From NCBI GenBank assembly GCA_027365485.1, contig DAHXNH010000224.1, forward strand, positions 1 to 34,466: a stretch of DNA of 34,466 nt. The letters are read 5' to 3'. Under the pieces are notes generated by a model, which saw only the letters and a list, made by a program, of their open reading frames with translations, ran no database searches and had not been told where the DNA came from. Source of the DNA: Clostridiales bacterium (lineage in GTDB: Bacteria > Bacillota > Sulfobacillia > Sulfobacillales > Sulfobacillaceae). Positions 1-34,466 of the stretch are shown in pieces (within the stretch, counting starts at the first letter, position 1; each line of letters starts with the position of its first letter). The translations under genes were made by a program, and so were the position numbers.

Positions 1-153
1 CACCCACGACACGGAATGCCCAAATTGTTGATAGGACTCAATCCGCTCCGCGAGAAGACGGTTATACAGGAGTCGGCAATGTTCTAGGGTTTCATCAATC
101 CGTTGTTGTTGCTCCTGATTGGGGTAAATCCGATATTTGAAGGTTTTGAGCAT
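1..153 (-). CDS. tnpB: TnpB-family RNA-guided nuclease, N-terminal part (runs off window)
   Basis: The minus strand reads open from an ATG at 153 to the window edge (51 codons). The protein starts MLKTFKYRIYPNQEQQQRID and continues with a segment containing CRLLYNRLLAERI. This is the typical N-terminus of TnpB/OrfB proteins of IS200/IS605-type elements: a K-x-R-I/L-x-P-x-x-x-Q opening, then a Y/W-N-x-x-L helix. The start is supported by GAGAGGAGAGG ending 7 nt upstream. TnpB is known as a guide-RNA-directed DNA endonuclease that helps retain the element. The RuvC and zinc-ribbon parts lie outside the window, so activity cannot be judged. It is only distantly like the second TnpB at 3428-4768, so the two are separate elements. 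Confidence 0.85.
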   Translation of the reverse strand, partial: MLKTFKYRIYPNQEQQQRIDETLEHCRLLYNRLLAERIESYQQFGHSVSWV

Positions 154-218
154 GATGCCTCTCCTCTCTGTAGGGTGATCCCACTAAAAATCTTTGCCTG
201 ACGGCGAGCGCCTGATAT

Positions 219-239
219 CCCCATAGCTAAAGCTAGGGG
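219..239. repeat. Imperfect hairpin at the IS200/IS605 left end
   Basis: CCCC-A-TAGCT / AGCTA-GGGG forms a 9-bp stem with one bulged A and a 2-nt loop. Subterminal hairpins with an unpaired base are what Y1 transposases recognise at IS200/IS605 ends. On the plus strand GGGG is followed by TTTT, so it could also act as a weak terminator, but no plus-strand gene precedes it. Confidence 0.6.
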
Positions 240-278
240 TTTTACGGCGCGCTTGATAATTAGGGAGGTTGTCTAACG

Positions 279-629
279 ATGGGCAAGATTGCGATTGTAT
301 TGTTGTCAGGAAAGGAAAACCCGGCCCGGGCGGCGGCGGGACTCCATGTGGCCAAACGGATTTATGACGCCCGGGAGGAAAACCAGATCGAGGCCGTCGA
401 GGTGTTTCTGTTCACCGACGGACTACGAGTTGTAGGCGAAGAGAACAGTGATCTTAATCACCTCGTCGATGAACTTATCGAAGCCGGGATTGTGGTCGGA
501 GGATGCAGTAACCAGCTCGACAGCTGGAATTTGGCCGACGTGGCCAAAGCGGCCGGAGTCAATGCGGAATTTGCACGAGACGCTTTCTCGCGGTATGCGC
601 GCGAAGGCTATACCGTGATGACGTTTTAA
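279..629 (+). CDS. DsrE/DsrF-like family protein
   Basis: A 116-residue protein opening with a beta strand (GKIAIVLLSGKE). A central strand-loop (VEVFLFTDGLRVV) follows, then an amphipathic helix and VVGGCSNQL with a single cysteine at residue 76. Size and layout match the DsrE-like fold used in sulfur relay (DsrE/TusD, YchN). In that family a cysteine at about this position carries persulfide or trisulfide sulfur; sulfur transfer here is inferred from the fold and the cysteine. The start is set by GGGAGGT at 262-268, 10 nt upstream. The stop is one base before the FmdE-domain gene, so the two are probably co-translated. An IS end lies within about 30 bp upstream and has probably displaced the native promoter. 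Confidence 0.8.
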   Translation: MGKIAIVLLSGKENPARAAAGLHVAKRIYDAREENQIEAVEVFLFTDGLRVVGEENSDLNHLVDELIEAGIVVGGCSNQLDSWNLADVAKAAGVNAEFARDAFSRYAREGYTVMTF

Positions 630-630
630 C

Positions 631-1317
631 ATGGCTGAGAATCCAAATCAGGGTGACGTGGACAATAGCGTCACATGGTACTGGCCAACCTGGGCTGCTA
701 GTGCGCCGCTGCCCGTGTTTAGAGTGCGAGATACCGAGTCCAGCCACGGACGCTATGCTTTGGAATTGAAAACGATTGGGGTCAAGGATTTAGTGAAGTT
801 TCATGGGCACGCCTGTGATGGCCTCTTTCGTGGTGCCATGGCGTTGGCCGTTGCCCTCCCGGTCTTGTTCCCAGACAACATTGTCGACCGCACAGACTTA
901 CGCGTGATCTCTCGCAACAGTCCCTGCTTAGGCGATGTGGCTGCGTATCTGACGGGTGGCCGAGTGCGATTTAACAGTCAGGATGTGGTCAACCAAGCTG
1001 GTGTCTGGTTCGTGCTCGAGCAGATCTCAACAGGCCATCGGGTTCGAGTGGAAGAGAATCCCGATGGCTATCCGGAGTCGCTTAGTGATGAGGAGGCCCA
1101 GTTCGTATCCACTGGGGTGGCCACCCCGGAACAATTGGATCGGCTGCAGGCAGCCCAGTGGGACTGGGTTACGAGTGTGTTGTTGAAGACCCCTAGAGAG
1201 ACACTTTATACTGTTAGAAGACTGCCCGAAGACTCGTGGGAGGACGTGCCCTACGCGCATCGAGGACCGCGAACCGACGTGTTGTTTAAAGATGTGCCGC
1301 GAACAATAGATCGTTAG
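631..1317 (+). CDS. FmdE-domain protein
   Basis: A 228-residue protein. After a poorly conserved 45-residue N-terminus it carries the FmdE/FwdE signature F-H-G-H-A-C-D-G (H58, H60, C62), then a glycine/alanine-rich helix, a conserved SPCLGD (C99) and a GGR strand. In this family the histidines and cysteines bind a metal. Archaeal members belong to the formylmethanofuran dehydrogenase locus, but bacterial stand-alone members have no settled function. No C-terminal zinc ribbon is visible. The start follows the DsrE stop by one base and has no good ribosome binding site, which points to translational coupling. A true start further downstream, before the domain, cannot be excluded. A GC-rich terminator follows. 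Confidence 0.75.
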   Translation: MAENPNQGDVDNSVTWYWPTWAASAPLPVFRVRDTESSHGRYALELKTIGVKDLVKFHGHACDGLFRGAMALAVALPVLFPDNIVDRTDLRVISRNSPCLGDVAAYLTGGRVRFNSQDVVNQAGVWFVLEQISTGHRVRVEENPDGYPESLSDEEAQFVSTGVATPEQLDRLQAAQWDWVTSVLLKTPRETLYTVRRLPEDSWEDVPYAHRGPRTDVLFKDVPRTIDR

Positions 1318-1321
1318 CGAA

Positions 1322-1346
1322 GGGAGCGGGGACCCGCCCCTTTTTT
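1322..1346 (+). terminator. Rho-independent terminator after the DsrE-FmdE pair
   Basis: A short, very GC-rich inverted repeat (GCGGG / CCCGC, or GGGG / CCCC with a 5-nt loop) is followed directly by TTTTTT, just after the FmdE-domain stop codon. The stem is short but the T tract is good. Confidence 0.6.
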
Positions 1347-1389
1347 AATAGGCAAGACGTTATCACTTGATCATAAAGAGGGGAATCCG

Positions 1390-2685
1390 ATGGCCTTAGC
1401 CTTGGCACTTGGGTTGTTTGTTGTGGTTCTGGTGTTGATTATTACGCAGCCGCGCGGACTGTCGATTGGCTGGACCGCAGCCGGTGGGGCCATCTTAGCG
1501 CTGGTGTTAGGAATTGTGTCATTGGCCAATGTCGGCACGGTGGTGGGGATTGTCTGGGATGCGACCCTGACCTTTGTCGCCGTGATCTTGATTTCTCTCA
1601 TTCTTGATTCGATTGGATTCTTCGAATGGGCGGCGCTGCATATGGTGCGGCTTTCCCGTGGCCAAGGAACTCGGCTTTTTCTCCTGCTGGGCATCTTGGG
1701 TGCTATGGTCGCGATGTTTTTTGCTAATGACGGAGCTGCCCTCATCCTGACGCCGATCGTCTATGAGCAGACGAAGGCATTAAAACTTGACCCCAAGGCT
1801 ACGTTGGCGTTGATTATGGCCAGTGGTTTTGTCGCGGATACCACCTCACTGCCCCTGGTAGTTTCCAACTTGGTGAATATTGTCTCTGCGGGCTATTTTC
1901 ATCTGGGGTTTGCTTCCTATGCGGTTCGCATGGTTCCGGTGGATATCGTCTCTCTGGCGATGAGCTTATTGGTTCTCTTTATCTTCTATCGCCGGGTCTT
2001 GCCCAAGACCGTGCCGACTACGGTCCTCCGCGAGCCACGGTCGGCCATCCGGGACATGGCGGTATTTAAGGCCGCCTGGATAGTGCTCGGGCTCTTGGTG
2101 CTCGGCTATTTTGCCAGTCAGTGGTTCCATTGGCCCGTGGCTATTTTTGCCGGAGCGGCTGCCATTGGCCTCCTAGTCATTGCCCATTCCAGCCCGGTGA
2201 TTTCGGTGCCGAGGCTGGTCCGGGAGGCACCGTGGAAGGTGGTGGTCTTTTCGATCGGCATGTATGTGGTCGTCTATGGGTTGCGCAACGTGGGTTTGAC
2301 CCATCTGTTAAGCACGGTGTTGACGACATTGACCGATCACGGCAGTTTGATCGGTGTAGTCGGCACGGGAGTGGTAGGTGCCGTACTCTCTTCGATCATG
2401 AACAATATGCCCTCGGTCTTAATTAATGCCTTGGCCATCCACGATGTCGTCGGATCCTCGGCCCTTCACACCGCGATGGCCTACGCCAATGTGGTGGGCT
2501 GCGATTTGGGGCCCAAGTTTACCCCGATAGGCTCGCTGGCTACGTTGCTCTGGCTTCATGTGCTGGAGCGGCGGGGGATTCGCATCACCTGGGGATATTA
2601 TTTTCGCGTCGGGCTGATGTTGACCATTCCGGTCCTATTGGTCACTCTAGCGGCGCTATGGGGGTGGTCCGCGGTGATCACGTAA
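1390..2685 (+). CDS. arsB: ArsB-type arsenite/antimonite efflux permease
   Basis: A 431-residue, very hydrophobic protein with about ten to twelve predicted membrane segments, close to the usual 425-430 residues of ArsB. Diagnostic motifs are FFANDGAALILTPIVYEQTKA in the first half and NNMPSVLINALAI plus CDLGPKFTPIGSLATLLWLH in the second; the latter is almost invariant in ArsB and belongs to the ion-transporter superfamily. Known members export arsenite and antimonite by proton exchange, or with the ATPase ArsA. No arsR, arsA or arsC is in the window, so regulation and arsenate reduction must come from elsewhere. The start is supported by GAGGGG 6 nt upstream. A terminator separates it from the FmdE gene and a hairpin follows it, so it is probably its own unit. 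Confidence 0.92.
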   Translation: MALALALGLFVVVLVLIITQPRGLSIGWTAAGGAILALVLGIVSLANVGTVVGIVWDATLTFVAVILISLILDSIGFFEWAALHMVRLSRGQGTRLFLLLGILGAMVAMFFANDGAALILTPIVYEQTKALKLDPKATLALIMASGFVADTTSLPLVVSNLVNIVSAGYFHLGFASYAVRMVPVDIVSLAMSLLVLFIFYRRVLPKTVPTTVLREPRSAIRDMAVFKAAWIVLGLLVLGYFASQWFHWPVAIFAGAAAIGLLVIAHSSPVISVPRLVREAPWKVVVFSIGMYVVVYGLRNVGLTHLLSTVLTTLTDHGSLIGVVGTGVVGAVLSSIMNNMPSVLINALAIHDVVGSSALHTAMAYANVVGCDLGPKFTPIGSLATLLWLHVLERRGIRITWGYYFRVGLMLTIPVLLVTLAALWGWSAVIT

Positions 2686-2692
2686 ATCACCG

Positions 2693-2733
2693 GGGCTCCC
2701 ACCAAGGACTTTTTCATGCTCATGGGGGAGCCC
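2693..2733 (+). terminator. Hairpin after arsB
   Basis: GGGCTCCC (2693-2700) and GGGAGCCC (2726-2733) form an 8-bp perfect stem with a 25-nt loop, 7 bp after the arsB stop. There is no T tract, so termination is inferred only from its position. Confidence 0.45.
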
Positions 2734-2816
2734 TAATCGGAGATATCTAGTGTAGAGGCACGATTTTGCCCAGGTAAGGAGTTACACCATTGGTGGTAGA
2801 ATAGTGGCGATTAGTG

Positions 2817-2835
2817 TATAATAATGGCTATGGAG
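2817..2835 (+). promoter_or_regulatory. tnpA -10 box and ribosome binding site
   Basis: A perfect -10 hexamer TATAAT (2817-2822) would start transcription near 2829. The upstream ATG at 2824 would then be untranscribed. GGAG at 2832-2835 lies 6 nt before the ATG at 2842, which is why 2842 is taken as the tnpA start. No convincing -35 hexamer was found. Confidence 0.5.
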
Positions 2836-2841
2836 AACACG

Positions 2842-3489
2842 ATGAGTGCTGCGCAGGTTGCCAAGATATTAGGGGTGACGGTGAAAACTGTCCAGCGCTG
2901 GGATCGCGAAGGTCGTCTGAAACCAGCGGGTCGCACGGTGACCAATCGCCGCTATTACACGGCGAGCCAAGTGGTTCGATTTCGCCAAGAATCCCACCAG
3001 GCGAGGCCCCGCCAGCGGGTCGCGTATTGCCGTGTGAGTAGCCAAAGTCAACGCCCCGATCTGAAAAATCAGCGTCGTGTTCTCGAGGAGTTTTGCGTGG
3101 CACGTGGACTTGCCAATGTCGAGTTTGTCGAAGAAGTGGGCGGCGGCATGAACTTTGGCCGTAAAAAATTTCTGGCGTTGATGGAGGCCGTCGATGCGGG
3201 ACAGGTCGAAACCCTGGTTGTGGCCCATCGTGATCGGCTCACACGGTTTGGCTACGAATGGTTTGCACATTTTTGTCAGCAACATACTTGTGAGATTATG
3301 GTGCTCAATCAAGAACATCTATCCCCAGAGGAAGAACTGGTGCAAGACTTACTGACCATTACGCACGTGTTTTCAGCCCGACTGGATGGATTACGGAACT
3401 ATCGAAAGCGTTTAAAGGAGGCGCTGCATGCCGACGTTAGCGCACAAGATCCGGCTCAATCCGACGCGGGATCAAATCCAGTACTTTAA
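2842..3489 (+). CDS. tnpA: IS607-family serine recombinase TnpA
   Basis: A 215-residue protein. Residues 1-50 form a MerR-like helix-turn-helix (AAQVAKILGVTVKTVQRWDREG, then NRRYYTASQV). The rest is a small serine resolvase domain with AYCRVSS (catalytic serine S66) and the R/Q-rich QSQRPDLKNQ segment, followed by VEEVGGGMNFGRKKFLALMEAVDAGQVETLVVAHRDRLTRFGYEW. This order, DNA binding first and catalysis second, is the hallmark of IS607 TnpA. The enzyme cuts and rejoins DNA through a 5' phosphoserine link. The start at 2842 follows from the SD and the -10 box. The last 62 bp overlap tnpB in another frame, with the tnpB SD inside tnpA. Confidence 0.93.
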   Translation: MSAAQVAKILGVTVKTVQRWDREGRLKPAGRTVTNRRYYTASQVVRFRQESHQARPRQRVAYCRVSSQSQRPDLKNQRRVLEEFCVARGLANVEFVEEVGGGMNFGRKKFLALMEAVDAGQVETLVVAHRDRLTRFGYEWFAHFCQQHTCEIMVLNQEHLSPEEELVQDLLTITHVFSARLDGLRNYRKRLKEALHADVSAQDPAQSDAGSNPVL

Positions 3490-4768
3490 ACAAGCGGCAG
3501 GCACGACGCGCATGGTCTGGAATTGGGCGTTGGATACCTGGAATCAGCAATACGCAGCCGGGCAACACCCTAACGCCCAAGCCTTGAAGAAAGAGTTTAA
3601 TGCCGTCAAATATGCGTTGTTTCCGTGGCTGCACACCATCCATCGCGATGCGCATAGCCAACCGTTTGCCGATTTAGGCGATGCCTGGCAGCGCTTCTTT
3701 ACAGGGCAGAATGATCGCCCCGTCTTCAAGAAAAAGGGTAAAACACCCGATAGTTTCTATATCGCGAATGACAAGCTCAAGATCCGGAATGAGGCCGTGC
3801 GGATACCCAAAATCGGTTGGGTTCATATCACCGAACCGTTACGGTTTTCGGGGAAAATCTTAGGGGCCCGAGTCACCCGCCAGGCCGACCAGTGGTTTAT
3901 CGCGATTCAGATCGAGGTCTCCGAATCGGACTATCGTCGTCCCCGTACGGCGAACGGCCAGGAAGGAGCAGATCTCGGCGTCAAAACTTTTGCCACCCTC
4001 TCCACCGGGGAGAAGATTCACGGACCTCAGGCTTTGCGAAAAGACTTGCGCCGCATTAAAATGCGGCAACGGGCGATTGGGCGAAAACTTGAAGCTGCCA
4101 AAGGGCAAATTGGATTGCCCTTGAACGCACCGATCCCCAAAGGAACTCACTTGCCGGTGAGCCACAATCGGGCGAAGGCGACTTTGCGGGTGGGGAAAAG
4201 TCATCTGCGGGTCGTGAATCTTCGCCAGGATTTCCTCCACAAAACGTCTAACCGTCTCTGCCGTGAAAACCAAGCGATAGGGATCGAAACGTTATCGGTC
4301 GAGGGAATGCTGAAGAATCATCATTTGGCACAAGCCATTGCCGATCAAGGCTTCGGGCAGTTCTTCACGATGCTGCAATACAAGGCAGACCGTTACGGCA
4401 CGCAAATCATCCCTGCGGACCGCTGGTTTCCCAGCAGCAAACTCTGCTCCACCCCCGGTTGTGGCTACCTGAATAAAGACCTCACCTTAAAGGATCGCGA
4501 GTGGACGTGTCCCTCGTGTGGGATGACCCATGACCGTGACATCAATGCCGCACGGAATTTGCATCGGCTGGCAACCGAAACTGCCCTACCTGTGGCGACG
4601 CGTTCGGCAACGGATGCGACGGGGCTCGGAGATCCTGCGCTTGATCGGGAGTCGGACTTCGACGGGAAAGTCACGCCTGTCAGAGACGAAGCGAGACCCG
4701 CTGGCTATAAGCTGGCGGCTTCGGGGCAGGAAGAATCTTGTGATCACCAACGATCACAAGATTTATAG
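3428..4768 (+). CDS. tnpB: TnpB RNA-guided endonuclease of the IS607 element
   Basis: A 446-residue protein, somewhat longer than the common 370-420. It has the TnpB N-terminus (HKIRLNPTRDQIQYFKQAAG) and a bipartite RuvC nuclease: GADLGVKTFATLS with D182, IGIETLSVEGML with E287, and DRDINAARN with D371. A zinc ribbon lies between (C340, C345, C361, C364). All catalytic and zinc residues are present, so an active nuclease is expected. TnpB cuts DNA guided by an omega RNA made from the element's right end, favouring retention. The start has AAAGGAGG 6 nt upstream. The C-terminal 60 residues after the RuvC core look low in constraint and overlap the expected omega-RNA region. The stop lies just after a 12-bp stem-loop. 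Confidence 0.94.
   Translation: MPTLAHKIRLNPTRDQIQYFKQAAGTTRMVWNWALDTWNQQYAAGQHPNAQALKKEFNAVKYALFPWLHTIHRDAHSQPFADLGDAWQRFFTGQNDRPVFKKKGKTPDSFYIANDKLKIRNEAVRIPKIGWVHITEPLRFSGKILGARVTRQADQWFIAIQIEVSESDYRRPRTANGQEGADLGVKTFATLSTGEKIHGPQALRKDLRRIKMRQRAIGRKLEAAKGQIGLPLNAPIPKGTHLPVSHNRAKATLRVGKSHLRVVNLRQDFLHKTSNRLCRENQAIGIETLSVEGMLKNHHLAQAIADQGFGQFFTMLQYKADRYGTQIIPADRWFPSSKLCSTPGCGYLNKDLTLKDREWTCPSCGMTHDRDINAARNLHRLATETALPVATRSATDATGLGDPALDRESDFDGKVTPVRDEARPAGYKLAASGQEESCDHQRSQDL
4610..4763 (+). ncRNA. Candidate TnpB guide (omega) RNA scaffold at the IS607 right end
   Basis: In TnpB elements the guide RNA scaffold overlaps the 3' end of tnpB and ends at the element's right end, with the guide read from flanking DNA. 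Here the 3' coding part ends in a perfect 12-bp stem, AATCTTGTGATC (4734-4745) and GATCACAAGATT (4752-4763), with a 6-nt loop. The 5' limit is a guess and no promoter is claimed. If the scaffold ends at the stem, the guide would begin at about 4764 and read toward the OsmC-like gene. Confidence 0.35.
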
Positions 4769-4780
4769 CAGAGACTGATC

Positions 4781-5197
4781 ATGCAAACCTATCAGGTGCA
4801 GGTCACACGAGTAGATCCGCAGCACGTCAGAGCCGTGACCCGATCCTTCGACTTGACCTTGGGAGCCAAGCGGGCGGATGAAACCGCCGGTTTCAATCCG
4901 GTGGAAACCTTGTTGTCAGCTTTAGGCCCTGGTCTATTGACCGGGTTGGCTCTGGTCGCCGATTTGTCTCAGATCCCCATAGACGCGGTCGAGATCCATC
5001 TCGAAGCGACTCGGCAGGATCGCCCGCCCAAGTTAGTCACCATTCGCTACCAGTTCTGGGCACTCACCGAGGTGTCAGACGAACGGCTTAACCGACTGGT
5101 GATGATGGCTGAACGCAATAGCACCGTCTTTCAAACCTTGACGGAGGCGGTCAGCATCTCTGGGACAGCGAGTGTCGGGACCCCGTCCGAAAGTTAA
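4781..5197 (+). CDS. OsmC-like protein lacking both redox cysteines
   Basis: A 138-residue OsmC/Ohr-fold protein: an N-terminal beta region, the long central helix FNPVETLLSALGPGLLTGLALVADL, a beta segment (VEIHLEATRQDRPPKLVTIRYQFWALTEV) and NSTVFQTLTEAVSISG. In peroxide-reducing members the central helix carries a cysteine after A-L-G-x, and a second cysteine sits before the P/T-V-x-x-T-L segment. Here these positions are glycine/leucine and serine, and the protein has no cysteine at all, so it cannot be a thiol peroxidase of the Ohr/OsmC type. The start lacks a clear SD (only AGCAGAGA upstream), as expected if the IS607 element landed just before it. It precedes a flavoprotein disulfide reductase by 69 bp. 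Confidence 0.8.
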   Translation: MQTYQVQVTRVDPQHVRAVTRSFDLTLGAKRADETAGFNPVETLLSALGPGLLTGLALVADLSQIPIDAVEIHLEATRQDRPPKLVTIRYQFWALTEVSDERLNRLVMMAERNSTVFQTLTEAVSISGTASVGTPSES

Positions 5198-5266
5198 GCG
5201 CCCCAGGATCCGCATTGTGTGAAGATGTTTTCAAGAGATGGTGACGGTTGCTAAGGGAGGTTTTTT

Positions 5267-6640
5267 ATGTCATCGCTACTCATCATCGGCGGCAGCGACG
5301 CCGGAGTAAGTGCCGGCCTTCGCGCCCGGCAAATAGATCCCACACTGACCGTGACCATGGTGCTCGCCGATGCCTTTCCTAATTACAGCATCTGCGGACT
5401 GCCCTTCTATCTGAGTGGGGAGGTTGGGGATTGGCACCAGCTTGCCCATCGATCTTTGGCCGACATCGAAGGCCAGGGGATTCAGGTGCGATTGAGCACC
5501 CGGGTGAGCGATATTCACCCGCGTGAGCATACCCTCAGTGCTGAAACCGCCAGCGGAGCGACGGAGATCTTGGCGTACGATCGGCTCATCATCGGAACCG
5601 GAGCCGAACCCGTCCGTCCTCCGATTCAAGGACTGGAACAAAACGGAGTCTTCACCCTACACACGATGGAGGACAGCTTCGCGGTCGCTCGATATCTGGA
5701 AAATTCGCGGCCTCAACGCGTCTTGATTATTGGAGCGGGCTATATTGGCTTAGAGATGGCCGACGCACTCTCGCATCGTCAGTTGGAGGTCACCGTCGTG
5801 GAGCAGATGCCCGCCGTGCTGCCCACGGTCGATCCGGCGTTGGGCCTGCAATTGGCGGCCCACCTTCAAAATCACGGGGTGATAGTCCATACCGGGGTGA
5901 GGATTGAAAAGATTCAAACTATCCAATCTCACGATCACGGCCTTCGTGTCATCGGGGACCACAATTTCGAAAAAGAGGTGGATATGGTCCTGGTCGTCGT
6001 CGGCGTCAAACCGGTGAACGAATTGGCTCAATCGGCAGGCATCCGCTTGGGCGTCAGAGGAGCCATCCAAGTCGACCGCACCATGGCGACCAGTCAACCC
6101 GATATTTATGCCGCAGGAGATTGTGTGGAAACGTATCATCGTCTGCTAAACCGAGCCACCTATCTTCCCTTGGGCACGACCGCGCATAAACAAGGACGGG
6201 TGGCGGGAGAAAATGCGTCCGGAGGCCACAGGGAATATGCGGGCTCCCTGGGAACCCAGGTGGTCAAAGTGTTTGACTGGGCCATTGCCCGCACCGGTTT
6301 TAAGGACCAAGAAGCCCAAGCCGCAGGATATCATCCCTTTACCTCGGAATTTCGGGTATGGGATCATAAAGCGTATTATCCTGGCGCCCGGGAACTCGTT
6401 TTTCGTCTCACCGGCGACCTCAACACGGGCCAACTATTGGGAGCGCAGTTGATGGGGCACTGGCAAGCCGCGGTGGCCAAAAGAATCGATTTATTTGCCA
6501 TGGCGCTCTATCACCAGATGTCGATGGCAGAAGTGTTGAACGTGGATCTGAGCTATACACCGCCGCTTGGCAGCCCCTGGGACGCCGTGCAAATGGCGGT
6601 TGAGGATTGGATTCAACAGGTCCGAGCGGGCAACCCGTGA
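5267..6640 (+). CDS. CoA-disulfide reductase-like FAD/NAD(P)-dependent oxidoreductase
   Basis: A 457-residue flavoprotein of the pyridine nucleotide-disulfide oxidoreductase class. It has an N-terminal FAD-binding motif (LLIIGGSDAGVSAG), a single active-site cysteine in NYSICGLPFYLSG (C43), a second Rossmann motif for NAD(P)H (VLIIGAGYIGLEMADAL), the FAD-contacting DIYAAGDCVE, and a C-terminal dimerisation domain. One reactive cysteine around residue 43 is typical of CoA-disulfide reductase, NADH oxidase/peroxidase and NAD(P)H:sulfur oxidoreductase. Which of these it is cannot be told from sequence alone. No fused rhodanese or OsmC/TusA domain is present, since length fits the core enzyme. 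AGGGAGG lies upstream of the start. The OsmC-like gene before it is probably in the same unit. Confidence 0.88.
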   Translation: MSSLLIIGGSDAGVSAGLRARQIDPTLTVTMVLADAFPNYSICGLPFYLSGEVGDWHQLAHRSLADIEGQGIQVRLSTRVSDIHPREHTLSAETASGATEILAYDRLIIGTGAEPVRPPIQGLEQNGVFTLHTMEDSFAVARYLENSRPQRVLIIGAGYIGLEMADALSHRQLEVTVVEQMPAVLPTVDPALGLQLAAHLQNHGVIVHTGVRIEKIQTIQSHDHGLRVIGDHNFEKEVDMVLVVVGVKPVNELAQSAGIRLGVRGAIQVDRTMATSQPDIYAAGDCVETYHRLLNRATYLPLGTTAHKQGRVAGENASGGHREYAGSLGTQVVKVFDWAIARTGFKDQEAQAAGYHPFTSEFRVWDHKAYYPGARELVFRLTGDLNTGQLLGAQLMGHWQAAVAKRIDLFAMALYHQMSMAEVLNVDLSYTPPLGSPWDAVQMAVEDWIQQVRAGNP

Positions 6641-6654
6641 AGCGAGATAAAAAG

Positions 6655-6674
6655 GGGCCCGAATCTTCTGGCCC
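6655..6674 (-). terminator. Terminator, minus strand, downstream of the GH18 gene
   Basis: GGGCC (6655-6659) and GGCCC (6670-6674) form a short stem with a 10-nt loop. Read on the minus strand it is followed, after one or two C, by TTTTT, so it would stop transcription coming from the GH18 gene. No T tract follows on the plus strand. Confidence 0.45.
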
Positions 6675-6755
6675 AAAAAGGACCATGGGTCTAAAATGCG
6701 AGAAAAGCTTACGAAGAGCGCATCGCCGATCTCACGTTCGCTGGACTTTCGCGCG

Positions 6756-6792
6756 CTGCGGTCGACCGCAATTTTTAGCCGGTCGACCGCAG
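6756..6792. repeat. Paired CGGTCGACCG palindromes / 13-bp inverted repeat
   Basis: CTGCGGTCGACCG (6756-6768) and its exact reverse complement CGGTCGACCGCAG (6780-6792) are separated by 11 nt containing TTTTT. Each arm contains the self-palindrome CGGTCGACCG (6759-6768 and 6780-6789), with centres 21 bp apart. It lies between two convergent genes. It may be a terminator stem-loop for the flavoprotein gene or a pair of protein-binding sites on the same helix face. Confidence 0.6.
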
Positions 6793-6837
6793 ATGATTCG
6801 TTGGTCATCCTAAGCGAGGGTTTCCCTTAGGTGGAGT

Positions 6838-7881
6838 TTAGGTGCCGATGACTTTGGCCAACGTCTGATAGATGGCGGGATTCGCGTAACCTACTTGCCA
6901 GAGCGCGATCCCAGCTAAGTGATCGGATTTGGCCAAGGCGATCTTTTCGGCGATCGACTTGCGGTTCTCCCACCATAGGGTATGACCATTGATGGTGGCC
7001 GTGGTTTCGTCGTAGCGAGAATTCCAGGTCGCGTGAGTCTTGTCAGCCGCGGTAATCTGATTGTAGGGAATCGTAAGCGCATGGGTGCTGCCAGCCGCCC
7101 AAGAGTACCCATATAAGGCGATGCCAAGATCCAGTTTGCTCGGGGGGATCAGCCCTGTCAGCCTGGTGGTAATGCTTTTAACCCAATTCAGAGCGGCTAC
7201 CGGTCCCGCCGCCGTGCCGTCGGAGTGTTCATCGTAGCTCATCAAAACAAACTGATTCACTTCGGGCGCCAGCTTGGCATAGTCGTACGCCCCGCCAGAA
7301 TGAGGAACAATATCGAGGGTAATGCTGTCGGTTTTGGGCAGGGTATCTCGGAGTTGCACCATGAAAGCGGTTAAGTCGGATTGGAGCGCGGAATGCGGCG
7401 GTTCGAAGTCGATGTTGACGCCTTGATATTTCATCGTGGCCAACACGTGCTCGATTGCCAGCACGGCGACGGTACGGGTAGACTTGCTGGTTAGAAACGT
7501 TTGCTTGCCGGTAGCATCGTTGACTAGAGGCGTAATAGCCAGGTGCTGTTTGTGGGCTTCAGCCAACAGGGCGGCATCAACATTGGATGTGACGGCCCCG
7601 CTAGCGGTTACCGAGTACCAGAGTGGAGAGATGGCTGAGAGCGTGTGTCCACTTTGGGCAAGCGTACTCGCAGGGCCAGCTAGGTGATGATCCCAGAACC
7701 CCAAGACTCTAAACGTACTGGCGGTATTTGAGGATGCGGTGTCCGCTGGCCTTTTGGCGCTCGCTCGTTTGGTTTGAGCCTGATGGGGATTTCGGTGTAG
7801 GGAAGCGTGGCCGACCGTGCCACAGCCGACGATAGTTAAGGATGATAAGCATGCCAAGGCGCCCATGGCCCGTTTACTCAT
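6838..7881 (-). CDS. GH18-family glycoside hydrolase lipoprotein
   Basis: A 347-residue secreted protein. It starts with a lipoprotein signal peptide (MSKRAMGALACLSSLTIVGC, lipobox cysteine C20), then a Ser/Thr/Ala-rich linker to about residue 55, then a GH18 TIM barrel. The catalytic strand reads YQGVNIDFEPP, with acid/base E160 and assisting D158. Further family segments are ISPLWYSVTASG, FVLMSYDEH, LGIALYGYSW and the C-terminal GIALWQVGY. The layout resembles SleL/YaaH-type enzymes acting on N-acetylglucosamine links in peptidoglycan or cortex, but no LysM domain is present, so chitin or another polymer is possible. The start has GGAGGTG upstream. It would be anchored to the outer face of the membrane by Lgt, whose gene is at 27847. 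Confidence 0.85.
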   Translation of the reverse strand: MSKRAMGALACLSSLTIVGCGTVGHASLHRNPHQAQTKRASAKRPADTASSNTASTFRVLGFWDHHLAGPASTLAQSGHTLSAISPLWYSVTASGAVTSNVDAALLAEAHKQHLAITPLVNDATGKQTFLTSKSTRTVAVLAIEHVLATMKYQGVNIDFEPPHSALQSDLTAFMVQLRDTLPKTDSITLDIVPHSGGAYDYAKLAPEVNQFVLMSYDEHSDGTAAGPVAALNWVKSITTRLTGLIPPSKLDLGIALYGYSWAAGSTHALTIPYNQITAADKTHATWNSRYDETTATINGHTLWWENRKSIAEKIALAKSDHLAGIALWQVGYANPAIYQTLAKVIGT

Positions 7882-7994
7882 CGTGTTTCACCTCCGACTT
7901 TAGTGTGCGCCGACGCGATGCCTCCATTCGCGGACAAATCTGGCAACAATAGCTGACTCGCCCAGATCTAAATGGACGGCTGAACGCTACGTCC

Positions 7995-8024
7995 TTGAGC
8001 ACAAGGCGTGTTTTGTGGCACAAT
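7995..8024 (+). promoter_or_regulatory. Weak candidate promoter for the aldo/keto reductase gene
   Basis: TTGAGC (7995-8000), an 18-nt spacer and CACAAT (8019-8024). Each hexamer resembles the sigma-A consensus only partly. It is the best candidate I found in the 265-bp divergent region 7882-8145, which otherwise shows no gene. Confidence 0.25.
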
Positions 8025-8145
8025 CAACCCGGAGTCAAGCACCTGAGCTTGGCCGCAATGTTGGGTCAAATCTTGGCAGGATTGGATTTTTTAGTTGCCA
8101 TTAACCAGCCAAGCCACCCCCGTGTCTCCGATGAGGAGGATTTAG

Positions 8146-9066
8146 ATGATGAGAACGATTAGACTAGGAACCAGTCGCTTAGAGGTGCCAGAAGTTGCCG
8201 TAGGTTGCATGCGCATTAGTAGCCTAGACAAGGCCCAAGCTGAGCGTTTCGTTCAGACGGCGCTCGAAGCCGGAGCCAACTTTTTTGACCATGCCGATGT
8301 GTATGGCGGGGGGAAATGCGAGGAAATTTTTTCCGACGCGGTCCATATGACGGCAAGCACCCGGGAACAACTCATTTTGCAAACCAAGTGCGGTATTCGC
8401 AGCGGCTCCTTTGACTTTTCTAAGGACCACATCCTGACGGCGGTTGAAGGCAGCTTAAAACGCTTGAAAACCGACTATCTAGATGTATTGCTGCTCCATC
8501 GGCCAGATGCCTTGGTAGAACCAGAAGAGGTGGCCGAGGCCTTTAGCCAATTAGAGAGTTCGGGCAAGGTGCGCCATTTTGGCGTATCCAATCAAAAACC
8601 GATGCAAATTGAGTTGTTGAAGAAGTATGTCACCCAGCCATTGGTAGCCAATCAACTCCAACTCAGCATTACCAATGCGACCATGATCTCCAACGGGATC
8701 AACGTCAATATGGGAAATGAGGCGGCAGTGGACCGCGACGGTAGTGTACTGGATTATTGCCGACTGAAAGAAATTACGGTGCAACCGTGGTCTCCCTTCC
8801 AATTCGGGTTCTTTGAAGGGGCTTTTCTTGGCAATGACCAGTTTCCTACGCTGAATCAGAAAATTGATCAGATTGCGAAGGCCCATGGGGTGAGCGACAC
8901 CACCATCGCCATTGCCTGGCTGCTTCGCCATCCAGCTCGGATGCAACCGATCATCGGGACCATGAATCTCACCCGCTTGAAGGATTCCTGCCGGGCTAGC
9001 GGCGTCGATTTGACCCGTGAAGAATGGTATGAAATTTATCGCGCGGCCGGTAACGTTTTACCCTAA
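8146..9066 (+). CDS. Aldo/keto reductase (YdhF-like)
   Basis: A 306-residue NADPH-dependent reductase of the aldo/keto reductase superfamily. The catalytic tetrad is visible: D51 and Y53 in FFDHADVYGGG, K81 in LILQTKCG, and H118 in LDVLLLHRPDAL. The NADP-binding end reads PIIGTMNLTRL, and GKVRHFGVSN is a typical barrel strand. Sequence style and the LLHRPD segment match the YdhF branch. Substrates of that branch are carbonyl compounds of unclear identity. GAGGAGG lies upstream, and two consecutive ATG codons (8146 and 8149) are possible starts. It stands alone between divergent and convergent neighbours. Confidence 0.9.
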   Translation: MMRTIRLGTSRLEVPEVAVGCMRISSLDKAQAERFVQTALEAGANFFDHADVYGGGKCEEIFSDAVHMTASTREQLILQTKCGIRSGSFDFSKDHILTAVEGSLKRLKTDYLDVLLLHRPDALVEPEEVAEAFSQLESSGKVRHFGVSNQKPMQIELLKKYVTQPLVANQLQLSITNATMISNGINVNMGNEAAVDRDGSVLDYCRLKEITVQPWSPFQFGFFEGAFLGNDQFPTLNQKIDQIAKAHGVSDTTIAIAWLLRHPARMQPIIGTMNLTRLKDSCRASGVDLTREEWYEIYRAAGNVLP

Positions 9067-9162
9067 ACCAAGGATTCGGAACAAGGGCGGGCTACATAGG
9101 GTCGTGGTGCTCTGAGGGCGACGGGAGCCAAGGCATCACGGCACCGCCTTCAGAACGGGCCT

Positions 9163-9199
9163 CAAGAGACTCTGGATGATGACTATTCAGAGTCTCTTG
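9163..9199. terminator. 12-bp perfect stem-loop between convergent genes
   Basis: CAAGAGACTCTG (9163-9174) and CAGAGTCTCTTG (9188-9199) pair perfectly, with a 13-nt loop. It lies about 100 bp after the aldo/keto reductase stop and 37 bp after the end of the minus-strand hydrolase gene. There is no T tract on either strand. I call it a probable bidirectional terminator from position; it could instead be an RNA-stabilising hairpin. Confidence 0.5.
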
Positions 9200-9236
9200 A
9201 CTGGTTCATTCGGGCCCGATTTCCATCTGGCAGGAG

Positions 9237-10340
9237 CTAAAGCCTGCACTCGAACCAAGGGATGGTCATTTCCCCGGGGTGAGATCCTCCGTGACTCCAA
9301 GCCAGCGGCTCGGATGAGGTCGTGTGCCAGATGAAGCCGGAGGGGGGAACTAATAGGTAGTCGCCGAGGCGACTCAAAAAAGGCGATACGTCGCCTCGGC
9401 CGAAATAGTGTTGGTCGACCAAGTCAGCTACGGCCACGACGTCGATCGGCAGTTCGCTGAAGTTGGCCAAAGCGCGTTTAAGAGCACTCATGTCCTCGAC
9501 GTCCACCGAAACCGCCGAACCGATTTCGGCGGGTATCGGTGGCAGACTAGGTACCTGGTCAACCAAGAGCGGATAGGATAGTTCGCCGCGAATCGGAATA
9601 TGACCGTGATCGGCGGTGATCCAAAGCCAGGTCGTTTGGCTCGAAGGAGCGGCGAACTGGTCCAGTTGACGATCGACGGCTTCGATTTCCGCGACCCATT
9701 CGTCGCTCTCTACCCCTCGGCGGTGATTCACGGCGTCAATGCCGGAGGAATAGAGATAAAAGATTCCCGTGCGATTTTCGGCCAGGGCCTGGTTTAAGAC
9801 TACCGACAGCCCCGAGTCCCGGATGTAAGTCGAGAGATGGCGGGTATTTCTGTGCAGCAGTTGGGTTAACGGTCCTTTGAGAATTCGGTGTTCTAGGATG
9901 GCTTGATAGTGAATGCCCAGGGCCTCAGCGGATTCGGCGACGTGGTCCTTGCCTAGTGCGAGGGAGTTGGGAATTTGGCTTTTGAATACATCGATCACCT
10001 GGTTGTCGCAATAAAGAGATTGGCCTATCAGGCCATGCTGAGCAGGATCGGACCCCGTCAACAAACTAGCCAAGGCCACAGGCGTCATGGAGGGGTTGAC
10101 CGTCGTAAGAGATTCTAAATGACTCTCTTGGCTAAGTAGGCGGTCTTGTAACCGGGGCATGAGACCACGGGCTAATGCCCTGGTCAGTTGGTCATAACCC
10201 AGGCCGTCGATTAACCATACCACCACCTGGTCGACGGTGCCGGGCGTGGCTCGGGTGGGAAGTCTGGGTGAATACTGATCGGAGAAAAGGCTCAATGCGG
10301 TCGGCATAATGTCGCTGATCCGCGCACCGTTTAAAGCCAT
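9237..10340 (-). CDS. Alkaline-phosphatase-superfamily phosphodiesterase/pyrophosphatase-like hydrolase
   Basis: A 367-residue protein of the type I phosphodiesterase/nucleotide pyrophosphatase branch of the alkaline phosphatase superfamily. Metal sites are visible in order: the first aspartate in VVWLIDGLGYDQL, the nucleophile region LTTVNPSMTPVALASLLTGSDPAQHGL, the ITADHGHIPIRGE pair (Asp-His), and the C-terminal SHGGSHPGEMTIPW. No signal peptide is seen, so it is probably cytoplasmic. The substrate is not deducible. An ATG at 10358 is in frame, but AAGGAG lies 7 nt before the ATG at 10340, which I take as the start (MALNGARISDIMP). No operon partner is visible. Confidence 0.85.
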   Translation of the reverse strand: MALNGARISDIMPTALSLFSDQYSPRLPTRATPGTVDQVVVWLIDGLGYDQLTRALARGLMPRLQDRLLSQESHLESLTTVNPSMTPVALASLLTGSDPAQHGLIGQSLYCDNQVIDVFKSQIPNSLALGKDHVAESAEALGIHYQAILEHRILKGPLTQLLHRNTRHLSTYIRDSGLSVVLNQALAENRTGIFYLYSSGIDAVNHRRGVESDEWVAEIEAVDRQLDQFAAPSSQTTWLWITADHGHIPIRGELSYPLLVDQVPSLPPIPAEIGSAVSVDVEDMSALKRALANFSELPIDVVAVADLVDQHYFGRGDVSPFLSRLGDYLLVPPSGFIWHTTSSEPLAWSHGGSHPGEMTIPWFECRL

Positions 10341-10371
10341 AGCCACGCTCCTTTCCATTTTGTTTAGAATA

Positions 10372-10698
10372 TCACAGAAAAGGTTCTTTGCTGTTCGGCA
10401 TGGGTAAACTTACCGGAAGGACTTCGGCCGACCGCTGTCGACTAAAATGGGCCCTCGCAAGACCCCGGCTAGGTTGCCCTTGGCCCACTTTGGAGTCCAA
10501 GCCCGCGGCGTCTTGGCGGATAGCGGGGGCCGCAGCGAGACCGTCGCAATGATGACAAGTTCGGGCGAAACAGTTCATGTTCTCCGTAATCGCGGCGAGA
10601 GCGGTGCCTTGTGCAATACCCCCAGCCAAGAGATGCGCGTGGAAGATGTTGGCCGTTGGATTCAAGACCTCTTGGCGGGTAAAAGTGGAACCGTGCAC
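10372..10698 (-). pseudogene. Possible degraded ORF of unknown function
   Basis: This frame reads STFTRQEVLNPTANIFHAHL with FARTCHHCDGLAAAP further on. Codon choice is like the neighbours (mostly G or C in third position). The frame continues upstream with plausible residues (KRLISEAWFVHG) to a TGA, and again beyond it (KTWGKRRAFLTGH). No ribosome binding site or good start was found. I do not recognise the family. The CxxC-like TCHHCDG might bind metal. It could be a decayed gene or chance. The stretch 10341-10936 otherwise holds no recognisable gene. Confidence 0.25.
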
Positions 10699-10936
10699 AA
10701 ACCAAGCTTCGGAAATGAGACGCTTTCAGTGGCCCGTAAGAAATGCCCGCCGCTTGCCCCAAGTCTTTCTTGCTCATCCATAACCCCGTCTAACTAGCGA
10801 AACATCACACGGTTTCGAAAATCACCCAGGCCGGTGCGGGATTCATGTCATCGTCCGGGTCCCCAGCCCAGCCGAGCTTTTATTTGGCGCGCGCTCATGG
10901 GTAAAAAAGATTCGATAGTCGTGGTCCGACGGGTTG

Positions 10937-10963
10937 TGGTACACTGTGCACAATTTTGTGCAC
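10937..10963 (+). promoter_or_regulatory. Extended -10 promoter with palindromic operator
   Basis: TGG-TACACT (10937-10945) is an extended -10 element. The predicted start of transcription falls in GTGCACAA-TT-TTGTGCAC (10946-10963), a perfect palindrome with 8-bp arms and a 2-bp centre. GGAGGT follows at 10964-10969 and the ATG at 10976. A repressor on this site would block initiation of the reductase gene. The RNA would alternatively begin with a short hairpin next to the SD. Confidence 0.6.
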
Positions 10964-10975
10964 GGAGGTGTCTCG

Positions 10976-12061
10976 ATGCGTCGGTTCGCGTTTGTGCTTC
11001 ACCCGTTGAGATTTGATGATTTTGCCAGAAAGTTCAAGTTTACCCGCTATCTACCTGAGTCTTTGGTGGAAAACGCGTTCAAGTTTGTCAATCCGTTGGT
11101 GACCGGTCATGTGACCGGCGTTAGATCCGAGGCCACCGGCGAAGAATTGGAGGGCTGGTTGATTGGTCTGCCGATGACCCCACGGGTGATTATGGAGTCG
11201 CCCTATCCCTTTGTGCTAAAGAAACTAGAAAAAGCAGGGCACCTAGCCGAGTCCTTGGGCGCAGAAATTTTAGGCTTGGGGGCGTTTACCAAGATTGCCG
11301 GCGATCGTGGACTGAGCTTGGCCAACCGGCTCAATATTCCTGTCACCACTGGAAATTCCTATACCACCGCGACGGCCATCGAAGGCGCGATGAGCGCGGC
11401 TGAACGGATTGGCATCGACCCCGCCCGGGCCACGGTAACGGTAATCGGGGCGACGGGTTCGATTGGACGAGCGGCCTCGATGCGCTTGGCTGGCCAGGTG
11501 GGTAGACTCATCATTACTGCGAGGCGGCCCGAACCGCTACGGCAATTGGCGGACTTGCTCCAGCAGATGGGCCAAGATCAGGTCGAAATCGGCGAGTCGT
11601 TGCCGGCGGCCGTCGGTGAGGCAGGTGTGGTGATTGCGGTGGCATCGGCCCAGGAGGCGATCGTAGAGCCGAAACACCTTCGCCCGGGGTCGGTATTTTG
11701 CGATGTGGCTAGGCCGCGGACGCTATCCGCCGTGGTGCAGAAAGAACGCCCAGATGTCTTGGTCATCGACGGTGGGGTGATTCAGGTGCCCGGAGCTGAC
11801 GCAGACATGGGACTAGATTTTGGGTTTCCTCCGAAAATGGTGGAAGCCTGCATGGCGGAGACCATGATTTTAGCGCTCGAAGGGCGACTCGAGCCCTTCA
11901 CCTTGGGACCGGAAATATCACCGGATAAGGTGGAGGAGATCCATCGTCTAGGGGCGCGCCATGGGTTTCGTTTGGCCGGCCTCCGCCGCTTTGAACGAGC
12001 GATTGCCGATAGTGAGGTCCAAGCCATTCGCCGCCTAGCGACGGGTTCTTCGCCCGTTTAA
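10976..12061 (+). CDS. Acyl-[ACP] reductase (AAR)-like aldehyde-forming dehydrogenase
   Basis: A 361-residue protein whose landmarks follow the cyanobacterial long-chain acyl-ACP reductase in order. They are LGAEILGLGAFTKI, VTTGNSYTTATAIEGA, the Rossmann motif VTVIGATGSIGRAASM (around residue 155-170), LVIDGGVIQVPG, and ACMAETMILALEG with C292, then ISPDKVEEIHRLGARHGFRL. C292 aligns with the cysteine that carries the acyl thioester in that enzyme. Known AAR reduces fatty acyl-ACP to aldehyde with NADPH. Substrate and product here are inferred. No aldehyde-deformylating oxygenase is nearby. The start at 10976 has GGAGGT 6 nt upstream; an in-frame extension to 10934 would be inside the promoter. 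Its stop overlaps the convergent DUF421 gene. Confidence 0.75.
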   Translation: MRRFAFVLHPLRFDDFARKFKFTRYLPESLVENAFKFVNPLVTGHVTGVRSEATGEELEGWLIGLPMTPRVIMESPYPFVLKKLEKAGHLAESLGAEILGLGAFTKIAGDRGLSLANRLNIPVTTGNSYTTATAIEGAMSAAERIGIDPARATVTVIGATGSIGRAASMRLAGQVGRLIITARRPEPLRQLADLLQQMGQDQVEIGESLPAAVGEAGVVIAVASAQEAIVEPKHLRPGSVFCDVARPRTLSAVVQKERPDVLVIDGGVIQVPGADADMGLDFGFPPKMVEACMAETMILALEGRLEPFTLGPEISPDKVEEIHRLGARHGFRLAGLRRFERAIADSEVQAIRRLATGSSPV

Positions 12062-12633
12062 GAAAGTTTTTTGGGAGACTTTGCAGAACGTTTGGCGCTG
12101 ACTTTGAAGGTGGGGACGGACTTGGGGCTTGGGCTAGTCTTTTTGGAGGCAGAGTCACTGCCATTTTCCTGGGTCGCGGTCGATGAAGTTTTTTTGACCG
12201 TAATTTTTCCGGTAGGCTCGAGATAGGCTTCCTCCACCTGGTTTAGGTTATCCACGCTATTCTGACGAAGTTCCATCATCAGATCGGGATGGCTAATCCG
12301 TTCGCTAAAAAGGCGCTTGTGGTCGGGCTGACCTCGATAGATGATTCGGGTAGGTGTGCCTTGGGTTAACTTTTCCAGGGGACGCCAGCGCACATTAAAC
12401 CAGGTCAGGATGTATTGCAACACCCCTAGCGCCACGGTGATGGCGATGGCGTTAATGAGAGGCGTCTTGGTGTCTTCCATCCCCAATGCGACCGCTTCGC
12501 CGATCATGATGACCACGGCAAAGTCAAAAGGACCCATTTTGGCCAAGGTGCGTTTGCCCATGAGGCGAAAGACCATTAAGGCGACTAAATAAAGTATTGC
12601 CGTTCGGTACATCAAAGTGAGCAACTCTGCCAA
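12058..12633 (-). CDS. DUF421 (YetF-like) membrane protein
   Basis: A 191-residue protein. Three membrane segments lie at about residues 8-25, 38-50 and 60-80 (AILYLVALMVFRLMGKRTLAKM, FDFAVVIMIGEAVAL, AIAITVALGVLQYILTWFNV). A soluble DUF421 portion follows with TRIIYRGQPDHKRLFSERISHPDLMMELRQ and VEEAYLEPTGKITV. The last 40 residues are Lys/Ser/Thr-rich and probably disordered. Family members such as YetF and YkjA have no firmly known activity; some are linked to spores. The start is a TTG at 12633 with AGGGAGG 7 nt upstream. Its TAA shares bases with the TAA of the convergent reductase gene (4-bp overlap). Confidence 0.85.
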   Translation of the reverse strand: MAELLTLMYRTAILYLVALMVFRLMGKRTLAKMGPFDFAVVIMIGEAVALGMEDTKTPLINAIAITVALGVLQYILTWFNVRWRPLEKLTQGTPTRIIYRGQPDHKRLFSERISHPDLMMELRQNSVDNLNQVEEAYLEPTGKITVKKTSSTATQENGSDSASKKTSPSPKSVPTFKVSAKRSAKSPKKLS

Positions 12634-12706
12634 ATAAACCCCTCCCTATCGCTATCCGTAAGGTGTCCTGATCGGTCAAACCCTATACGAGGCAGAGACT
12701 GGCTCG

Positions 12707-12715
12707 TGGTATGAT
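12707..12715 (+). promoter_or_regulatory. Extended -10 promoter of glnA
   Basis: TGG-TATGAT (12707-12715) is an extended -10 element. It gives a start near 12722 and a short leader before AAGGGG and the ATG at 12744. No clear -35 and no GlnR-type TGTNA-N7-TNACA operator were found. Confidence 0.45.
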
Positions 12716-12743
12716 AATCTAAACGACCGCGAAGGGGATCGGT

Positions 12744-14075
12744 ATGGGACGCAACACCTTAGACGTTATGCAAGAGGCACGGGCACTCAATGTGAAATTT
12801 GTACGCCTGCAGTTTACCGATATTTTAGGTGTGGTAAAAAATGTTGCTATTCCTGTCGAAGCTTTAGAACGGGCAATGGACGGTCAAATCATGTTCGATG
12901 GGTCTTCGATCGAGGGATTTGTACGCGTAGAAGAAGCCGATGTCTATCTGATTCCCGACCCCGACACGTTTCAGATCTTCCCTTGGCAAGCGCATGCCGA
13001 TGGAACGACAGCCCGTCTAATGTGTGACATCGCCAATCCGGACGGTTCACCATATCCTGGCTGTCCGCGGAGTGCCCTCAAACGTATTTTGGCCGAAGCC
13101 GAGACACTGGGGTACGAAGTCATGGTCGGTCCTGAGTCGGAGTTCTTTTTGTTTGATCGCGACCAGAACGGGATGGCGACGACGCGGACCACGGACCAGG
13201 CAGGGTATTTTGATTTGTCGCCCGTGGATTTAGGCGAAGACGCCCGACGCGAGATGGTGGTGGAGTTGGAACGCATGGGATTTCAAATCGAAGCCACTCA
13301 CCACGAGGTCGCCCCCGGGCAACATGAAATCGATCTCCATCACGACGACGCCTTAAAGACTGCCGACAACATTGCCACCTTTCGTTTTGTGGTGCGAACG
13401 GTCGCACGCATGCATAACTTTCACGCAACCTTTATGCCCAAACCTCTGTATGGAGTGAATGGGTCCGGACTCCACTTGCATCAGAGCCTGTATCAGGATG
13501 GCGTGAATGTGTTTGACGATGTCAAAGGCATAAATGGCCTCAGCAAGACCGCGTTGCGCTATATTGCGGGGTTAATGAATCATGCTGAGGCCTATACCGC
13601 AGTCACTAACCCTTTGGTCAATAGCTATAAGCGTTTAGTGCCGGGTTATGAAGCGCCGGTTTACGTTGCTTGGTCGGCGGGCATTCGCAGCCCGATGGTC
13701 CGAGTGCCTTCGCAAAGAGGTGCGGCCACGCGTATTGAACTGCGGTCGCCCGATCCTTCGTGCAATCCCTACTTGGCGCTGGCTTTGACGATTAAGGCAG
13801 GACTGGATGGGATCCAAAGGAAGATGGAGGCGCCCACGCCGGTCACGCGCAATATCTATCGCATGAGTGCCGACGAGCGATTAGCCTTGGGGGTCAAAAA
13901 CCTGCCCAGCGATCTCGGAGCAGCCCTCGACCGATTAGAAGAGGATCCGGTCATGATGGAAGCGCTGGGAGAGCATATTGCTGAGCGCTACATTGAAGCC
14001 AAACGGATTGAGTGGGATGTCTATCGCCAACAAGTCCATGACTGGGAAATCGAACAATATTTGAGCGTTTATTAA
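12744..14075 (+). CDS. glnA: Type I-alpha glutamine synthetase
   Basis: A 443-residue glutamine synthetase making glutamine from glutamate, ammonia and ATP in the cytoplasm. Visible signatures are FDGSSIEGFVRVEEADVYLIPD (N-terminal beta-grasp), VGPESEFFLFD, HHEVAPGQHEIDL, the ATP-site NGSGLHLHQSL, NSYKRLVPGYEAPVYVAWS, and RIELRSPDPSCNPYLALA. The length of about 443, without the extra segment and adenylylation tyrosine motif of the beta type, marks the I-alpha form. That form is usually controlled by feedback and by GlnR/TnrA-type regulators. AAGGGG lies 6 nt before the ATG. It ends 54 bp before argC, with the arg promoter in between, so it is a separate unit with some possible read-through. 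Glutamine feeds carbamoyl phosphate for arginine. Confidence 0.97.
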   Translation: MGRNTLDVMQEARALNVKFVRLQFTDILGVVKNVAIPVEALERAMDGQIMFDGSSIEGFVRVEEADVYLIPDPDTFQIFPWQAHADGTTARLMCDIANPDGSPYPGCPRSALKRILAEAETLGYEVMVGPESEFFLFDRDQNGMATTRTTDQAGYFDLSPVDLGEDARREMVVELERMGFQIEATHHEVAPGQHEIDLHHDDALKTADNIATFRFVVRTVARMHNFHATFMPKPLYGVNGSGLHLHQSLYQDGVNVFDDVKGINGLSKTALRYIAGLMNHAEAYTAVTNPLVNSYKRLVPGYEAPVYVAWSAGIRSPMVRVPSQRGAATRIELRSPDPSCNPYLALALTIKAGLDGIQRKMEAPTPVTRNIYRMSADERLALGVKNLPSDLGAALDRLEEDPVMMEALGEHIAERYIEAKRIEWDVYRQQVHDWEIEQYLSVY

Positions 14076-14082
14076 ACTTTTA

Positions 14083-14111
14083 TTGAATAAACATGCACGC
14101 TTTGGTATATT
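14083..14111 (+). promoter_or_regulatory. Arginine operon promoter with overlapping ARG box
   Basis: TTGAAT (14083-14088), a 17-nt spacer and TATATT (14106-14111) form a good sigma-A promoter. TGAATAAACATGCA (14084-14097) matches the ArgR/AhrC box TGAATAAAAATTCA in 12 of 14 positions and covers the -35 and upper spacer. Repression by ArgR in the presence of arginine is inferred. The predicted transcript starts around 14118, leaving a very short leader. Confidence 0.75.
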
Positions 14112-14129
14112 GTTGCGGAGGTGATTTGA

Positions 14130-15125
14130 ATGCGAGCGGCGGTCTTGGGGGCCACTGGCTACGCCGGTCTCATGGTGGTGCGCTTATTGGCCAGGCATCC
14201 TGAATTGGCCGTCGTCAGTATGGTCTCGGAACACGCAGCGGGTGAAAGCCTTCAAGATTTTATGCCGCCCCATCCTCGGCTTCCCAGGCGATTCACCTCG
14301 CCGCAGGAATTCGACCAGAACCCAGTCCCGGATGTGGTATTTTCTGCCCTGGGCAGTGGTCAAGGGATGGATCGGATGCGGCGATTGGTGGAGCGTGGAT
14401 GCCGGATTGTGGATCTAGGGGCCAGTTTTCGCTTTCAAGATCTGTCAATCTATGAACGCTTTTATGGGCCCCATCCCGATCCTCAACTGCATTCACGGAG
14501 TTTTACGGGCTACGCCGATGACCCGGATTTGCAATATCCGGACGACCGAGAGATTTTGGGTAACCCGGGCTGTTATCCCACCGCCTTTGCGGTGGCGATC
14601 GGACCTTTGGTCAAGGCATTGGGGCCCATCGCCTACCTCCTGGTGGACGGCAAGTCAGGGGTGTCCGGGGCTGGCCGTGTGCCGAAAGAGCATCTTTTGA
14701 TGGGAGAAATGGCCGAAAATGTCGAGGCCTATAACCGCCCGGGACAGCATCGTCACAGTGCAGAAATGGCAGTGGCCAGCGGGGGAAACGTGGTCTTTCA
14801 GCCGCATTTAATGCCAATGCGGCAAGGCATTTTGCTGACCATTTATATCCCAGGGCCTCCGGCTTCGGCTCAAGAGATTCGGCAAATATGGGACGATGGG
14901 TATTCGCAAAACCCTTTCGTGCAGTTGTGCTCGGATCACAAAAAGCCGAGAACGCAATCAGTGCGCGACACCAACCTAGCGGCACTGGCCGTAGACGAAG
15001 ATAGCCAGACCGGAACTGTGGTGATTTATAGCGCCATCGACAACTTGATTAAGGGTGCCGGTGGACAAGCCATTCAACACGCCAATCGATGGTTCGGCTT
15101 CGATCCGAGCCTTGGCTTACTGTAA
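14130..15125 (+). CDS. argC: N-acetyl-gamma-glutamyl-phosphate reductase
   Basis: A 331-residue enzyme that reduces N-acetylglutamyl phosphate to the semialdehyde with NADPH, third step of arginine synthesis. The N-terminal Rossmann motif AVLGATGYAGLMVVRLLARHPEL, the active-site GNPGCYPTAFAV with the catalytic cysteine, DGKSGVSGAGR and the C-terminal NLIKGAGGQAIQ helix are all present. GGAGGTG lies upstream. It is the first gene of argCJBDGH; argJ follows 12 bp after its stop. Confidence 0.96.
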   Translation: MRAAVLGATGYAGLMVVRLLARHPELAVVSMVSEHAAGESLQDFMPPHPRLPRRFTSPQEFDQNPVPDVVFSALGSGQGMDRMRRLVERGCRIVDLGASFRFQDLSIYERFYGPHPDPQLHSRSFTGYADDPDLQYPDDREILGNPGCYPTAFAVAIGPLVKALGPIAYLLVDGKSGVSGAGRVPKEHLLMGEMAENVEAYNRPGQHRHSAEMAVASGGNVVFQPHLMPMRQGILLTIYIPGPPASAQEIRQIWDDGYSQNPFVQLCSDHKKPRTQSVRDTNLAALAVDEDSQTGTVVIYSAIDNLIKGAGGQAIQHANRWFGFDPSLGLL

Positions 15126-15137
15126 CTGGAGGACATG

Positions 15138-16376
15138 ATGCTATCTGTTTCGCTGCCCCCCTCTTTTCCCCAGATTGCATTTCATCCGGGCGACGTCACC
15201 ACCCCCCAGGGATTTTGGGCGGATGGACTCTCAGCTCAATTGCGCGATGACAGTCTAGACATGGCACTGTTGGTTTCGCACCCTGCTGCCGCCTTCGCTG
15301 GGGTGTTCACCACCAATGCGGTGCGCGCGGCCCCCGTCGACCTGACCGAAAAGGTGCATCAGCGCGGGGTTTGCACGGGGATCATCATCAATTCGAAAAA
15401 TGCCAACGCCTTGACCGGTGCGATGGGTAAGCGCGATGCCGAAGCGATGCAAAGGACGGTCGCTTTGGCGTTGGGAGTGGAGCCGGAGACGATGGCCGTG
15501 GCTTCCACGGGAGTGATTGGCTGGCCCTTGCCCATGGAGAAAGTGAAAACGGGCATGGAGCAGTTGATTGAGCGCTATCGCCGATCAGCGATAGCCGATG
15601 GCAGGGCAGCTGCGCAAGCCATTTTGACCACGGACACGGCGGCCAAGGCCGCGGCGGTCACCGTTCAATATGCGGGAGGACCCGTTCGCATCGGCATGAT
15701 GGTGAAAGGGTCGGGGATGATCCATCCGCAAATGGCGACCATGCTAGCCTTTTTTACCACTGATGCGGAGATTTTGCCGGACCGTTTAGATCGTATGCTG
15801 CGCATGGCGGTAGAGCGTTCTTTTCATCGCATTTCGGTGGATGGAGACCAGTCGACCAACGACATGGTGCTGATTTGGGCCAATGGCCGTTCTTGCGTCA
15901 ATCTAGAGAGCGATGAGGATTTGGCGGTCTTCGAGCACGCTTTGACGGAGCTTGCTCGTCATGGGGCGCGGCTCATTGCTGCCGACGGGGAAGGTGCCAC
16001 CCATCTGATTACCGTTCGGGTCAGCGGAGCCTCGAGTGAGGCCGATGCTGCGCTTAAGGCGCGGGCCGTGGCCCGTTCGGCTTTGGTGAAAACCGCGGTG
16101 TACGGGCGCGATCCCAACTGGGGCCGGGTGTTGGCAGCGGCGGGTAGTGCCGGGCTGGCGTTTGACCCGGATCAGGTGACATTAACCATGAATGGATTGC
16201 CCCTTTATGTTCAAGGAGAGCCGGTTCTCGGCCAGGAGGCCCTCTGGTCGCAATCGATGGATCGCCCCGAAATCGAGTTTAGTTTAGACTTGGCCACAGG
16301 CCATGAATCGGCGGAGGCGTTTGGATGTGACTTGACCGACGGCTATGTGGCTATTAATGCCCATTACCGCACGTAA
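15138..16376 (+). CDS. argJ: Bifunctional glutamate N-acetyltransferase / ornithine acetyltransferase
   Basis: ArgJ moves the acetyl group from acetylornithine to glutamate (cyclic pathway) and in bifunctional forms also makes acetylglutamate from acetyl-CoA. The self-cleavage site KGSGMIHPQMATMLAF is seen near residue 200; the threonine of ATML becomes the nucleophile of the beta chain. VDGDQSTNDM and YGRDPNWGRVLAAAG are further family motifs. Length (412) is normal. GGAGG ends 5 nt before the ATG at 15138 but only 2 nt before an ATG at 15135, so 15138 is preferred. Since no argA, argE or argO is near, the cyclic route is likely. Confidence 0.96.
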   Translation: MLSVSLPPSFPQIAFHPGDVTTPQGFWADGLSAQLRDDSLDMALLVSHPAAAFAGVFTTNAVRAAPVDLTEKVHQRGVCTGIIINSKNANALTGAMGKRDAEAMQRTVALALGVEPETMAVASTGVIGWPLPMEKVKTGMEQLIERYRRSAIADGRAAAQAILTTDTAAKAAAVTVQYAGGPVRIGMMVKGSGMIHPQMATMLAFFTTDAEILPDRLDRMLRMAVERSFHRISVDGDQSTNDMVLIWANGRSCVNLESDEDLAVFEHALTELARHGARLIAADGEGATHLITVRVSGASSEADAALKARAVARSALVKTAVYGRDPNWGRVLAAAGSAGLAFDPDQVTLTMNGLPLYVQGEPVLGQEALWSQSMDRPEIEFSLDLATGHESAEAFGCDLTDGYVAINAHYRT

Positions 16377-16390
16377 AGGGAGCTGAGATC

Positions 16391-17134
16391 GTGCGCGGCG
16401 TGTTCAAGATAGGCGGTAGCGTAGTCAAAAAGACGCCCATGCCGATTTGGGTGGATGAGCTAAAAGCACGGATTTTGGCCCACGATCAAATCGTGGTGGT
16501 CCACGGCGGAGGATCGTTAATCAGTCGGGAGCTAGAGGCCCGAGGGGAACCGGTTCGGTTTGTCCAAGGTCAGCGGGTGACTTCACACCGGGCCTTGACC
16601 GTGGTGCTCTCGGTATTAAAAGGTCAGGTCAATGGAGAATTGGTGGCATATCTCGCGCACCAGGGAATTTCGACGGTGGGGATTTCCGGTATTGATCTGG
16701 ACCTGTTGCAAGCGCTGCCAGTATCCGACCAATTGGGCCGAGTGGGGAAGATCCACGCGGTGGATTTGAGACTGATTGAGGCACTGTGGCAGGCCGCGGC
16801 GGTGCCGGTGGTGGCTCCCTTGGCTGGTGATGGCCTCGGCGGCATCTTAAATGTCAACGGAGACGTGGCGGCAGGAGCCCTGGCCGGTGCCCTTCGCGCC
16901 GACTACTTAATCTACTATACCGACAGTGGCGGGGTTAGGGAGGTGGCCAGCGATCCGACCAGCATTCGTCTGGTTCTTCATCAAGAAGAGGCGCATCGAT
17001 GGATCGAGGACGGAACCGTCTCGGCAGGGATGATCCCTAAGTTGCGCTCTGGGCTTCTAGCCCTTGACCAAGGGGTTTCGCGGGTGGCGATTGGGGCGTA
17101 TCGGTTGGGGGCGGGGACAGAGCTTCGACGCTAG
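16391..17134 (+). CDS. argB: Acetylglutamate kinase
   Basis: A 247-residue amino-acid kinase, at the short end for the family (about 250-300). It starts with the phosphate-binding FKIGGSVV. The substrate-binding VVVHGGGSLISREL, the central LKGQVNGELVAYL, the N-domain/C-domain link ILNVNGDVAAGALAGALRADYLIYYTDSGGV and the C-terminal SAGMIPKLRSGLLAL follow in the expected order. It phosphorylates acetylglutamate. The lack of the N-terminal helix found in arginine-inhibited hexameric forms suggests it is not the feedback-sensitive type (inference). The start is GTG with GGGAG upstream. LysZ-type kinases are related, but no lysW is present and the operon is clearly for arginine. Confidence 0.92.
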   Translation: MRGVFKIGGSVVKKTPMPIWVDELKARILAHDQIVVVHGGGSLISRELEARGEPVRFVQGQRVTSHRALTVVLSVLKGQVNGELVAYLAHQGISTVGISGIDLDLLQALPVSDQLGRVGKIHAVDLRLIEALWQAAAVPVVAPLAGDGLGGILNVNGDVAAGALAGALRADYLIYYTDSGGVREVASDPTSIRLVLHQEEAHRWIEDGTVSAGMIPKLRSGLLALDQGVSRVAIGAYRLGAGTELRR

Positions 17135-17220
17135 GCTCTAGGCGATGGTCCGTCCACAGCGGATTGGGCTGGATTTTAGTCAATAGCGGGTGAACCTGGG
17201 CTGCAATAGGAGGAGTGAGC

Positions 17221-18420
17221 GTGATCGAGACCAAGGCCTTAATGAAGTTTAGTCGTCGCTATCCGTTGGTCTTAGCTCGCGGCGAGGGAATGAAGGTGTT
17301 TGACGAGCAGGATCGATGCTATTGGGATTTTCTGGCAGGCATTGGCGTTTCCTCCATGGGGCACAACCATCCGCGGGTTCGCGCTGCCATTGGCCAGGCT
17401 ATTCCGCTCTTGCACACCTCCAATTGGTATTGGAATCGTTCTGCGGTTTCATTGGCGGAGGCCCTGTCTCGACTGTCTAACGGTAAAGAGGTCTTTTTTT
17501 GCAACTCAGGGACCGAGGCCAACGAGGCCGGGTTGAAGTTGCTGCGGCGATTCGGCAAAGCCGATGGACGCTATCAGGTGGTTTCGATGCTAGGCGGGTT
17601 TCACGGTCGGACCATGGGGGCGATGGCGATGACGCCGACGCCTCAGTACCGGGACCCGTTTCGGCCGCTTCCCGATGGATTCTTAGCGGTAGCATACAAT
17701 GACCCGGATGCCTTGGAAGTGGTGCTCCGCAAGGAGCGTCCGGCTGGGGTGGTGATGGAGGCCATTCAGGGCGAATCGGGCGTGGTGGTGCCCAATTCGG
17801 GTTACTTAAGGGAAGTCTCCGATCTGTGCCACCGCTACGGCGCCTTGTTGATGATCGATGCGGTGCAGACCGGGATGGGACGTACCGGCAGTTGGTTCGG
17901 ATTTGAGCATGAGCCTCAAGTGCAACCGGATGTGATTACGCTGGCCAAGGGATTAGGGGCTGGCATCCCGATAGGTGCGGTGTTGGCGAGAGCCGAGGTG
18001 GCCGATGCACTAAAACCCGGCGAACATGGAACCACGTTTGGGGGAAACCCATTGGCCACCGCGGTCGGGGGTGTGGTGGTGTCGTGGTTGGAGGAGGAGG
18101 GGCTGGACCACGTGCAGCGAATAGGGGCTGTGCTTGAACGCCATCTCTGGGATTTGAAGGCTCGCCATCCGCGAGAGATTCTAGAGGTTCGCGGTCGTGG
18201 GTTGATGTGGGGGATGGTGCTGTCTCTGCCCAATACCAGGGTGGTTGAACGGGCGATGGGGCACGGGCTTTTGGTCAACGCGGCGGGCGGTAATGTGCTT
18301 CGCATGCTCCCACCATTGATCGTTGACGAAACCGCTATCCTCGCAGCCATGGCCATTTTGGACCAGTCGCTGACCGAGGTCAGCGAAGAGAGCCAGAATA
18401 GCATAAGCACGGGCGAATGA
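17221..18420 (+). CDS. argD: Acetylornithine aminotransferase
   Basis: A class III PLP-dependent aminotransferase of about 399 residues that makes acetylornithine from the semialdehyde using glutamate. Motifs: DFLAGIGVSSMGHNHPRV near the start, FFCNSGTEANEAGLKLLR, GGFHGRTMGAMA, LLMIDAVQTGMGRTG, and the PLP-lysine segment VITLAKGLGAGIPIGAVLA. AGGAGG (17208-17213) lies 7 nt before the GTG at 17221; an in-frame GTG at 17215 is too close. The 80-bp gap after argB holds no gene. The C-terminus is slightly long and serine-rich. Confidence 0.95.
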   Translation: MIETKALMKFSRRYPLVLARGEGMKVFDEQDRCYWDFLAGIGVSSMGHNHPRVRAAIGQAIPLLHTSNWYWNRSAVSLAEALSRLSNGKEVFFCNSGTEANEAGLKLLRRFGKADGRYQVVSMLGGFHGRTMGAMAMTPTPQYRDPFRPLPDGFLAVAYNDPDALEVVLRKERPAGVVMEAIQGESGVVVPNSGYLREVSDLCHRYGALLMIDAVQTGMGRTGSWFGFEHEPQVQPDVITLAKGLGAGIPIGAVLARAEVADALKPGEHGTTFGGNPLATAVGGVVVSWLEEEGLDHVQRIGAVLERHLWDLKARHPREILEVRGRGLMWGMVLSLPNTRVVERAMGHGLLVNAAGGNVLRMLPPLIVDETAILAAMAILDQSLTEVSEESQNSISTGE

Positions 18421-18542
18421 GAGCTAGGCAAAGGCTTCGTTGCGGGTGGACGCTTAGGGGTCAGGCGTAGTCACTGGCTTCAGCATTGGGTGCATGTCAA
18501 GGACCTAAGGAATCATCGCTAAGGCCAAAGGGGGATAACACA

Positions 18543-19772
18543 GTGACAGGCGGAATAAATGCAGGAGACACGGTAGTTTTGGCGTATTCAGGAGGGTTGG
18601 ATACGTCGATTATCATTCCCTGGCTGAAGGAGACCTATGACGTCCGGGTGGTGGCGTTTTGTGCCGATTTGGGTCAAGGTGAGGACTTGGCAGCAGTGCG
18701 CCAGAAAGCTAGGAATTCGGGGGCGGCGGAGGTCGTGATTCGCGATCTGCGCCAAGAATTTCTCCGCGACTTTGCTTTTCCCATGATGGCAGCAGGCGCG
18801 GTCTATGAAGGGGTTTATCTCCTCGGCACCTCGATTGCGCGACCCTTGATCGCTCAGCACCTAGTGGCGGTCGCTCGAGAGAAGGGGGCGCGAGCGATTA
18901 GCCATGGGGCGACCGGGAAGGGCAACGATCAAGTCCGGTTTGAACTCGGGGTCATGGCGTTGGCGCCAGACTTGAAAGTGATCGCACCGTGGCGGGAATG
19001 GACGATTACCGGTCGCCTTGAGGCCATGGAGTATGCCGCTCAGCATCACATTGCCGTGGCTGCGACCAAGGCTTCACCCTATTCCCGCGACCAAAATCTC
19101 TGGCATGTCAGTCACGAGGGAGGCGTCTTAGAGGATCCGTCGGCGCCTACCCCCGATGATGTCTACACTTGGACCACGGATCCGGTCAAGGCCCCCGATG
19201 CGCCGGAGCGCATCCAACTGGCTTTTGACCAAGGGATGCCGGTGGCTGTCAATGGTCAGGCGATGGACCCGGTGACCTTGATGGAGACGGTGAATGCCCG
19301 AGGAGCGGCGCACGGGGTGGGCCGAGTCACGGTGGTGGAAAACCGGTTGGTGGGTATGAAATCGCGCGGGGTCTATGAGACGCCCGGCGGCACCATTTTA
19401 TATGCTGCACGGGCGGCTTTAGACAGCGTGGTCCTCGACCGGGAAACCTTGGCTTTTAAAGAGGCCGCCGCCCTCCGGCTGGCTCGATTGATTTACGATG
19501 GCTGGTGGTTTTCTGCCCTTCGCGAGGCCTTGATGGCGTTTTTTGCGGAAACCAACCGCACCGCTACCGGCGAGGTGACGCTGATTTTATATAAGGGCAG
19601 TGTTCATGCCGACCAGGTGACCTCGCCTTACTCCTTGTATTCCCAAGATTTGGCAACTTTTGATGGAGGTCAATATGACCACAAAGACGCTCAAGGCTTC
19701 ATCCGCCTCTTCGGATTGCCCCTAGCCGTGCGTCATTCACTGCTTGCTGGGGAGTCGGCGGATCATGTCTAG
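18543..19772 (+). CDS. argG: Argininosuccinate synthase
   Basis: A 409-residue ligase joining citrulline and aspartate using ATP. The N-terminal PP-loop VVLAYSGGLDTSIIIPWL is followed by CADLGQGEDL, ISHGATGKGNDQVRFELG, SPYSRDQNLWHVSHEGG and GVYETPGGTIL, all characteristic. A longer frame runs to a TTG at 18486. GGGGGA lies 7 nt before the GTG at 18543, and that start gives the usual N-terminus. The 122-bp gap after argD shows no clear promoter or ARG box, so argG is probably read from the argC promoter. The stop lies inside the argH start region (8-bp overlap). Confidence 0.96.
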   Translation: MTGGINAGDTVVLAYSGGLDTSIIIPWLKETYDVRVVAFCADLGQGEDLAAVRQKARNSGAAEVVIRDLRQEFLRDFAFPMMAAGAVYEGVYLLGTSIARPLIAQHLVAVAREKGARAISHGATGKGNDQVRFELGVMALAPDLKVIAPWREWTITGRLEAMEYAAQHHIAVAATKASPYSRDQNLWHVSHEGGVLEDPSAPTPDDVYTWTTDPVKAPDAPERIQLAFDQGMPVAVNGQAMDPVTLMETVNARGAAHGVGRVTVVENRLVGMKSRGVYETPGGTILYAARAALDSVVLDRETLAFKEAAALRLARLIYDGWWFSALREALMAFFAETNRTATGEVTLILYKGSVHADQVTSPYSLYSQDLATFDGGQYDHKDAQGFIRLFGLPLAVRHSLLAGESADHV

Positions 19773-21171
19773 CCAAGCCCGCAATCCACGGTTTCAGAAG
19801 GGACAGACCGAGTCGTCGAAGGCGTTTACCGCATCCGTCAGTTTTGACTGGCGGCTTTTGCCCTACGATATTCAAGGATCGAAGGCGCATAGTGCCATGC
19901 TGGTCCACCAGGGCGTGATTTCGGCCGAGGAGGGCGAGTTGATTGAGCAAGGGCTCGATCAAATCCTTGCTCGTTGGCACGCAGGAGAACTGGAACCGCG
20001 ACTCGATTGGGAAGATGTGCACATGAACGTGGAGGGGCAATTGTTTGCACAAATTGGCCCCGTCGCGGGGAAACTGCACACCGCGCGCAGCCGCAATGAC
20101 CAGGTTAGCCTGGATATGCACTTATATATGCGCGCGGTGGGCTGGGATTTAACTGCCAAGACGCTCGGCCTGCTGTCGGCCTTGATTCATCGAGCCGAGA
20201 ACGATTTTGATGTCATCGTTCCCGGCTATACTCACCTGCAGGCGGCGCAACCGGTGCTCTTAGCCCATCATTGGATGGCCTACGTGGCCATGTTGGAACG
20301 CGACTTAAGCCGAATCGATGACTGGCGCGAACGCCTCGATGCCTCGCCGCTGGGAGCGGGCGCCTTGGCGGGCACTCCGTATCCCACGGAACCCGAATAC
20401 ACCGCTCAACTGTTGGGATTTTCAGGCGTCTACCACAACTCGTTAGATGCAGTTTCTGACCGTGATTTTTTACTGGAATTTTTGTCCTGGTCGGCGATTT
20501 TGGGGATGCATCTCAGCCGATTGGGCGAGGAACTTGTGCTGTGGTCGAGCCAAGAATTTGGCTATGTCCATATGGATGACGCCTACGCCACCGGCTCTTC
20601 GATGATGCCGCAAAAGAAGAACCCGGATGTGGCCGAACTGATGCGGGGCAAAGCGGGCCGTCTGAACGGGAATTTGATGACCTTATTGACGGTGATGAAA
20701 GGTCTGCCGCTGGCTTATGATTCGGATATGCAAGAAGACAAAGAAGCAGTGTTTGATACCGTCGACACCTTAAGTGGGCTCTTGCCGGTGGCCCAAGGCA
20801 TGTTGGAAACGCTCAGCGTCGATCGCAGACGCATTGGGGCTCGTCTCGGTCAGGATTATACGCGTGCCACCGACATCGCCGACCTCTTGGTGAAACAAGG
20901 CATGCCATTTCGCCAAGCCTACCATCAGGTGGGAGGTGTGGTGGGCCGATTGGAGTCCACGGGCCGGAGTTTCGACGCGATTTCCGACCAAGAATTGGCC
21001 GAGTACCTGCCAGGAATCAGCCGCTCAGATATCAAGGCTTTGTCCCCGGACCAGTTGGTCAAGGCGCGTGGCCAAAGCCTGGGGACGGCTCCAGATGCGG
21101 TGACAGGCCAAATTAGGGCGGCCATGTCCCGCGTCCATCAGCGAATGGAGGCGCTCGCATCTCACGCCTGA
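19765..21171 (+). CDS. argH: Argininosuccinate lyase
   Basis: A 468-residue lyase that splits argininosuccinate into arginine and fumarate, last step of the pathway. The fumarase/aspartase-superfamily signature GSSMMPQKKNPD, with the catalytic serine loop, is present. So are WEDVHMNVEGQL, KLHTARSRNDQV and PGYTHLQAAQPV. The ATG at 19765 overlaps the argG stop by 8 bp, with GGGGAG 11-12 nt upstream, indicating coupled translation. It closes the operon before a long stem-loop. Confidence 0.97.
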   Translation: MSSQARNPRFQKGQTESSKAFTASVSFDWRLLPYDIQGSKAHSAMLVHQGVISAEEGELIEQGLDQILARWHAGELEPRLDWEDVHMNVEGQLFAQIGPVAGKLHTARSRNDQVSLDMHLYMRAVGWDLTAKTLGLLSALIHRAENDFDVIVPGYTHLQAAQPVLLAHHWMAYVAMLERDLSRIDDWRERLDASPLGAGALAGTPYPTEPEYTAQLLGFSGVYHNSLDAVSDRDFLLEFLSWSAILGMHLSRLGEELVLWSSQEFGYVHMDDAYATGSSMMPQKKNPDVAELMRGKAGRLNGNLMTLLTVMKGLPLAYDSDMQEDKEAVFDTVDTLSGLLPVAQGMLETLSVDRRRIGARLGQDYTRATDIADLLVKQGMPFRQAYHQVGGVVGRLESTGRSFDAISDQELAEYLPGISRSDIKALSPDQLVKARGQSLGTAPDAVTGQIRAAMSRVHQRMEALASHA

Positions 21172-21244
21172 GCGCATGAGTGCTGGCCGCGCACCGTATC
21201 CTCCGCCCCCGTCGTCTTTGAGCGAAGGGTGGAAATGCCCGTGC

Positions 21245-21286
21245 AGCCAAGATGGGAGTGCCTTCGGGGCCACTCCCATCTTGGCT
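21245..21286. terminator. 16-bp perfect stem-loop ending the arginine operon
   Basis: AGCCAAGATGGGAGTG (21245-21260) pairs perfectly with CACTCCCATCTTGGCT (21271-21286). The 10-nt loop contains CC-TTCG-GG, a tetraloop that stabilises RNA hairpins. It lies 73 bp after argH and 15 bp after the end of the convergent DUF1540 gene, so it can serve both strands. No T tract follows on either side. Confidence 0.65.
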
Positions 21287-21301
21287 CGGGCCGCTTCACC
21301 T

Positions 21302-21517
21302 TTAGTGGGCACGAAAGGTGTGGCAACAAGTGATCTCACGGTTTTGCACCGGAGTCTCCGCCATCTGACTTAAATTCGCGTCGGCAGCCAGACTTTCGGG
21401 CGATTGCGGCGATGATTGATCTGAGGTAATTAAGATTTGGTCGGCTGCGCAAAAGTTGTCGTGGGCCCAAAAATAGCAGTTGCTCACCGTGCAACGGACT
21501 TCTAATTCGGACGGCAT
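21302..21517 (-). CDS. DUF1540 small cysteine-rich protein
   Basis: A 71-residue protein. The opening CTVSNCYFWAHDNFCAADQI (cysteines spaced C-x4-C-x7-C) matches the DUF1540 pattern, and it ends with TCCHTFRAH, another family-typical cysteine segment. DUF1540 proteins are small, common in spore-forming Firmicutes and probably bind metal; their function is not known. The middle is Ser/Gln/Ala-rich. GGAGG lies 7 nt before the ATG at 21517; an upstream in-frame ATG at 21550 is rejected for lack of an SD. Confidence 0.85.
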   Translation of the reverse strand: MPSELEVRCTVSNCYFWAHDNFCAADQILITSDQSSPQSPESLAADANLSQMAETPVQNREITCCHTFRAH

Positions 21518-21666
21518 GACGATCCCTCCGTTTCTCATTTTGCCAGTCATAGCTGACTGGAAAGCTGCCTACCTAGTGTGGTCCGAGAACGGTTCGGCTA
21601 TCCGCCGACGCTGATCCTGAAATACCTGCTAAGATAACCACAGTAGATTTTTAAGGAGAGATGAGT

Positions 21667-22530
21667 GTGGTCCAAGCATTGGGATTTGTCGGCCTGGGCA
21701 TCATGGGCCAGGCCATGGCTAAGAACCTTTACGGCGACGAGCCCTTGACCGTCTACAATCGCACCCGGGAGAGAACCCGAGCGCTTCAGGAGATGGGCGC
21801 TATGGTGGTGGACACTCCTCGGCAAGCCGCTAGCGCCAGTCAGATTTGCTTCATCATGGTGAGCAATGATGAGGCGCTCAGGCAAGTCATTTTGGGTGAA
21901 GACGGCGTCTTGGCGGGGATGAGCCAGGGCAGCATTGTCGTGGATCATTCGACCGTGTCTCCCGCGATTACCAAAGAACTCGGCGGATTGGCCAAAACTC
22001 GAGGCGTTTTCTGGTGCGATGCGCCGGTGACCGGCGGCGACGTCGGTGCCCAAAACGCTACGCTAACGGTGATGGCCGGCGGCGAAGCGTTGGCCATCGA
22101 ACGCATTGGTCCTTATGTGGCCCGTATGAGCCAGCGACTGGTCCACGTGGGCGCATTGGGACAAGGACAAACCATGAAGTTGGTGTCCAACTTGATTGGA
22201 GGTCTCAATTTAATGGCAGCGGCGGAAGGACTGTCGCTCGGACTGGCAGCTGGATTGTCGGTGGAAGCCTTAGAAGCCGTGCTGCCCAATGGCACGGCAG
22301 CATCGTTTGAATTGCAAAAGATCCTGGACCGTCACCGGAGTCAAGATTTCGCGCCAGGATTTAGTGTCGAGAATCGATATAAAGATCTGGATTTGGCGGT
22401 GGAGTTGGCGCGGCAATTGGGCCAACTGGTGCCGCTAGGAGAAACAGCTCTAGACGTCTTTGGCCGTCATCGGGCACGGGGCTACTCAAAGCTAGACGAG
22501 TCGAGCTATCTCAAAGGATGGGAACGGTGA
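21667..22530 (+). CDS. NAD(P)-dependent beta-hydroxyacid dehydrogenase (3-hydroxyisobutyrate dehydrogenase family)
   Basis: About 287 residues. An N-terminal Rossmann motif LGFVGLGIMGQAMAKNL is followed by VYNRTRER, so NADP may be preferred (inference). The substrate-site segment DAPVTGGDVGAQNATLTVMAGG and the catalytic-lysine helix GQGQTMKLVSNLIGG are present, then YKDLDLAVELA. The family oxidises 3-hydroxyisobutyrate, glyoxylate-type and related acids; the exact substrate is not clear. GGAG lies 8 nt before the GTG at 21667 but only 2 nt before the ATG at 21661, so 21667 is preferred. It overlaps the next gene by 4 bp (GTGA). Confidence 0.88.
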   Translation: MVQALGFVGLGIMGQAMAKNLYGDEPLTVYNRTRERTRALQEMGAMVVDTPRQAASASQICFIMVSNDEALRQVILGEDGVLAGMSQGSIVVDHSTVSPAITKELGGLAKTRGVFWCDAPVTGGDVGAQNATLTVMAGGEALAIERIGPYVARMSQRLVHVGALGQGQTMKLVSNLIGGLNLMAAAEGLSLGLAAGLSVEALEAVLPNGTAASFELQKILDRHRSQDFAPGFSVENRYKDLDLAVELARQLGQLVPLGETALDVFGRHRARGYSKLDESSYLKGWER

Positions 22531-23186
22531 ACAGACCATTTTCCGCTGTCCTATTTGATTTAGACGGGACGATTTTAGATACCACGGCCTTGATCTTGTC
22601 GAGCCTTCGTCATGCGACCCAAGCAGTGTTTGGCACCGTTCCCGAAGATGAAGTGCTCATCCAAAACTTTGGCCGGCCCTTAGAAGAGAGTCTCCGGGCG
22701 TTGGCACCAAATTTGGATCCGGTCCAATTTAATCAGTTTTGTCAGCAGTACTTGGATCACAATCGCGAGGCGCATGACCGACTCGTGGCTTTAGTGCCCG
22801 GGGTGGAGGCTCAGTTGGCGCGATTAGCGGACAAAGGGACGCCGATGGCCATTGTGACCTCGAAACGCCGCGATATGGCGCGACGCGGCCTCGACTTTTT
22901 TAACCTGACCCGTTACTTTCCGGTGGTGGTGGCAGGCGAAGACACCGAGGGCCACAAACCCGGGCCGGAGCCGGTGGCCTTAGGCCTCAGCCGACTGGGG
23001 GTTTATGCCCACAGCGCGCTTTATATCGGCGATAGTCCATATGACATGCAATCGGGCCGGGCTGCCGGTTGCAGTGTCTGGGGGATCTTGCACAATACCT
23101 TCAGCGAAGCGGCGCTAAAAGAGGCTGGTGCTGAGCGAGTGGCGCATGGCTGGGAAGAAATCGGACGCTGGCTTAATCCCGACTGA
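22527..23186 (+). CDS. HAD-family phosphatase, PpaX/Gph-like
   Basis: A 219-residue HAD hydrolase. Motif I is LFDLDGTILDTT (nucleophile aspartate and acid/base aspartate), motif II is VTSKR, the motif III lysine is in GHKPGPEP, and motif IV is YIGDSPYDMQSGRAAG. A helical cap lies between motifs I and II. Sequence style is that of PpaX, which hydrolyses pyrophosphate released by HPr kinase/phosphorylase, or of phosphoglycolate phosphatase; these cannot be separated here. The start is taken as GTG 22527 overlapping the previous stop, with AAAGGA upstream. An ATG at 22518 is an alternative. Confidence 0.88.
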   Translation: MNRPFSAVLFDLDGTILDTTALILSSLRHATQAVFGTVPEDEVLIQNFGRPLEESLRALAPNLDPVQFNQFCQQYLDHNREAHDRLVALVPGVEAQLARLADKGTPMAIVTSKRRDMARRGLDFFNLTRYFPVVVAGEDTEGHKPGPEPVALGLSRLGVYAHSALYIGDSPYDMQSGRAAGCSVWGILHNTFSEAALKEAGAERVAHGWEEIGRWLNPD

Positions 23187-23254
23187 CCCCGCGATGTGGG
23201 TTAAAATTGGCTAGAATGAAGAGAGACGATGGATACGATGAGGAGGAGATTTAT

Positions 23255-23962
23255 TTGAGTGAATCCGTCAAGATGACTTGGTTAGGCCACGCGACCTTCT
23301 TGGTTGAAACTGCCCAAGGACGAAATATCGTGATCGATCCTTGGTTGGAAGGAAACCCCAAGTGTCCGACAGCGTATCAACAATGGTCGCAAGCGGATTT
23401 GATTCTGATTAGCCATGGCCACTTCGACCATATGGGCAGTGCGGCTGAGTTAGCCAAGAGGAGCGGGGGCCAGGTGGTCGCTAACTTCGAAATTGGCAGC
23501 TATCTTGAGAGCCAGGGCGTCACTAATGTGGTGGGGATGAACAAGGGAGGAACTTTGGCCTTCGAAGGCATCCAAGTGACCATGGTCCACGCCGATCATT
23601 CTTCGGGCATTTCCACCGAAACCGGGACCGTCTACGGAGGCGAGGCGGCAGGCTTTGTCGTCACCTTGGAAAATGGACTGACCTTTTATCATGCCGGTGA
23701 CACCAATGTCTTTGGCGACATGGGGATGATTCATGACTTGTATGGTCCCGAAGTCGCTATGCTACCGATTGGTGGCCACTTTACGATGGCGCCGAAAGAG
23801 GCGGCCTACGCCGCTCGCTTGTTGCAAGTGGGGACGGTGATTCCGATGCATTATGGAACTTTCCCAGCGTTAAGTGGATCGCCTGCGGCACTTTCGGATC
23901 TGCTGCAAGGGACCGACATCCATGTCGCGTCGCTGGAGCCTGGACAAAGCTGGTCGGAATGA
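23255..23962 (+). CDS. UPF0173 metal-dependent hydrolase (beta-lactamase fold)
   Basis: A 235-residue protein of the YtkL/UPF0173 family. It has the opening KMTWLGHATFLVE, IDPWLEGNPKCP, the metal-binding LISHGHFDHMGSA, later histidines in VHADHSSG, FYHAGDTNVFGDM, PIGGHFTMAPKEA and the closing PMHYGTFP. These give a two-metal hydrolase core. Its substrate is unknown. A longer frame starts at 23207, but AGGAGG lies 8 nt before a TTG at 23255, matching the usual N-terminus. A TAGAAT at 23212-23217 could be a -10 box placing transcription after 23207. It overlaps the Cas4-like gene by 4 bp (ATGA). Confidence 0.9.
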   Translation: MSESVKMTWLGHATFLVETAQGRNIVIDPWLEGNPKCPTAYQQWSQADLILISHGHFDHMGSAAELAKRSGGQVVANFEIGSYLESQGVTNVVGMNKGGTLAFEGIQVTMVHADHSSGISTETGTVYGGEAAGFVVTLENGLTFYHAGDTNVFGDMGMIHDLYGPEVAMLPIGGHFTMAPKEAAYAARLLQVGTVIPMHYGTFPALSGSPAALSDLLQGTDIHVASLEPGQSWSE

Positions 23963-24627
23963 AGGCCAAATCCGCCTTTCGCGCATTTTCCCCCTCGCTC
24001 GCGGGGACGTGTCTTCGCTACGCAGTGATGGATCTCTTGCGCTTTGGCCGAGCCCTCGACCCCGAGAGCCTGGCAGCCATGCAGGAAGGCTCTCGGCGTC
24101 ATCGCCAGTTTCAACAGGAACTCATGCACCTGGGCGGATTGGTGGCGGTCGAAGAACGAGTCAAAGACGACAGCCTTATGGTCTCAGGGCGGATGGATGC
24201 GGTGGTGCGTTGGCGGGAGACAATGCAGGTGGTGGAGTACAAAACGGTCAATGCCGAGCGGTTTGAGCAAATTCGCCGCGACGGACCCTTGATCGCACAT
24301 TTCGCGCAGTTGGCTCTTTACATGGAATTAACCGGCTATCCTTCGGGGCACTTGGTGGTGGAGAGTCGGGGCAACGCGGAGCGCATCGATTTTGTGTTCG
24401 CTCCAGATGCCGCGTGGGGCATCTGGCTTCGCCAAAGGATTGTAAGCGCGCTCTCCGCCGCTAAAAGCCGCCAATTACCGGAACGCGAAGTGAGCCTAGG
24501 TTGTCGCTCCTGTGATCGGTGGTCGCGTTGTTTTAAGACCGAAGACGACCGCGACCAGGCGGCTAAGGCGCATCCCTTGTGGGAGCCCGAGCCCCCCTAT
24601 CCCCAGTTGCCAGCGGTCGTCGATTGA
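23959..24627 (+). CDS. Cas4-like PD-(D/E)XK nuclease with iron-sulfur cysteines
   Basis: A 222-residue protein with the RecB/Cas4 nuclease plan: H48 in EGSRRHRQF, D80 in VSGRMDAVV, and E93-x-K95 in VVEYKTVNAE, then a helix with the conserved QLALYMELTGY. One cysteine near the start (C18 in GTCLRY) and three near the end (C182, C185, C191 in GCRSCDRWSRC) match the 4Fe-4S-binding set of Cas4/AddB-type nucleases. No cas1, cas2 or repeat array is in the window, so this is a solitary member. Such proteins act on DNA ends, but the role here is unknown. The start overlaps the stop of the hydrolase gene (ATGA), indicating co-translation. Confidence 0.82.
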   Translation: MKAKSAFRAFSPSLAGTCLRYAVMDLLRFGRALDPESLAAMQEGSRRHRQFQQELMHLGGLVAVEERVKDDSLMVSGRMDAVVRWRETMQVVEYKTVNAERFEQIRRDGPLIAHFAQLALYMELTGYPSGHLVVESRGNAERIDFVFAPDAAWGIWLRQRIVSALSAAKSRQLPEREVSLGCRSCDRWSRCFKTEDDRDQAAKAHPLWEPEPPYPQLPAVVD

Positions 24628-24675
24628 TCGGGCTCGGAGGCTTCGATGAAAAGATTAAAAAAGGAGGGGTAGAGG

Positions 24676-25107
24676 ATCGAAACTCGGTTGGAATATCGTG
24701 GAGGCTTGCGTTTTGATGCGTTGACCCAAAGTGGGCATACCGTTGTGATCGATGGGGCGCCAGAGGTGGGAGGGCAGGATCAGGGGCCACGGCCGATGGA
24801 AATGGTCTTAGCGGCCCTAGGCAGTTGCAGCGGCATCGATGTCGCCCTCATCGTTCAAAAGATGCACGTGCAGTTAGATGCGTTTTCGATTGTTTTGGGT
24901 GGATCCAGGCGAGACCGCGAACCGAAAGTCTATGAACACATCGCCCTTGAATATCGGTTTGCCTCGCCGGATTTGAGTGCGAGCCAGGCGCAGCGGGCAG
25001 TGCATTTGAGTTTCGAAAAATATTGCAGCGTTTCCGAAATGTTGCGGGCCACGGTGGCATTTTCGGTGCAGGTGTTCTTGAACGATCGTCTGGTCGACGA
25101 ATTCTAA
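24676..25107 (+). CDS. OsmC family protein with two cysteines
   Basis: An OsmC-fold protein of about 143 residues with both redox cysteines: one in the central helix (MVLAALGSCSGIDV) and one in EKYCSVSEML. This fits a thiol-dependent peroxide-reducing or related OsmC member (YhfA-like branch). The start is unusual. The strong AAGGAGG (24661-24667) lies 8 nt before an ATC codon at 24676, giving I/M-ETRLEYRGG, which matches the N-terminus common in this family. The only standard start between the upstream in-frame TAG (24670-24672) and the domain is TTG 24688, 20 nt after the SD. Start is therefore ATC 24676 or TTG 24688. It follows the Cas4-like gene by about 50 bp. Confidence 0.85.
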   Translation: METRLEYRGGLRFDALTQSGHTVVIDGAPEVGGQDQGPRPMEMVLAALGSCSGIDVALIVQKMHVQLDAFSIVLGGSRRDREPKVYEHIALEYRFASPDLSASQAQRAVHLSFEKYCSVSEMLRATVAFSVQVFLNDRLVDEF

Positions 25108-25198
25108 GAGGATTGCCTCCTTTGTCAAGAACTGCGCAGTATCCCGACTGAGTCAGAGGGGATGCTAGCTTCGTGGGACAGCCAAAGGGGGAGAAGTG

Positions 25199-25360
25199 AT
25201 GGCGAAAACTTTGAGGCAAATCACTCGAGAACAGTTTCAAGAAGAAGTTGCACGCGAATTGGGTATCGATTTGAGTCAAGCCGACCACGTGAAACCGCCA
25301 AATCCGCGGCAAGAGAACGGCATCGGCAAGTTTAGCGAATCTGCTCATGAGGATGAGTAG
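25199..25360 (+). CDS. Small hypothetical protein (53 residues)
   Basis: An ORF with an excellent ribosome binding region (AAAGGGGGAG before the ATG). The protein starts MAKTLRQITREQFQEEVARE and contains the segment EEVARELGIDLSQ. The remainder is polar and ends SESAHEDE. Pro/Asn/Glu richness after residue 30 suggests disorder. The E-V-A-x-E-L-G-I segment resembles the N-terminal helix of short alpha/beta-type small acid-soluble spore proteins, but the DNA-binding second half is not recognisable, so I leave the function open. It is followed at once by a 12-bp stem-loop, as expected for a complete single-gene unit. Confidence 0.7.
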   Translation: MAKTLRQITREQFQEEVARELGIDLSQADHVKPPNPRQENGIGKFSESAHEDE

Positions 25361-25370
25361 GCGATTCAGA

Positions 25371-25401
25371 CGGAAGCGGGCGGAACGAACGCCCGCTTCC
25401 G
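25371..25401 (+). terminator. 12-bp perfect stem-loop after the small gene
   Basis: CGGAAGCGGGCG (25371-25382) and CGCCCGCTTCCG (25390-25401) pair perfectly around a 7-nt loop, 10 bp after the stop. There is no T tract. Its right arm adjoins the ychF promoter region. Confidence 0.6.
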
Positions 25402-25417
25402 ACCTGATAGGCAGGAA

Positions 25418-25426
25418 TGATACTAT
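25418..25426 (+). promoter_or_regulatory. Extended -10 promoter of ychF
   Basis: TGA-TACTAT (25418-25426) is an extended -10 element; a weak TTCCGA lies 18 nt upstream. Transcription would start near 25433, 28 bp before the ychF ATG. It probably drives ychF-hemL-lgt. Confidence 0.45.
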
Positions 25427-25460
25427 GAGAGAGAAATCTGACAAGGGATGAGAGATTGCG

Positions 25461-26525
25461 ATGGACGTAGGATTAATCGGATTGCCACGGTCAGGCAAGA
25501 CGACCGTATTTAATTTATTGACTGGAGCGGGTATTTCCACCAATCCTTATGGCGGGGAGAAACTTTCGCACAATGCCTTGATGCCGATTCCGGACGAAAG
25601 GCTGAACGGCCTAAGCACGATGTATCACCCCAAAAAAACCACGCCCGCGCTGCTCAATGTGGTCGATGTGCCCGGACTGAGTCAGCGCGACACGGGCGGT
25701 GCCAATCGCTTTTTGAACGATGTGCGTTTGGTCGATGCGCTGGTGCACGTCGTTCGAGGCTTCTCGTCGGACGTGGACGGGCCTCCCCATCCCGCGCAAG
25801 ACATCGAAGATATGGAGTTGGAACTTACCCTAGCGGATATGGATCTGTTAGAAAAACGTGCGCAACGGATTGGCACTGCCAAAAAACCCACTCGCGAGCA
25901 TCAAGAAGAATTGGCCTTGGTCGAACGCTTGTTGGCCGCGATGGAAGACGGCCAACGGCTGACCCAGGTTGATTTGAATCCCGAGGAGCAACGAGTGTTG
26001 AGTGGCTATCAGTTTCTTACGCAAAAGCCCATGCTATGCGTGCTGAACTTGGATGATCAGACCTTTCAAAGCCGCGTCTATCCCGATCAGCAAGCGGTAT
26101 TCGATTGGGCTCTGGCCAAGTCCACGCTGGTGGTGCCCATGGCTGGGCAAATGGAAGCAGAGATCAAAGGCTTGTCCGAAGAGGACCGCTTGGTGTTTAT
26201 GCAAGATTTGGGGATTGAAGAGGTGGGGTCGGCGCGGGTAGCGCAGGCGGTGTACGAGAAGTTGGGACTGATCTCCTTCTTGACAGCGGGTGAAGACGAG
26301 GTGCGAGCCTGGACCATTGATAAGGGATGTCAAGCCAAGACCGCAGCGGGAAAAATCCATTCCGATATTGAACGTGGGTTTATTCGAGCGGAGGTGGTAG
26401 CCTACGCCGACCTTTGTCGCCAAGGTTCTATGGTCAAAGCCAGAGAGGCTGGGTTGGTGCGCCTTGAGGGCAAAGAATACGAAATGCACGATGGCGACGT
26501 GGTAAACTTCCGTTTCAATGTCTGA
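25461..26525 (+). CDS. ychF: YchF/OLA1-type ribosome-associated P-loop NTPase
   Basis: A 354-residue TRAFAC-class NTPase. G1 is GLPRSGKTTVFNLL, G3 is NVVDVPGLSQ, and a helical coiled-coil insert runs at about residues 125-175. The G4 region is LCVLNLDDQ, departing from the canonical NKxD as in the ATP-preferring YchF group. A C-terminal TGS domain follows (FLTAGEDEVRAWTIDKGCQAKTAAGKIHSDIERGFIRAEV to DVVNFRFNV). YchF binds ribosomes and influences stress responses; the exact cellular role is unsettled. The P-loop GLPRSGKTT and the absence of the usual N-terminal extension fit the family. It overlaps the hemL frame by 8 bp. Confidence 0.93.
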   Translation: MDVGLIGLPRSGKTTVFNLLTGAGISTNPYGGEKLSHNALMPIPDERLNGLSTMYHPKKTTPALLNVVDVPGLSQRDTGGANRFLNDVRLVDALVHVVRGFSSDVDGPPHPAQDIEDMELELTLADMDLLEKRAQRIGTAKKPTREHQEELALVERLLAAMEDGQRLTQVDLNPEEQRVLSGYQFLTQKPMLCVLNLDDQTFQSRVYPDQQAVFDWALAKSTLVVPMAGQMEAEIKGLSEEDRLVFMQDLGIEEVGSARVAQAVYEKLGLISFLTAGEDEVRAWTIDKGCQAKTAAGKIHSDIERGFIRAEVVAYADLCRQGSMVKAREAGLVRLEGKEYEMHDGDVVNFRFNV

Positions 26526-27819
26526 ATCAGAGAAAATGGGGGATTCTATGGACCAGTGGTGGCAACGTTCTGAACGAGTCATGCCCGGTGGCGTGTCCAG
26601 TCCCGTACGCTCCTTTCGTGGGGTCGGCGGGACTCCGTTCTTGGTGGAACGCGGGCAAGGCGCCCGTTTGTTTGACCACGATGGCCGTTCGTACATTGAC
26701 TACGTGATGAGTTATGGACCCCTGATTTTGGGCCATGCCCAGGGGCAAGTAGTGGCGGCGATTCAAGCGCAGGCCGTGAAGGGCACGAGTTATGGAACTC
26801 CGACGACTCTAGAGGTAGAGATGGCAGAGACCTTAGTGGGAGCCTATCCCGGCTTGGAAATGGTGCGCTTGGTGAATTCCGGAACCGAAGCGACGATGTC
26901 AGCCTTGAGAGTAGCTCGCGCGGTTACCGGACGTTCCCTGGTGCTGAAGTTCATTGGCTGCTATCACGGCCATCACGATTCGTTGTTGGTGCGGGCCGGC
27001 TCGGGGGCAGCTACGCTCGGGGTCCCAGATTCTGCCGGCGTGCCCGTGCAGATGACCAACTTAACCTTGACCGCAACGTACAATGCGGTAGGGGAACTAG
27101 AGGACATATTCCGGCGCCGGGGCGATGAGATCGCGGCGGTGATCGTAGAACCGGTGGCCGGCAACATGGGCACGATAGGGCCGGAGCCAGAGTTTCTTCA
27201 CGCTCTGCGCCGTCTTACCACCGACCGTGGCAGTCTCTTGATTTTCGATGAGGTGATGAGCGGATTTCGAGTGGGTTGGGGCGGAGCCGCTCAGCATTTT
27301 GGAATGACGCCAGATCTGGTGACGTTGGCCAAGGTCATCGGGGCAGGGCTGCCGGTGGGAGCTTACGGGGGGGCGCGCGCGTTTATGGAACAGGTGGCGC
27401 CTTTGGGGCCGGTCTACCAGGCCGGGACGCTTAGCGGCAATCCGCTAGCGATGGCGGCGGGGCTGGCGCAATTGGGGATCATAGCACAGCAACCGGATTT
27501 TTACCCCCGGCTCAGCCTGAAGGTCAATCAACTCGCCCAAGGCCTGGTCGACCGCGCCCGGCATCATCGCATCCCGGCTCAGGCGACGACGGTGGGGGGG
27601 ATGATGAGCTTATTTTTTAGTGAACGGGTGCCGCGTAATTTCTCCGAGGTCGAAGCCAGCGACGGCGCTCGCTATCGGGCTTACTTTCACGGCATGTTAG
27701 ACCGGGGCGTGTTTATGCCGCCATCGTTATTTGAAACCGTGTTTTTGTCTGCGGCGCATACCGATGAAGAGATTGAGGCGACCCTTAGCGCAGCCGACGA
27801 GGTGTTCGCTAGACTCTAG
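26518..27819 (+). CDS. hemL: Glutamate-1-semialdehyde 2,1-aminomutase
   Basis: A class III PLP enzyme of up to 433 residues that turns glutamate-1-semialdehyde into 5-aminolevulinate, the haem precursor. The family N-terminus RVMPGGVSSPVRSFRGVGGTP is present. So are DYVMSYGPLILGHA, LVNSGTEATMSALRVAR, KFIGCYHGHHDSLLV, IFDEVMSGFRVG and the PLP-lysine motif DLVTLAKVIGAGLPVGAYGG. The start is uncertain: ATG 26518 overlaps the ychF stop (coupling), while ATG 26536 or 26548, the latter preceded by GGGGGA, give lengths closer to the usual family start. Located between ychF and lgt on the same strand. Confidence 0.95.
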   Translation: MSESEKMGDSMDQWWQRSERVMPGGVSSPVRSFRGVGGTPFLVERGQGARLFDHDGRSYIDYVMSYGPLILGHAQGQVVAAIQAQAVKGTSYGTPTTLEVEMAETLVGAYPGLEMVRLVNSGTEATMSALRVARAVTGRSLVLKFIGCYHGHHDSLLVRAGSGAATLGVPDSAGVPVQMTNLTLTATYNAVGELEDIFRRRGDEIAAVIVEPVAGNMGTIGPEPEFLHALRRLTTDRGSLLIFDEVMSGFRVGWGGAAQHFGMTPDLVTLAKVIGAGLPVGAYGGARAFMEQVAPLGPVYQAGTLSGNPLAMAAGLAQLGIIAQQPDFYPRLSLKVNQLAQGLVDRARHHRIPAQATTVGGMMSLFFSERVPRNFSEVEASDGARYRAYFHGMLDRGVFMPPSLFETVFLSAAHTDEEIEATLSAADEVFARL

Positions 27820-27846
27820 CCAAAGACGGGGGAGGGGCCAAGTACG

Positions 27847-28677
27847 ATGTTAGTTCTCAAGCTTAACCCGTACGCGTTTCATATCGGCCCAATCGGGGTG
27901 CATTGGTACGGAATTTTCATGGTGATGGCCATATTGGGCGGAGCTTGGTATTTAGTGGAACGAGGCCGTGAAATGGACCAAGATCCTGACCAATTGGCCA
28001 ACATTACGTTTTGGACGGTCATCGCTGGGGTAGTGGGGGCGCGACTAGTTTTCGTCTTGGCCAACGATCCCAATTGGATTTGGACGGACCCGGTGCAAGC
28101 GTTGAAGATTTGGGATGGTGGTCTGGCGTACGATGGCGCTGTGGGCGCGGGCGTATTGGCGCTTTGGTACCAGCTCAGAAAGACACCCTTGGTCTTCAAT
28201 CGTTTAATTGACTGGATGGTGCCCGGGATTGGGCTCGGAATTTTCATGGTGCGGATTGGCAATATCTTTAACCACGAAGTCTTGGGGCGGATGACGGAAC
28301 TGGGATTTGGTCGCTGGCCGGAACAACTGTGGGGTTCGGCGGTCGGAGTCATTTTGATTGTGCGCTACTTCTGGATTGAGCGCTACAAGGCGCCGCCGCC
28401 GGGCTATCAATTTTGGTCGGCCATGTTTTATTATGCCATCTTGCGTGGCGTCATCGGGGAGACCACCCGTGACAACCCCCTCTACTTGGTGCATTATATC
28501 AATCCCCATTGGGGCATCGGATTTTTGACCTTGATGCAGATCTTTACGCCACCTATTTTAGTGTTTACCGGATGGATGATGCGCCGGACCTGGAGACGGT
28601 CGGCCGAGATTTTAACCCCGGCCAGCACCGCCGAGGTGGGTCAGACCTCAAACCCGGGGTTGTCCCCGCAATCGTAG
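27847..28677 (+). CDS. lgt: Prolipoprotein diacylglyceryl transferase
   Basis: A 276-residue integral membrane enzyme with about seven hydrophobic segments. It transfers diacylglycerol from phosphatidylglycerol to the lipobox cysteine of prolipoproteins such as the GH18 lipoprotein in this window. Recognised by IGVHWYGIFMVMAIL, the Lgt signature MVRIGNIFNHEVLGR (conserved R, N and G) and ILRGVIGETTRDNP carrying the second essential arginine. One oddity: the WDGGxxxHGG motif reads WDGGLAYDGAVG, with aspartate where a histidine (H103 in E. coli) is normally found. GGGGGAGGGG precedes the ATG by several bases. The C-terminal tail after the last membrane helix is polar. Confidence 0.92.
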   Translation: MLVLKLNPYAFHIGPIGVHWYGIFMVMAILGGAWYLVERGREMDQDPDQLANITFWTVIAGVVGARLVFVLANDPNWIWTDPVQALKIWDGGLAYDGAVGAGVLALWYQLRKTPLVFNRLIDWMVPGIGLGIFMVRIGNIFNHEVLGRMTELGFGRWPEQLWGSAVGVILIVRYFWIERYKAPPPGYQFWSAMFYYAILRGVIGETTRDNPLYLVHYINPHWGIGFLTLMQIFTPPILVFTGWMMRRTWRRSAEILTPASTAEVGQTSNPGLSPQS

Positions 28678-28918
28678 GCGAAGGGCGGATGTTCAGGGAA
28701 GTCGTCGACCCATGGGGGCCTTGGGGGCTTTGCCTGAGATGCGAATGGACGGGTTCGGTCGCCAGTGGGATTAAGCCAACGTCTTTCGGACGCCGTAGCG
28801 GTGGGCCCAGCGCCAAAATGGGCGGTGAGGGTTTGGCGGGGTAGGCGGCTTCTAGCGCACCCGCGGACCTAAGCCCTTGGCACTAAAGAGCCTTGGCCGA
28901 AGATTGCAAGGACGGCCC

Positions 28919-28961
28919 CGGGCCCCATCGCCATCCTGAGATGGGGCCCGAGTGGGTTTTT
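28919..28961 (+). terminator. Intrinsic terminator after lgt
   Basis: CGGGCCCCATC (28919-28929) and GATGGGGCCCG (28940-28950) form an 11-bp perfect stem with a 10-nt loop, followed after AGTGGG by TTTTT. It lies about 240 bp after lgt. The stretch 28678-28918 shows no convincing gene: the open plus frame across it is a continuation of a shadow frame of lgt. The stretch 28962-29117 holds nothing clear beyond a possible moaD promoter. Confidence 0.7.
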
Positions 28962-29141
28962 AGCCAACGGTGACCGAGATGTTGGCGGTGAACCCGAATG
29001 CAATCACAAACCTACCCCGTATCGTAAAAATCCAGTAGACTGACAGTGAAGACGATGGATCGGCCGAGACTGATGTGAGTGGATTCATCTGGCTGAGCAC
29101 CGGGTTCGTCCGCGCCCGTGAGGAGGGAATTGAAAGCCATC

Positions 29142-29384
29142 ATGATCCCGATTACCGTGTTGTTTTTTTCATTTGCCCGCGAGCGGATGCACCGCGATCG
29201 TTGGTCGTTGCAGATAAAAGAAGGGACCGATATTGAGGCCCTCTATCAGGCCTATTTACAGGTGCCCCTGAATGCGCCTTTGGAGCAGTGGATGTTTAGT
29301 GTGAACCAAGCTTGGGCGCCTTTGCACCAAGTTCTCAGGGCCGGTGACGAAGTGGGCGTGATTCCGCCGGTAAGTGGAGGGTAG
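29142..29384 (+). CDS. moaD: Molybdopterin synthase small subunit
   Basis: About 80 residues with a ubiquitin-like fold: ITVLFFSFARERMHRDRWSLQI at the start, an alpha helix (IEALYQAYLQ), SVNQAWAPLHQVLRAGDEVGVIPPVSGG at the end. The C-terminal Gly-Gly, which becomes a thiocarboxylate and donates sulfur to precursor Z, is intact. Start choice is difficult: AGGAGGG (29121-29127) lies 14 nt before ATG 29142 and 2 nt before TTG 29130, and the frame is open to GTG 29118. ATG 29142 gives the usual N-terminus. moaE follows 3 bp after the stop. Confidence 0.9.
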   Translation: MIPITVLFFSFARERMHRDRWSLQIKEGTDIEALYQAYLQVPLNAPLEQWMFSVNQAWAPLHQVLRAGDEVGVIPPVSGG

Positions 29385-29387
29385 AAA

Positions 29388-29813
29388 ATGGATCGCTATC
29401 AAGTCGTGACCCGGCCCATCTCCGTGGAACGAGCCCTGAAAGATGTGTCTGACCCGGCTTGTGGAGGTGTGGTGGTGTTTTTAGGCGTGGTCCGCAACCA
29501 GTTCGAGGGGCGAGCCTCTGAGGGAATCGAGTATGAGGCGTATCAGGCAATGGCGGAGCGCGAACTTCAGCGTCTTGGAGATGACCTGAAGCGGGAGTTT
29601 AGGGTCAATCACGTAGTCATCGAACACCGCGTGGGCCGTCTCGCAGTAAGCGAGGGCAGCGTGCTGGTCGCGGTGTCTTCGCCCCATCGCGAGGCCGCGT
29701 TTGCGGCTTGTCAGGCCGGCATCGACCGTCTGAAACAAACGGTCCCGATCTGGAAAAAAGAACTATGGGCAGACGGGACCGAAGGCTGGCACGACGATCC
29801 CCGTCCGAATTAG
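29388..29813 (+). CDS. moaE: Molybdopterin synthase catalytic subunit
   Basis: A 141-residue MoaE that inserts two sulfurs into precursor Z, using MoaD thiocarboxylate, to form molybdopterin. Visible are GGVVVFLGVVRNQFEG, IEYEAYQAMAERELQRL, HRVGRLAVSEGSVLVAVSSPHREAAFAAC and the active-site lysines in VPIWKKELWADG. It overlaps the convergent DUF4129 gene by 4 bp (TTAG shared by both stop codons). No other moa, mob, mod or molybdoenzyme genes are in the window. Confidence 0.95.
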   Translation: MDRYQVVTRPISVERALKDVSDPACGGVVVFLGVVRNQFEGRASEGIEYEAYQAMAERELQRLGDDLKREFRVNHVVIEHRVGRLAVSEGSVLVAVSSPHREAAFAACQAGIDRLKQTVPIWKKELWADGTEGWHDDPRPN

Positions 29814-30955
29814 CGCGGATTGGCCTGTTTGGAACTTTGCCCGGATCGCCCCAAAATACGGGCACCTAAGTTGGGACGCTCTTCTTTAGGCCATTCAGGC
29901 CAAGTGTGACGAAGGGATTCGGCAGCTTCGCGAGTGTCGGGGCGATCCCCGTAGCGCACCTCATCATACAAGAGAAGACCCGCTTCCGGGGTCTTCTCTT
30001 GATGAGCCAGTTTGGCCCATTCCCGGAAGGTTTCCGTCTCAGCCCGGCTGTGGCCGTGTTTTCGCGCTTCTTGCAAAATATGGCGGACTTGCGTACGCAC
30101 AGGCGGCAGCGGAGAAAAGGGGTTTCTGAACCAATTGGCCGGACGCTCGATATGTTCGTGGATGATGGCCCGGTCGTCCTTTACCGCGGCCGGCGGGCGG
30201 TTCTGGCGGTTCAGGTAGCGCCATAAGAGGTATAACAAAGCGAGCGCCAAGACGATGGCTAAGCTAATCAATACCGGAGCAATCCAGTGATTAGGCCCGG
30301 TGTATTTGGCCGGATGAGGAATTTTGGGCGCCGAAATCTTGCCCACGATGCCCTTGGCCTTATTGGGCTTAGCTTTGAGTTTGGCGAAGGGGATGAGGCT
30401 TAAGAGCCAGGTGATGGGGGTGGCGATCAAATAAAATGCGGAGCGAAGGATGGATCCCCAGGGCGTCAACCAGATCAGAGCGGAAGCGGCCAGCCCGCTG
30501 ATGACGCCTATGGCCAGCAATTGCAGGGCAAAACTCCATCGTTCGAGGAGCGGTCGTTTACCGTAAGGGACCATGGCAATCAGGCTAAAACTGGCCACGA
30601 GTAGCAGGGGGATCCAGCCCCAGGCGGGTTTCACAATGAATTCGGCGATCGATCCGAGAATTCCCCAGACGAAAGGGAAGCGCATATCTAAAAAATCATT
30701 GCGAGAGAGGCTGAGCCCGCGCCAAAGTGCTACGGCCGTGACCGCCACCAATGGCAAATGAGAAAAAATGATGGGTCCAGCAAGACCGCCGGCTAAGAAC
30801 AAAATCAGCACCGCAGGAGACCATCGGCGGTAACCCAGGGCGACGTAGAGGGCCAAGGGCCAGATTACAACCGTCCAGGGCAGACCGAAGACTAAGCCGA
30901 GACCGGCCAACCAGGCACATTCGCTCAGAATTAGCCATTTTTTGGGATCATTCAC
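29810..30955 (-). CDS. DUF4129-domain membrane protein
   Basis: A 381-residue membrane protein. The first 200 residues contain about seven hydrophobic segments in pairs, followed by a Lys/Pro-rich stretch (KLKAKPNKAKGIVGK), one more strong membrane helix (IAPVLISLAIVLALALLYLL), and a cytoplasmic C-terminal domain. That domain (VRTQVRHILQEARKHGHSRAETETFREWAKLA to LLLYDEVRYGDRP) fits DUF4129, the tail typically found on transglutaminase-like TgpA proteins. No transglutaminase domain is present. The start is GTG 30955, with AAGGAAG about 8 nt upstream and an 8-bp overlap with the DUF58 stop. A much longer frame to 31138 runs antiparallel to nothing sensible and is rejected. Likely works with the DUF58 protein in envelope assembly (inference). 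Confidence 0.75.
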   Translation of the reverse strand: MNDPKKWLILSECAWLAGLGLVFGLPWTVVIWPLALYVALGYRRWSPAVLILFLAGGLAGPIIFSHLPLVAVTAVALWRGLSLSRNDFLDMRFPFVWGILGSIAEFIVKPAWGWIPLLLVASFSLIAMVPYGKRPLLERWSFALQLLAIGVISGLAASALIWLTPWGSILRSAFYLIATPITWLLSLIPFAKLKAKPNKAKGIVGKISAPKIPHPAKYTGPNHWIAPVLISLAIVLALALLYLLWRYLNRQNRPPAAVKDDRAIIHEHIERPANWFRNPFSPLPPVRTQVRHILQEARKHGHSRAETETFREWAKLAHQEKTPEAGLLLYDEVRYGDRPDTREAAESLRHTWPEWPKEERPNLGARILGRSGQSSKQANPR

Positions 30956-32228
30956 GCGACCAACTTCCTTCCTGCCAGCGCCAGATGATGCTAGCTCCCG
31001 GCACCGGGATAGTTTGTTCGTTGCCAACGGTAATCCAAATAATCTCCACGCCTCGCGCTCGCAAGGCTGCCCAATCTTGTTGGACCTCTTCTGGCCAAAT
31101 CGGCGCCACCACGACGATAAGGCCGCCGCGAACCACACGCCGCTTTAACACTAGCAGATGACGCAGCAAGTTATCCGTCATGTTGCCTGAAGGCTCGACC
31201 CAAGCCAAGGCGGTCAGCATCTGCGATCGGATATCGGATCCGTGCTTTGGCGACAGGCTCAGCCCATGCGGGTGGCCAGCCAAGATCCCACTGGTGGTCA
31301 AACCCACGTCGAGGCCTTGGGCCAACGAAGTTTCGACCACGGTGGCGGCTAGGCTGACAGATTCTTCCATCAACCCTCGATCCACTCCACTCCAGGGATG
31401 CAGCCCCGTCTGAGGATGCAAGAGCACCTCAACCGTGCGCGCCGTGAGATGCTCATCTTCTTTGACCATGAGTTGACCGGCTTGGGCAGAAGCGTGCGCA
31501 TGAATGCGCCGAATCGGATCGCCAATGCGATATGGGCGGATGCCAGCCACCAACACCGGATCGGGGGGATCCCAAGGTCTTCCCCGGCGTTCGCCCAACT
31601 CGGGATGAGCTTGCCAAAAGCCTTGAGGCAGGGTGTATCGGCGCGGCCAAATGGTCAGCCTATCATTCATATGGGTGCGGCGCACCCATTGCGACCAATT
31701 CAAGGGATCTTGGAAAATGAGGACATTGGGGCCCACTTGGAATCGACCGCGGCGCATGCCCACCAGTTGATAAGGGACCCGGAGGCGCTCTTGCCGAGTC
31801 ACGGTCAGCGCCCCCCGGACGATGCGCAGATAGCCTGACGACGTATCCGACGACGATTCGACCTGGCTGTGAAATCGAAGGGATTCGGGGACGTCGAGTT
31901 CCCAAGAAATTTCGCCAACCGGCCACGGCAATGGGTTTTCCACGATCAGTTCGGCATCCAAGGGCTCATCGATTTCGGCGGTACTGCGAGCGAACTGGTG
32001 TTTGAGGCTCAGGTGACGGAAGGTGAGCCCGGCCATCTGTTCGGCCAAAATCATCAGCATCAAGATGAAAAAACCTGCCCAGATAATAATGAAATGTTGA
32101 CTAATGACGCCTATCAACAGAACCGCGATGGCCAGCACCAGCGCTAACCGGGTATTGCCAATGCGCTGAACCTCTGAAATTGGCCGGTCATCTTTCGAAA
32201 GCGGTTTGCTGACATTCGGAGTTGCCAT
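30948..32228 (-). CDS. DUF58-domain protein
   Basis: A 426-residue protein. Two adjacent membrane helices (residues 28-65: LALVLAIAVLLIGVISQHFIIIWAGFFILMLMILAEQMAG) are followed by a beta-rich immunoglobulin-like section (about 70-200). The DUF58 core follows, with the near-invariant GIRPYRIGDPIRRIHAHASAQAGQLMVKE. The end is a von Willebrand A-like part (TVEVLLHPQTG to LIVVVAPIWPEEV) whose metal site looks degenerate. In most genomes DUF58 genes sit behind a MoxR AAA+ ATPase and before a transglutaminase gene; neither is here. AAGAAGG precedes the ATG. It is 18 bp from pncA and overlaps the DUF4129 gene by 8 bp. Confidence 0.88.
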   Translation of the reverse strand: MATPNVSKPLSKDDRPISEVQRIGNTRLALVLAIAVLLIGVISQHFIIIWAGFFILMLMILAEQMAGLTFRHLSLKHQFARSTAEIDEPLDAELIVENPLPWPVGEISWELDVPESLRFHSQVESSSDTSSGYLRIVRGALTVTRQERLRVPYQLVGMRRGRFQVGPNVLIFQDPLNWSQWVRRTHMNDRLTIWPRRYTLPQGFWQAHPELGERRGRPWDPPDPVLVAGIRPYRIGDPIRRIHAHASAQAGQLMVKEDEHLTARTVEVLLHPQTGLHPWSGVDRGLMEESVSLAATVVETSLAQGLDVGLTTSGILAGHPHGLSLSPKHGSDIRSQMLTALAWVEPSGNMTDNLLRHLLVLKRRVVRGGLIVVVAPIWPEEVQQDWAALRARGVEIIWITVGNEQTIPVPGASIIWRWQEGSWSRE

Positions 32229-32246
32229 CGGCTACCTTCTTTATGT

Positions 32247-32825
32247 TTAAGATTGAGGAGCATCATTGGTGACAAGAGCCCCATGGCTGACCATGTCGGC
32301 TATTGCCCGGCTACTGTCGCCAGGGTTCACTTCAACCCCGCGTATGCCATTTTCCAGAACGGTCACCGAGAAACCCGCACCAAGGCCATCCAATACGGTC
32401 GCACGAACGCAATAGTCGGTGGCTAACCCGCCGACGATGAGGCTTTGGACCCCACGCTGGCGAAGCCATTGGGCAAGACCTAGGCCGTGTTCATCGACGC
32501 CCTCAAAGCCGCTGTAAGCATCGCGATCCGGGTGACTGCCTTTGCGAAAGATCGCAACCGAATCCAAAATCGCTAATGCCGGGTAAAACGCCGCGCCAAC
32601 ACTTTGTTGTACGCAGTGCGGAGGCCACGGTCCACCTTGAGCGTGGAACGAACAATGATTGGCTGGATGAAAGTCTTGGGTCAAGGCAATGGGCAGACCT
32701 TGGTGCATAAAGTAGGCCAGCCAACGATTGAGCACTGGAATGATATCGTCTCCGTGAGGTACGGCGAGCGCGCCTCCAGGAAAAAAGTCGTTTTGCGCAT
32801 CCACAATAACCAGGGCTTGCCGCAT
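32247..32825 (-). CDS. pncA: Nicotinamidase (isochorismatase family)
   Basis: A 192-residue nicotinamidase that converts nicotinamide to nicotinate for NAD salvage. The catalytic triad is D9 (LVIVDAQNDFFPGGAL), K95 (IFRKGSHPDRDAYSGF) and C139 (VGGLATDYCVRAT). The metal-binding TQDFHPANHCSFHA (D51, H53, H57) is also intact. GGAGG lies upstream of the ATG at 32825; a longer frame to 32903 lies in the promoter. It is the first gene of a minus-strand operon with DUF58 and DUF4129 genes, an unusual partnership. Confidence 0.93.
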   Translation of the reverse strand: MRQALVIVDAQNDFFPGGALAVPHGDDIIPVLNRWLAYFMHQGLPIALTQDFHPANHCSFHAQGGPWPPHCVQQSVGAAFYPALAILDSVAIFRKGSHPDRDAYSGFEGVDEHGLGLAQWLRQRGVQSLIVGGLATDYCVRATVLDGLGAGFSVTVLENGIRGVEVNPGDSSRAIADMVSHGALVTNDAPQS

Positions 32826-32859
32826 GAGACTTTGCCTCCTGTCGGAATTTTTGATTTCT

Positions 32860-32903
32860 GTACTATATGTACTATATCTTAATCCTTTACCGCTATCTGA
32901 CAA
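32860..32903 (-). promoter_or_regulatory. pncA promoter with tandem GTACTATAT repeat
   Basis: On the minus strand TTGTCA (32903-32898), a 16-nt spacer and TAAGAT (32881-32876) form a plausible promoter. GTACTATAT occurs twice in tandem on the plus strand (32860-32868, 32869-32877) and covers the expected transcription start. It could be an operator; the regulator is unknown. Confidence 0.45.
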
Positions 32904-32912
32904 GGGGAACGG

Positions 32913-33104
32913 TTGATCGCCAGGAATTTATGCTCGAGATTGGGCAAAGACACCAGTGGCATCGTATCGGTGGAAAGCCGGTGGGTTGTCCCGACGATCA
33001 GATTCGCGCTCAGTCCGAGGGATGCGACGAATACGTTCGGCCGTGGTCCTCAATTCGTGACACTCTTAGAAATCCTCGGGAACGATGAGGATCAAAACCT
33101 CTAA
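32913..33104 (+). pseudogene. Possible truncated ModE-like N-terminal fragment
   Basis: A 63-residue frame from a TTG, with neighbour-like codon use. Its second half reads VVPTIRFALSPRDATNTFGR and then GPQFVTLLEILG. This loosely resembles the opening of ModE/LysR-type winged helices (F-G-x-G-x-x-x-L-L-E-x-I). The recognition helix (GS-x-x-x-A-A, S-Y-x-x-A-W) that should follow is missing; the frame ends in NDEDQNL and a stop. If real, it is a broken remnant of a molybdate regulator about 3 kb from moaDE. It may also be chance. The stretch 33105-33231 shows nothing else. Confidence 0.2.
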
Positions 33105-33272
33105 TCATCCGTGAGAAATTCTTGCCCATACGCAGGCAATCTCAAGGAAACAAGGTGGGAGGGCCTGAGAGAGGGCTCGTCATCACGATGGCGAAGGCCG
33201 TGCCGTAAAACCGTGCCTGCGACTTCGAATGGTCGGGTAGGTCGGGAGCCTTGCGGCTCCCTTCCCCCCTCA

Positions 33273-33306
33273 GAACCGGACGTGACAGTTTCCCGTCATC
33301 CGGCTC
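33273..33306 (-). ncRNA. Group II intron domain V catalytic hairpin
   Basis: Read on the minus strand this is a 34-nt hairpin. GAGCCGGATG opens, a GAAA-type tetraloop sits in the middle, and CGTCCGGTTC closes. It carries the AGC catalytic triad near the 5' side and the conserved 2-nt bulge. Length, loop and triad match the most conserved part of group II introns. Confidence 0.9.
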
Positions 33307-33324
33307 AAGCCACTCGGCAGCCTC

Positions 33325-33534
33325 CTACAACCCATGATGGTGGGGGGCAAGGATTCCCTTAGCGGGACTGCACGCCTCTGGTCGATAGCTTTGCGCCCTC
33401 GGTGAGAGACGTGGACTGGCTGCGTAGGCGAAGAGGCGAGGTGACCGTGCCATGGGACCATTTTCGGTGTGCTCAAACCCAGCACGTGGACCCGGTGGAC
33501 TCGCACAAGGCGGTTTAGTGGAAAATGGGTTCAT
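33325..33534 (-). pseudogene. Remnant of the intron-encoded protein (maturase/RT)
   Basis: An ATG at 33534 is preceded by GGAGGA and opens a 69-residue frame starting MNPFSTKPPCASPPG. It sits where the intron protein normally begins, in domain IV, but ends just before domain V with no reverse transcriptase, maturase or endonuclease motifs. I read it as the 5' part of the protein gene fused to noncoding 3' sequence after an internal deletion. Confidence 0.5.
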
Positions 33535-34337
33535 CACAGGTCCTCCTCTCCTAGCACTGCGACCTCGTTCCTCGCTGACTGACCGCGGGTAAGTCAGCAC
33601 GCTTTCGCGTCGGAACAGCGCCCTGCTTTGCCGAACGGTTCCTATCCCCTCGATTACCGAGAGGCCTTCGCTTCGTACCTAATCCGTTACCTCCTCAGGA
33701 TTGTATCGGGCTTACGACCGACCTACTGCCCAATCGGCAGACCTGATGAGGCTTACCATGTTGCGCCCAGAGTCCTTTCGTGAAGTGTTTAGGTGGCCCA
33801 TTTCCTTGCGGTAGCCAACAGAATGGTGGACGAACGAGGTCAGAGCGTTCGTTCCGGCTACGTGCCTTTTGGCTCAAGCGTGTCAAAGTGGTTTCGCTTG
33901 TTCGTGGTCACGCGGTTTATCTGAGCTTTGCCTGACTCACCATGCACTTTCGGCCTGAATACACTTTTTCAGGACGCGGATACATTGTTCCGTGGGCTTC
34001 ACAAGGCCTCGTTGCCAACGCCCCATGCCACGGTAGGCCCGCGCTCACCATTCAGAGCGGGTGGATTCTAACCACATGACTCTGAGCACCCTCGTGTCGC
34101 AGTTGACCCTTTGTTTTGGTGAGTTTCCATGCATCCGGGGCGTGCCATCGGCGCCGCTGCATGCGATAAGACCCTTGTTGCAGCCATCTCGGGCAATCCC
34201 GCGGCAGCCATGACCTCTTGGTCGGTCTTGATGGGCCCGTAGTCGGCTGCCGTTCAGTGTGGACGTCTCTTAGATCGACGTGCCATTCTCCCTTCATGCA
34301 TCCCCAGATCAGTCAGGTTGTAGGGATGAGTCTCCAC

Positions 34338-34355
34338 TGGCTTACTTTACGTAAG
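34338..34355 (-). repeat. Small stem-loop next to the intron 5' splice site
   Basis: On the minus strand GCTTAC-GTAAA-GTAAGC gives a 6-bp stem with a 5-nt loop, 2 nt before the proposed intron start. Some bacterial group II introns (class C) insert just downstream of such stem-loops, which supports the boundary. Confidence 0.45.
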
Positions 34356-34404
34356 CATCTTTCCTTTGAGTAAATTCGCCGATCCGACCGATTTTGCGTT
34401 GGAC

Positions 34405-34445
34405 ATTTGTATGACATGGCATCACTGATGACATGTCATACAAAT
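34405..34445. repeat. 41-bp near-perfect palindrome
   Basis: Left arm ATTTGTATGACATGGCATCA (34405-34424), one central base, and a right arm (34426-34445) that is its reverse complement except for one position. AGGAGG follows at 34453-34458, so a plus-strand gene probably starts at or just past the window edge. This palindrome would then lie in its control region. A regulator operator is the likeliest reading; the end of a mobile element is an alternative. Confidence 0.7.
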
Positions 34446-34466
34446 AGGATTCAGGAGGCTGATTAG

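Follow-up and report, generated by a model that had tools for sequence, protein, structure and literature searches.

A group II intron without its own reverse transcriptase gene belongs to a multicopy family in Bacillota that is probably mobilized in trans

Loss of the reverse transcriptase (RT) gene from a group II intron could mean that the intron depends on a maturase supplied in trans or that it is a dying copy. Both options were left standing by a preliminary description of the 34,466-nt stretch of DNA considered here (the window), which is contig C27 of genome G000 (4.93 Mb, 440 contigs). The element near the end of this window is a group II intron lacking its own RT gene, located at 34102-33232 on the minus strand (871 nt) and containing domains I to VI. 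Domains V and VI, which had been recognized by inspection of the letters, were confirmed by a match to Rfam model RF00029 at 33232-33308(-) with 69.1 bits (E = 8.9e-12), above the cut-off. A domain I block at 33913-34061(-) matched RF02012 (group-II-D1D4-7) with 46.8 bits, above the curated cut-off for that model.

The ends of this complete RT-less intron, both of which are C (first base 34102, last base 33232), were assigned from the Rfam matches, the boundaries common to the copies, the EBS1-IBS1 register and the start rule of an outer intron. A 5′ end at 34337 had been proposed, which was wrong by 235 nt. In nearly all G000 copies, the common sequence begins only at TGCGAC, corresponding to position 34101 of the window copy, and homology of the 5′ exon to moeA reaches to about 34108. 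In sister loci where the RT-less family is carried by an outer intron, the uninterrupted copy of the latter starts one base before TGCG, following the same rule. Position 34102 was taken as +1 because IBS1 (34108-34103) directly abuts this base. The 5′ helix of the preliminary description is situated outside the intron, within either the moeA fragment or a dispersed repeat of 172 bp (34295-34466, minus strand). About nine other places in G000 contain this repeat, which has an internal palindrome (tttgtatgacatgtcat...).

When compared with a GUGYG-or-variant 5′ end, the family exhibited T or G at +1 followed by TGCG or TGTG, while the window copy reads CTGCG; the 3′ end of this copy, GAC, fits AY. 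The first and penultimate bases (columns 1 and 904 of alignment A1) seemed to covary in part of the family, with G accompanied by A and T by G; exceptions were the copies on contigs C51 and C296, and the window copy has C with A.

A single common fold spanning domains I to VI, with 198 pairs, was derived for a set of nine RT-less copies. In the alignment of these nine copies, 95.9% of 1,769 cells were paired versus about 35 to 42% when partners were slid by one to three columns, a control that keeps relatedness but is biased towards a structure built from that very alignment. Double-sided (compensatory) changes were present in 74 of the 198 pairs relative to 50.3 in shuffles, a control that ignores relatedness. 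The preliminary description had left the folding of domains I to III and the existence of relatives to be checked; these domains do fold, and relatives with compensatory changes were found.

In the window copy, where all of the intron features are on the minus strand, the covarying consensus structure placed domain I at 33757-34096 (also with RF02012), domain II at 33689-33752 and domain III at 33586-33681. Domain IV was placed at 33308-33584 by comparison of copies and the consensus structure, and domains V and VI at 33273-33306 and 33235-33269, respectively, by RF00029 and the consensus structure. The branch-point A that had been noted was located at 33238, unpaired in helix 33. An internal deletion sparing the ribozyme core had also been described, a view that stands for domain V, which is intact, but not for domain I, where a conserved helix has lost its 3′ arm through a deletion of 11 nt at about 33979-33957.

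Domain IV is the region from which the RT gene was deleted. As first described, the intron protein is cut to about 69 residues: a 69-codon remnant at 33534-33325(-) matched, in a comparison made by eye, the N-terminal and C-terminal ends of an RT joined together. A coding role for this remnant was rejected as the frame is not conserved, being broken by indels in other copies. A domain IVa stem (33489-33543, helix 30), which is also found in RT-encoding Alicyclobacillus introns, contains the ribosome-binding site of the lost RT and its start codon. Four of the eight pairs of helix 30 were changed on both sides in the 9-copy alignment. In the window copy and its close sisters, this stem was absent when the stretch was folded alone to minimum energy, and for these copies it rests on the alignment. 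Based on knowledge of other group II introns, domain IVa is presumed to be the maturase binding site.

A scan of the 5′ exons of 24 copies against the intron columns detected two strong signals, both involving loops of domain I. Exon positions −7 to −2 from TGCG pair with one loop (IBS1-EBS1) and positions −15 to −9 with another (IBS2-EBS2). In the window copy, EBS1 (CTGACC, 33838-33843) occupies the loop of the domain I stem at 33854-33828 and forms five of six possible pairs with IBS1 (GGTCAA, 34103-34108) in the 5′ exon. Six RT-less copies of the genus exhibited 30 of 36 EBS1-IBS1 pairs compared to 12.9 at random flank positions (P < 5e-5). When all 14 copies of the genus and family were considered, EBS1 significantly preferred the copy's own site over sister sites; among the RT-less copies of the genus alone, this preference was not clear (P = 0.058, n = 7) because most of these seven have one common EBS1. 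Pairing of EBS2 with IBS2 was not significant among the RT-less copies of the genus alone; it occurs in other copies and is not universal in the family.

The family is represented in G000 by at least 19 five-prime ends. Long RT-less copies were found on C27, C51, C296 and C407, the last being without a normal domain VI. The full-length RT-less copies have one common domain IV, which was also seen in another species of the genus, represented by genome G001. Identical 127-nt 3′ ends were attached to different 3′ exons in two pairs of copies (C27 and G001:C199; C51 and G001:C220), and sequence comparisons such as these suggest that the family has been mobile until recently, if not to the present. 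Two further copies, on C230 (L013) and C117 (L020), break off at nearly one point of domain I, in its EBS2 region (query positions 191 and 188), with unrelated sequence beyond. No match to the domain I pattern was found in viral contigs.

A tree of domains I to III contained one RT-less clade from the source genus, covering two species (support 98/99), and another from Alicyclobacillus and allied MAGs, covering at least five Alicyclobacillus genomes (support 97/98). The C51 copy sat apart from both clades, and the well-supported branches of this tree require at least two changes of RT state. The Alicyclobacillus-type RT-less copies were 758 to 764 nt throughout and showed 85 to 100% end-to-end identity across five genomes. 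Copies of this size were present in A. fastidiosus (chromosome and plasmid), A. ferrooxydans, A. mengziensis, strain ALC3, MAG WH4.bin32 and a plasmid of A. dauci.

The window copy exhibited the most damage among the nine copies of the structure set, with 18 of 198 pairs broken or missing compared to 2 to 15 in the other eight. At the EBS2 position (ACCACG, 33903-33908), none of six pairs could be formed with the exon, which reads as decay of this copy and not as evidence against a group II identity. The 5′ exon is provided by a moeA pseudogene fragment at 34108-34317(+) that encodes residues 266 to 337 with two stops (55.6% over 72 residues, 2e-18). As the intron is antisense in this pseudogene, no gene requires its removal. 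The domain I arm deletion, the C at +1, the absent EBS2-IBS2 pairing, the broken pairs and the antisense pseudogene site suggest that the window copy is weak or dead, efficient splicing and mobility having probably been lost. Both options of the preliminary description can be retained at different levels, the family being best read as a trans-dependent and spreading lineage and this copy, which has several defects and a site serving no gene, as a probably dying one. A 5.2-kb segment of the window (27900-33090) was 95.9% identical to G001:C63; this synteny ends at 33090, 141 nt beyond the 3′ end of the intron, and no exact empty site for the window copy was found.

The broken pairs, C at +1 and absent EBS2-IBS2 pairing of the window copy, and the abnormal domain VI of C407, are in keeping with a view of every RT-less copy as the dead descendant of an RT-encoding intron whose gene was lost after insertion. 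Such ordinary decay is nevertheless an unlikely explanation for the family. One deletion is common to copies at different sites in two species, the RT-less copies group in supported clades, compensatory change maintains their structure and the fits to IBS1 are strong. The uniform length and end-to-end identity of the Alicyclobacillus-type copies of five genomes also argue against independent decay after insertion.

A maturase encoded elsewhere had been suggested as one option at the outset, and pieces of a related RT gene were detected in G000. On contig C6, an RT N-terminus (RVT_N, 4e-10) follows a copy of the same intron and the contig ends after it, while C163 starts with an RT C-terminus just ahead of domain V (24 residues, 5e-7, against a degraded RT in genome G002). 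These ends are on different contigs and may derive from different or broken copies. No intact RT of the family was found in the G000 or G001 assemblies, and the single RT of the family found in G001 carries stop codons. As at least 12 contigs of G000 end inside an intron of the RT-less family, further copies and an intact RT may be hidden in this genome. Full-length RTs of the lineage were present in A. fastidiosus, alongside RT-less copies, and in A. ferrooxydans and A. herbarius. The A. ferrooxydans protein has 610 aa with RVT_N, RVT_1 and GIIM domains and, in a comparison restricted to this relative's RT and to solved structures, the nearest PDB entry was 6me0 at 1.7e-119, with the next at 2.7e-40. 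We take 6me0 to be the TeI4h maturase of Thermosynechococcus elongatus, whose introns are of the chloroplast-like (IIB) lineage, to which the A. ferrooxydans RT may also belong.

The lack of an intact cognate RT in both assemblies is in keeping with a second alternative, namely, that the RT-less introns self-splice in the manner of C.te.I1 and moved only while an RT existed in the past. We consider this to be very improbable, as RT ends of the same lineage occur in G000, full-length RTs accompany RT-less copies in A. fastidiosus and domain IVa is conserved. It is equally improbable that RTs from other classes of intron serve the RT-less copies: such RTs do occur in G000 (C117, D1D4-6 class; C422, D1D4-2 class) and relaxed maturase specificity is known in T. 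elongatus (PMC2882425), but both G000 proteins are truncated or incomplete and the same genome contains a cognate RT lineage.

The reading that we favor, and with considerable confidence, is that these elements constitute a non-autonomous group II intron family spliced and mobilized in trans with an RT supplied by sister introns, in the manner of T. elongatus. It is built on the boundaries, structure, copy number, common deletion, RT pieces and EBS-IBS pairing, and extends by inference to splicing, RT action in trans and the role of domain IVa. In this model, an ancestor whose domain IV encoded an RT/maturase would have undergone an internal deletion that removed nearly the whole gene but left the ribozyme in place, together with the domain IVa stem enclosing the former start codon. 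Sister introns of the same genome would provide the RT that splices the resulting RNA and copies it to new sites. New sites would be picked through pairing of EBS1 (and EBS2) with DNA, several copies landing within a group II-like intron.

Several copies of the RT-less family do sit within another group II-like intron. Insertions about 50 nt into this second multicopy group II-like family were observed at L004 (1117-1167), L036, L037, L039 and L183, and empty copies at L185, L192 and L194; intron-in-intron arrangements recur in two species. The outer element matched RF02012 below the cut-off only. A putative "5′-extended intron" subfamily with 51 additional nucleotides and an altered 5′ splice site (C296, C172, C85, C432 and C326) was rejected, the extension being the start of the outer group II-like intron. 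Nested introns were also observed at two A. ferrooxydans loci (L104 and L163), where an intron of the same lineage interrupts domain I of a sister intron at TGCATGGTGAA.

In T. elongatus, mobility assays demonstrated that RT-less TeI3 introns are moved in trans by TeI4 RTs (PMC2882425). Similarly to TeI3, the family described here is multicopy, has an RT gene deleted from domain IV with the start region kept, exhibits diverged EBS sequences with good IBS fits and has other group II introns among its insertion sites. The same genome likewise encodes a related RT, here seen only as gene ends, and the RT of a relative, A. ferrooxydans, is closest among solved structures to the 6me0 maturase. The two cases differ in that T. 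elongatus is a cyanobacterium while the hosts here are Bacillota, that mobility was assayed in the former and is only deduced here and that the RT-less clades described here span several species. The family is a further instance of an already known arrangement. It resembles the group-II-D1D4-7 introns in its domain I block, although the RF02012 model covers only part of the intron and RT loss is outside its scope. C.te.I1 of Clostridium tetani is another RT-less bacterial group II intron, reported to be self-splicing (PMC3919590, PMC4424553); its genome has no related RT, unlike G000 with its same-lineage RT ends.

A 2015 review described bacterial RT-less group II introns as rare and usually accompanied by a related RT, with mobility being lost in introns without their protein (PMC4424553), and 888 of 13,041 bacterial introns were RT-less in a 2022 survey (PMC8919778). 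Among the papers covered by full-text searches that combined group II introns with Alicyclobacillus or Sulfobacillus, none dealt with the family described here. With T. elongatus as the worked example of RT-less spread in trans, these introns would represent a second, apparently independent case, in another phylum and with at least two origins, species-crossing clades and insertion into other introns. It is conceivable, and we propose this tentatively, that the RT-less introns of these Bacillota, instead of being transient relics, are persistent non-autonomous retroelement lineages, similar to SINEs, which pass from one species to another, reach plasmids and rely on whichever related RT is available in the host. 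The family offers natural material for testing how reduced introns can multiply with the help of a common splicing enzyme, which has been proposed as a stage on the way to spliceosomal introns.
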